Source: Nereocystis luetkeana (Eukaryota > Sar > Phaeophyceae > Laminariales > Laminariaceae). From it: a DNA stretch of 64,000 nucleotides. The DNA lies in NCBI GenBank assembly GCA_031213475.1, contig JARUPZ010000002.1, forward strand, positions 2,914,001 to 2,978,000, written 5' to 3'. Positions 1 through 64,000 of this stretch are shown here, in pieces (the stretch's first letter is position 1; each line of letters opens with the position of its first letter). The translations under genes and the position numbers were made by a program. A model generated the notes under the pieces. That model was given only the letters and a program-made list of their open reading frames with translations, made no database searches and was not told the origin of the DNA.

Positions 1-2542
1 GTTCTTATTCGGCACGGGGCGGCGTCCGCCGTTACGATAGGTGGGACCTCCATTACCGCACATTCTGTCGCGTCGAGCTTGCTCATGAAGAGGGTCCTCG
101 CCGCGGAAGCCAGGCGTTCGCTGGATCGGGCGATAGCGGGTCGAACCCGTGACGGCTGTTTTCATGTCTCCCAAGCTGTGATTGACGACAAACTGTTCAA
201 CGATTCGACTCACAACGTGAAAGGGACCGGCGAGGGGGAAACGTTGGAGGCCACCGACGGCAACGGAAAAGAAGAGAAAACGCGTCGGATGGAGGCGTGG
301 GTATCAACCTTGGCCGAAGCGGAGCTGGCCGCGACACGCACGAGCAACTTTCTTGTCGACGAGAAGACGAGTCTTCACCTAGCCGCGGCCGCCGGCCTAC
401 CGGACGCCGTGAAGGACCTCCTCGAGCGAGGGGGAGGAGACATCAACGTTAAAGGGGCAGACGAGCCAGCCGCACTCGGAATGACGACGACTTGCTCAGA
501 GCGACCAGCATGGGCGTCCTCGTGGTCATCGCCAAACGGTGAACCCGGGGAGATTCATCATATACCAGCTCACTGCGCGGATGATCACCAAGTCTTGCGA
601 CGGGGTTCCACCCTCGCGGTTTTGCCGAAGACGGACACGAACGGTTGGTCTCCATTGCACGCCTGCTGTGCTGAAACCTCACCGCAGCACTACAGCTGCG
701 CGGTTGCGTTGCTGGCGTCGAAGATGGATCCGAACGCAAGGACCAACACCGGGAGAACCCCCTTGCACGCAGCTGCTTGTGCTTCGGGTACGGGGCTCCG
801 GAGTGGGGTAAGTGTTTCATGCGAATGATGGCGCCAACAAGCAAGCTCTCGTAGTGCCCATACCATTATTCGAGAAGACGCGTTGCGACCACAAGCACGA
901 ACATGGTGGGTGTTGCAGTATCGTCAGAAGGCGCCCCTTATGAAGCGTTCCTCGCCCCACCCTAGCCTGCCTTTCTACCGGTTCATAAAGACCAGCAGAA
1001 GCCCAAACGACAGCGATATACGAGTATAGAATGGCACCGGTGGTTGATGAACTTCCCACTGCGAATAGGTCCGCCTCGATGTTACTGTCTCTGCTAAAGG
1101 CAACGTCTCGAGCACCTTCCCTCTCTCTCGCTCTGCTTCTCCTTCGTCTTAAGGTTTATGACGCGATCCCCTTGCTCGTTAGCCACGGAGCCGACATAGA
1201 GGCACAAGACAGCGATGGGCTCCGACCGGTGCATTTCGCCGCGAAGGCTGGCCAACACATCGCGCTTCTAGCCCTTCTTACGGCCGGCGCAGACCCTCAC
1301 CCCCTGACACGGCGAGGGTGGAACGCTTTGCACTACTCGATGGCGGGGGGGCACGTCGATGCCACCCGGCTGCTGACGTACTGGGATTCCGATTGCGGAT
1401 CTCTTGGCATCCAGAAGAATAGCGCCGGTGCTCTGCCGATGGACCTGTGCAGGTGCGGCACTCGGCGCGTCGATTTTGCTGTTTTGTCTATTACGGGGGA
1501 CCATAGTTAATAGGACCTATGGTATACATAAAAACCTATATATTTGACCATTTTTACTAACAACATTTGGTCCTATTAACTATGGTCCTCCGTAATAGAT
1601 TCATTCCGAATTTTTGCGTGCTAGGAGCCGCTGAAGCAGTACCAATTCACAGCCTTGGAATATGACTACTCCACAGGAGACCCACCGTTGTGTGCACTCG
1701 CACACCAGCTGAGGACCCAATCAACGCCCACAATGCAGGAAGCGATGTAAAATGCCTTTGACTCTCCTGATATCCTACTATTGTTTGCTGTCCCTCTTGC
1801 CAGGGCGGATGAAATACGCTCGGCGACGCCCACAATCTGGGAAGCGGCAGCTCTGGGGCTGTCGGAGAAAGTCACCCACGCGTGCCTGGAGAGCTCGCGT
1901 TCTGCGAAAAACAGGACTGGCAAGCCATGGGCATGCCCCGGAGCGAACAGCAAGACACCGGGGCTCGGGTTCACGCCCCTACACGCTTGCGTCGCCGGCC
2001 TCGTCGCGACCACGAAAGGGTTAGACGTAAGCCGCCCGTGCTCTCCACCGCAACCGCGTTGGAGCCGCGAAGGGGGGGCTAGGTTTCCCCCTCGGCCTTC
2101 CTTCTATGCCCGAATATCGCGCAAGCGGGGCAGGACTTCGCATCGCCGCGACCGAAATATGATTCCAAGAAAACTTGCGGGCGCCACTGGTCAGCGTGGT
2201 GACTATCTTGGGGTCTGCCGGACCCTACTTCTCGCCCTGTCGGATGTCGACGCGCTTGACGCTCGGTGTAGAACCCCTCTGGCCTTGGCTGCGGCCTCGG
2301 GGAACTTGGAGGCCGTTGAGATACTGCTTGAAGCGGGGGCGGACCCACGCGCCAGGGACACCGACGGCAACACCCCGACGCACTTTGCTCTGGCGTACGC
2401 GAACGCGGAGATTGCGGCAGTACTAGCGAAAAACGGGGCGGACATAGAAATTTGTAACAAGGACGGCAATAGTCCCCAGGACGTAGCGGGACTCTGCGCT
2501 GACCTTGCGCCCTGTGAGGGTGACACGTCAGGCTGCGGGTGA
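1..2542 (+). CDS. Ankyrin-repeat protein, 3' part of gene
   Basis: Reading is open from base 1, so the gene starts upstream of the window. Proposed exons are 1-807, 1154-1452, 1804-2026 and 2195-2542 (TGA), joined in phases 0, 2 and 0; donors are GTAAGT, GTGCGG and GTAAGC. Ankyrin units are visible in every exon: TSLHLAAAAGLPDAVKDLL and GWSPLHAC in the first, GADIEAQDSDGLRPVHFAAK and GWNALHYSMAGGHVDATRLL in the second, GFTPLHACVAG in the third, and TPLALAAASGNLEAVEILLE and NTPTHFALAYANAEIAAVL in the last. Such repeats bind other proteins; no other domain is seen, so the partner and role are unknown. Residues from about 465 to 640 of the window look less ankyrin-like and may hide another small intron. 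A 105-bp inverted-repeat element lies in the second intron. Family is sure, exact first exon less so. Confidence 0.8.
1491..1595. mobile_element. MITE family 1, copy a (TTACGGGGGACC ends, TA flanks)
   Basis: Inverted-repeat element with ends TTACGGGGGACCATAG and the near-complementary CTATGGTCCTCCGTAA, flanked on both sides by TA. Inside are AAAAACCTATATAT and GGTCCTATTAACTATGG. It has no coding capacity. TA target duplication and size suggest a Tc1/mariner-type MITE (inference). It lies in an intron of the ankyrin gene. Confidence 0.8.
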
Positions 2543-3971
2543 CACTGATGACACTGACCCCAAATAAATAGATGGCATCTTCCCGTCTATGATCTGTTGG
2601 AGCTTTCCGACTTGACGTCAGTCGCGTGTGCCGTCGGATAGTTCGGAGAATGGGCTCCATGCGGGGTTTAAAACGGTATGACTTGCAGCGTTCTTCAATT
2701 CGTGCTGCAGCTTGGGCAATTCTACCGCTAAAACCATGCAGATCCTCTGTAACGTGTTCCTTGCTCTGGCCGTTGCCGCCTACGCACCACCATTCTCGGC
2801 ATTGCCTCACAGTGAGTTGGACAACTGGACATACTTTCTCCCATGATTATTTAGTTGGTCCCAACGACACACGTAATTGCCATGTACCCTTTACCGATGC
2901 CACAGAAAATCGAGACGAAACAAATGCTATTCACGTGTGCAGATGATCGCACTGACGACATTGGTACTCGTATCGCTGAGCTTCCTTGCGCTGCAGTAGT
3001 GTGGTATACTCCGAGGTTCGACATCTTTAATGCCAACAAAAGTCATCTGCTGTCTCTCCCGCACTTTTGAGGCATGTTCTTTCTCGAACAAACTACGCCA
3101 GCCTTGGAGGGTATTTCCGTAAAACGTGTCGAAACCCTTACCAGTCTCATCCATGACGTGTTCGCTACAACTACATGCTGTCGTCCACATGCCGCATCAC
3201 ACAACGACAACGAATCGAAAAAAAGTATTGTCCGCTCAGACAATGCCCCTATATCAACTTGAACATTTCCTCCTTCCCTCGCCGACCATCCGCATCGGCA
3301 CAGATTTTGCAGCAAATGTATGCACCCGTGTGGCATCAGGTTCCAGCCCCGCCCCCTTGACCTCCAGTGCTTGCTTGAAGATCCACCTCCCCTTTAGCCC
3401 TCCGGCGACGCCGTACCTGGACGCACCTTCTTTTACCGCGCAATGCTTATGCAATGATCAGGTCGCCGGTTATCCCCTTCGACTCGAAGATTTCCAACGC
3501 TCGCTTGGAGCCCTCCGCCTCTCCGGCCATCCCGACTCCCGACTTTTGATTGACCTGACCGGTACACGGACACATTTGTTTCGAAAAGGATTCCTCTGGA
3601 TACTGCCAGGGTCAAGAAACCGGGTTATAATACGGCGATTCCTTGTGTTGACCTGTTTTTCTTCAACAACTACATAATTTTGTATTCCACACTCCGTTTT
3701 CACGCTTGACTGACAGCATCCCTATCGTGTGCCTCGGAACTGAAAAATAATTAATTCACAGCACTTCAAGTCGTGTCCCTCTTTGCGCATAGATTATTCA
3801 TCCACCCTACGTAGCTCAAACCATTAATCAACTAATTTCACCCACTCCCTATATGTCACCTGCAAGATTTATGTGATTTTTTTTTCGTTTTTTTAGTACT
3901 CCCCGCGGGACATCGGCTCTCCCGCTCGCCACCGGACTCCCCGCGACCGCACCCCCCGAGCCACGCCCTCC

Positions 3972-4200
3972 CCACACATCAGCCCTCGTTGACCCCGGCG
4001 AAATAAGGGAGGGCGCCGATGCCCGACTCGGTGAGCGGGGGGCGTGGCGAGGTGCCCTCCGACCCCCTGTGACCGGATGCTTGAGTCATGGCCGCCCCAC
4101 ACATCAGCCCTCGGTGACCCCGGTCGAAGAAAGGGCGCCGATGCTCCAGTCGGCGAGCAGGGGGCGTGGAGAGGCGCCCTCCCTCCCGGGGGCGAACCTT
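3972..4200. repeat. Two-copy GC-rich tandem repeat, period about 125 bp
   Basis: CACACATCAGCCCTC starts near 3973 and again near 4097. Each is followed by GTGACCCCGG-like sequence, GGGCGCCGATG, a GGCGAGC/GGTGAGC GGGGGGCGTGG block and GCGCCCTCC. The local GC jump stands out from the AT-rich flanks (3700-3890 and 4200-4330). Confidence 0.6.
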
Positions 4201-4389
4201 ATATATCAAGTCAATAATTATTTTTTTATTCATTTATTCTACCTCCCTATACCCTCTTCAGTGGGCGAACATTTTATGCCTGGGTCGTAGGCATTTATGT
4301 TAAGAGTATAACTGTAAAAACAAACAGCAAATGGGAGTGTTATATGTCCGTTACAACCAACGACCAATACACCGGCTGTGGATTGGACT

Positions 4390-4598
4390 CGATTGGTAAA
4401 TACTAGCCGGTGGCCCCGGTGGGCTAGTAGTACCCTCGTGTGCTGCTATTACGGGGGGACCGTATTAAATAGGACCTACTGTACACACAAAAACCTATAT
4501 ACTTCGCTATTTCTACCTACCACATTTGGTCCTATTTACCATGTATGGTCCCCCGTAATAAGAGTTTCGGAGTTCGAATCCCACGTGGGTCGGACTTT
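4390..4598 (+). repeat. tRNA-like (Pol III) sequence split by a MITE
   Basis: If the MITE at 4449-4558 and one TA are removed, the flanks give GGGCTAGTAGTACC (A-box-like), then GAGTTCGAATCCC (a near-consensus B box), then GGTCGGACTTTTT (a T run like a Pol III stop). The cloverleaf pairing is poor, so this looks like a tRNA-derived SINE or a decayed tRNA rather than a working tRNA gene. Confidence 0.35.
4449..4558. mobile_element. MITE family 1, copy b
   Basis: Ends TTACGGGGGGACC and GGTCCCCCGTAA, flanked by TA on both sides. Inside are ACACAAAAACCTATATACTT and CATTTGGTCCTATTTACC, in the same order as copy a. No coding capacity. It interrupts a tRNA-like sequence. Confidence 0.8.
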
Positions 4599-5174
4599 TT
4601 GAGTCTCTGTTTGTGAAGATAAAAAACGGAATCAACCTCTGAGAGCACCTGGTAGCGTGGGTAGGCAGGCGCGCAATTCCATGCTAGTATTATATCGACG
4701 AGGGAAGAAAGGGCTGAGGTCTTCTCGCGATAAAAATGCCTTCCAAGGCAAGAGCCGTAGTGGGGACGAGGGGGAGGAGGAGGAAGGAGGGAGAAAGAAG
4801 AGCCTACTTTGTGACATCGGATCTGAGTTACGACTAGGGAGGATGTAGAGTGAGAGAAAATAAGGGCGAAGATAATGAACGAGATGGGGGAAAAAAGGTG
4901 CTATAAATACCCAGCTTTTGCAAGCTGCACATGGTGGCTGGGTTCGCCGCTTTTTCCTTTATCCCACCCATTCCATAGTTTTCGTGAAGCAGGTGTATAG
5001 ATACACCTGGTAAGTCTAGCAGTTCACGGCACACACGATAGCGCTTCAGGAAAAATTCCTGTACTCGTAGATGCATTTTGTTTTATTGTTTGTGTAGTCT
5101 ATTGTGGAGCTTCCACGCTGATCACACTCACGTACATGCATTCCCATTTTTTATTGCCTTACTATTATCATGCT

Positions 5175-5422
5175 TGCCATCCGACAATGTGGAGCATGAG
5201 TTTCAACGTTGATCAGTCAAAACATTCCTGAAAAAAGAAATCCCCGGATACTAAGGAAACCTATGCACAAAGTCTATCTACTTTCTGTGTCTACTTCCCT
5301 TTATGCTTTATCTATACGATGGACTTGGTGCATGGGTTTCCTTTTGTTTCCGAGGTTTTCTTCTTTCGGGAAAGTTATGAGTGATCTATGTTGAAGATCA
5401 TGCTGCACATTGTCGAATGGCA
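5175..5422. mobile_element. MITE family 2, full copy with ~95-bp terminal inverted repeats
   Basis: The left arm starts TGCCATCCGACAATGT and the right arm ends ACATTGTCGAATGGCA. The arms stay complementary for about 95 bases, through CAGCATGATCTTCAAC, CTGAAAGAAGAAA-like and AAGGAAACCCATGCAC blocks. The centre is only about 50 bp. There is no ORF. The transposase superfamily cannot be told from the ends. Confidence 0.75.
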
Positions 5423-5759
5423 TGAGAAATAATCATACTCTATGTGCTGTCTTTGCTCCCTCCTACATCTCAATGCATTGTTTGATTTTCGCTGTCACTT
5501 TCCAAGCTCAACCCGTCGGAGGTTTCACCTTCGACGGCCTTCTGGGCACAACCCTTAGTCACAGACATCCACCTCTGGTATATGTTTGTTCTCTTCTCTT
5601 CGGTAACTTGCAGTTATTCCCATCCGGCATAAGCTTCAGCTTTCCCAGACTTCGACGCTCCCACTGTATCGAAAGTAGTGAAAACACTTACTGTTGATAG
5701 TGAGTGTACCTCCCCGTGTTCTGCCGGCAGTAACTGTAGTGCTGGTATTTCCGAACTCA

Positions 5760-6054
5760 TATTAGGACCTACAGCAGTACACACAAAAACCTATATATAT
5801 ATCCCTATTTTTCCTATTACGGGGGACCATAGACCTAAACCAAAAAAACTCCTACCAGGTATATATTTCCCTATTTTTACTAATAATACAGGGGACCATA
5901 GTAAATAGGTTGGTAGTAAAAATAGAGAAATATATAGGTTTTTGTGTATACCGTAGGTCCTATTTAATATGGTCCCCCGTCGTAACAATATTTGGTAGGA
6001 TGGCAAGAGAAATAATAATAACAATATGTGGTCAATACTATGGTCCCCCGTAAT
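5760..6054. mobile_element. MITE family 1, nested or rearranged cluster
   Basis: At least three partial copies of family 1 overlap here. End motifs TTACGGGGGACCATAG (near 5816), GGGGACCATAGTAAATAGG (near 5891), GGTCCCCCGTCG (near 5970) and TGGTCCCCCGTAATA (near 6041) occur in both orientations, and ACACAAAAACCTATATAT is present both directly and inverted. Insertion of copies into copies is the simplest explanation. Confidence 0.7.
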
Positions 6055-6228
6055 ATAATAGTTAATTTTTCTGACGACAACGATTTTGGGGAGAAGGCCA
6101 AGGTGCCAACGACCCGAAAACGGTTCCCGGAAAAATCTCGAGAATTCGCTTTGAAAACTGTTACGAGCATATCACACAAATTAAGTATACGAAGCATTCA
6201 CCGATCAATGTTCTATTATTATTTCCCT

Positions 6229-6329
6229 TGCCATCCGACAATGTGCAGCATGATCTTCAACATTGATCACTCATAACTTTCCTGAAAGAAGAAAACCTCG
6301 GAAACAAAAGGAAACCCATGCACCAAGTA
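6229..6329. mobile_element. MITE family 2, single terminal arm
   Basis: About 100 bp starting TGCCATCCGACAATGTGC and matching one arm of the element at 5175-5422 closely (CAGCATGATCTTCAACAT, GAAACCCATGCACCAAGT). The other arm is missing, so this is a truncated copy. Confidence 0.7.
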
Positions 6330-7555
6330 AGTCTACCTCCCTTCTGTTCTATTCGCCACCAAGAAAGAGAGTGCTGTTTCTTGGGAGGTACCAAGGAGGT
6401 CTTGTCTTAGGACTAGGCTATACGCTCCGGCATTGTTGCTGCTGTAAGCCTGGCCCGTCACAGGTTTTTCAGGGCAGGGTCATTCCGCTATTTTTACCAC
6501 TCTGACCAGAAATATAGGGACAGTCAGCATATATATATATATCTCCAATCCAAACGTTGTTTATATTTTGGTTCAGAGTGGTATAATTTACGGATACGTA
6601 CATGGAAGATTGCGGGAAACACAGACAGGTTCCGCGAGCTATGCCATACACCACATGAATCGAAGATTCGGCTCCTCAAGTCCACTTCTTCTACTACTAC
6701 TACTACTGTTGTTCTTGTTGTTGTACACCTCTGGCCTGAAAGGCTGCGAAACCTCCTGACGTAAAAACCTACTGTAGAAAAAATATAGGAAGAGAGAAGG
6801 GGGAATGGAAACAGCTTGAAACAATTTGGGGTTCGAAAAAACGCCAGACACTGGGGCTATACTGCCTTGATTGCCCCCAGATTATAGACGAGGGGGGTGA
6901 AACACGCATCGCCGAGTCGTCTATAATAATAGGTGGGAAAAGTGGGTATAAAAACAGGTATACCAGGTAGGTGCCATCTCGCGCCGTTCGAAGAGTGGCC
7001 AGATCACACTCGACGAGTTTTCACCCCCTACGATGCGAGGCGACTGAAGAAGGGGACCGGGCGGGGGCACAGGCGGCAGGACTAGAAACGTTAGCGCATA
7101 TATCGCCTGGGGCGAAGGGCGAAAAATACAGAAGAAAAGAGGTACCAGGTACCTGGTACGCACGCACGTACGTACGTACGTACGTACATACGAGCATACA
7201 TAATTGCCCGTTTTTTACAGCAAAACGACTGGCCGCGAAACCTGAAACGGTCGCTCTCGACGCGCGACGAGCGTGTTGCTTACCGAAACTGGCAACAAGC
7301 GAATCGGAGAGAATATTCCGTTGCTGTTCGACCGGACAAAGACATACGAGGACTATACATATATACCACCAGTGCACGGCAACGAAACGAAGACCAAAGA
7401 CTTCATTTCGAAAATTCCACTCCTGCAACCTACAATAAGAAATAAGAAGAAGAAGTGTGCACCAAAACAAAAACTGAAGTACGAACAAGAGGATTATATC
7501 TATAAACGAAAAGCCCACCTACCTCCGACTTCTCGGTACCGGACTCAGTATATGC
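6330..7555. other. Region without a supported gene
   Basis: It contains AT microsatellite patches (near 6530), a CTACTACTA/GTTGTT stretch near 6690 and an ACGTACGTACGTACGT run near 7166. The open frames are low in complexity and show no domain or splice pattern. Confidence 0.4.
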
Positions 7556-8102
7556 AATGATCGCACTGCTCTCATCGCGTTCCTTCCTGTGGTTGTGTTT
7601 TCTAAGTGAGTGAGTTTTTTACAGGTTCGTGAACGTGAGCTGTTCCCTTCTTCTTTTCCTTTTCAGGCGATGAAGGCGAGAATCGAACCACGGACCTCGA
7701 ACTTCATAACCTACGCCCTGCCTTCGACGCCGTTGTAGGGAAATAAAGTAGACTAAAAATATCACGTTGCAACCGCTACTACTTCGTATGTATACTATTA
7801 ATACACGAATTTAAGGCTTAAATGCCTCGATTTTCACCACATTTTTGTGGTGGAAATCGAGTTTGTAAGCATTAAATTCGAGTAGCGTTTGTTACGTAAC
7901 ATTTTACTCTATATTTCTCTACAATGGCGTCGACGGCAGGACGTGAGATTATGAAGAGCAAGGTCCGTGGTTCGATTCTCGCCTTCATCATTCCCCGAAA
8001 AAAGGAAAAAAGGGGAATATCTCATGACATGTTCAAGAACCTGTAAAACTCGCTCACTTTAGAAAACTCCCAGGAAGGAACGATGAGAGCGAAGCGATCA
8101 TT
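7556..8102. mobile_element. 545-bp element with ~190-bp inverted arms carrying a tRNA-like B box
   Basis: The outermost TGCAATGATCGC (left) and GCGATCATTGCA (right) are perfect complements. Complementarity continues for about 190 bp each side with a few indels, through CTCTCATCG, TTCCTTCCTG, TTTACAGGTTC and GAAGGCGAGAATCGAACCAC. The inner part of each arm holds GTGGTTCGATTCTCGCC (right arm, plus strand), which resembles a Pol III B box. The centre (about 7800-7890) has its own smaller palindrome around TTTTCACCACATTTTTGTGG. There is no ORF. T-arm pairing fails, so it is not a working tRNA. Confidence 0.75.
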
Positions 8103-10990
8103 GCATGCGGAGTCCTGCACCGAAAAGTCGGAGGTAAATAAACTTGGATACTCAACATGGTCTACGGCGAAGATTTTGCAGAATCTTTTTGAAAAATCGT
8201 TTTGCTTTGCAAAATCTCCGCCGTACATAATGTTGTTGAGCACGGCTCAACACTACGAGTGGTCTAAGTCCTCCACCGTCTGAAGCCTGTCCGACGGGTG
8301 GTGCTTACCCTCGCTGTCCCTTGCGTTCCTCTCTTCGACAAGCCGGGTGCAAGCTCGGTCGAGTAGAACTGGAAGTACTTCGAACAGGCTGCGCGCTTCA
8401 TATCCGTGAGTAACTTACTCCGTGGAGACGGCTAAGCGTTCCGAGCCTTAACTGTGTTCGAGCCGATACATTGCGGGGAAACAAATTGGTGAGATACACC
8501 AAACGAGCACGCGTTCGAACGTTTGTGCACATGGTTTAGGTACCCAACCAATCTGGCGACTTGCGCACGATGATTGGGAGGATGCGGTTCCTGGTGTACA
8601 TATATATTAAGAAAAACAGTGTATTCGAGACAGTAGTGATAACCTCGCATATATCGGTATAGACCAACTCCAATCTTGCAAGCAATGGATTCGCTTGCTT
8701 ATTACCAGGTATATATATATAACCGTTGGAGTCATAAATTCAACGAATAAAACAAGCAGTGCTCCCCAGCAGGCTCAACAATATGCTACAACCTTTCTCA
8801 ATCCATCAGGAGGCCGTCGTTCGATGTTCGTATATAGCCTTGCGTATCCGTCCGGTGTACGTCGCACCTCTCAACAAGGTCGTTGGTAGAGTCACGTCAC
8901 TGTGCTCACTATTTCAAGCAGGTTCAAACGTGTCTCAGGTATTGGTTTCTGAACAAAGAAACTACCAACACTCCCCATATCGTCCAAATGGCTTCGAAAT
9001 TATCGGCACTTCATCTGTAGCATGAATTCGATAACTTGTCAAACTACCCGCATCGTAACCTCCTGCACGTTATTTAACTGCCCGGCTCCCATCACCATTA
9101 TCTACCGCCCCAGGTATTTGTACCCTTCGTACAGGACATATTCCACGGTAACTGAGACATGAGGCACAGCCTCGCGGCAGGCAGCGGGAGCGTGGTTACA
9201 TCCCAAGATTGCTTCGGGGCGTGCAACCTCTTGGCTTGATTTCATGGAAGAGGTCGGTGCATACATACCGTGTGCGATCGATACAACAACCCAACGTGTG
9301 CGAGTATGGTTCATACATGGGGTTTGTAGAACCTGTCGGGGCGTTGCTGTTGGTAAGGGGGCTAGCGCGTTGTGAAGGTATATGCCTACTCTCTTTATTT
9401 TGACACCCGGACTTGTCTTCGTTTCAGTATTCTTTTCTTGGTATATTGTACGATCAGTCTTCTTTTCTTTTGTACATTAAACTGTACGATTTGGTTAATG
9501 TAAGTATTGTGCTTTTCGTTTGTGCCCGTCAGGGACGTGCCCGTTACTTATTACGCATACTCCTTTCCTAAATTCAGCGTAAAATACTCCACGCTCCGCC
9601 CGTCGACTGTAGACGAACTCACCATCTGGTGTTCCGCGCGGAACATTGCTCCGGAGCAGTAGGTTAGATGCCCGTGTCAGGTTCACGTTGGGATATGTGT
9701 TCTCAGTATCCACGGATATCCTTCGCGCTTCCCTCTAGCTCTGCTGTGTCTACTCAACAGACGGTTTCATCAAAGACCACAGGAAGGCGACGAAGACAAA
9801 GACGAGATCGACGACGGCGAGAAGGACGACGGCGAAAAAGACGACGACGACCAAAACAGCGTCGGCAACACAACCAAAACCCCGGGATGGGTTTTGCTCG
9901 GAGAATGGCGGCGGCGAGGAGGGAAGCCACGGCAACAAGGTAGACAACGGAGGTTAAAAGTCTCGCCGGCCGCAGGCGACGGGGGCGGGCATTGGATTAG
10001 TGGGCAGCGGGACAACGGTCTCCGCTGTGGCAAACAGTGTATACGCGTGCCGCCGACTGAGCACGGTTTGTTTTTTCACGGGCGTCGACAGTATATATAT
10101 CGAGTTCTTCACGTAGTTAGCATCTTGCCGTGTCTGGGTCCAACGTATTTGTGAATTGAGGCCTCTGCAGACCTAAACATGTATACATGTCGCATACTGC
10201 ATCTATCTGTAGGAAGAGAGAGTGTGCATACACTAAAGATGCAGCGAAGGTATCGTTTTAGTGAGGGTGGGATGGGGAGATGGTGTTTAGCTCTCTGGCA
10301 AAATGTACACACGGCAAATGTATACATGTGTTATTTCCCCTGTACGTATGTGCACCCTTTGGGTGTTTCGCAATTAGTTATTTTTCTTCTGGTACTACTA
10401 CTGTCTACTCCCATCTACAGCAGATTTAAATACCAGGTATGTTTTAGTATGTAGTTGTGATGGCGGTATAGCAGGAATAGTGGTATAATAGCATAAAATA
10501 CGTGTTCATATTTTCATTTTTTACCATTGCATCTAGAAACCCAGAAGAGGCAAGTCTGTACAGGGAGTGTACACGAGTAGAGAGCGAATAGGACTGGAAT
10601 TGAAGCTTTGCATTTCAGAGAGCAGCACAGGACCACAGGCGGGTGTATGATGTTGAGCATATACAGCTCAATACAGCTGGCTGGTTGGGAACCGACCGGC
10701 GTTCCCCAACCATGAACTACTGCTGTGATCTTATTTATAGTAAGGCCGAGGGTTGGCAGAACCTTTTTGGAGAGCTTTCCTTCCAGTTCACCATAGCGGT
10801 TTGATTTTTCAAGATGACAGCCTGTAAGTGCGTTTGAGGGATTTGGGGCGGAAAGTTAGTGTTAAGAATATGTAGGTACCCGGAGCGAGAGGAAAAAATT
10901 GAGAAAAGGGCTTAGAGGATACGAAAATCCTGGAAAGGAACCTGGCCTCAAGCCTTGTTGAAGTATTTTTGCTGGTTTGAAGTAAAGAGA
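8103..10990. other. Region without a supported gene
   Basis: No ORF here has a recognisable domain. 9767-9870 is a purine-rich GACGAAGAC-type repeat that reads as Arg-rich or Asp/Glu-rich depending on the frame; its neighbours do not extend it into a gene. ATATAT and TACCAGGTA-type motifs are scattered. Confidence 0.4.
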
Positions 10991-10999
10991 GTGATCGAT

Positions 11000-12070
11000 A
11001 ATTAACGTATAACCGTCCACAGGGTTGTCAGCATATACCCTCTACAGGGGTCGGGTTGAGATATGTTGGAGGAATATTATAGCTTTGAAATCCCCCAGAG
11101 GCCCGTCGATAATTTGAATACCCTCCGCAGGATAGTCAGCAGTAACTCCCTTGGGGGGAGCGAGTTAGTGTTTGTTTTCTTCCACAGTTAGTGTTTCGTG
11201 GATACCAAATCATGTACGGGATTTGCGCATTTACCATGGTGGGGGATTACTCTTGTCATGACACCCCCCAGAGGCCCGTCGATAATTTGAATACCCTCCA
11301 CAGGATTTCTGAGTCCTTTGCTGGGTTTTGTCATACGAAACCCTGCATATGATTTGCTCTTCACCGTGGTGGGGGGTCATTCGCGTGAAGACTTCCCCCA
11401 GAGTGTCGTCGAAAAGTTGAGGGCCCTCCACAGGTTTTCTAGCAGAAATTATCCCAACAAGTCGAGTTCATACTAACTTCTTCTGCATTGTTTTGTGGAT
11501 ACTAAATGCTGCACAGTCATTACCATGCTGGGGGATTACTTCCATCACGGCACCCACCAGAGGCCCGTCGAAAATATGAATACCCTCCGCAGGATTGTCA
11601 TCATAATCCTTCCAGGGGATCGAGATGACAAATTGTTTCCTGTACGGGTTTTTCGTAGGTAGGTGTAGAATCCTGCACTGGATTTTCTCATTATTACCAC
11701 ATTCTGGTGGATTGTTTCCATCACGGCACCCCCCAGAGGCCCGTCGATAATGACAATACCCTCCACAGGATTGCCAAACCGTCCAGGGGGTGAGTTTACA
11801 TTTTGTTTCCTGTACGTACAGGGTTTCATGGGTACAAAATCCTACCCAGGGTTTTCTTATTACCGTGCCGGGGGATTGCTTCTATCTCAGAGTCATCTAG
11901 GGGATCGTCAATAGTTTGAACACCCTCCACAGGAGTGTCAGCAAAAGAAACCCTCTAGAGCGATCGAGTTGATTTGTTTTCCTCTACAGGATTTCGCGGG
12001 GTACAAAATGCTTCACAGGATTTTCTCATTTCCATGCTGGGGGATTGTTTTGTTTAGGAATCCTCTAGAG
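11000..12070. repeat. Degenerate tandem repeat, about six units of 130-180 bp
   Basis: The block CCCAGAGGCCCGTCGATAAT followed by TTGAATACCCTCCACAGGA recurs near 11093, 11265, 11397, 11553, 11731 and 11893. Between copies the same order of shorter blocks returns: TGTCAGC-like, CCTCCAGGGG, TTTGTTTCCTGTAC, GGGTTTCGTGG, CACAGGATTTTCTCATTACC and TGCTGGGGGATTACTTCCAT. Spacing varies, so units have drifted by indels. No coding potential is seen. Confidence 0.75.
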
Positions 12071-12729
12071 GATTCGTGGCACGAACGCTCTGGAGGATTT
12101 AGGGGGTACCCAACGGTTCCCGTGTGACACAAACACCAGACTTAGGGACATCAGGCACACGTCGGTTGCGCCAATCCGAGCTAACGTCGTCGGCAACGCG
12201 AGATTCACCCACTACTACACTAGAATCTATACCAATACCTGGTACCAGGTAATATATAAAGGATTCCCCGTGTGAAGGTATTTTTTATACCTTCTGAGAG
12301 CTCTATATGATAGGGGTAAACTATCAATCGATTACCCACAGAGCCCAGGGTATAATAATCTCCTCATAACACTTTTCCCCCCCCTCTGAACGGCGGGGTC
12401 TTTGGGGCGTCGGTACCGTATACGGCCGTACGCTGTGAACTATACTTGTTTTTCGTTTCAAATACCTGGCGGGGAACCAACAGGGAGAGATATCGATTTG
12501 TTCTCGGGACACACGCGCGCAAGCGTTCCTATATAAAAAGGAACGTTCGAGTTGAGATTCGAACCCATATCCTGCCGACGACGCCAAATGTGAAGGTGTT
12601 ATACCTACTACTGTGGGCTATACCAGGTATGTATATATATAGGAGTATCAAAATCCATTTTACCCAGCCCAGGGAATCCTTATATATAACACCCGAACAA
12701 ACGCGCTGTGTGCCTTCTAAGTGGCGAGG
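12071..12729. other. Region without a gene, with a possible SINE-like repeat
   Basis: On the minus strand at about 12545-12630, TAGCCCACAGTAGTAGG (A-box-like) is followed about 45 bases later by GGGTTCGAATCTC (B-box-like). The block ACCCA(CAGA)GCCCAGGG followed by an AT-rich stretch and TAACAC occurs twice, near 12334 and 12660, so part of this region is repeated. Confidence 0.35.
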
Positions 12730-12826
12730 TTAACCCCTTTAGAACCGCAGTCCCGTTTGGGGACAAAACTACTTGAAATTTGACTGGATTGTCCCCGGAA
12801 CGGGACTGCGGTTCTAAAAGGGTTAA
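12730..12826. mobile_element. Palindromic element family 3, copy a
   Basis: A nearly perfect 97-bp foldback: it starts TTAACCCCTTTTAGAACCG-like, has CGTTTGGGGACAAAACTACT, then inverts through GTCCCCGGAACGGGACTGCG and ends CTAAAAGGGTTAA. Stem length is about 40 bp around a short AT-rich loop. It is non-coding. Confidence 0.8.
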
Positions 12827-13936
12827 GTTTGCAGACACCAGTATAACCCCACATACATGCTTCAGTATCGCGCACTATATTTCTTTTATTTAGATACACA
12901 TACATATACCTGGTACACCCTTGGTGGGTTTTCTATATATTTTCATATGAAACAAGCATATGAAATGTAACGAGACAGCCAAAAAAAAACAACAACTATA
13001 GTTACTGTCGACGTGAAGTCAACCAAAAAGGTTTCGGTTTTTCCGTCGATCACCCATTTTATTTTTTTGTTACGAAACACGCATATAACAGCAGCCGCCC
13101 ACATTTCTGTATGTGTTCTCCAAATTAAACCGTTCTTTCTACCCGTCGACATCCAGCACAACCAGTGTCCGTGCCGATTTTCCAATCCTAGAAGAGATAC
13201 AAAAGTTCTGTGGTCACAAAGCTAGCCACAGAGATGCTATATACGTTGCCACGTACGTGTGCAGTAAGCACTGCAGTGGGCAATGCAAAGCCATGCCATT
13301 ATACTATTAATAGATACGGCAGGCACGACATACGTCAGTGTAATTATAACTGAGGGTTTATTTCTTCATCGCCCACTGCTTTTTTACGTACGTAGAAGCA
13401 AGAGATCTCGCGCGACTAACTTTGTTGTGCTTTTTTATGGCGTGTGCGGAGGTTGCAACAACTAACTATACTTTTATTTCAGTACTCGTACCAACACGCC
13501 AGCACGCCACAGCAAGCCAGCATACTACTGCTGTGTGTGCTCACACATACTGCGTGTTCACAACCAGCAAGTAGTGGCAGAGGTACATGAACAGAAAGGT
13601 TTCGCGCGTCGAATCTCGAAGGTTGAACGAAGGAAAAGCGGAAAGTTGAAACTGCTGAAACAGCTGATGAAACGTCGAAACGACAAAAAAACGCTGAAAC
13701 TGAAACGCCGAAAATAACGCCACACAACGTTATCGGAAACCCACATCGAGTGATTGATTGAACAACTTGCAGTCTTGACGTCTCGACGTCTCGACACAGG
13801 ACGTCGGACGGTTGCACGAGAAGACCAGGCTCAGTACAAGTGCGCCACCGAGAAGCACCCGACCCTAGCAGTATTTCAATTCCACCCTGTGGCTTCGCTC
13901 TCGACTTGCCAGGTAAACCAGCTCAGCAAGCAAGAC
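12827..13936. other. Upstream region of the DUF1350 gene
   Basis: No supported coding exon. 13590-13717 is a short Lys/Arg-rich frame made of CTGAAAC/GTCGAAAC-type repeats, and 13779-13800 has GACGTCTCGACGTCTCGAC. This may be 5' untranslated sequence of the gene that follows. Confidence 0.35.
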
Positions 13937-13944
13937 ATGACATC

Positions 13945-13983
<39 letters not shown>

Positions 13984-16900
13984 GCAGCGGCAGCATCGGC
14001 AGCAGCAGCAGCGTTTGCCATCGAGGCGTCGACGCCGGCCAACACCACCGTCATGGACGTCTACCACAGCAGTACTGCTCTCTGTCCTCCTCGGCGGATG
14101 CAGGGGTGAGCCCCTTTCCTTCTTGTGCAGTCGCACGGCGCCCTGGTACAATGCCAGTTGGACGTCGTGCATTCGCGGTACAGTAGTACCTACCGTAGCA
14201 CCAGATCGCTATGCAGCGCACGATTGCCGTCGTGCGGTCGTAGGCAGTGGACGTGAGAGAAGAGATCGCTGTCTCGTCGCACATCGCTCGCTGCACACTG
14301 AACGCTGCACTCTACCTCTACTTCTTTATCTCTATCATAGTCTGCGATGTAGAACGAGCACGATGCCCCACAAAGTCAAGAGGTACTAACAGAGTACTGT
14401 AGTTATTCACGCTTCAACGCCCACGGCGCGTCCTCTACCGCTATATACGCACGGTGGATTGATTGCCTCCATGAACCTCTCAGCTCTTCTCACTACCCAT
14501 ACGTTTTTCGCACGGCAGAGTACAGTTGCCTTGTGGAAGTACCCGGTACTGCTGTACCAGGTATACGGTAACACCCCGAAACTGCAGCAGCACGCAGTCG
14601 CAGTACGGACATGCGTAGACCAGAGCATGCGTTCGAGCCGATCGCGAACCGACAGCGTTGCTACAGCTGTTGCAGCCCCCCCCCCCAATGTCCGGGACAT
14701 CTCGCTGTCACACTATTGTAGCTCCAACAATCACAACTTCACCCCCCTCCCCTCCCCCCCTTGTCATGTCTTTGACCCACCTCACCTCAACTCCTTTGCG
14801 GCATGCAGGCTTCACCATCGGCGGCAGCCCCCACCACACCACTGCCTCAAGCGGACCCCACCGTTCCCGCTTCCCCTTCCGCGCACGCCACCTTGTCCCA
14901 CCATCTCCTACCCCCTCCCTCCCCGAATTCGGCCGACGCCATCGAAACCCCTGCCGTTCCGCCCCGCGCGCGAGCGTGACGATGGGTGGCGACCGACAAG
15001 GCGGCTACGGGAGGTTTGACGATGCGGACGATGAGCCGAGCGTCCGCGCTTACCCACCACCACCACCGCCGCCGCCACCCTCCTCGGCACGGCAAGAAGA
15101 GGAGGAGGGTCGGAGGGGTGGGAGGGAGGGGGGCAAGGGGCGCGGAGGGGATGTGGGGGTGGGGGGGGGGCGGGAGTGGCAGGAGATAGGGAACGCGGAT
15201 GTGCTGGTGCCCAAGGAAGTGGAGTATCCTCTTGGGGTGGTGCATTTTGTGGGCGGGCAGGGTGTCGGCGTATTTCCGAAGAATGCGTACGGCACCCTGC
15301 TGGAGTCATTGGCGGACGCAGGTGTGTTGGGTTTCCATATACCTCCCTTCCCTGGCATGTGTGTGTCCCTCTGGACCTGAAGCGTTGTGAGGTCGGGCGG
15401 GGAGCGGGTGAATCTGGCACCAAGGTCGGGCTGTCGATTAAAGCGGCAGCAGTTTATGGAGAAAAAAAGCGAACCAGTTAGGTTTGAAAGTGGTCGTACG
15501 ATGTAGAAGCACCAGCTGCAATTCCAATTGCGGCTGCTGTTTTGAATCGCGGTTGGAAATCCACAGGACTTGGCGCGGCCAATACTCGTAGGAAAGTTAT
15601 GAACGGGGCTGTCGTAGTCCATAGCGGCATCGTTTGATTGGGGTGGGGCGTGCTGATTGGTACTTCTGCACATGGGGATATTTTTTTTGTTCTTCGTTTT
15701 TGTTTTGTTTGTTGCGGGCAAGGCGGAAAAGGCTTTGGATGCATACCGGTATTGTCGAATGTCAACAGAACCACACTTTTGTGCTGTTTTTTGTACGATA
15801 TGATCTTGTGTACAGAAAATCGCCAAAAAAAATCAGCACTGATACTAGTATTGTTATAATACGAGGCGAGTACCGGCGTGTGTTTACGTCTTGTATGCTG
15901 CACCTCGTACTATTTGGAAACGTGGGGTCCGCGAGAAACAACGCCTCAAGCAGTGGAACCCCACCCCGCCCCACGCCCTGACCGATCCCGTTGACACAAC
16001 GCGTGGCCAAACCAGTTTTGTCTGCGACGGCTGAGGCATTCCTTCGCGACTATTCACTCCTATCCGTCCCCTCTCCCCGTGCGTTCAGGCTTCTTGGTGG
16101 TGGCAACCCGCGTGCGGTTGAACGAGTTCAACCACGAAGAGCTGGCGTGCGACGTCGCGCGTGACTTTCGGGTGGCGTACCGGGACGTGGAGGCCTTGTA
16201 CGGCAGGGGCGTGATGCGTCGCATCCCCCTGTTCGGGGTTGGCCACTCCCTTGGCGCCAAGGTGCACGTGCTGCTCAACTGTTACCCGGAGGTGGCGGAG
16301 GTAGCCAAGCGGAGAAAGGTACCAGTGTGGGAAAGCGGCTTGCCGTGCGTCCGGAGCTCTCTCGAGAGTCCCAACATTTATGGATCCGTGTCGTCTTTGC
16401 CGTGCGAGTTGCTCTACTCTGGTCGGTGGTTACCACATGGTGTACCCCCCCCCCCCCCTCCCCCTCCTCCACGCCGCCCCCCCGCTCTCCAATGCCTTCT
16501 CTCACCCCTCCCCCCCCGCGTCAAACCGTTGCCGCGGATGTCGAGCCTTTTCGTCACCCCTTCACGTACTGTGCAGTAGTCGGCACGTTTTTTTTTGCTT
16601 TGCGCTACGCACGGTAAGTCCGTCCGAGCGCACGTGCGTCTGCGCTTGGGAGAGTGCGCCGAAGGAAGACGACGGCGCCGAGACCGACCGCTTGCAACGC
16701 TCAAGACGACCTCGCAGGTTCCCACGGGTGGTGTCGAACTCGGACACCGCTGTCGTCTCTGCCGCGCCTTTGATCGAAAACACGCCTCCTTTGGCGGTGC
16801 GCAAACAACAAAGAAAAACGCCTTCCTTGTCTCTTCTACAGAGCGGCTCCCGGTGCACCTTGACCGTTGCGCCTGCCGAGCTCTCTCTCTCTCTCTTCCC

Positions 16901-19900
16901 CCCCTGACCTCTGTGTCTCTTACCCTCTCCCCCCCCCCCCTTTGCCTTCTCCACGTGGCCCTACCCCCCCCTCGCCCTCCTCCATTCCTCGTTTTGCGCG
17001 CGCTCGATGGTTTGCTCCTGTCCAAGGCGAACGTGATTATTAGTTTCAACAACTTTCCTGCGAAGGACAGTGTGCCGTTTCTTAACGAGCTGCGAGACCT
17101 TGGGCTGGCGATGGGAGACCTCGGCCCGCTTGAGGACAACCTGTCTGGAATCGCGAAGGCGTGAGTGGCAGATAGGGGAGGGGGGAGGGGGGAGGGGGGA
17201 GGGACAGGCGGGTGCAGACTCACGAGCATTCCGGATGGACATCAAGAAGGAAAATAATGCTGATACACATGGCGAGAAATACAATCTTGATCAGGCGGGT
17301 GGTCAGGAAAAGCCTTCTTCGTACTTTTGTACAGCTATCATAGATGCGACACAGACGAGGCAGACAGTCAGCGGCTGAAATACCCGCAAAGAGAACGCCT
17401 CGCCCCCGTCCTCTCTCACCCCCTCCCCCCCCCCCCCCTCCGCCCGCCGCTGTCGCTGTCACACGCACATTACCCCCCGCCTTGGCTTTCGTTGCAGGGT
17501 CGCCGGTCTCCCTTTGGTGAGCGGTTTCGCGACGCAGGGCTTGTCGTTAGCGGAGGAGTGGGCACCGAAAGCAGCGGCAGCGGTGGGCCTTGCCCTGTCG
17601 GACGTTCCCCAGGAATTCAAGCCGTCCCCCCAGGTGCCTGATACTCTCTATATACGTGTTTGGTTCCTGCTTTTTGCTTGGGGTGATCAACGGGGTCACT
17701 GGAAATGGTGGCATGCTCTCTGAAATGGGAACGCGCTCTCTGAATTGGAAAGTAGGCTATTTAAATTGGGGAAAAAAGCGTCCACTAGGAAGGTAGAAAG
17801 TTCTCCGAAATTGGTACATGGGTCCCTAAAGTGTAGTGTGCCAAAGGTGGAACAATCCTCCCTAAATTAAGAAGGCTCTCTGAACTGGAAAAAAGGCTCC
17901 CTATGCTGAGTGCAAGTTGTACACGAGGCTGTCCAAATTGGAAACTAAGCTCCCCAGGTTGGAATCAAGGCTCCTTGACGTAGAGAAATATACTCCCCAA
18001 TAGCGATTTTTGAAGCACAACCGCTCCTCCCTCTCCCCCCCCTCTTCCTTTTCCCACCTCTCCCCCGTACCGTGTATTTCTCGTTCTCTCTACTACAACA
18101 ACAACAACGGCAACGACTGGAAGGCTACCTGGGACTTGCTGATGGACCAATACTCGGTGCGCAATAACTTAGTCCTGCAGTTCAAGCGCGACTCCATAGA
18201 CCAGAGCCCAAAGCTGGCGGAGATGCTGTTCAAGCGCTTCGGCAGGGACGGGGACTTGGAGTTTTCCAGGCGAGTTTTTTTTAGCGTTTTTCTAGGAGGC
18301 GCTCCCAGGGGAGGGGAGGGGGGGGGGCGTACTCATTTGTTGTTCGCCTTAATCATTTGGCCATCCCTTTCGAGACGAAGCACCGTTCCTACTGCTACTG
18401 GAGACACTCCCGACAGTTCGGCGCTCATTACGTCGGAGGGGGTTACTCATTTTTTGCTTGCCCTAGTCATTTGACCATTGAACTCGCATCCCTTTCTGGA
18501 CGGACCACCGTTCGTACTTCTGACACAGACACCTCAAACAGTTTGGCAACTCATCACGTTGTTTCCATGCATTTCATATAAACGTTTTGGCTAATCTTAT
18601 CCTTCGAGCACCTCGCCCGGCATGTGGGGTTAACCCTTTTAGGACCGCAGTCCCGTTTTGGGGACAAACTTACTTGAAATTTGACTGGTTCGTCCCCAAA
18701 ATGGGACTGCAGTTCGGGTTAAGAGCTTTCCAAAGCAAGCGAGTACTTTGTGTGTTCTCTTGGAGACGCGTCGTTCGTTCGTTCACGGCACACGACTGCA
18801 GTTTTTTTTTTCTTTCGTAAACCTTCGTTTCTGCGACGACGATCTCTCCCCTCCCCCCGCAGCCGATGCGACACCGTGGGTGGGTCGAGCAGAATACGAG
18901 TGCCCCCGCCGCACCGAACGATCTCAAGTCGAATCCCCGGCCACCCGAATATTCGGTTGCCTCTTTTCTTGTGCCTCACTTGCAACTCCACCCAGACTTG
19001 ACGGCACTCACGTCACCCCGAACACACCAGACTTCCGAGATACCCGCCAAGCGCGAGACTGGGCGAGCAGGGCCGGCTTGGGGGCACAAGGCGATGCCTT
19101 CGTAGAGGTGAAGGGATACTTGATTTAGGGATGGCGATGGTGGCGGCGGCGGTGGCCTCGTACGCGGAGGAAAGTTGTAGTTGTACGTGTTGTTGCTGTT
19201 GGGGGTGGTGGTATTGATGTTGATACTGGAATTTGTGTTGATGATGATGTTGGCGTTGCTGGTGGTGCTGTTGGTGTTGCTGCTGTCGTTGTTATCATTT
19301 TTTCGTCGTTCTCATTGTTGTATTTGCTGTTGCTATTGATACTGTCGTCCTACCTAAGCCACCCCCCTGTTCAGCTCTCCTCTATCCCCCCCCCCCCCCC
19401 CCCCCGTCTATAGAGAGTAGAACGCACCTAGTGGGAGAATGTGAAATGTGCAGGGAGGAACGGGATGCGATAAAGGAGGAGGCGAGGAAAATAGAATATG
19501 ACAATGGTGCACTAGATAGCAGAGAGAGAGAACGGCCGCTATCCTGCGAGGTAGATGGTGACCACAGGCGGCGAAACAGGAAGAGGATAAAGATAGCAAG
19601 CAAAACTTTAGTATAATATATGGAAACAACGTAGTGAGCGCTTATCTGTTGGAGGTGTGTCTGTTAGGAATAGGAACGGTGCTCCGTCTCGAAAGGGACG
19701 CGTGGTTATCGGTCAAATGACGAAGGCAAGCAACGAATGCCGTGTCCATTTTTCCCGATTACCTTATATTTTTTCACGCTACCCCCCCCCCCCCCCCGCT
19801 CACCGACTGCCTCCTTTTTCCGTGCGATGTATCCTTGTGCTGCCTTGAGGAAGGGGGGATCGAGAGTTGCGTCGTCGACGGCTAGCCTCGAGCTGGACGA

Positions 19901-19985
19901 ACTCATCAACACCCTCACCGCATACCTCCGGTCCCAGTCCCTCTGGGTACGCAGGGAGGGCCGCTGGGACAACGACGAGATGTAG
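13937..19985 (+). CDS. DUF1350 family protein (alpha/beta-hydrolase-like), likely plastid-targeted
   Basis: Eight exons: 13937-14105, 14809-15321, 16089-16318, 17027-17160, 17498-17633, 18124-18269, 18996-19107 and 19854-19985, giving 523 aa. All junctions keep frame, and conserved stretches run across them (LLESLADA|GFLVVATRV; RRK|ANVIISFNNFPAKDSVP; EFKPSPQ|ATWDLLMDQY; EFSR|LDGTHVTPN). The order VVHFVGG, GFLVVAT, FGVGHSLGAK (GHSLG nucleophile elbow, Ser about 280), ISFNN, QFKRDSIDQS and GTHVTP matches DUF1350 proteins of cyanobacteria and plastids, whose substrate is unknown. The N-terminus is odd: MTS, then a poly-Gln tract, then RRRRR and a hydrophobic AVLLSVLLGGCRGFT, which would be a signal peptide with a long n-region. 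Intron 6 begins GC (AG|GCGAGT). Residues 57-175 are low in complexity. Confidence 0.9.
13946..14012 (+). repeat. CAG microsatellite inside the first DUF1350 exon
   Basis: About a dozen CAG units followed by interrupted CGG/CAG units. It encodes poly-Gln at the protein N-terminus in the chosen frame. Length polymorphism would be expected. Confidence 0.8.
18331..18520. repeat. Dispersed repeat family 4, two diverged copies
   Basis: TACTCATTTGTTGTTCGCC...TCATTTGGCCATCCC and TACTCATTTTTTGCTTGCCC...TCATTTGACCATTGA resemble family 4 (TACTCATTATCATGCATGGC, GTCGTTTGACCATAGACC) but are strongly diverged. They lie in intron 6 of the DUF1350 gene. Confidence 0.5.
18630..18722. mobile_element. Palindromic element family 3, copy b
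   Basis: TTAACCCTTTTAGGACCGCA and CCCGTTTTGGGGACAAACTT, inverted after a short AAATTTGACTGG loop as GTCCCCAAAATGGGACTGCA and ending GGGTTAA. The right end lost the TCTAAAA segment. It lies in intron 6 of the DUF1350 gene. Confidence 0.8.
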
Positions 19986-20236
19986 CAACGTCTGGCGTAA
20001 ACTTGAAAACCAGACAACCAGAGACGTAGAAACGCCCGATCTAGCGTAGAAACCCAGACAACGATGAGATGCGGTGACGGCTGACCTAGTGCGGAGAGAA
20101 CCAAGGTATGCGAGAGCGCTGGCCGCTATTGGATAGCGAGATCGCTACATACATCCGTAGGACACGGACAGCGCTATATAGCTCTGCGGTAATATGCTGT
20201 TATTGTCACCGAGAGTCAGCTAGGGTGGCTACTGCC

Positions 20237-20640
20237 GGAGCATTTTGTCGTGCTGCTGGACCAGGTGTCGGTACACTCACAGGTGTATGGTGTTCCGTTT
20301 GTGTTAACGTTTGTTTATATAGGGAGGCGGGGGGGGGGGCGAGGTGATGATGAGGGCCCTGGCTAGAGCCGGAGCATTTTGTCGTGCTAGTGGGCCAGAT
20401 TTCGGTACACTGATGTCTGTCTTCCCGTGTTGCGTGGACGTTTCGTTTTGGTGGGGAGGGAAGAGCGTGAGTGATGACGAGGGTCCCGGGGCAACTGAGG
20501 AATCTTTACCCACCCCCTCTAGGTAGGAGGTTGCTATTATAAGCGAGAATTGTCTTGGATACCTGGACCTAGAGCCGGAACACGTCGTGCTGGTGGCCCA
20601 GGTGTCGATACACTATCTGTTTTCCCGTTTGGGTATACGT
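20237..20640. repeat. Three-unit imperfect tandem repeat
   Basis: GAGCATTTTGTCGTGCT starts near 20238 and 20372, and GAACACGTCGTGCTGGTGG near 20576. Each is followed by CCAGGTGTCGGTACACT-like sequence, TTCCCGTTTG-like sequence, CGTTT and a GGGGGG run. Units are about 130 and 200 bp apart. Confidence 0.65.
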
Positions 20641-20675
20641 TGTTCGGGGGAGAGGGGGGGGGAGTGTACTCATTA

Positions 20676-20938
20676 TCATGCATGGCCGTAGTCGTTTGAC
20701 CATAGACCCTCGCATCCCTACAATGCCGGGACGGAGCACGTTGGGTTTTCAAGGGGGGTGGGGGGTGTGTGTGCTCATAATCATGCATGACCGTAGTCGT
20801 ATGACCATAGACCCTCGCATCCCTACAATGCCGGGACGCAGCACGTCGGGTTTTCACCGACCAGGCAGACACCGCTTGCACCAAGCGCGAAGAGCTGTGA
20901 GATGTTAGATGAGTCGCATGAAAGGTGGGCTGCATCCC
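20676..20938. repeat. Dispersed repeat family 4, two adjacent copies
   Basis: CATGCATGGCCGTAGTCGTT near 20678 and CATGCATGACCGTAGTCGTA near 20783, each followed by TGACCATAGACCCTCGCATC and CCTACAATGCCGGGACG. The second copy is longer and runs to GTCGCATGAAAGGTGGGCTG. Each is preceded by a G-run. Confidence 0.8.
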
Positions 20939-21596
20939 ACTAAGAACCGCTTTTGAGGCGGGTGTTATTGCATATGGATGACAGCGTCAATGAATTGATT
21001 TAATTTCTGGTCGGGGGAGGGGGGTGTACGTGATGAGGACGAACCCGAACAGCGGAGGACGTTTTACCTCTCCTCTTCTTCCTTACTTCAAATTGGCTAG
21101 AGGCGAGCCGCCGGTAGATGCAACACGCTACTCCCGCCCGGCCGAGATGCAGCCGTCGCCTCCTAGAGCTGATTTTTTGCTACGGTGACCGCCCGAGCGT
21201 CTCTGGTTCCTGTGAATTTTGTCGGAGCGGCCGCTCTGTGCCGTTTTTTTTATCCCATGGATGTTTCCGGGAGGAGGTATAGGTCAGCGTGGGGAGCGAC
21301 GGCGGGTGGGTTGAGGGGGTGTTGTGTCGCATAATATTGTGTGCCGCGCTTCCTTGGTTGATCTCGATGTGTCGATGCCAGTGCAGTTTTTTTGTGTCTT
21401 GTGACTGCTGCCGCCATGTTCCGGGAGGTCCCGATCGTTCCCCCCCCCCCCGTCGGGCGCATGGTTCATGGCCGGCGGGAGTGGCAGTATTAATACAGGA
21501 ACACGTAATAATAGAGTTAACAACTTCTTGTTCAGTAAGTCATTGGGAAACTGGCGCGTTCGTTTTGTGGAATCACTCTTTTTTTGCGATTCAAAA

Positions 21597-21693
21597 CGCT
21601 ATCCCCTTCAGCACCGCATTCCATTGTGGGGACAAAGCACTCAAATTCCAAGTAGTCTGTCCCCAAAACGGGACTGCGGTCCTAAAAACGTTA
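21597..21693. mobile_element. Palindromic element family 3, copy c
   Basis: A decayed left arm (CCCCTTCAGCACCGCATTCC, GTGGGGACAAAGCACTC) and a well-kept right arm (GTCTGTCCCCAAAACGGGAC, TGCGGTCCTAAAAACGTTAA). Confidence 0.7.
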
Positions 21694-21911
21694 AGCGCGT
21701 CCCGTTATACTGTAGCTTCACTCTTACCGTAGCTCCGTCTCCAGGTGAGCTCCTTGCAGCCCACGACAAAGCGACGAAAAAAAGGACGACAAAGTCACAA
21801 CAAGGAACAGTATAACAGTACGAAGCGCCGCCCAGTGCGATCTACAACGCAAGTACCATCCCCGATATTTCCGCAGCATGGTGACAGCTGTTATCACCAG
21901 GGCTAATCACG

Positions 21912-22076
21912 GGGTCGAGTCAACCTTCGCGGGTCAGCTCGGGTCGGGTAAGGGTGACCCGACCCTACCCGACCCGTGAGAGTTTGAAATTTCCTGACCC
22001 GACACGACCCGTGAGATCTCAAAAAAACTTTCTGACCCGACCGGCGGGTCGGGTGGTGACCCGTGACCAGCCCTGG
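21912..22076. repeat. GGGTCGGGT/ACCCGACCC repeat family 5, copy a
   Basis: Runs of CGGGTCGGGTAAGGGTGACC and CCCGACCCTACCCGACCCG, then AGAGTTTGAAA, TTCCTGACCCGACACGACCC and a closing GGGTGGTGACCCGTGACC. The same order returns at 29220-29384. The G-rich and C-rich halves can pair. Confidence 0.7.
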
Positions 22077-22560
22077 CTATTGTCAACGTATATCACCGAC
22101 ACCGACAATAAGCCGAGCCGTTCCCTCCGCCCGCGCTAGCCCTTGTGTGCCCAGGTTTAGCGACCTAAATAGCGAGAAGCGCGACTTATTTCACACATTT
22201 TCACATATTTACTTAAAAGGAATGGCGGTACTATTAACAAGACGCACGCAGATCAAGTTTAGCATACCTGCTTGAAGCGTTGATGGTACGAATACGTACG
22301 CAGCTCAAGCGCTCAGACTCCGACCCAAAACAAGCAACGATCGAAAAAAAAAAACCTTCCTCTCCAACCCTCACAACGAGCCACCGCGCAGGCTGTCGAA
22401 ACCCCTCGACAAACATTTCCTTCACCATTGCACGGACACTGACCCGCACCCCCCCCCGCCTCAACACGAAAGCAATAAAATGACCAGACCTTTCTTCGGA
22501 GTAAAGGGTATATAGCGATAAGCGCTTTCTCTCTCCTCTCCCTGCCGCCGCAGAATTTTG

Positions 22561-25500
22561 TTAGCGATAGGCGCCTGTCTCCCCTCTACCCCCGCCTACC
22601 CCCGCCTCCTCAGTCTCCAACGCCGAGCTATCCTCCTCCCACCAACTCCCAGTCGTAGCCCCCGTGTACCCTCCGGCGCTCGCACCGCTCGTCCCGCTCC
22701 CCGCCCTAACTCCCCCTCCCACGCCGCCACCACCGCCACCGACCTCAGCGTCCACCTCTCGGCCATCAAGCATCGCGCTGCTGTCCGCAAGCTGCAGGTA
22801 CGCGTCCAGCCCTCCATCAAAGGGTCCGACTACACTGTCGTCCGCTTCTGCGCCAAGACTGCCGTGGGTGTTCCTACCGCCCCCCTCGCCGCCGCCACCG
22901 CCGCCACCGCCATCATCACCACTGCCGCCGACACCGTTACCGCCGACAGGGCTAATGTTGTTGTTGGCGTTGCCTGCGGAGTTACTGTTGCGAGCGCGAC
23001 GGTCGCCCTCCAAGTGGGTGGCGCGAGGCGACACAATGTCCGTGGACCTCTCCGTGGACCTCTCCGCGCTGTCGGTGGTGTCAGCGATCTCGCGAGCTGC
23101 ACCCGCCGTCGCCCCGGCCGCTTCACCCACCCCCGTCCCCGCACCATCGCCGCGGCCGAGATGGTCTCCACCAGTGCGACGAGTCATCGACAGCGCTCCG
23201 CTGCCCTCAACACGCGGGCTCGTCTTCCGCCGCCGCCCTGCCTCGCTTTCCTCATCCTCCTCCTCGGTATACATATCCCGCTCCGCCTGCCCCTCTTCGT
23301 CCTCCTCCTCCTCGTCCCTCACCTCCCCCCCCTCCTCCTCTTCCTCGTGCATGCCACTGTCTTCCCGGTCTCGCTCAAAGCCGAACCGAGAAAGCGCTTC
23401 CACCCCCCTCCCACCGCCATCCTCAACCCCACCGCCCCCTCCACCCTCACCGATACCTCCTCCGCCACTGTCCTCGTCGTCATGTCCATCGTCCGCCATC
23501 TCCCGCACCGTGTGGGTATGCGCGGGGCCAAAGTCCCCGAGCCATCCCGTGTGCACTCGACGCTGTGCCACCCCCACCCCCGCCCCCGCCCCCGCTCCCG
23601 CCTCCAGCGCACCACCGCCGTGTCGGCGGTGGCGGCTACCTGGTGACCTCGAACGCCCGCCATACCCGGCTTCGAAACCCCTCATCGCCGTGGGAACTCC
23701 TCCTGCGGGGGGGGGGTGGCGCCCGCGGGGGGGTGCCCTCACCGCCCCGTCCGTACCCCAGGCCGACGATAGTTCGGTGGAGGGTTGATCCCCGTCTTCG
23801 CCGTCAAGCCTGCACGCGCGCGAGAGAGAGCGAGATAGAGAGAGGGGGGGGAAAGGGGAAGGGGGGAGAGAGAGAGAGAGATGGTTGGGGAGGGGCCGAG
23901 GGAGCTAAACAAACGCGGGCTTTAGAGCGAACGATCCCCTCGCCCCCGCCACGCCCGTGTTCGAAGGCCTACTGGAACGCTATCACGCCAAGTCAGGAGG
24001 CGTTCTATTGTTGGGGGGGGATGCGGCGCGGCCACCGAAAGGGACCGAGGGGGGGTGTACCCGATAGGAGAGATGTACTCGACCTCATGCATGGCCGTAG
24101 TCGTATGACCATAGACCCTCGCATCCCTACAATGCCGGGACGGAGCATGTCGGGTTTTCACCGACCAACATTCCAGGAGTGCGGCGGCGGCAAGGAAGAC
24201 TCACCAGTCACCCCCAGCCAAGCGTGTCATGAGAGAAGATTCCAGGAAAGCGTTGGCGATGTCCAGAGCATGCTCCCCGGGTGTGTGCCCCCTGAATCGC
24301 ATGCGCGCCGCCGCCACCGTCACCACCACCACCACCACCACCACCACCGCCGCCGCGGCCGGGAAAAAACAAAAGCACGAGCGCCCACGCACACACACGC
24401 ACGCACGCACGCGGATGGTGGAACATCGGGTGGGAAATCAGGGATCGGGGGCAAGGACATCGCCCAGGCCTTTCTTGGGGGCGCACTTGGCTCACGCAAG
24501 CGGGGGGAAGAGGGGGGGAACACAAACGGAAATGGTGGCTTTGGATAAAATATCTCGTCGAGACCTTTCCATAGACGCGTCGCTCGGCGTACTCAGTACG
24601 CTCTCCCCGCCGTAGAGGAAACCCAGCTTCGAACCTCGTCCAAGGGGGTGTGTTATGTTATCACACGGGTGATATGGTGTGATATGATACCACATGTTTG
24701 TTAGACGGTGTGTTATCTTATCACACATATTTTACCGGTATCCAATGTCGCTGGACCCGGTGTGAACTCTACACTCATATTCCTTAGACCCCTAGTCCAT
24801 GGAATTTTGCATCGGGGACGTAGTTTTTTTCCTACTTTTTTGGTCAAAATTGGCTGTTTTGGGTGAGATACAGAGCTCCTATACTATGATCAAGTGAGGA
24901 TCTTCAGAAAATATTGGTGCCACCCTTTTACTCCAGCACCCGTCGGGGAGGCGTCGCCCGCGCGGGTGTGGGGGGATAAAACTAAACGTGTCAACTGGTG
25001 CGCCGACCGCGGGGGGGGGGCTTTCGACTATCGCTGCCCCCCCCCCCCCCCCCCAGGCACCCTCGAGGCAGCTACAGAGTACCCCCATTGCTGTCTCTGG
25101 AAGTGGCCACACCGCGAAACAAAAAAAAAAAATCAACGCTGTCATCCATATGCAAGAAAGTCCGTCTCACAAGCGGTTCATATCAGAATGCAGCCCACCC
25201 TTCACGTGACTCGCCGAACACCTCACCGCGCTTTGCGCTTGGTGCAAGCAATGCCTACCTGGTCGGTCAAAACCGGGCATTACCCGTCCTGGCGTTGTAG
25301 GGATGCGAGGGTCTATGGTCATACGACTACGGCCATGCATGATAATGAGTACCCCCCCCCCCCTCTTTTTTGGTATCGTGGGGAGAAATCGATTGCGCTC
25401 TCTTGGCCCGTAACCGTTACCGGCTCACAAAGCAACGAACGAGAAACAGAGAACAACAGAAAACCGTGAAGGAAGAAATGGACCTTCCTATAATACCTTC

Positions 25501-28500
25501 TTCCACGACCAATGCACGGCGGGACGGGACCGTTCTATACCGCCACAACACGCCAGTAGCCTCGACGCGAAGCGCCCCTTTTCTCTTTTAGAACTGCAGT
25601 CCCGTTTTGGGGACAAACTACTTGGAATTTGAGCGGTTTGTCCCCAAAACGGGGCTGCAGTTCTAAAAGGGTTAACGTCCAACCCGAGTGAACACGTACT
25701 TCCATATATATGCATCGTGTATACATACCATGGTAGAAATTACCAGGTATGATACATAGAAAATTACCGGGTATTATACGTAGAAATTACCAGGTATGAT
25801 ACCTAGAAATCAGGTACGTTATTGTTCATGTCCTGACGCGATGTTTGTTTTGGCACCGCGCAGCGATCGCGGTCGGCTCGCGCCCGTGCTAGACATTTGA
25901 CCGAGCCAGCTCCTCTTGGCAAACACCATCAGCCTTCCACGAGCGGCGCGCTCAAGAACACAGAGAGCGATACCGAGCGACGACGCAACGCAACTCACAC
26001 CAACGAAACACAAGGCAAGGCTCGGCAAGATAAGGCAAGGCAAGGCAGGGTAAGGCTCGGTAAGGCAGGGCAAGGCAAGGCAGGGTAAGGCTCAGCAAGA
26101 CAAGACAACAGAAGGCAAGACCAACGCAACCTACCACAAGGCATGGGCGAGAACGAGCATCGACGGCGGAAACACTAAATTTTTTCGAAAACCAAATCCC
26201 CCAATCACCTAGAGGGCGGCGACCCGGGGAGACGCTCCCAATCGCCGGCCGACAGCCCCCCACTCCCGCCGCCATCAACGCCTCCGCCGCCAGAAAACGC
26301 CTGGCCAGAACTATCGAGATCGGCGAGTCGCCGCCGAGCGACGACGTCCCTCACGGCATGACTGCGAGCAGTGGCAATCTGCAAAAAACAAGGGGGATAT
26401 AACAAGACGATGTGGTGTGGCACGCGCGGGAGAACCACGCAAGAAGACTGAAAACCAGATTATCGGCGCCAAAAACGATAGCGGCGCATCGACAGTTTTG
26501 TGGACACACCGCCAAGCAGAACAGGTGTGTCGGGGGGTTGATTATGTTGAAAAAACACACGTTTCAGGGTGCGGACAGGGCGGAACGGTACCGGCTTCCG
26601 TCGGCACACGCGCTCCTACCCCTTGCCCATTATAGAGGTGGCTTGGAGATGCTTTGTTGGAGCGCTTGCATTGCATCGTCGTGTATCGGGGGACGCGACC
26701 CGGACAGGTGCCCGTGCGTTGTTAGGAATGACGCCAACCTCAGCGAGTCGAGATCCTCGGTTCGCCTGGATACGCCGCACGCACCAGTGTACACTTACAC
26801 ATTATAAGTACAAGTATATACATACATACACACACAAGAATGCCGACGTACTATACACACAAGTGACGCACATCGGCATACTGTACATGCGTATATCTAC
26901 ACAGAAGCATGTTTCGGCATAGACGCATACACCGAAGTGTACGCATACACCGAAGTATACGCATACACCGACATACCGGCACGCATACAGACTATGCGGC
27001 ATACAGACATATGCGGGCAGATACACATACACACGTACGTCCACACGCTTTCACATACACCCACATACGCGCATACAAATACATGCCATATGTAAGTACG
27101 CACACACCAACAAACACATATAATATGTACACACAAACAAACTATAAGAGCACGTACAAACCAAAACACCGTATAATTTATCGACACAGCTGGTAGTCCA
27201 GAGCTCCACATGCACACAACGCAAACACAAAAATCACACCCACACACAAGCACACCTTCCTGAGCCGCTCTTTGTGGGCGTCAACCTGCGGCCCTATCCT
27301 CGACTGGACCCCTCGCAGATACGCCGGGCCCGCCTTCCTGTCACCGTCTCGAACACGCCTCCCACGGCGCATGGCCGCGACGTGGGGTGGGGGCGTCACC
27401 TCCCACATCCCAGCCGGCCGCGTCCCCGGTTTACCGCCGTCACCGGAGCCACCGCGCCTGCCCCTCGCGCCAACACCACCGCCAACACCACCACCACCAC
27501 CACCGCTAGGGTGGCGCTGGCGTCCGGCGGCAGAGTCTCGCCTTTGCGTGAAACCTCCGCTACCTCTTGCCTCTCCTCTTCCCCCGCTGCCGCCGCCGCC
27601 GCCTCCGTCAACACCAAGTCGGTCAAAAAGTCGGTTTCCTTCTTCCCCCCCAGGGGCCCACGCCAAGGACCTCCCTGCACCCACCCAGTCCTCGCCCCCG
27701 AGTCCCTCCCGCCCATCCTCCTCCTCTTCGTCGTCCTGCTCCTCCCACGCCCGTAACGCTCCTCCTTCCCCTCTTCCACCTCGCCACGCCACCCCGCCCC
27801 CGCCGCCGCCGCCACCGCCCCCGCCGCCACCCTCCGCAAGATATCCTCCGCCACCGCCGTCATGGGCCGTGGTGCCCGATGCCGCCGATCCCCACCCCGT
27901 TGTATCGGACCGCGAGGCAGTCAGCCCCGAAAACGACTCCCCCATATTCTCCTCTTCTTCGCAGATGAAGCGGGAACGTGGTGCGTGCACACCGCCACCG
28001 CCACCCCTACCGCCACCTCCACCACCGCGATCACCACCCCCACCAGTTGGCCGCCATGCAGGCTGCTGAAACCCCATCGCGTACGGCGCGGGGAGCGCGG
28101 CGGCGGCGGTAGCCGGTGGCGGCGGCTGTGAAGAAGGGTTTCCACCGCGCAGCCGGGCGGGGACGTTGTGGGACACCCCCCCCTCCATGCTCCAGAGGCG
28201 GCGCACCACGTGGGCCACGACCTTTATCCAGCGGCGCTCGCTGATGAACATGTCCTGGTTTTCGGGGAGAGGCGTCGGAAGAGAGCGCCGGCGCGGGTCG
28301 TTTCGGTGCCTGGCGTGATAACGGGTTCCACGCCAAAAGGCAGCCAAAGGCAGTCTTGCGTCGGGCGCGATGCATTTCATTTAACCCCTCTTTCGACAAC
28401 TGACCGCACCCATATTTTGGGGGACAAATCACTCAGAATTAGAGTTGATTTCTTTGCGGCATCAGGATTTTTACGTAACCCTTTTAACACTGCAGTCCAG

Positions 28501-31500
28501 CTCTCGAATCCTTCTAGGACCGCAGACCCGCCATGGGGACAAACCACTCAAATGCTAAGTAGTGAGTCCCCAAAACGGGACTGCGGTACTATAAGGGTCA
28601 AGAGCGTTCATCTTAGTCGGGCGGGACCCGCTTACCCTCTTGGGGGGGGGGAGAGGGGGTACTCATGTCAATGCATGGCCGCAGTCGTCCGACCACTCAG
28701 GTGTCATGCATGGCCGTAGTCGTCCGACCTTCGTATCCCTACAATGCCGGGACAGACGGGGGGGTGCAACCACTGGAATATGTACCGACGCCCCTTCCCT
28801 CTAACCCTTTAAGTAGTGCAGTGTACATACACCTAAATCTGACACTAACTCCAAGTGTTTTGAACCTCACAACGGGAGTGCAGACCTCAAAGGGGGTCCT
28901 TAAGGCCTAAAGAAGACATAAAGAGGGCTAATCCAGTGCTTACTTTTCGCGGCACGTGACGGCAAGAAAAGTGACGAAAACACACACACGGAGGGCCGGG
29001 GCGTCGCACGCTCTGCACCAGCCCGCCGCATTCGAACGACACGCGGGACCACAACGCCCACACAAAAAAAAACTGAACAAAAAAACACCGTATATCAAGG
29101 TGTGATTGATGGGATATACACTTTGGGGTACTCGGGTGCCACACCTGGCTGTGTGGGTCATACCCGGGTATATACTCGGGTATATACCCGGGTAAACCCA
29201 GAGAATACACAGCAGGGAAGGTCGGGTCGGGTCGGGTAAGGGCGACAAGGCCCGACCAGTAAGAGTTCGAAAACCACCCGAGCCGACCAAACCCAACCCA
29301 ACCCAACACGACCCGATCCGTGATAGTTAAAAAATGTTCCTGACCCGACCGTGGGTTGAGTGGTGACTCATGAAGAGCCCTGATATACAGTACCCTACTA
29401 TTATAAAACAAAAAAAAATAAACACCATAATTATATATTATTTATACAGCCAACCATTACGTGGAAGGCCAAAAGGCTTCGCTCCGCCTGTAGAGTCGAC
29501 GCCATCGAAGTTATCACGCGAACAAAAAAATTACGCGGAAACTTATGCTTTTGCAAACAAAAGACATACCGGTTAAAAAAAATCCCGCCAGCAACCCGAC
29601 GGCAACCGGACGCCATTTCCGTCGCTCTACGATACGGCAACCCCGGACCGAGCCCCGTCAGCGTTCTCGCCCCAAGAAAGCACTGGAACTCCCGGGAGCA
29701 ATCCCGCTCGGCGGGCACGGTAGTATGTACGACTCGGCCAAGCTTCGACAACATGGTTGATATCCCACACTGATGGCATAATCAAGGTTGGGGTCAGGTT
29801 TTATTTAACCCTTGGGCGAAACTGCAGTCCCGTTTTGGGGGCAAACCACTCAAATCCTTAGTAGTTTGTCCCCCAAAACGGGACTGCGGTTCGCCCTAAA
29901 AGGTTTAAAGTAAGCAAAACGGGACTTCGGTTTGCCCTAAAAGGTTTAAAGTAAACACATTTCACACTTCGGACACATCATCTACAGATAGATCATCATC
30001 TAGATCTTTCAGGACAGATGATCTGTATGATCTAGCTCATATTGTCGGGTGGGAGACGTATATTCGCATGGTCTGGAACACGTTTCCTGGGATGGGATCT
30101 GTACTGTGCAGAGCCTGCACAACCCCTCACAACGGCAGGTGAGGAACTAGATGATCTATCTGTAAACAGATCAGACAGATCATGATCTGCCGGAGGTGTG
30201 CGATATTTTGACTATTTCTTGTCGAAGCAGGGTCGATCAAGGTCTGCACAGCCCCTCCTCGGGGCAACCACCACACCTGTCCGTTGCTCGCCCATCCTTC
30301 CTCCACGCCCCCGTGCGTGCTAGCGCTGCTGAGCGTGCTCGTGTCCCGGGCGGCTAGGGCGAGGGTGGGCGGGAGACACTCCCGCGCTAGAGCCCTATGC
30401 AAACGGTGAAACATGCATGCGGGTCGTATTTTACCGATGAGTAAGCGCTGACGAGTCATGTTCGACGTGTGACGAGAAGTGAGTGGGGGGAGGGGGGCTG
30501 GAGGTCGATAAAGGTTTAGCAATATCAGCTATTATAGACAATACCTTCCTAGTGTATAATATATGGGTATATGCTTCACATGCATCGAACGGCTACAACA
30601 GTCGTCGAATCTATATACAATACCCTAGACTAAACTATTAGTAGCGTTCCATCAGGCCAGACCCATGAAACGTAGCCAAGCCTTCCCGTGACTACAGCCG
30701 TGGAGCCAACCCCCGCCCCTTCCTCTCGGCATTGTCGGGATGCGAGGGTCATTCGACTACGTGCGGTCATGCATGACGTGAGCACACACCCCCGACACCC
30801 CTACCCCCCACACCCCCCCCGCGCTCTAACCTAACCCTTCTCACATGACAAGGTGTACATCCTTTGCACTCCTGCCCGCTGCCCGGAGCCCCCCGCCACT
30901 GCCACCACCATCACCACCACCACCGCCGCCTCTTGCGCTGCCTTTGGCCGTAAGCAACGAGGCAGAGTCGCCGAAAAAGAGGAATTGGAGGGCGGAGGGC
31001 AGGTCCGACAGGCGGATGCCCAGGGCCGACGCTTTCAGCTCACGGAACGCCTCGTGGGCCAGCCGCCTGGCAGTCCGGACAACACAGAACGCGCGAAAAC
31101 AAGAGGAGCAATGCTAACATTGGGAACACGCGCAATTCGAACACAGCGTCACAACAAACACGCGCGCTTCAAAGACTACAGCACAAGAGACACGCGAGCT
31201 TCACGAAACGCAGAAAAACAGACACGAGGGCTTAAAAAATGACAACCTATTGGACATGACACTCGGATGCATAAGAAGCAAAGTTGGTTGTAGATACATA
31301 CGCGCGCACCAAAATAAAGCAGGAGGACGCCGTGATTCGGACGCGAGGCCTGGGATGAAAAACGAACGCACCTGAACTAAACTAACCAGGGACGGGCCCC
31401 GAAAAGCCCAGCAAGTCCATCCTCGGGGGGGCTGCTTTTTCTACCGCCTCTCCGCACGGTCGCCCTGCTATGCCTATTATTAAAACGACTTGCTGTCGGG

Positions 31501-34159
31501 TAGACTCCTAAAAAAATGCCTGAACTCAAAAATACATACCTGGTACCTGGTAAATACACACCACCTTGCTCGGAAATATAAGCTACTTGCTAAACTCATA
31601 TCAGAGTTCAAAAAAAGGTTATGTTTTCGGCCAGAGTACTATTAATAGTGCCCCAATGGTACGACCATGAACACTTTTCCACACCACGGAGGCGTTTTTA
31701 CTGATATTTCTTCGCAAAATTTTTGCAGTGCTGATTTTTCGGGTAGGCGCCTAAGCCTTTGGATGGGTTCCCTGGGTTGGAGGGAGGGCGGGCGGGGGAC
31801 AAGGCGGGTGAACCCCCTGCCCAGGCACGCCCACTCCGTATCCGGCTTCTTCGCATAACACTCCGACTCTCACTTGATCTCGCGCTTGGCGAGGTTTTGT
31901 ATGGGCGTCGTCGGCGTCGCCCGGTGCAGGGCTGCCCCGACCCCGCCCCCCTCTGTGCCCGCGAGGTCGTCCACGAACGGGTACCGCGTTAGGACGTCGG
32001 GGCGGCCCGCGACAGCACGATGCCTCGCACCGCCTGCCAGCTCCCTCGTCCCTGCCTGAACGTTACCCTGCGGCGGAGGAAAGAGAACGGCGGTGGCGGC
32101 GGCGGCGATAGTGGTGGAGGCGGCGGAAGCGGCGGCGATAGGCATGCGATCCGGTAATCGCGGAGCCGGGTTTAGACTTTCTCAGCGACGGCTACCGGCT
32201 ACCGCACCGTTTCGCGCAAGGGGAGGTAGGAGCGGCACCGGCGCTACTCAGGCGTCTGCGCGGGGCAAGCGGAGACCAACCTGGATGGAAAACGTCAGTC
32301 AGTAACTAGGTTGTTTACAAGCGGCGGCGGCGACGGCGAAGCTTGCGACAGAATACGCGTTGGATCAACCACGCAACAAAAATCCAACGTCACGATGCAC
32401 ATACTCTTAAGAGTGCCTGGCATCGTGTAGGATTACTATTTTGAAAAGGGCCGACTGCCCGGGAGACCTACGAAGACAGCACTCACCCTTCGAGAAGGAT
32501 AGTTTTTTTGTCGTCAAAGCTAAAATAGGGAGCTTAAGACCCCCCAATGCCAATCCGATACGATAGGACCAGGTCTCGCGGGAAGAACCACAAATAACCA
32601 ACCCGAGTGAAAATGAATTGGGCTTCTGTTCTTTGGTGCCTGCCCTCAGTCAGGCCTCATTACTTAGTCGCGAAAACTACCCGACCCGTGCTCTGGTGCC
32701 CCTCCCCCTTCCCCTCACCCCAGAGATGCACCGACACGCTCTGGACAAGCGCTGGCAACCTCAACGCCATCAAAACATCAACATCTACCTCCTCCTCTGC
32801 CGCCCCGACTGCGCGTGGCCCCTTCATCCGTCCTCCGATCCCCAACAACAAACAGCCGCCTACGAACGAACAAGAAACCTACCGCTGATCCGCGTTCCCT
32901 CAGCACTTGGGGCGGCGGCAGCGGCGCCACGCCAGCGTTAGCGGCGGCAGTGGTCTCGCGGGTGGGGAAGCCTCGCCGAAAGCCCGAGCCTGCCACTGCC
33001 CCCTTGCCGCCGCCACCCCGCTGCTTCTGCCGACCCCTGGCGTGCTGCCTCATCAAGGACAGAACATCCTTGTCCGCGGCGTCTGCACGTCGAGCGGGGA
33101 GTGGTTCGCGGGCAGCTGAAGGGGTGAGGGGGGGGCTGAACGGCGGATCAATCGCGCGGAGCTCGTGTCCCCCTAAAAATGAGAACGCACCCTTTTGCTG
33201 CAGTAATGTACATACACCTGAATATTCTCTCAAATTCCAAGTGTTTTGAGCACACAACGGGAGTGCAATCTTCGAGGAAATAACAGCACGCGGTTTATTT
33301 TGACGCGGGCTACCATATATACAAAATTTGGCCAAAACAATCGCGAGAGAGCGAAGCACACGCAACTACAGCAACTGCTTGCTTGTCAGGCGAGAGCTCC
33401 GTACATCCAAGAAAGCAAAAAAGGGGCGCGCGGAAGACCACGTAGCCAACCCGGGCTCTGCACCAGCACAGCAACGCCTTCTGCTGATAGCCGAAGCCCC
33501 ACCCCTACAACAAACAGCACTACGAAATAGCGAAATAATAGCAGCAATAATTAGTAAAAATATCTGAAAATGTGCCGTTACGGGGAACATGGTAATCAGA
33601 ACCGAACAGAGAGTGTAAGCATGCGAGAATATACATGTTTTTTGGTTAGATCGTGGCTTCGGATTACCATGGCCTCCCGAAACAAGAGGTCGGCCTTTTG
33701 GGGCGCGTCAAGGCGGTTTCTGTTGGCCTTATTATACAAACTTTATTGCAGGGGGCGGTCAGTCAAGGGATCAAACAGCGGTCTCCTCTGTAACATTTCT
33801 GGTACTATTCGTATATTTAATATGAATCGTAGGTCTGCCCAGAGAGAACCCTGCCTTGATGCAGGTGCCAACGCAACGTGCTATTAATAGTACACAATGT
33901 ACGTACAGTATTAATAGTAACCCGGCCAGCACACTGAGAGAACCAAGAACGAACCTGTGGCGGAGGCTAAGGCGTCGAGGGTCAAGCTTTCCTGGCGGTG
34001 GGAAGACAGCAGGCTCCGGATGCCGAACGCGGCCAGACGCTGCACAGCACGATTCAGAGGGGTCGCGACGGCGGGACGAGGCGTGAGACGTGATTATATA
34101 GTGCCTCATGCAACTGAGAAACAGGCTCGGTATACCCAATACTGCAGAGTCGGGAGAGC

Positions 34160-34203
<44 letters not shown>

Positions 34204-36263
34204 CGATGTTCTCACACTTTGCTCATTCTCCCTCAAATCCAACCCGTGGTCACAAACAAAAACGGCTTGTAAGCGTCGTCGGGACACAAACAAGCACAAA
34301 AAAAACACAGGTAAGTATGCAAGACGCTCGTCAACGACCGGCACACTTGCTTTGTGCCCTTGGATCGCGTGTGAGTCACACCCACAACAGAATAAAATAT
34401 TCTCATCGTGTTTGGATTATTATTTTTAGGAGCAACTCTAGTCATCACCGAACGCAGAAACCGAAACTGATTTCGGAACGGTCGCGGAGCACCAACGGCC
34501 TGTCATGTATCCTCCGCAGCAGGGTTGCCGTTTCGAAGTTAACGGTACAGTATTCTGATCATTTTGAAAAGTTTGAGAAACTTTCGTCGGGTCCTGACCG
34601 CGGGAAACGCTTTCCAGCACGCGGTCACGAAACCCGCCTACTCGCCAACACCCTCACGAAAGCCGCCAGATTGCAAACCAGGTGAAAACCCGCCATTTGA
34701 GAGCACCGAGAGCCGAGAGAGAGGGATGGATGGGGAGAGACACCGACAAACAACGCTACCAGGAGTAGCTCTTGGAGTCGAGGAAATCACCGTGGTGTGA
34801 TACGTGCGTCCCATATATCATGACCGGTGTGCACAATATCAGAAGTAGTGTGGTTTTACCAAAACTATATCTCGACATGATGCCCTAAAAAGACAACAAG
34901 CAAAGTACCCGAGCGCATACTAAAAAAAAAAAACGTCCCTTCATACGTGCGTTGAACATATACGGCGGCAGCAGTTCGTACGCTGTTGGCGAATGGCTAC
35001 GGCTGAATGGAGCCTGGTAGTTCCAGCCAGTACAGTATGCATTGGCTGCATCTGATGCCAGTACACTGGACCCAAACAGTGCACTGTTTTGACGAAGACG
35101 AGACCCGTCGCGGCGAAGGCGTGACCCGCTCCTCCCCCCGGCTGGTGAGGGGGGGCCGCCAGAGGCGCCCCAGGAGGCGCCCGGCCTGGGGCACGTTGGT
35201 ACGAGATTTGGCTTCACTACTACAGATAAAACATGCGTTCCTTTTGGGCTATGTTTTCAAAGGCAATTCCTTGGTATTCATAGATAGGCTACGAGAAGGA
35301 TAGATGGTGAGAAGCGGACAAAGTATATGGTGATACCGGAGGGCGGTTGAGGCAGATTCGTCCATCATAACCATTGCCCCGTTCCCTCTCTCCCCTCTCT
35401 ATTCTATTGACGTCGTATACAAGCCTTTTCTCGGCTCGGCGCCGTACATTCTGACGGGTTTCCGGTATGTTGTGAGGCGTTATTATGGGGCGTACGTAAA
35501 TTCAGTGCACTCTGGTAAACCCTGGCAGCTCCCTCAGCCAGTACAACAAGCAACATTGCTGGTAATGCACTATTAATCTATTATTATTAATAGTAGTAGT
35601 ACTGGTAGTACCAACCCTACGAATTGCGTATTGCAACTGCTGTATTCACACTGCAGTTCTACTTGGAGTATTTGCAGCGAGCTTGTACATACGTATGGTA
35701 CGTGGGCTTTGCACCATGCACCCAGAACCTATACGCATACTGGTATAGTCCAGCTTTAGATGCCCGGTATACACCTGGTAGGCCCTAAAAAGCTCCAAAA
35801 CGTACCTGGTACGAACGACACGGTGGTAACCACCACAGGCAGGTTTAGGTTTTTCAAGTTTTCGAAATTTTAAGCTTCTGTTCGTACCTGGTATTAATAT
35901 TGTGTATTACCTGGTACTGGTATTAGTTCTTGGTCCAATGAACAATGAACATCGCCCGTTGGGGATAAACGGCGATGGTAGGATGCTAAACGCTATAAAT
36001 GGAGCCAATGTAAGCTAGAAGCAAGCGATACCGACAGCCAACCGTGAAGCCACCGTACACTTCCGTACCTGGGCGACGAAGGGCCTCGTATCGAGGGGGT
36101 ACTGCGCTAAAAAGTAGCGCACGTGAGCGCTCCACTCGTCAAACACGTGCGAGTGTCCGTGCCCATCGCTGTTCTGCTGCTTCCCCGGAAGGTGATTGAC
36201 GTGTCCATTAGCCTTTGTCGGTCGCTCCTGCTGCTGCCTCATTCGCGCTATCGCCGTCGCCAT
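22561..36263 (-). CDS. Unknown Gly-rich protein, about ten exons
   Basis: Minus-strand exons (5' to 3'): 36263-36069 (ATG), 34039-33955, 33115-32883, 32055-31874, 31066-30845, 30394-30277, 28254-27256, 26378-26209, 24291-24205 and 23702-22561 (stop), about 1140 aa. The first nine join in frame in phases 0,1,0,2,2,0,0,2 with usual GT-AG ends; the last junction needs a weaker donor (G|GTGACT), so the 3' end is uncertain. Ordered-looking pieces are FDEWSAHVRYFLAQYPLDTR, RLAAFGIRSLLSSH, DVLSLMRQHARGRQK, DVLTRYPFVDDLAG, LAHEAFRELKASALGIRLSD, FISERRWIKVVAHVVRRLW and HALDIANAFLESSLMTRL; long Gly- and acidic-rich linkers separate them. I do not recognise the family. The last piece faintly recalls the final helix of DEP domains, which is not enough for a call. 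The introns are crowded with repeats. It could also prove to be two genes. Confidence 0.6.
24083..24165. repeat. Dispersed repeat family 4, copy
   Basis: CATGCATGGCCGTAGTCGTA then TGACCATAGACCCTCGCATC, CCTACAATGCCGGGACGGAG and GTCGGGTTTTCACCGACCA. This is nearly identical to the copy at 20783. It lies in an intron of the unknown gene. Confidence 0.8.
25150..25345. repeat. Dispersed repeat family 4, inverted long copy
   Basis: The reverse complement of the long copy at 20783-20938: GCAGCCCACC near 25190, GCGCTTTGCGCTTGGTGCAA, GATGCGAGGGTCTATGGTCA, TACGACTACGGCCATGCATG and ATAATGAGTACCCCC. It suggests the full unit is about 170-200 bp. Confidence 0.75.
25585..25676. mobile_element. Palindromic element family 3, copy d
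   Basis: CTTTTAGAACTGCAGTCCCG, TTTTGGGGACAAACTACTTG, a short loop, then GTTTGTCCCCAAAACGGGGC, TGCAGTTCTAAAAGGGTTAA. This is the best-preserved right arm of the family. Confidence 0.8.
25990..26120. repeat. AAGGC-type minisatellite
   Basis: Degenerate GGCAAGGCAAGGCAGGGTAA units mixed with GGCTCGGCAAG. It is intronic in the unknown minus-strand gene. Confidence 0.75.
26815..27130. repeat. Purine/pyrimidine ACATAC-rich region with a GCATACACCGAAGT minisatellite
   Basis: Four units of roughly 16-18 bp (CGCATACACCGAAGTATA-type) at about 26925-26985 lie inside a wider alternating ACAC/ATAC tract that could adopt Z-like structure. Intronic. Confidence 0.7.
28513..28602. mobile_element. Palindromic element family 3, copy e with adjoining fragments
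   Basis: CTTCTAGGACCGCAGACCCG, ATGGGGACAAACCACTC, then GAGTCCCCAAAACGGGACTG and CGGTACTATAAGGGTCAA. Left of it are two broken left-arm fragments (28381-28440 and 28477-28505, TAACCCTTTTAACACTGCAG), as if copies had inserted into or next to each other. Confidence 0.65.
28660..28760. repeat. Dispersed repeat family 4, rearranged copy
   Basis: TACTCATGTCAATGCATGGC then GTCATGCATGGCCGTAGTCG and CCTACAATGCCGGGACAGAC. The start block occurs twice and the middle is shortened. Confidence 0.65.
28803..28899. repeat. Short repeat family 6, copy a
   Basis: CCTTTAAGTAGTGCAGTGTA, CATACACC, AACTCCAAGTGTTTTGA and CACAACGGGAGTGCAGACCT share order and spacing with 33184-33277. It resembles a diverged relative of palindromic family 3 but the arms no longer pair well. 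Confidence 0.6.
29220..29384. repeat. GGGTCGGGT/ACCCGACCC repeat family 5, copy b
   Basis: GGTCGGGTCGGGTCGGGTAA, AAGAGTTCGAAAACCAC, CCAACCCAACCCAACACGAC, TTCCTGACCCGACCG and GAGTGGTGACTCATGA follow the same order as 21912-22076, with more drift. It lies in an intron of the unknown gene. Confidence 0.7.
29806..29950. mobile_element. Palindromic element family 3, copy f plus a duplicated right arm
   Basis: AACTGCAGTCCCGTTTTGGG, loop, CCCAAAACGGGACTGCGGTT, CGCCCTAAAAGGTTTAA. The last ~40 bp (AAACGGGACTTCGGTTTGCC, CTAAAAGGTTTAAAGTAA) are repeated directly after it. Confidence 0.7.
29981..30195. repeat. Inverted repeat rich in AGATGATCTA
   Basis: ACAGATAGATCATCATCTAG near 29990 faces GATGATCTATCTGTAAACAG near 30150, and GACAGATGATCTG faces CAGACAGATCATGATCTG. 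Arms are about 50 bp with a ~100 bp unrelated centre. It may be a small transposon remnant. Confidence 0.5.
30735..30775. repeat. Dispersed repeat family 4, short inverted fragment
   Basis: GGCATTGTCGGGATGCGAGG and GGTCATGCATGACG are the reverse complement of the family 4 core, shortened. Confidence 0.55.
33184..33277. repeat. Short repeat family 6, copy b
   Basis: CCCTTTTGCTGCAGTAATGT, ACATACACCTGAAT, TTCCAAGTGTTTTGAG and ACAACGGGAGTGCAATC. See copy a at 28803. Confidence 0.6.
34161..34205. repeat. GAT microsatellite
   Basis: About 14 pure ATG/GAT units, ending GATGACGATG. It lies in the first intron of the unknown minus-strand gene, just upstream of its second exon. Confidence 0.9.
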
Positions 36264-36685
36264 CGTTACCGGCGGTTTGGTTGGCGTTGTTTCCAACCAA
36301 GTCGATTAGCTCCGACTGCAGAGGCAGAGCGGATGCCAGCTCCTCCTCTCCTGTGCTACTCCTGCCAGCTGCTGCCGCTCGTAGATTCAAAATATCTCGG
36401 GGGGTGTGTTTCCTACAAAAACACGCCTCCAAATCGTTGTAACATCTTCCTGTTGTGTTCTGAACTGAAATGTGCAACATACAACACGTGTCGTTGCCAA
36501 CAGAGTCTGGCTCCGCTCGCTGTTACTTTGTCCTTGATACCGCGGTGCCCACGCTCTCCACTTACCCAAGAAGATCTTCAGCGTATTGCAGCGCCTCGCT
36601 TTTCCACACACAGCATAGGCTACGAGAGCGGAGACAAACACACCACTCCTAAAACACGAAATACCGATTCAGTTCGCACCGTCGG
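36264..36685. promoter_or_regulatory. 422-bp gap between divergent genes (unknown gene and UBX gene)
   Basis: The start codons of the minus-strand unknown gene (36263) and the plus-strand UBX gene (36686) face away from each other with 422 bp between, so both promoters and 5' leaders must share it. I see no clear TATA box. An additional minus-strand frame reads through 36300-36470 (SELIDLVGNN) but does not connect in frame to the first exon. Confidence 0.45.
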
Positions 36686-39600
36686 ATGGCGTTCCTTCAC
36701 CGAGCAAGCTCGGCAACAACTCAGCAGCTGCAGCAGCGGCGGCGGCCACAATGGAGGCGGCATCTTCTCTCTGGTCCGATACTAGTCGCGCTGACGACTC
36801 TTGACCTGTCGTCGGCGTCACTTTGGGCAGCCGCACCAGGTCCACCGCAAACAGCGAGAGTCTCCATCCAGCATGTGACCTCAACTCCGTCGGCCTTTGC
36901 CGGACGCTTGGCGGTTGGTGTCCGAGGCGGCGCGACTCAAAGCGACGAGGATGGGGAGGATGAAGGCGACACCCACGAGGTACGGGGTCCGCCGTGCAAA
37001 ATAGCAGAGGGTAGACTGGACTGCCGCTTTCTCGTTGAGATGGGCGGTGCGATCATCGACAATGATCCTCGTGCATATGTGACCTTCATAGTCGAGTTGT
37101 ACTGTGAGTGTTTCGAACGAGTACGAGTGAAGGTTAGGGTTACAGCCTTTCAGCTTTAGACGTGAGACGTTGAAGGAACCAAGCTTGCGCGACACCTTGG
37201 GCACACCAAAGATGAAACGTTTGCGGTGTGGCGCCTTGGCGCGACGAGATGAGGCCCACAGCGACCGGAAACACCCTGGTGGCCTCGTGACCACACCAAC
37301 CAAGTACCTGGTATGCCTTTGCCTTATCCATACTGCTGTATTGGATACCAGATACCTGGTATTATAGTCAACATGACACATGATAAGGCAACACGGGATC
37401 ACACCCTCTAATCCTTGGTGTGCATGACTACACAGAAGCTTGATTGAGCTTCGTTAAACCCGCCGTGGCTCGTACCGCCCAACGTGCCCCATCATTCCAT
37501 GTGCATCGCATTTTTATACCACAAAGCTCCCTGCCTCGTTCATCCGCGAAATCAGGCCGCCGCGTCGACGGTGGGAGCGGGCGGCCTGGCCGAAACGGTC
37601 AAGACACTGCTCTCGAAGCTGTTGGACGTGGTCGGGACCTTGCTCGGGAACAAGGAGGGCGGCGGTGGAGGCGGCGGCGGCTTGAAGGCCAGGGCCAAAC
37701 CTTCCAAGGCAAAGAGGAAGAAGACCTCTGGTGCTGGTTTCAAGGAGGTTTTCGAAGCGAAGTATGGCAAGGGGTGAGAAGATTGTTCCTGTACTCGCAG
37801 GAGCAACCGAGTAATATCGAACCCAGTGTAGCCCGTGCCTCCACCGCTGCGTTCTATTTGCTGCAGCAGCGGCACGACGCACTTCGGCGTGCTGGGGTCT
37901 TCCCACTGTGGGGAGGGAGGGCCAGAGGGTGGGGGGTTGGAGTATCCGCACTAAAATGGGCAGAACTCGTAACGTCCGTGCACGCGTGCGTTATTTTGGT
38001 GGAGCATTCGTCTTTTTCCGCGTAACTCCCCGGCGAAAATAACCTTGTTCGGCTTGTGCGCCCGGGTAGCTTTTGGCGGTCCGTCGCAGTGGTCGAAATG
38101 GTCTCAAGCAAACTAAACTCGTAGCTGACTTTGTTCTTGCTAAGTCCCCGCACTGTGTTTCTGCGATTCCGCTTTGTCGTTGTGGCCATCCCGGAAGTCA
38201 CCCCGACTTCAACGAGAAATCGTTTGGCGAGGCAACAGAACATGCGTGGGAGCGCAACCGCCTTTGCCTGGTTTATATCGCGGCTGACCGGGGCCGTGGC
38301 AGCAAGGAGGCTAAAGTGGATGACGCGATCTGCAAGGCCTTCGCGGATCCGAAGGTGACGATGCGACAATGAAATTCGCTCAATTCCATGGCGGCCTTAA
38401 GCCTTGTTTTTTGTGAGCATGACGTGCCTTAGGCGCTGTAGAGCGGTGTTTATAAATACACGTTCGTTATGCTATCGCTGTGTGCTGCTCATCGTTTGCC
38501 GCCACCAAAGCTGAAACATCGGAGGTTTACTCTGAGGAGCGTGCGCCGTTCAGGTGGAGATGGTTTCACTGTGCTATTCGCGTGCATCCGCGTCTGCGGG
38601 TGCAAACGTACTTGACGCCTGAAGCCTTTATCCCTTTGCAACTGCGCCCACGTTTCGGGCCCAAAATAGTTGGTATTAGTGGGGATACGTTTCGCAGCTG
38701 GTTTCAAGGGTTCACTTAGACAGCGTCACCGATCTCGAACCGGACTCGCGCGAAGTTCAACCCCGACATAAGCATATATCTCCTGCCTTCTCGCCTTGTG
38801 TTCCTTCGGCGTCCAGGTGACTGCTTTCGTGGACTCGAACTTTGTGGTGTGGGTCCCTGGAGGCAAGAGCTCCGCTCAGCGAGCGGCGGCTTCCGCCGCG
38901 GCGGCAAAACGAGTGGGCGCACGATCCTTGCCTTTCCTTGGGGTGGTGAACAGCGCCTCAGTGACGGACAAAATGTCTTCGGAACAGAAGCTGAAGCGGT
39001 CGACGGTGGCGCTGCACCACTGCAACCCGCCGCCAACACCAGCCCAGGTTCGATTCGTGGGGGGGCGAGAGGGTGGAAAGGGTCGGCTGTTGTGCAACTA
39101 TCTTGTTTGTGCTGCGTTGGGGGTGTCTGCTGGTTGCCCGGCGGTGTTTCGTTGCGCTGTGCAGGCGTTGAAGTGACCGCACGCTTTTGAACGCTCTCGA
39201 GTAGTGACGGAAGGAAGAACTTTCGATGTAAGCGGTTTACGGTGCATCCTGAGCACGAGCCACGGCGCTGTCTGGGTGTGTGTTTGCTTTGTCGAGACGC
39301 CTTGACCACGTGTCCGTGGTTGGGATGCATGTGTGTTTGTTTGTCGAAGGGCCTTGATTGAGTGTCGGTGAGTGAGGGGTCTCGTTTTTGGCTCCCTCTC
39401 CGTTTCCTGTGAATTGCTCTCTCCGACCAAGGTTGGTGCGCGGAGGGAAGGCGAGCAATATGCGCTCGTAATTGGCGTACATATCGGGCTGGGGCGTAGG
39501 TTACAGACTATTGCAGGGGACCGTAGTAAATACTCCGAGTAGGACCAAACGTTGTTAGTAAAAATAGGGAAACACATAGTTTTTTTTGTGTACCGTAGGT

Positions 39601-42001
39601 CCTATTAACTATGGTCCCCCGTAATAGAATGCTCAACTTTATATGCAGTTGTTCGCAAAAGAATGGCACACATAGTACCGAAGGCCTGAACAGCTAACCT
39701 CTCTCGACCCGCCAGAAAATGAAGTGCGCACTCAGCAACGGGCATCCTTTTTTACGTGAGGGCTGAAATAACGACCGTGCGTATATACGAGTAGCGTGTG
39801 TTGGCGCCTTGTGACGCTCATGGTGTGACTTTGCCCCGCTTGTTTTGCTTCAGATGGTCAGCTGGATGACTCGTGTGTTGGAGCTCAAGAAGGAGCTTCT
39901 GGAGACCGAGCTCGTCGAGCAGCAGTAAGTTGACACCACACGCACCACGTTGAGCGGGCATCGACCATATTCACGTGATTCCGACCCCTTGCTCACTCCG
40001 CGGCATCGTGTTATTGGTTCGTACACGGGCGCGGCGTTTCGAGGGATGCCCCGCCGTCTTTGTTTTGAGATGCCGCTCTTATTTATGATGCAGGTTGTGC
40101 TTGCTTCCGTGGCGTGGATCTGGGAAGTGGGGGCAGCCGGGGTCGTGTCAAGAAATTACGGTCGTGGGACACATTTAATGTCTTCAACTTGAGTCATTGT
40201 CTACTGGAGTGCGTCTGCACAGCTTTTCACAGATGTCTCTTGCCCCTGCCCCCTACCCCCCTTCTCGCCCAGACCACATGTGTCTAACCGTGGCGACACC
40301 GACCCTCCGGTGCATAAAAGTGAAGCACTCCACCACACGCCAACATCCGCAATATTTCCCAACAACCCACGTCAACATTTGCGGCATTTCCCAACCCATG
40401 CCAACATCTGCAGCATTTCTCAATCCCGCTCGCGCCGCCGAACACTCCTGGAATCCTCGTACGTATTACAGGAGACTGAAAGACGAAATAACCATCCACA
40501 CGGAGCGAGTGGAGGGCTACTCGAAGTCTCTCAAGGACGACGCACAGCGGGAGGTGCTGGAAAGGGAGGAAGAGGCGGAGCGGGCTCGTCTCGAGGAGGA
40601 AGAGAGGAAGGCGCAGGAGATCAGGGATGCAAAGGAGCGGGAAGACACCGAGCGGTGAGAGTTGGTTGCGATGCGATATGTGCCCAGTTTCCCATGGGGC
40701 TACGAGGAAGTGCTTTTTTACCCGGATTCCTGTGTACGTGCGGTTGCGGGGTTTCAACGTGTCCCGTGTGCGTTCTTCTTGAAACCGCCGGTACTCCGGC
40801 TCTGGTTTTGAGGTATCACTACGCCGCTGCGCGTGAGCGTTAAGCCGCTGGCGGTGCTGACCATCGGCTGTCGGTGCTTCGAGCCAGAACGAAAGCTGCA
40901 TTCGTACACAAGCACGACAACCTCCAACGATAACCCCCGACGCCATACTACTTTAGCCGTGTACCTGGTACAGCGTTTTAGTCGTATGCACCCATGACTT
41001 CGCCCTTGCTTTTTCCGACCACTTGTATGGAACAGGCGAGAACGAAAGGCAGCCGAGCTTGGGCAAGAGCCGCCAGAGTCTGCGCTCAAGGGGGACGGCG
41101 TGGCCGCGACGCTTATGCTCCGGCTTGCCGACGGATCGCGGGTGCGCCGGCGATTCCTGCGGTCTGATACCATGGGCAAGGTCCTCGACTGGGCCGACGT
41201 CCAGGGGGTGGACCTGGAGTCCCAGAGGCTGTCCTCCACGTTCCCTAAGGTGAGGTCGCGAACGTTGTCGCGTTATCCAGTTGCTGATGATTTGCGTGTG
41301 GAGGACACCAACACGGTCCTCTGTAGTGGGCATGTGTGCAGCAGCAGCAACAGCAGCGGCGGCGGCAGCAACAGGTAGCAGCGATAGCAGGTAGAGGCTC
41401 AGCGAGGGGCCTCGACAAAGTCATGGCTATTTACTCCTTCAGAAATGCGCCCATCGGTTTTGAGGACAAACGTCTTGGAATTTTTGTAGCACAGTTTTTG
41501 CAGTAGCAACAGGGTTGAAGCGCTGTCGGCAGACTGGTTCACCGTCGGCGCACACTCCTACCCGCAAGGTAAGACGCAGAAAGACACAACCGCGTGAGAG
41601 GTCTGCCCACGCGCCAGCAGTAACGCGTCCGCTGTCAGGGTATGACACCAGAGAGCGTACTACCCCTTTTCGATGATACTGTTTGCTCCGTTCCCGAAAC
41701 ACGCACGCCCTCTGCAGCACCCGGCCCTACATAAGAGAGGGTTTCGAGGCCCGCAGCCGGCTAACCGGCACGTCCCTCTTTCCCACTGCCGCTAATCCGC
41801 AACTGCCTCGGCCCTCCGCAGGTGTCGTTCTCGTATCCTAACGATGCGGCGGTCACGATCGAGGAGACCGAGCTAGGCAAGCAGACGCTGCTCTCTGTGG
41901 AGCTGAAACCCACGGAGGTGGCGCCTATACCGGGGACAGATGCGACAACAGATCCAGTTGCAGCGGGGACTCTAGAAGAGGGGGAGAAGAGCGAGTTGTA
42001 G
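36686..42001 (+). CDS. UAS-UBX domain protein, FAF2/UBXD8 type, with hydrophobic leader
   Basis: Eight exons: 36686-36979, 37556-37773, 38198-38354, 38817-39047, 39854-39924, 40472-40654, 41036-41249 and 41822-42001; 515 aa with every junction in frame. Leader: LLSGPILVALTTLDLSSASL about residues 27-46, then SAFAGRLAVG about 68-77. Residues 108-126 form an amphipathic or hydrophobic helix (LAETVKTLLSKLLDVVGTLL). FKEVFEAKYGKGHPDFNEKS introduces a UAS thioredoxin-like domain (about 160-300), followed by a charged coiled coil (about 325-395) and a UBX domain (LMLRLADGSRVRRRF, then STFPK|VSFSYPND). The family recruits Cdc48/p97 to ER membranes in ERAD. UBA is absent, and the Cdc48-binding FPR turn reads FPK. 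Family is sure; plastid-compartment location is inference. Confidence 0.92.
39511..39624. mobile_element. MITE family 1, copy c (inverted)
   Basis: Left end TTGCAGGGGACCGTAGTAAA (drifted), right end ACTATGGTCCCCCGTAA, TA on both sides. The interior reads as the reverse complement of copies a and b (TTTTTTTTGTGTACCGTAGG). It sits in intron 4 of the UBX gene. Confidence 0.75.
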
Positions 42002-43605
42002 CCTCCTCCGCCCCGTTCCAGCAATATTGTTTTTTTTTTATATAGCGCATTTTTTCACCGGCGTGGAGGGTTTGCTACATGAGATGATGGTGCGCTGTCC
42101 CGTCGAAGATCAATGGATCCACCCACAGGACTTGTTGAGCGATTGGGGTGTGTGGGTTTCGCCCACACTCGCCTTGCGTCGCACAGGCTTCGAGAAATCG
42201 GGCAGAGCATGTGACAAGCGCGTTGATAGCCTCCCCGTATGCCTCATGTTATGAGGCACTCAACAGATAGTCAAATACCAGGTAATCAATAGTGAAGGCG
42301 CCCCGGCGCGTCACCAAACGCAGATAGTAATGCGCGAGGCTCCCATGGAACCAAGTCCGCCGCGACGACACTTGGCTGAATAAAATTAAGAGCTTTCCAG
42401 ATAATGGGGGAAAAACTGCGGGCAGGAAAAACCTTTCTCGGGGATAGTTTTCGAAATACAGCAAGCAGATGGGTGGACACGTTAGGTGCAACGCAGGCAC
42501 ACGGAGAACCTGGACGCAAGGCCTGCCGCAGTTGGCGCGTACCTGCCCCTGCCGCCTGAACGGGCCACTTTGGGCGGCGTGACCTAAGTTTATATCGAGC
42601 CCTCCAGGGTGGAAGCGGAAGGAGAAGCAGCCGTCACCGACGTTTACGTTTCTCGTTATCATCTTACTCGTGCCAGGAACAAGTCTCTGGTCATATGTTA
42701 CTGTCGAACATTTGACAGGCTGCGATTCGTCCCATCGCTTTTCCTCGTTTTCTCTTCTGGACAAACATAGCTATTAGGCGTCCAAATCTATTAGACCCGG
42801 AAGGCGAACTGGGGTACTGCTGTACCGGTATCATACAAACGTTACTATGCACTATTATTTCGGTGTCGCCCACTTTAGCTTTTAAAACCACCATATTTCG
42901 ACCCTGAACGGCCTCGGAGCACGATGCCGTCAAATCCGCTCGAACAAACTTCTCAGTACTGGTATCGCTTCAGTAAATACCCTCAGCAGCGGGTTAACAC
43001 TAATGACGCAACGCCTTCCAAGCGTGTCCAGGAAATTCGCGTTCTCGGCTCACCCAGATGCAAGATCGGACTGAATCTACTTACAGTCTCGGAGGGGGGA
43101 AAGGACGCGGTCGGTACCTCAACAACGTGGCTCGGAGTACAAGCGTTTGACAACACCGCCGTGAACGCTTGCTACACAAGTTCGACCACTCGTAGCATTA
43201 ACATAAAGCGACACCACACGGGGTGGACGAGACCCCTCACATTTTGATTTCCTATTGGACGGTGAGCGAAAAGGCAGGCAGGCGTTTCAGTTTGTAAGGA
43301 CCTTATGGAATGTTTGCTCACGATTGACATTCTTCTGCGCTGCACTTGTAAGTCGACCGCAGGCAATAATATTGAGCCAAGCATCCACGGATGACAGACA
43401 ACACCTACTGTTTCGATTGTCTTCGAACCAAGACACCCGGGAGTACATGACCACAAAAAAATGGTCGTTCGATCGTTCTCTCGATCAAGAAAGGTATTGA
43501 AGACACAGCACTTCCTCCCGGGTAGTCGTTCGGCAGCGTGCAGGAGAGAGAATACCGGCGGTTACCGCCCTCCATTGACGGGCCGACACATAACAAGAAA
43601 ACAAG
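42002..43605. other. Gap between convergent genes
   Basis: 3' flank of the UBX gene and of EIF1AD. The open frames are short, with no domain. Nothing else recognised. Confidence 0.4.
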
Positions 43606-45274
43606 TCATCTACTGCTCTCTTCGTCGCTGTCCTCGTCTTCGTCCTCCGAGTTCGATTCTTCCTCGTCCTCGTGGTCCGTTCGCAGTTGCATCATGGCCG
43701 CCCTATTGTTATTTACAAACAAGTCACTCATATCATCCTCCTCCTCCTCCTCCTCCTCCTCTTCCTCCCCCCCTCCCCCCTCAATTCCTCCCCCATCTCC
43801 TACCGCGCCTTTGTCCACTCCGATGCAGCAAGCACTCACGCCGGCAGCGACCGCCGCCACCGATACCCCATTCCCCTCATCAGCAACTACCGTCGAGGGC
43901 GCAACTCCCTTTGTTTCATCGTCAGGGTTGCCGCCAGCAATCGCGTCCCCCCACCCCTCCCTCGGATTCCCCGAGCCGGGACCTGCGAGTGGCAGAGCTC
44001 CGCCGAAAGCGTCGGGCTCGGGCCAAAGACCCCGTTTCTTTAGGTGCTTAATTTGTTCCTTGTTGAGGATGTGTTCGACGCGATATCGCACCTGTGGAGG
44101 CGTGTTGACGGCACCCAGCGACAGGGCGGGCGGGCGAGGCAAAGCTTAGTCTCTGGAAAGCGGAGCTTTTGTTCCTGGCAAAAGCAGGGCCGTCACTAAG
44201 CCGTCAAGTTCATAGCGGTTGACTTTTCCCGCCCTAGTCCATGGTTTACCGGCGACCGTTGTCGGTGGTTGTTATCGGATGTCTAGCAATGCCGACTATC
44301 ATTGCTGGCTTCTGCTGTCGGCTCCTATACATCACCGACTAACAAAGCCGCATTTACCTGCTTCACCGGATGACGCCGCCACACGCTAGTCAGTAATACT
44401 TCAGTTGCTGCAACGAAATAGGTCCAAAGGTTGGCCGAACGGGGAACAAACATGGGGTATAGGCTACCGCTACCCACTAATATCTGCTGAGGACTGCTGC
44501 CGCTGCTGCTGCTCCTGCTATGCGGCTTACCTTTCCGGCTTCACCCGCGCTCGTTTCGAAATCGCCCACCGAGGTGGACGCTATGAGGTAGTCGCCACGC
44601 TTCACCCAGATCAGCTTACGGAACCTCGTGGGAAGAATGGCAAGTGCTTGTTCCCCGGACAACAGCACAATCTGAGGAGGTTTTATGGTGGAGTGGAGGG
44701 GGTGTCAAGCGAGGGGCGAATCGACACAGAATAAGCCTGATAAACCAACCTACCACAAATTTGGTACTGTAAATCTACCGCTGCTTCCCTGGCGTACTGG
44801 AAAATATACTATACTAATAATTGGGATTTTTTTAAGTTGTACAAGTTGATATACCAATAACGGAGAAGGAGACGAGCAAACGGGTGAACGTCAGTCAGGC
44901 CTTTTGAATAATTGAGAGGTACGTTCAGCTGCGCTGCGGTCACACGAGAGGTCAACAGAGCCGCAGCCGCTTTGAGTCTCTCGCGGCACGGTTGGGAACG
45001 GTTCTCCGAGCTCGCACGCGCCCCTGGATCGCATTGCTGAACATCTACCTTTAACTCGACAACAGTTTTCCCGCAAGGTGGCATCGCAAGAGTCACCGGG
45101 TGGTGTTTCTTTTATTTTTTTCTCGGAGCGCCGGAGACGCACCTCGATGATGTTGGAACCCCGGGGAGCTCGCACGAGCACGATCTCCTCGTTGTCTCCC
45201 GGCTCGGGCGTGCTGTTCAGGTAGTCATCCGTAACCGACTTGCGATACAGCGTTCTTCGTCCGACTCCCGCCAT
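43606..45274 (-). CDS. EIF1AD: EIF1AD, eIF1A-like S1/OB domain protein
   Basis: Three exons: 45274-45143 (ATG), 44671-44531 and 44091-43606 (TGA), both introns phase 0; 252 aa. It starts MAGVGRRTLYRKSVTDDYL. The OB-fold core runs EEIVLVRAPRGSNIIE, then LPTRFRKLIWVKRGDYLIA, then VRYRVEHILNKEQIKHLKKR and GLWPEPDAFGG. The C-terminus has a Glu run, then DMSDLFVNNNRAA and an Asp/Glu/Ser tail, which is the EIF1AD signature (SDLFVNTNR in animals). EIF1AD is a nuclear or ribosome-linked relative of eIF1A; its molecular role is poorly known. The human protein is about 165 aa, and the extra length here is a low-complexity insert between WPEP and the Glu run, coded partly by a CTC repeat. Clearly orthologous by order and motif. 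Confidence 0.95.
43738..43770. repeat. CTC microsatellite coding for poly-Glu in EIF1AD
   Basis: About ten CTC/TCC units on the plus strand read GAG on the coding minus strand. Confidence 0.8.
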
Positions 45275-48200
45275 CGCCGAAGCCGTCTGTCGGCTACTGC
45301 TCTAAGGCTGAGGCTGTAACAGGTACCGGTACCTGGCATCAAGAACGGCCGGCGGTCAGCTCATGGATGTGAGCATGAATTCGTCCTCGTCGTGTCGGAA
45401 GTAGACGGTGTGTGCTGTCGGGGGTTAGCAACGCACGGTGCTTGGCATGACAATGTCTGAGGTTGGTAGGCTTTTCTTTTGGTGCTGCGTCATCCGTCGT
45501 CATTTTCTGAGCGCTAGTGCGTACTGCTTGGCGTTGGGAAAGGGAGGCAGACGTGTTTCGCGAATCATCAAACGTCGATCGCGCGAGCGGTTTGGGGCGA
45601 TCGGTGCGTCAAGGGCTGATGTCGATTTTACATTGCGTAAGAGGAACGTCCTCACTTTCGACCCGGGAAGTTCGGAGCGTTGTACAGAGTACTCATAGTC
45701 GGATGGGCGATTATAGAAGGACGAAGGCAAAGCACATGGGCGCGGCGGTGCGAGGTCGCTGGGATCACTGGGAGTACCAAGTAAACCCTTGAATTTATGC
45801 TGTTCATTAGATAGTACCGGGTACCGCAGGAATACTATACCAGGTGCCTACAGTAGTAAACCACCTGCTGCTACGAGCAGATCGGGCAGAAGGCTTCGTC
45901 GGGGCCACAGACGCGTTCTGTCCACGGTGATGGGCCGCCCGCTCTGCCCCTGTTCACTGTACTGTTGTTGCTCTTCTCCACGATGTGCGGTGCCGAATAC
46001 CACCGGTATTACTTTTGTGTGGACCCGGGTGGCAATATAATGTGTATCGTTGGGGCGTATCGGCCCAGGGGGGTGGTATGTAACGCACCCCGTTGATAAA
46101 CCTGGCCTCTTATTTTAATTTAAATTTTCCTGTCACCGGGGATGGATTCTTGTGGTGGGGTGGAACCTGCTGTGAGCGAAGGGTGGTGTCTCACGTCAAA
46201 AGGTAAAACGGCACTATATACGTGCGGAAGCACCTACTTGCAGCCCACAGGTTGCCAAACGTATGCGGAATCTTGAGCTGAAAGAGCCGGGAGACACGGC
46301 CCCAACCCCAACCCTATACTGCTGTAAAACTATATGATTATTCTGCTATAATAGAACTACTTAAGTAGATCACAACCCCTGAGCGTATTCGGTTGGTACA
46401 TCCCTGGCCTCTCAGAGCTCCCACTTCGAAATCGCCTCCTTCATTACTTGCCGGACCTTTCCAGCGGTTCTTGGTTTTCTCCATTTCTCTTGGCACTCTC
46501 GGTCCTTTCTTCTTTTTTTTTCTTTCGTTTCGTGTGCGTGCGTGTACTCCGGGCACGGCACCGCGGGAGAGCCCGGCGCCGTCGCGGGTGTCAGCGGGTG
46601 CTGGCGGGTAGAGGGGGGGTTGCAAGGAGCGCCGTCGCCACTTTCGTGCCTAGGCGTCGCGTGTGCCTCGAGACACGAGGGATGCATGAACGGGCTCTGT
46701 CTGGCCTCCATTTGTGATTGTGGATAGAGTATGTACGAGATATAAGCGTCGTTCGAAATTGCAAGATAAGATTCAAGCGGTGCTTATTTTTGCAACCACG
46801 CTGAAGTTTAAAGAGGGAGCTCCCAGTCTGAGTACCAATACTGTCGAGCTGGCGAACGACGGTCACGGTGAGCACCGGGCTTCACGCGAGGTGGGCGACG
46901 GGGCTGACTGTGGCAGGGAGTGAGGAAAGCTTTACTCGGATCGAATCGGTGGCGAGGTGGTCGCGAGAGGGGCGGGCGGTGTATGAGGCTGAGAGAGAAG
47001 CTCTGCTGTTCGTTTTTTTTTTTTTGACTGTGCAAGGTGTTCCAATCAGGCAGAAGATTATTACAGGAGAGGGACGGGATTTTTTTTTCTTGCCGAATTT
47101 TTCGGTTTCATTTTACATTGTTTTTGCGGTGCTGCTGTGCCGTGCTGTGCTTTCTCTTTTTTCGTACATACAGCATATCAAAAGAAGAAATTAAGTACCC
47201 TACCTGGGGTATGTACGTACGTGCGGCAACCGCCCGCGATGCGAAGCGTATGTGGCGTCCGAGCTGTTTCCTCCTGAAGCATGGCGGCGGGGACTCCTGG
47301 CATTATCAAGTCGCCAGTTTGCAACTACGATCATAATAAAAAACTATATTTTGGACCTCTGTCCGCTTCGCATAGTAATTTGATGTACTTTTCCTTCCTG
47401 AGTGAGCGTAGCGGGCGGCGTAGGCCGCCCGCGGAGCGAAGCGCCTCGTATGGTATACCTTTACAACTATAGTAGACCCAAACCCCCAATTATGCCCTCA
47501 GATAACTGCAGAGGGCTCCCTTCAGCTTGATCTCTCAGACTCGAGTCACGACCGCCTGACGAGGGACAACGAGGGACATTTTGATACTGGTACATGATAT
47601 TAATAGTATGATACCCGAAAGCGTGGTTGGGGGCTACGGTTGGAGGTGTATACGCGCAGCAGTGTGTCTCGCAGCGCTGCGCGTGTCCCTCTGCTCTGTG
47701 CTGACAGCTTTCAGCGTAAATATGTACCAGGTACAGCAGCAGTAAGTACCTGGTATGGGTTATAAACTACCCCCAGGGGTACAACGCGTTACACTTGTCT
47801 TAGGCACTCCTCAGTCCTGGTACACATACAACCAGCCAGCAGTACGTAGTGGTTGTGGGACTTGAAGAAAATTGCTCAGTCCGAGTTTTTAGGCAGGCTC
47901 ACGGAGGCAGCGAAGGAGCATATCCCTACATAATAGTATTGGCCTTGTGCCGGCGGATGCTTCCAGGTCTGTGTGAGACCGCAAGGCCCCAAGCTTTATG
48001 CTACTCGTAGGGTTATTTAGTCCGGGATCATTGCTTTGGGGTAGCGACATTCTGGGCGTGCTGCGGATGGCATCGGCAGGGTTCCGACTCAGGACAAGCA
48101 CGGTGGCTCACCTTCGCGTGCTATTCCGGAGAATATAATACTTATTCAGGGTGGCGATGGGACAAGCTCTTGTCCAGTCCCTCCAGTCTCCTGTCTCCTG

Positions 48201-48545
48201 TCTCAGGTGTTCGCTACACTTGGTTGTCGGCGGCCCATGGGTTTCCACACACCAACTTGGAAATTTGCATGGCGGAAAAACGGGGACCTTTCGATGCAAG
48301 TGGAAGTCCTATCTTGAACAGCCCTCTAGACTTGCTACCTCCTATCGCAGGAGGAGCCATCCTCTGAAAGGCCCTTTTCCCTCTACACCCGGAAGACCGC
48401 TGATCTGCACGCGAGTATTCACCCTTTGATTGGAGAATCTCCGACTCAGGAAGCTGCATTGACCCACCTTGCCTCTCCTGCCATCCTTGCCCACAAGGTT
48501 GGGTAACTTGTTGCTCGCACTTGTAGTACTGGTGCTGCTGTGATC
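45275..48545. other. Region without a supported gene
   Basis: No ORF has a domain or splice partner. 46200-47200 has several medium frames on both strands that are low in complexity (Phe, Arg or Ser rich). TACCAGGTA-type motifs cluster at 47727-47757. 48170-48480 may hold 5' untranslated sequence of the next gene. Confidence 0.4.
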
Positions 48546-50234
48546 ATGATCGCCTACAGCGGCCTGATCGGCCTGTCCTTCATATACAGCACCGCAGGAT
48601 TCACCGCAGGCCCTATCTCCACGCCATCGCGCGGCACAGGAAGCTGCGGTCGCGCTTGCGCCTCGTACCAGCCTCTGGCGAGACAGCGAATACCGCAATT
48701 GGATGCAGGATGGCGGTTACTCACCAAGCAGCAGGCGATCAGGACGCGGCCGATGAGAGCAGCAGACGGGACGGGGGAAACAGAACCGGCGGCCGAGGCG
48801 GCGCCCCGACTGAAGAGGGTGCGCAAGCGGCGGAAAGACGCGAGCTCGATAGCGACAGCGGGAGAAGATGAGGAAGGCGTCTCAGCTCCTTCTCCGGCTG
48901 ATGAGCAGGTGCCCGCGGCGGCTGTGGATTTCGAGTCCGCCCGCGCCGAAGCGGCCGCCGTTGTGGCGGTGGAGGAGGCCGAGCCGCAAGCGGTTGCAGT
49001 GCCGGTTGCTGCTCAAAGGGTGCAACGAGCGGTCGAAGAGACTCCTCGCTCGGCGGGGGACACCAGAGGAACAAAGGTGACGTGTTTGCTATTGTATGCC
49101 AGGAGAGTTTGTTGGCGTGGGAAAGGCGATTTCGCTGTGGATAACATGCACTTGTGCGGACTTGATGACTTCGTTCTGCTGTATGTACGCTTTAGTACCC
49201 GTGACAGGTAATGATCATTTTGCTACCAGGGACATAACTGGCAATATAATATTAACTGCTGTCGCAAGACTGCGGTGGTATTAAATACCTGGTAGAAGTA
49301 ACAGTCAGCACTGCTGGTGTACAAAGACAGGTGCATGATGGAGTGCAATTTGTATCGACTCTTGTGGTTAATATATATGATGCGCCAGAGCCAGCGGACG
49401 CCCGAAGCTCTTGCGCTTCTCCGCTCATTGCTGCCGCTGTTGTACCCCAACCACATCGATGCGATCCAGGACGGTTGCGGTTGAGTTGAGCCAGCGATGC
49501 GCGGTAGACCTGGAAACCGTCCAATCATACCTTCAACCCTAGCTCTATGTATACCAGGTACCTGTTAAATATTTCGACTCTGAGTTTTATCAGTGGTGAC
49601 CGTTTTCGTTGTTTCACCCTTGGAAGCGTGATTTGCACACCGCCGTGGCCATCAGGTGCGCGTGGACAGTTCGGACGACAACATCTCCGAACAATTAGCA
49701 GACGCAGCGTCTGCTGCATCAGGGGCGGCGGGAAGTGCTGCGTTCGCGGTGAGCGGGGCGGCAAAGTCCGCAATGAACGCAGCAATGTCGGCATTAGGGC
49801 AGGGAGGGGGGGGGGACATGGCCGACGACTTCGACATCGACAACATCCCGGCCCCGAGCGCCAACAAGCAGCGGCGGACAACGCCCGGAAAATCAGCGGC
49901 GGAACTGGCGGATTTGGGCGCGGATATCGAACGGTTCCGTAAGATCGAGAACCGGCAGCCGATAGGTGCCGGGGAGTCGTTCACTCTGGGCGCGAAGGAT
50001 CTGATCTCGACGATCATCTCCGTGGACTTTTTCGTGGTGATCGTCTTCATGTTGTGGTTCATCGCCGGCATTGTGTCGTCATACGGCTTCAGCAACACCT
50101 TTCTGCTCGACCAGTTCAACGACAAGTGGACGCCGGTTGTCCAGCCGGCGTTGGGGGTGTTGATGGGTGGCACTATCGCCGGCGGGGTCGTGTCGAAGCT
50201 TGGGGAGTCTGGGGACAACGAAGACAAGCGGTAG
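48546..50234 (+). CDS. Probable plastid-targeted membrane protein of unknown function
   Basis: Two exons, 48546-49076 and 49656-50234 (TAG), phase 0, 369 aa. The N-terminus MIAYSGLIGLSFIYSTAGFT is a short signal peptide followed at once by AGFTAGP, close to the ASAFAP-type cleavage motif of algae with secondary red plastids. Then come a Ser/Arg transit-like stretch, a basic RVRKRRK patch, and an Ala/Glu-rich linker. The second exon has an Ala-rich helix, then DLISTIISVDFFVVIVFMLW (TM about 298-320) and VVQPALGVLMGGTIAGGVVS (TM about 337-357), with FLLDQFNDKW between them. This resembles two-TM thylakoid or envelope proteins in general layout only; I do not recognise the family. ATG at 48546 was chosen because it gives the signal peptide. 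Confidence 0.75.
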
Positions 50235-53200
50235 ATATGATAGATCCAGCAATGTTTGCTCTAACCACGGCGACTGCGCGGTAGCGGGAAGCACGGTAGG
50301 GGGGAGTGCGCCGGGCTTGGCCTTGCGTCTGGCATGGGTTGATGTCAACAAAGCGGGAATATTTATGGCCGTGGGGGATCAGGAAATCGTTGATATCGTT
50401 ATCGTTTTTAGGCGGTTATTTCGGCGTGGTTCGGTTTTTCATTGTACCTCGTGCTGCTCCTCTCGACGCCTTGCATGGAAATGAACAGCCCGGAATGCCG
50501 CCGATGTACAACACTAATATGATGATAGTACCGGTAGTCCCCACGCCGAACGTGTAAGCTATATAACGTTTCGCCTCGTTTTTCGTTTTCGTTTGTGCGA
50601 CAAACACGGTCAAGTACTTTCCGCTGTGCTAGTTCGCGGTTTACATTGCCGATCGCCACGGTTCATGTGCACGTGGTCTCTTGAGCGATCTGTTCATGAG
50701 TTCCCTTATTGCCAAGGGGGCGCGATGTTTTTTGGCCTACGTCCCGCGTTTCTCAGAGACTGCAGCCACATGTCGTTGAGAGCATCATTGCACGGAAAGC
50801 GGTGACGTGTATACAAGTAGTGTGTTAGCAAGCACAGTTCAACGCGGCATAGTCGGCGAGCATTGGGAATATGCCGATCCCACTGTGCGACCAAAATGAA
50901 AGGCAGTGTAGCCGGGGTAGGCCAGAAGGAGATAATACGGACCTCGGATCGTCAGAAGATTCCTCGGGATCATGAATAGCGAAAACTAATACTATCACCA
51001 TGCCGTGTTTTCCTCACAGTTCGGTTTCCGCTCTCACATGGTTGTTGTTTGTTGTTGTTGTTCTCACATTAATTCACAATACAATGCAGTCCGTGGTCGC
51101 AGGACAGGCTCCAATAACTCTGGAGTGGAATAAATACCTCATGTAAAATAGAGGCAAAAACAAAAAACAAGCATACGCACTCCACCACTGCGGACACCAG
51201 GGAAGCAAAAAGGAGACTATTAATAGCAGACAAAAACCTGAAAAAAGAAGATGAAGCATATTCGTCGCCGGGTGCACACTCCAAGCAGCCAGGACTTATT
51301 ATCCATCTTGGGTCGGCTTTGCACCCTTGTACGCGGTTTCTGCAGCGCTAAGGAACTCTCTGTTTTGTCACTTACCGGAGCAGCAATAAAAAATCGTAGA
51401 GACGGCAAAGCGGGAGCTTCATGTATCGGTGATATTTGATGACAAAAACAGTCCTGTTGCACCCGCTGTGATCAGTGACACGACCCAAGGCCATGCAGGC
51501 GAGCTTGGATGGTGAAGGCTAGTGTTGGACTAGGATGGGGCAACAAAAAATCTCGAGCCCCGACGGCGGCCGCACGCTCAGTATAGGGTACACAAATACG
51601 TCATCACGAAGCAGCCAGTGGCGCCCGCGAGCCATTTTGCACCTACAAAACATACGGCTATCGCCACGTAGCCTCGTCCAGCAAATGACGCAGAAATAAA
51701 ATCTTATTGTTGACCCACAACACGTCATTTAAGCGGTTTTCTTGTGGTCGAATGGGTGAAGAGCCTCCGGTTGCTTGACCTTACGTTGACGGCCCATACC
51801 ACTGTGGTTGTTTCACTCCTTTGGGACGTCAAAGAAAAAAAATGACGAAAATCAAGGACGATTAGACCTATGCCAATGGAAACGCGAAGTTCAAAAGTTT
51901 TATTTCAAATATATCGCTTGCAAAAAACAGCCGAAAAATTTCTCGTACCGCTGCTGTGGAAAAAAAAAAGAAAAATGTTTGATTTTTTCTTTTTTGTTCC
52001 CCCAACGGCTGCAGGCGGCGCAACTTGTGTTTTTCTGGTTGCAAATTGTCAACACGGTGATCGAAACCAGCTCGTGCGACGATCGACGCTCGATCTCGAC
52101 ATAGACCCAGCCCAAGGCCAACCCGCTCGGTATCTGGCAAGGCCTACGAATATAGATGACGGCCTCGAAGATATCAGGTGGATCCATGGTCTAGGGGGCG
52201 AGAGCTTGCCGGCGGCGTCCTACGGTATCCTCCCAAAGCTGAAAAAAAGTCTATTTTTTGCCATTCGAGACGGATGGAGAAGTTTTGTCTTCTGTTTTGT
52301 GCAAACCAGCGCCCAAATGTTTTTTATCATACGCCTGGTCAGCTCCCGCCTCATGACTCCGGCCATGGTGTGAAGACGGTGACCCTAGGGTGGGTCGGAG
52401 CCCCTAACGAGCGCACTCCGTTCAGAATTCATGACGCAATCGCGGGTTTTGTTGATCGATGTCTGTCGAGGACTCGGAATCTCGCCGCTTCGAACCAAAG
52501 ATCGGCCTGAGTTTTTCTCAAGCCCAACATCGGCCCCAGATTTGCTTTTTTTGGGCTTTTCCAAAAGTTAGGAACTTTTTTTTTTTTATACGTGGCCCAT
52601 AGGAAGCGTGTTCTGATTTTTTTTGGCGGGTATCATTGAAATTCAAACTTTTTATTGCAACTTCGCTGTACCATTGGCATAGGTCTTACTCGTGTGGGAT
52701 CGGCCGTACGCAGAAGCTCGACCGCTCGGGGGTGGGGATGCCCGTATAACAATTGTGCAAGGAGATGTACGACAAAAAACACGCAGCATGACGCCACTCG
52801 TTCTGCTGCGCGCTCGCACTAGACGGTCTCATGATCCAACACCATAGCCCTTTTTCAGTTGCCGTACCCGGGTCCCAAAAAGTAATAAAACCATACACAA
52901 TAATGTGTGCTTTCAATTGAGAGTGCGTCGCAATGCAGTTGGAACTCCCAACTTGCATTGTTTTCCTACCGCTGTACCGGTACGAGGCCTGGGTTCTTGC
53001 ACGATCAATGCGTATTTTTGTACTCTGCAAGTCGACCAAGGATTTTCCACTTTCACAAAATTCCAGGACCTGATCAAAGCCCCTCACCAAACACCAACAA
53101 TCACAAGAAACCACATATGCATACAAGCACTCTGTCGACTCTGTAGGTACAGCAGCCAAACAATTTTTCCCTCACTTGGGGCATTCGTCAATCGTATAAT

Positions 53201-53801
53201 ACTACCTTAGCAAAAGTTTAGGACCCTTGCAACAACCTCACAATTTGGCAATATAGCGCCCCATTCCTACACACCTTGGGACGCCTGACGTGCCTGCACT
53301 GTCGCTGGGCATTGCCAAGGCCAAGGAGGTTCAAACTGGTTACACGCATATGATGCTACTGCAGACTGCGGTGGCGTGATGATCCAAGAACTGCTCGGCG
53401 TACTCCTGTAAGCTTGAATTCCACGTACTACTGCGCTAGAACCTATATCAGCGCGTGTGGTATTTACATGCGCCATCCGTCTCGCTCGTGGTTCGTCGCC
53501 CGTCCACATGTGTATCTATCGTTTGGGCGGTTTCGCCAGCCGCATCACTATCGAATTTCGCGCGTCTGAACGTTCAAGGCGCCCCCCTATCGCAACTAAA
53601 AAACGTTGAAGTTAATACAAAGATACATCGGCGGCGCATACTTTTCACAACTGCTGTAGCGCTCGTGTCACGTCATGCAGGAAAACGAGTCCCGCACACA
53701 TAACGTATGAATACCGACCGCAACTTACTTGTGCGATATAAATACATCTGGTGGACAATCTGCACATGATCTGCTACACCACCTGCTCTCACAACCCCAC
53801 C
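50235..53801. other. Region without a supported gene
   Basis: Frames at 51870-52510 are AT-rich and do not splice into a recognisable protein. One copy of a 205-bp repeat lies at 51052-51256. 52555-52690 is T-rich. Nothing else is recognised. Confidence 0.4.
51052..51256. repeat. 205-bp dispersed repeat family 7, copy a
   Basis: Nearly identical to 58181-58385: shared blocks include CTCACATTAATTCACAATAC, GGTCGCAGGACAGGCTCCAA, CATACGCACTCCACCACTGC and GGAGACTATTAATAGCAGAC. Both copies follow a GTTGTTGTT run. High identity implies a recent duplication or transposition. Confidence 0.85.
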
Positions 53802-56337
53802 TCACTGCACGCGAAGGAAGTTAGACCACGAGCCTGCGACAACCTTTGGCCTGCTAAGAGGCTTGATGACGCAGACCCTTCCCCCCTCGACCGCGACCGC
53901 CAGCCATTGGTTGTTGTTCCTCCGGTCCGCCAGGGGCACAAACTCCGGCAGTTGCCCCGAAGCCCCACGGAAACACGCCTCCTCAAGCATGAGCTCCACC
54001 GATTGCTCCAGGGACAGCAACTCAAACCCACCGATTACACCCTGGATGGTGTAGCATGACCAGACAAAACGAAGCGGCGAGTTAGCAGAGAGTAACATGA
54101 CGGAAGAGCAGGAATGAGGGCTGCAGTACAGCAGTGTTCGTACACGACAAAAACTATAATTCAAGACACTCTTATTTATGGCCAGGTTCGATCCCCTATA
54201 CGAGGAAGGGTATGTCGTCTGCAGTATATACCATACACACCAATTTCAGTATACACAGACGTGTTTTTCAGGTCCGTGCAAAAAGTCGAGCCAGAAAAGA
54301 GTAACTCCCAATTTCTCAAGTGCTGTCGTGTACTGCTGTATACCTGGTATTATACCAGTACGCGGCAGTTGGATAAATTGCGTGGGTTCATAAAGCGGCT
54401 TGTGCGATGGAGCAGCGAGTCCTTGTGTTTTTTTCGCGTGAACTAGTCGTGTCGTGGCCCCACTGGCTGCCTGCTGTCCTCTGCCGTTGATGTCCCTCAT
54501 TCTACTGTCATCTCTTATCTGGAAAATATTTATGACTACTACTAAACTGGACTCTTGGGGTGAAGCTACTATTAATATACTGATGCACATATACAGTACC
54601 GCACACCAAATAATAAAAGGGAAAGCTGTCCAATTGATAGGTTGGATTTATTATTTGAGGATGGGCGAGTTCTGCACTAACTTCAGAATAACGGCTCCCG
54701 AATTTCCTATTTTCCGGTAAATATCTGCTGTTTGCTCGTTTTCTCAGTAGGTCGTACTGTTGTTTTAGACTACAGTAAACTACTGCTACGTACCAACTGC
54801 TGCTGTAGATTGCAACTTCGAGCAGTGGCGGTTAAGCATTAAAACAAGTATGAGTATGACTGAAGTAGCTGTACGTCCTGGTGGGAAAACGAAAAGGGTG
54901 TCCAATACATCCGTGTTGTATTTGCAAGTAGCCTGATACATCATCGACAAGCACGCCACCACGCCAAGCACTACTTGCCTCAGAGCGCAGCCAAGACGAG
55001 CGCGCCTGGCCGTCAAAATAAACGAAGGAGGCTCTTGCTTCGTCCGGGAAGACGACTCCAGTCCGCCTCTCGGCGCGGAAAGTGTCCGCAAGGCTCGCTC
55101 CGGGGTTGAACACGCTCGCCGGGGAGCGCGCGAATCGCCGGAGGTCCTGTGTAGGAAATCCGAGAGATTTGAGAGGCTTCAGAGACTTGAGGGACACGCA
55201 AGCTTCGTTCATGCTGGAAGCTTCAGCCATGTGTGAACACCGAAGTTCTACCGCCTGGTGCATGCCCTTGCTACCCATAATAGTTGTTCTCGATCAGCCA
55301 CTTTGAGCCGTGGATGCACCCTGATAGCGATTTTTTCCGGGGTTTCCCGAACCTTAACCCTAACCCGAACGCTATGGGGTGGCCAGTACTTGGATGCCGT
55401 GCCTTGTGAAATCTCTAGGTTGATTCGGCCGCCTAGGATGCTGTGCTTGGCAAAGGCTCGAAGCTGATTTGGCCGGGTCGGGATGCTGTGGCTCGGAAAA
55501 ACTCTATTGATAGGTTGGTTGGGCCGCTTACAAAACACCCCTTCGCCAATCGGAGTGCGTAAATAGCCTACCTTGGGAAGATTCACTATCTGGAGGCAAC
55601 CACTATTGGTCACTTTTTACCAGGAACGCGGACTGTAAGCACTAACACTTCGAGTGTAAAAGTCAACATGATGTTCTATTAATACTACACAGCAGTACTG
55701 CTTTAATACTACACAGCAGTACTGCTGTTGATCTTGTCACTGAATTTGTATCATTCTTGGTGCCTGGTATCTACGTATCTACAAAACATTGGTAAGTAAT
55801 CGTACCAGAGGATACTCCTCTGGCATCGTATCTAAGAGTATTACAAGTACAAGTTTGATTGCACTGCCAAGCAATTGTGTAAAGAGTGGCAGTTCAACAA
55901 TGCGAAGTTCGAGACTATAAGGCTCAACGCAGTCGAATCACCTGAAACCCCCTAGCCACGCGCCAGACGGCCCGACGGTGCCGCACGTACGCCCCCTTGC
56001 GACCCTTGGGCGGAAACCTCAGCGAATGCCCACCTGCCACGGGTGCCGCCCAGCATTTCGACGCAAGGACCGCAGATCGGCAGGCTCTTGACGTAATCTC
56101 TAACTCTAACCAACTATCGGGATCGAGGAGCATCATGACCAGGTTGGATGCGTCGCGGCTCTGGCGAAAGAATGACGGGAAAGGTGACGCGCGCTCCTCC
56201 GGCGAGAGATCTGGGAGGATGAGCCGCAGCATCGTCATCGTGGACGACGCCGGGGCCGGTGGGAGGGCGGTGTCGGGGAGCACGAACTCGTGTGCTCGGC
56301 CATCTCGCCCTTGAACTTGAACCCGCCTTTCAAACAT
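53802..56337 (-). CDS. SUKH-1 (SMI1/KNR4) domain protein, possibly FBXO3-like F-box protein
   Basis: Three exons: 56337-55942 (ATG), 55146-54979 and 54041-53802 (TGA), both phase 0; 267 aa. The first exon has LLDPDSWLELEITSRACRSA (about 81-100), which looks like the core of an F-box. The second exon has RTGVVFPDEARASFVYFDGQ, matching the start of SUKH-1 domains (Pro-Asp-x-x-Arg-x-Ser-x-x-x-x-x-Gly-Gln in FBXO3). The third has GGFELLSLEQSVELM and FVPLADRRNNNQWLAVAVEG, then a closing GSWSNFLRVQ helix, as expected for the end of the fold. FBXO3-type proteins are SCF ubiquitin-ligase adaptors; here the ApaG domain is absent. Intron 2 starts GC (GAG|GCAAGT). SUKH call is good, F-box call tentative. 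Confidence 0.75.
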
Positions 56338-56723
56338 GTTTAGCCCACACTCACACAAAAAATGGGTTTCAAGTTATTTCACCACACACGTGAGGCACCA
56401 CAGCTACTACTGATCGGGATGCCCGGTCGTGGGCTTCCTCGGGTAGTGCCGGCGCGCTTACTGCGGAGGGTAGCAGTAGGTTTCAGAAATCTCCTTCATT
56501 TGGAGTTAACATGATAAGTAGGCGTGATAAAGGAGGGGAAGATATGGTGTCTCCCCTGTACTTGTTTGAGCGAGGGTGTACGGGCGAGTACCAGCGAAAT
56601 ATTGCGCGGAGTGTGCCTGTTTTGCCCGACGTTTGCGTGTGCCTGGATTTGCCTTGTGTTCTGCTTGTTTGGCAGGTGAAACTAGACTTCTCGCTGCGCG
56701 CGCCCCTCCCCAGCACTTCAACG
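56338..56723. promoter_or_regulatory. 386-bp gap between divergent genes (SUKH gene and Acinus)
   Basis: Start codons at 56337 (-) and 56724 (+) face away from each other. A possible acceptor (TTGGCAG|GTGAAAC) at about 56675 hints at a 5' untranslated intron of Acinus. No clear TATA box is seen. Confidence 0.4.
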
Positions 56724-57536
56724 ATGGACGATGCGGCGCCCACCCTGTCCATCGAGGACATAAAATCACTCACGGTGCCGAAGCTCAAGGCAGAGCTATC
56801 CAGGCTGAATCAACCCGTTTCGGGCTTGAAACGCAAGGCCCAATTGGTCGACGCACTCACCGTGAGTTCCTTTCGGAAGTGGGGCCAAAGATCTTTGACT
56901 CACTATTCAATTTTTCACGTAGTATCGTCATCGCGAGTTTTGGCTCAGCGCTTTGACTCACAGTTTTGGCAGGTTGATGGGGCTACTGGTACTCCCTCGT
57001 CTGCATGGTGTTTAGTTTTGGCTCGTTGCTTCCGTGCTCTGCTGTCGATCTTCTGTCATCACCGCACGGAAAAGCTGGTCGCTGCTGTGGATTACGAGAC
57101 CGAATTTTCTCCCCAATCCGCCAACAATGCAGGCCTACCGAAAAGCAGTCGCGTTTGTGTCGGTAACAATTTACTAACAATAGAAAAGGCGGTCACTCTC
57201 TCAGGAAACCAGGAAAAGACTTGCAAGGGCAAGAACAAGAAGAAATCTAAGGTATCTCGTACTAGGTACATACTGGTACTGGCGAAAATTTTCGACCCCC
57301 ATCCTCGTCGACCCGGTATCTCCCGTCGCCTTCTTTCGCGCCAGGCCTATCTGGCAAAGCAACAGCTGGAACATCAGCACCTGGACCAGGAGGACGGGCA
57401 AGGGGAGCCACAAGAAAACCCTTGGACGTCTCCCGCAGCTAGCCCAGAACAAGAGCAACAGCAAGACGAAGGAGAAGAAGTAGAAGCGGCTCTAGCCGAC
57501 AGCGGTGAGGCTGCTGCTGCTGCTGCCGCCGCTACC

Positions 57537-57572
<36 letters not shown>

Positions 57573-60500
57573 GCAGCGGCGGCCGTCGACACAATGACGG
57601 CTCCAACAGCAGCACAATCGGATGAGCCCATCCCGGAAATGAGTAACAGTTACCAAGAGGAATCATTCTCTCAGGAGGTAGACCACCAGCAAGAGGAGCC
57701 TGGGCCCGTGCAAGAGCAAGCCGACGACGAGTCTACCGCCGCGGCAACGGAGAAGGAGCCGGAGACCATGCCGGAGGCCCTGCCGGAGGCTATGCCTGAG
57801 ACGTTTGCGGATGAAGCGATGGCCGTTGGTGGAGGCCCACAGGTGCGGGATGAGGAGAGACCGCTGTTGATCGCTGCTGTATACGTCCGCTGCATATACT
57901 CTGTACTCATCATAGACTACTGCTACTGTTGTGTAGGGTACGGTATGCCTGTTGTTCGTTGGATTGTGTCCTTTCGTTGCATGTTCCACTGGGAAGGTAA
58001 TAATATCTTCGTATAGTGTTTACTATTAATAGTAATACCTGGTAGGTACACTACTGCTGTTGCTGTCAGTACTTGCACGAGTAAGGTGCTACATGTGTAC
58101 CTGGTATGTACGTACGGCAGCCTACAGAGTAGGTCTACTTTCTGTGTACGAAGTGATGCTGCGTTTATTTTGTTGTTGTTGTTGTTGTTGTTGTGCTCAC
58201 ATTAACTCACAATACAATGCACGGTCCGTGGTCGCAGGACAGGCTCCAATAACTCTGGAGTGGAAGAAATACCTCAAGTAAAACAGAGGCAAAAAACAAA
58301 AAACAAGCATACGCACTCCACCACTGCGGACACCAGGGAAGCAAAAAGGAGACTATTAATAGCAGACAAAAACCTAAAAAAAAGATGATGCGAAGCAAAA
58401 AAACCAAACAAAACAAAAACAGAGGCAGATAGCAAAACGCAAAAAAGGCAAAACGGACCATACTAACAAAGACACAAAGAGGTACAAACGGGAATGAAAG
58501 AAAAATGAAAAATAAATATATATATATATATATTGCTCATCCCATTCATTGTCTTCGCACATCTTCTTCTCTCTCTCCTTCCAACTCGTAACTCAGATCC
58601 GGGGTCACATACGTAGCAGGCTCTTCTCCCCCCTTCCCGCTACGGTATATATGTGTACCACTGGGTCTGGGCTGTTGTTGTGGTAAATATGCAGTTGGTA
58701 CGCGCGGGAACGTCGCGATGATGGTCTAAGCGATCGTGAGATTCGACGCTCTCTACATAAATCCATCCATCCCCGATCCCCGTGTAGCCTGTACGAGTGG
58801 CAGGCTCACAGGCGGTCCATTTTTCCAAGGTATACCAGGATACCAGGTTCCAGGTATTTTTCTTATTTTTATCCTGCCACCGCCTTCTCTCGGCGATTCC
58901 GGAGGAGTGAAGGGATGGCTGAATGTACATACTGTTGCTGTAAGCGATCAAGTCACCGGTGCAGTACACCTTCAAAGAAAGCTCATGGTGCAAACGGAGG
59001 CAGCACGCAGGGCACCTTTCAAAATCGAACTCGACGTGGTATTGTTTGCTTCTGTATCATTATCAACGAAATTGCGAGAATGAGAATAAGTATTGATACA
59101 GCAGTATTACATATTAATAGTAGCAATTTAGATATAGAGCCAGCTCTGTTGATTCTATGATAGAATAAATACTTGGTACCGGTATATAACAGCACGTATA
59201 CCGGTATATTCACACGTGCGAGTAAGATGAAAGAGCGACCCTTTTTTTTCACGTATCGGCATTCGATTATCGTATGATTCGTGCAAGAGCAAGAGCATAA
59301 AAGGTGCCCTTTTTTCTCTTTTTTTTTTTCGATCGCTTGCCGCATGCGCAGCGTGAAACGTATCCACCTGTCTTCAGGGACGGCCGGTGCATCGCTGCCA
59401 TACTTACAAACAATGCTGCGAGTCGTCTCTTCACCCCCCCCCCGCGGCCCCCGCCCAGCACCATCCTGCCGCGATCCCGCCCTTGCGCGGGGGGAGATCA
59501 ACCACAGATACCGTTTGAATTTGAAAAATGTATCTTTTGTGTGGAGTTTAGTCAAGATACCGTATTCACCGCCCTCCCCAACGAAATCCGACCCTCAGGC
59601 CGAGCCCATGGATGTGGCCGACAGCGTAAGCAGCCCCCCCGATGCGCCGTCGCAGCATGAGAATCAGCCGACCACCCCCGGGACGGCTGGCAAGACCCCC
59701 CGCAAAAGCCGCAAGAGGACGGCCAGGACGGACGAGGACGGCGACAACTCAGCTGGCGGCGGCGGTAGCGGTGAACATGCTGCCGACCGTGCGGATGTCG
59801 ACGGAGCAAGCCCGGAACAGCGGAAGACGAAACATGCACGGAGGTCGTCGTCTAGCAAGGGGAAGAAGGCTGCTGCTGCGGCGGCGGCGGCTGCTGAAGC
59901 TGCGGAAGCGGAAGCAGCTCAGGCAGCGACAGCGGCGGAAGGAGAGGCGGAGGGAGCGGAGGGAGCGGAGGGAGCGGAGGGAGCGGAGGAAGGAGTGGAG
60001 GCAGAGGAGGGGGGGAGGGGCGCCCAGATGGACGATCAGTCCGCGCCCGACAAAGGGGAGGACGAGGGTAGCGTCAAGGTGGGCGAGAAAGCGGCGGCCG
60101 GCGACCCGATGGACGAAGCAAATGTGGCCGCGCCGTCCTCGGAGCCTGACCGCGCCATAAGCACTGCTCCCGCCGCCGCTGCGACGGGCGTAGAAGAGAG
60201 GTCGGGTCCTCGTGCTACTGCTGCTGACGCTGCTGCTAACGATGATGGTACTGCTGCTGCTGATGGTGATGAGGCTGCCGCTGCTGCGGCCACTGAGAGC
60301 ATGGAGGGAGGGGGCGACGGGGAGGGTGAGGGCGACGACAGTGGGGTCGAGGAGCCGGTGACGATTCGGGTGGACAATTTTGTGCGGCCGTTCACTGCCC
60401 CGCAAGCCAAGAAGGTGAGAGCGGGAAGCCTGTGTTTTTTGTTTCGTTTCTGTCCTGTCCTTGCTTCGTGGCCTTGCGCGGTGTGGATGCTGCTGCTGCT

Positions 60501-63315
60501 GCTGCTCGCAACTTTATTCCGTTTTTCGTTCGCGCACTCTGGACTCGGGACAGTATCATCCCGTAGTATTGCAGTTGTAGTTATCGCTCCAATCTACTCA
60601 CCTATTTACCTACGAGGTGATACGAAAGTATTTTGTAATTCATGTCTAGAGTCTAGAGGCTGTATACTGACCGACCGTATGACCCCCCTTGATGTTATTC
60701 GCATACGAGAAGGATATCCAACGCCAGGTGTTGTTTCGCGTACCCTGCTCTTTTTCGTGTCGGATTTTGAGCGTACTTTGGCAGCAGCACGATGAAAAAT
60801 CATGAAAAGGTCCAAGTGTAGTAGAGAGGAGAACGCCAACAACACCCGTGGACGCTAATTCTTGTCCTGCTTTTTTGGGCCACAAACCGAAACGCCAAAC
60901 AGCTCCTGGAGGAGAAGGCGGACGCCCCGGTTCTCGAGGGTGGGTTCTGGATGGACAGCATCAAGACGCACTGCTACGCCACCTTCGGCAGCATGGCGGC
61001 CGCCGAGAGGGCAATAGCCGCGCTGCAGGACCTGCAGTGGCCCGTTCAGAGCTTCAAGCGGCTCGAGGCGAAGATGGGCGACATGTCTGCGGAGCAGGTG
61101 GGTGGCGTTTTTATTGCGTAAGCACTCACCGTACGTATTCACATTTGTGTGCGTGCGCGCCGTACACCGCGCGCAGCACCCACGGTTTGGGGGGATAAAC
61201 TTCTTGGAATTGATACATTTTCAGGATTAAACCCGCTTGGTTGTAACGGCTGGGATGTGTGGTTGGGTCGTGCTGAGATAGATGTACCAGTATGGCAGTA
61301 GCAGCGGGTGCGCGTCCGCCGGTTGAGGGGGATGTCGCAGTAATTTGGGCGTGATCAGTCGGCGCAGTGTCGAGGGGGGAAAAGGCAAGACATGAGTTGC
61401 CGCGGGGGTGCGATTGTCTCTCGCGCCTGACTTGAACGGGTTTTGGTGGGTTTCGCCGTGTGCCAGCGGGCGCGAGAGGGGTGCAGCAGCAGGCAATGCG
61501 AACGTGTTTTTTGTCGTCGAGTGGACGCGAACGCTGAGCTACGAAGTTCTCCGTCTCCCGTTTTGTGCATCTCTATACTATATCTCTGTCTTTCCTTCGC
61601 TCTCTCTCGCCCACCCCCCCACTCTCCCCCAATATCTCCCCCTCTCTACCCCCGCGTCGCCATCGCCGTCCGTGTCTGTGCCCCCCACCCCCCGGCCCCG
61701 CGCACCACCCCATCCGCAATTGGCAACAACTTGTCGGGCGCGGGGACGATCAGGCAAGGGGGCGGGACGACGCCAAGCGGGGGATTCGACCTTTCTCGAA
61801 GCGCCTCGGGCCTCGCGTTTCGTCCCCAGCAGCCACGGCAACGAAATCCCTCCGGTCTCCCGCCGAAGCCAGTGCTAACGGCTCTTCCCACGTCACCGCT
61901 CCGACGGCCAGCGGTGGCACCGGCACGCTGGCTGCCGCGGCGGCGGCGGCGGCCGCCGCAGGCCGTCTTTCGGGGGCGGGTGTGCGAGGGAGGGGAGCGG
62001 TGCATGCACCGGGAGTTTCTGGTCCTAAAGGAGGCGTGTCGGCGGCCCAGGTAGAAGCCGAGGTGGCGGGGGGCGGGGACGGTGAGGAAGAGCCGCCGAT
62101 CATTCTTGACGACATCTTCAGGAAGACGGACGCAAAGCCGTCGCTGTACTGGCTGCCGCTCTCGGAGGAAGAGGTGAGCCAGGCGGGGTGGGGTCTGTTT
62201 AGGCTGTCTGCTGCGGGCCCCTGCTGTGGGAAGTTTGAAAACGGGCAGCCTCTTCTGCCTGGGCTTGGGGTTGCTGGGACACGCTCTGTAATTGTTTTCA
62301 CTCGTTTTTATGACACACGGTCAAAGTGCGGCCCGGCCCCATCTCGCGTAATGGTTGGGCACGCCCCGGGGGCCTCCTCGTCCACCCAAAACTGCAGACA
62401 CCCAGGCGGTCGGTCGTGGTTCTGGTTCGCTGATGAACGCTGAAGCTGGACCTGGCCAGTTATTTCGCTCGTATGTACTGGTACGAGACAGTGGTAAATC
62501 TCGCTCTCTCGCTCTCTGTGGGCCTCCCTCGCTACATTGTCGGAGTTTGACCGGTGCGTGGTGTGTCGCGTGTATTCCTTGCCGAGATCGCTCGATGTTG
62601 GGGGGTGGAAGCCACAATTTTTACAGTGGGTCGTTTGTTCGCCACCGCTGCCCTACAGCCTAGGCCCTCGAACAGGAAACGACGCTGTCTTAACAGCATA
62701 GGCGCACAAGCGAGGAACCATCCAGTGAGAAACCGAGAGACTCAGGTTTTAGGGGGCGGCTAAGAAAAGTTGGTCAAGAGAACGCCTCCATATACCGGTA
62801 TATGCTAAGAATTTGCTCTGCGGCTATATGCAGTGGTTCTACACTAAAACCCTACGTGCCGGTGTATGACAACATATATGGACGAAATTGGCGTCACATT
62901 AAGGTTTCACCCTTGCTCAGAGTAAACGTTTCTTGTTGCCGGACCCATACAGTAGTTAGGGCGGTAATTCGGAAGCGTTTTGTGCTCACGGCGAACACAC
63001 AAAACTAAAACCCTCTTGAAACGGCCCTGACCCCTGCGGCCATGCCATGCGCTCGCAACCTCGCAGGTCGGGGAGCGGAAAAAGAAGATGAAGGCGGACG
63101 GCGTGGGACCAAGAACAACCCCCATGCCGGTCGACCACATCGAGGCGTCCAGTGGAAGCGCGCGTGGTGGCGGCGGAGGAGGCGGTGGCGGGTGGGGGGG
63201 AGTGCAGGACAGGAGGGGATACGGGGGCGGTGGGGGTGGCGGTGGCTCCTATCGCCACGGCGGGTATGGGGGGCAGCACTACGGCCGGGTTGGGGCAGGA
63301 GGCAGGCGTCGATAG
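56724..63315 (+). CDS. ACIN1: Acinus, EJC-linked splicing factor (ASAP complex)
   Basis: Six exons, all introns phase 0: 56724-56861, 57345-57842, 59599-60414, 60903-61097, 61754-62173 and 63067-63315; 771 aa. SAP domain in the first exon (LTVPKLKAELSRLNQPVSGL), a DNA/RNA-binding helix pair. Then come acidic, Gln- and poly-Ala-rich linkers with a basic patch (KTPRKSRKRT). The RRM-like fold spans exons 3-4: VTIRVDNFVRPFTAPQAKK| and GGFWMDSIKTHCYATFGSMA, LQDLQWPVQSFK. Exon 5 ends with the RNPS1/SAP18-binding motif PPIILDDIFRKTDAKPSLYW followed by LPLSEEE. In animals and plants Acinus joins RNPS1 and SAP18 on the exon junction complex in the nucleus. The tail is an RGG/GY-rich stretch ending GGRRR rather than the RS tail of animals. 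The start of exon 5 is the least certain edge. Confidence 0.95.
57510..57590 (+). repeat. GCT microsatellite coding for poly-Ala in Acinus
   Basis: Runs of GCTGCTGCT interrupted by GCC/ACC give about 26 mostly Ala residues in exon 2. Confidence 0.85.
58181..58385. repeat. 205-bp dispersed repeat family 7, copy b
   Basis: The second copy of the repeat at 51052-51256, in the same orientation, inside intron 2 of Acinus, again next to a GTTGTTGTT run. Differences are a few point changes and short indels. Confidence 0.85.
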
Positions 63316-64000
63316 ATGAGTCGTTGCTGCGGTTCGAGGGGAGGAGACCTCGGGGGGATAGCCCTGCGTGGTGCACGGCTTGCTTTTTCTCTCTTCCGTG
63401 GAAGAGGGTGGGCAGCGCGTTTTCCGTGTGTCTTCACGTTCTCGACACGGTGTGGGTTACGTTATAGTTTACATGCAGCATGCAACAGTAGTTACGTGTG
63501 ATAGTTATTTCAGGGCATTTTTGTTTTCTGTTGTTGGTTTTTTTTTGTCGACTTTTTTCTCGAGGAGTAGTAGTACCTTAGCGCGTTTTGTGTCGTTGCG
63601 CCATTGTCTGACCTTAAAAAAATGTAAAGCCAGGGGGGCGATTGGGGGCTTATGAGTGGACGAAGGGGAAAACCTCATCACGGATTCCGCCGGAGTTGCG
63701 GCCCGCCGAAACGCGTCCGAAAAGTTTGTGCCGGGAGGGTTTCAATATGTGCAGGGATTTCGATGGGTATCGTACCCGGGATTTGCTCGTAAGGCATGGG
63801 ACTGCTTCCGTGACGTCGCGAAAGTACTTTTTGTTCGCTGCTTCTTGTTTGCGATTAGTATCGACCGTTGACCGACGCCTGCTAGCTTCGGCCTGCTCGG
63901 AGTGGGTGTGATTATTTTTTTGTAAGCTTTCTTCACCCCGAAGCCTCTCTCCGCAGTACGCAGGTTTCGTTGACTTTGTTTTCGTTTTCGAGGTGCGCGG
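63316..64000 (+). other. 3' flank of Acinus and possible start of another gene
   Basis: 63480-63600 is T-rich. One plus-strand frame at 63656-63819 reads coding-like (FVPGGFQYVQGFRWVSYPGF, RKAWDCFRDVAK) before a possible donor GTACTT, and a C/T tract ending TCTCTCCGCAG at 63956 could open an exon YAGFVDFVFVFEVRG that leaves the window. I cannot name it, and the first exon edge is unclear. Confidence 0.3.

Follow-up and report, generated by a model that had tools for sequence, protein, structure and literature searches.

A gene of eight exons lies on the plus strand at positions 36,686 to 42,001 of a 64,000-nucleotide stretch of the 465 Mb Nereocystis luetkeana genome (G000:C2:2914001-2978000), hereafter called the window, in which an Rfam scan gave no match at gathering scores. 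The exons have GT/AG borders and continuous phase, and they encode a protein of 515 residues. Both the gene and the observation that first drew attention to it are confirmed as real: within one protein, an N-terminal leader is followed by a UAS domain, then by a long helix and finally by a UBX domain, an order given by Pfam, a structure model and fold matches. The features are as follows.

36686..36979, plus strand: exon 1, with the start codon, signal peptide, transit-peptide-like stretch, VRGGA and acidic run; donor GAG/gtacgg placed from orthologues
36686..36817, plus strand: predicted signal peptide, residues 1-44, best cut SSA/SLW
36818..36925, plus strand: transit-peptide-like stretch, residues 45-80, with 0 acidic, 3 basic and 7 Ser/Thr residues in 36
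36890..36904, plus strand: SAFAG, residues 69-73; its Phe (residue 71) is not conserved
36920..36934, plus strand: VRGGA, residues 79-83, which closes the leader and precedes the acidic run
37556..37773, plus strand: exon 2, with a helix, a Gly/Lys-rich linker and the start of the UAS domain
37739..39919, plus strand: UAS (thioredoxin-like) domain, about residues 160-322, across exons 2-5
38198..38354, plus strand: exon 3, UAS domain
38817..39047, plus strand: exon 4, UAS domain
39015..39035, plus strand: HHCNPPP, residues 290-296, close to the end of the UAS domain
39854..39924, plus strand: exon 5, end of the UAS domain and start of the long helix
40472..40654, plus strand: exon 6, long helix
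41036..41249, plus strand: exon 7, end of the helix, first part of the UBX domain and FPK
41103..41893, plus strand: UBX domain, residues 408-480, exons 7-8; fold match made on the Undaria orthologue
41241..41249, plus strand: FPK at the site of the FPR turn that docks on Cdc48, final codons of exon 7
41822..42001, plus strand: exon 8 and stop codon

Exon 1, which the original prediction had counted as part of the gene, does appear to belong to it, because a leader comparable to that of the window protein is also present in the independently made gene models of Undaria (P0001) and Ectocarpus (P0003, P0004); this support comes from gene models. A longer version of the exon, running to 37078, was rejected, as its 33 extra residues are missing from the orthologues.

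The predicted UAS-UBX body was recovered, both domains being matched in the window protein. The structure model used was built from 45 sequences; an earlier one from 11 sequences had a poor UBX part. The stretch from UAS to UBX has FAF1 as its best PDB sequence match and also among its best fold matches, and the best PDB match of the family profile is the UBX domain of UBXN8 (Rep-8; 1.2e-11). In agreement with the reported loss of the UBA domain, none was matched in the window protein at E up to 1, a test that is not strong because Pfam also finds none in a host-type gene (C19, see below) read without its first exon. By hydropathy, no hydrophobic hairpin precedes the UAS domain: the best hydrophobic stretch (residues 27-50) lies inside the leader, and the helix before the UAS domain averages 1.39 over 15 residues, with charged residues inside.

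Three UBX matches were found in the genome: C19, the window gene and C32, a Ufd1-type plus UBX locus. Read exon by exon, C19 contains a UBA-like piece and the hydrophobic LSVIVGLPFRLLG, then a UAS domain, a coil and a UBX domain ending in NFPRR. Its exons joined by eye, without the first, give UBX (3.5e-10) and FAF1-type UAS (2.1e-7) matches, both over the cut-off; the UBA-like call is one made by eye, since Pfam finds no UBA in this joined reading. The search for a second UBX gene, recommended with the original prediction, thus yielded one with UAS, UBX and FPR, and on its sequence the C19 gene is an ordinary, separate host paralogue of the UBXD8/FAF2 type.

A first search for relatives returned 8 proteins, and a profile of 6 sequences returned 12, the newcomers being one from Choristocarpus, a short one from Ascophyllum, P0011 and the FAF1-type P0012. 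Close relatives may be missing, because scoring in both searches was limited to some 8,000 candidates, those with most words in common with the query. Ten proteins (P0001-P0010) are close orthologues, 7 of them bearing brown-algal names, and body and leader recur among them. A search with the UAS domain of P0011 gave 38 proteins, P0011 included, whose readable names (Chaetoceros, Pseudo-nitzschia, Extubocellulus) extend the family to diatoms with the same body as the window protein; Phaeodactylum was not recognised among these names. A tree built from 19 rows joins the window protein to Undaria (100/96) and then to the other brown-algal orthologues (98/97). It groups with other plastid-bearing stramenopiles and not with the C19 gene: the family stands apart from C19 and P0012 (100/99). 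These are the only two outgroups, and both sit on long branches, for which the tree program gives a warning of false joins.

UBX domains dock on Cdc48 through their FPR turn (cf. the title of PDB entry 3qca). The remark on FPK in the window protein, that it may weaken Cdc48 binding, proved right, and understated, as FPR occurs in none of the 45 family members counted (out of 49 proteins, leaving out the short P0010, the FAF1-type P0012, P0028 as a near copy of P0027 and the fragment P0029). At this position the 9 close proteins counted read FPK (4), MPK (2), LPK (2) or LLK (1), and the 36 members outside the brown-algal group have TMNG-like loops that lack even the FP pair. With the UBX fold retained, this suggests that the fold of a Cdc48 adaptor has been kept and its best-known contact lost. 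In the same 45 proteins HH[CFG]NPP is present in all, a count that for the 36 members outside the brown-algal group is partly built in because the query region held the motif; HHxNPP is absent from P0012 and from the C19 reading. A strict metal site at HHCNPPP was rejected, the Cys being replaced by Phe in P0009 and by Gly in P0047.

The leader was scored with a von Heijne matrix, against 300 shuffles of the N-terminus of each protein. In the window protein the best cut, after residue 44, scores 8.0, is equalled by 13 of the 300 shuffles and leaves Ser45 at +1. For the 9 close orthologues with a leader, from 18 (P0010) to 161 (P0003) of 300 shuffles score equally, and composition therefore accounts for part of the signal-peptide score. 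The 25 residues after the RGG of the window protein include 8 acidic and no basic ones, and the whole reads, by this scoring, as a bipartite leader: a signal peptide, then a basic, acid-poor stretch. More generally, a signal-peptide score of at least 3.5 together with an RxG motif was found in 35 of 47 family members (P0002, P0012 and P0029 having been excluded beforehand). The other 12 are P0008, P0013, P0030, P0031, P0034, P0035, P0036, P0038, P0039, P0044, P0046 and P0048; several of them look incomplete at their ends, and the Discosporangium protein P0008 is among them. From cut to motif, the 35 contain 125 acidic and 223 basic residues in 1864; directly after the motif, 25 residues counted per protein add up to 227 acidic and 57 basic ones.

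There are nine derlin matches in the genome (C30, C12, C4, C20 and two small contigs, whose matches equal the C20 one in score and profile span). On C4, the Der1 domain is preceded by an N-terminal extension in which LRGGA (L011 890-904) and a long acidic run resemble the leader end of the window gene. No signal peptide was found for this derlin: the hydrophobic part ahead of LRGGA falls within a CTG-type repeat that may be intron. Of five Ufd1 matches, three are over the cut-off, and the weak ones on C2 and C14 have no clear leader by eye.

The original prediction had relied on SAFAG as a plastid motif of the ASAFAP type, and this part did not stand. SAFAG starts at residue 69, with 24 residues lying between the best cut and the motif, and its Phe position holds Phe in 0 of the 10 close orthologues (Undaria and P0002 have Leu there, the others some different letter or a gap); in P0009 an APFGG lies close to the cut of that protein, which puts Phe at +3. 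In addition, the step from such a motif to SELMA runs the wrong way. According to PMC3774753 and PMC4329603, the transit peptide of stromal proteins in these algae usually begins with Phe, occasionally with Tyr, Trp or Leu. Periplastid proteins are described without this Phe, and a passage on diatoms holds that its lack suffices for retention in that compartment (PMC5756292); the soluble parts of SELMA are placed there by PMC5756292 and PMC4329603, with targeting peptides lacking a Phe at +1.

Applied to the window protein, whose best cut leaves Ser rather than an aromatic residue or Leu, this rule predicts a periplastid location. Of the 10 close members scored, counting the window protein, 1 has F, L, W or Y at +1 (P0006, Leu). 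In the wider family, scored without P0029 and P0012, such a residue follows a cut of score at least 3.5 in 11 of 37 members, at the best cut in 4 and at the second best in 7: F in five, L in four, W in one and Y in one (e.g., VEA/FRPN, AHS/WKKP). These 11 members mean that the rule gives no single answer for the family.

Taken together, these data favour the reading of the window protein as a brown-algal sUBX, a soluble SELMA cofactor of Cdc48 in the periplastid compartment, which we consider likely. The protein probably helps to pull other proteins into the chloroplast through the known algal import system. The SELMA reading survives the failure of SAFAG because the leader still offers a signal peptide and an acid-free stretch ending in VRGGA, because a separate host paralogue exists, and because sUBX is listed in the SELMA of Phaeodactylum tricornutum (PMC6610115, Table 2). 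What stands of the candidacy first proposed is a leader-bearing UAS-UBX protein with no UBA match, distinct from the C19 gene and grouped with plastid-bearing stramenopiles. The recurrence of the leader in close orthologues, the 35 family members with signal-peptide score and RxG motif, the tree separation, the derlin matches and the C4 derlin with LRGGA and acidic run support the sUBX reading; the missing FPR, the stromal-type +1 residues, the shuffles that often score equally and the 12 members that fell short of the score and motif threshold count against it. In the literature, a UBX protein is placed at the diatom periplastid import site (PMC5756292, citing a 2012 paper), a complex containing Der1 homologues may interact with UBX homologues (PMC5487736), and sUBX of P. 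tricornutum is given as a symbiont component only; two red algae have matches to it, whereas the two Nannochloropsis species listed have none (PMC6610115, Table 2).

In such a scheme, the signal peptide would bring the protein into the ER lumen, and the basic, acid-free stretch, working like a transit peptide, would then direct it through the second outermost plastid membrane. Without an aromatic residue at +1, the protein would be kept in the periplastid compartment; the leader may be trimmed near VRGGA. In that compartment the UBX end might dock on symbiont Cdc48, weakly or in an altered way, while the UAS head, carried by the long helix, could bind the translocon or an incoming preprotein.

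A more radical proposal, which we put forward only tentatively and regard as unlikely, is that this stramenopile family moved a UAS-UBX adaptor of Cdc48 into the plastid pathway, dropped FPR and fixed the HHxNPP surface on its thioredoxin-like head. Its members would then be import factors independent of Cdc48, such as receptors for preproteins, or else UBX-fold proteins of the stroma in those cases in which Phe, Leu or Trp opens the leader. That the window protein is itself stromal, with a full signal and transit peptide and a UBX fold reused where Cdc48 is not expected, is improbable: the 11 wider-family members and the loss of FPR fit it, as does the acidic run after the leader, which resembles mature stromal N-termini described in Thalassiosira (PMC3774753), but the near absence of such +1 residues among close members and the Ser of the window protein speak against it, and the UBX protein reported in such a setting is periplastid, according to PMC5756292. 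The protein could also be periplastid and yet no Cdc48 adaptor, its UAS and UBX domains serving as scaffold or chaperone and HHxNPP providing the surface that does the work; the constancy of this motif beside the loss of FPR agrees with such a role, which we nevertheless hold to be quite improbable. An ER or lipid-droplet paralogue of UBXD8, anchored by the hydrophobic stretch, would share the UBXD8/FAF2 body plan and explain the position of that stretch close to the N-terminus, but is very improbable given the lack of a UBA match and of a hairpin-like segment before the UAS domain, the separate UBXD8/FAF2-type gene with FPR, and an anchor's need for neither an acid-free stretch nor an RGG end.

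The SELMA literature, as far as it was accessible, covers diatoms, apicomplexans, cryptophytes, haptophytes and dinoflagellates, and our search of it found no named brown-algal sUBX; most subscription journals were outside its reach, and this is not proof of absence. The window gene adds a candidate from brown algae, for which all exons are modelled and the family alignment reaches diatoms. It brings two oddities: the members examined have lost the standard turn for docking on Cdc48, and their leaders point to different compartments in different lineages. Both matter for the question of how import motor and cargo are coupled and for the trust placed in the +1 Phe rule.

Compared with known systems, the window protein shares with UBXD8/FAF2, the ERAD adaptor of the host ER, the order UAS, long helix, UBX, and differs from it in its cleavable-type leader, the lack of a UBA match and of a hairpin, FPK and HHxNPP. 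FAF1 resembles it in the sequence and fold matches of the UAS-to-UBX stretch, but has UBA and ubiquitin-like domains and no plastid leader; the FAF1-like P0012 carries PF14555 and PF00240. UBXN8 (Rep-8), an ER-membrane protein without UAS, is similar through the UBX domain matched by the family profile. Likened by its description rather than by its sequence, sUBX of the Phaeodactylum tricornutum SELMA is likewise a UBX protein that stands, as a symbiont-only component, beside host ERAD (PMC6610115, Table 2).

The short word TACCTGGTA is found at 16 sites in the window and its reverse complement, TACCAGGTA, at 13 (raw counts). These sites, for example those at 37305, 37353, 40962 and 42276, lie in introns and flanks throughout the window. 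By eye, the word is also present in loci of contig C19, which carries the separate host gene of UBXD8/FAF2 type, and it may mark a dispersed repeat. Two other features of the window were likewise judged by eye:

1751-2542, + strand: open frame with ankyrin-like repeats
56394-62443, + strand: Acinus-like open frames, with a SAP-like stretch (SIEDIKSLTVPKLKAELSRL) and the RRM-like stretches DNFVRPFTAPQ and RKTDAKPSLYWLPLSEEE

The latter frames may belong to an Acinus gene.

Elsewhere in the source genome, at G000:C32:4046274-4048286 (loci L003, L006, and L017), a UBX match is located about 1.5 kb from a Ufd1-type match on the same strand, and the two are possibly parts of a single gene. On contig C4, the derlin has an N-terminal extension in which LRGGA (L011, 890-904) is followed by a long acidic run. 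This arrangement resembles the leader end of the UAS-UBX protein encoded in the window, and, from this one case, an RGGA-type leader end followed by an acidic run is possibly a shared mark of periplastid proteins.
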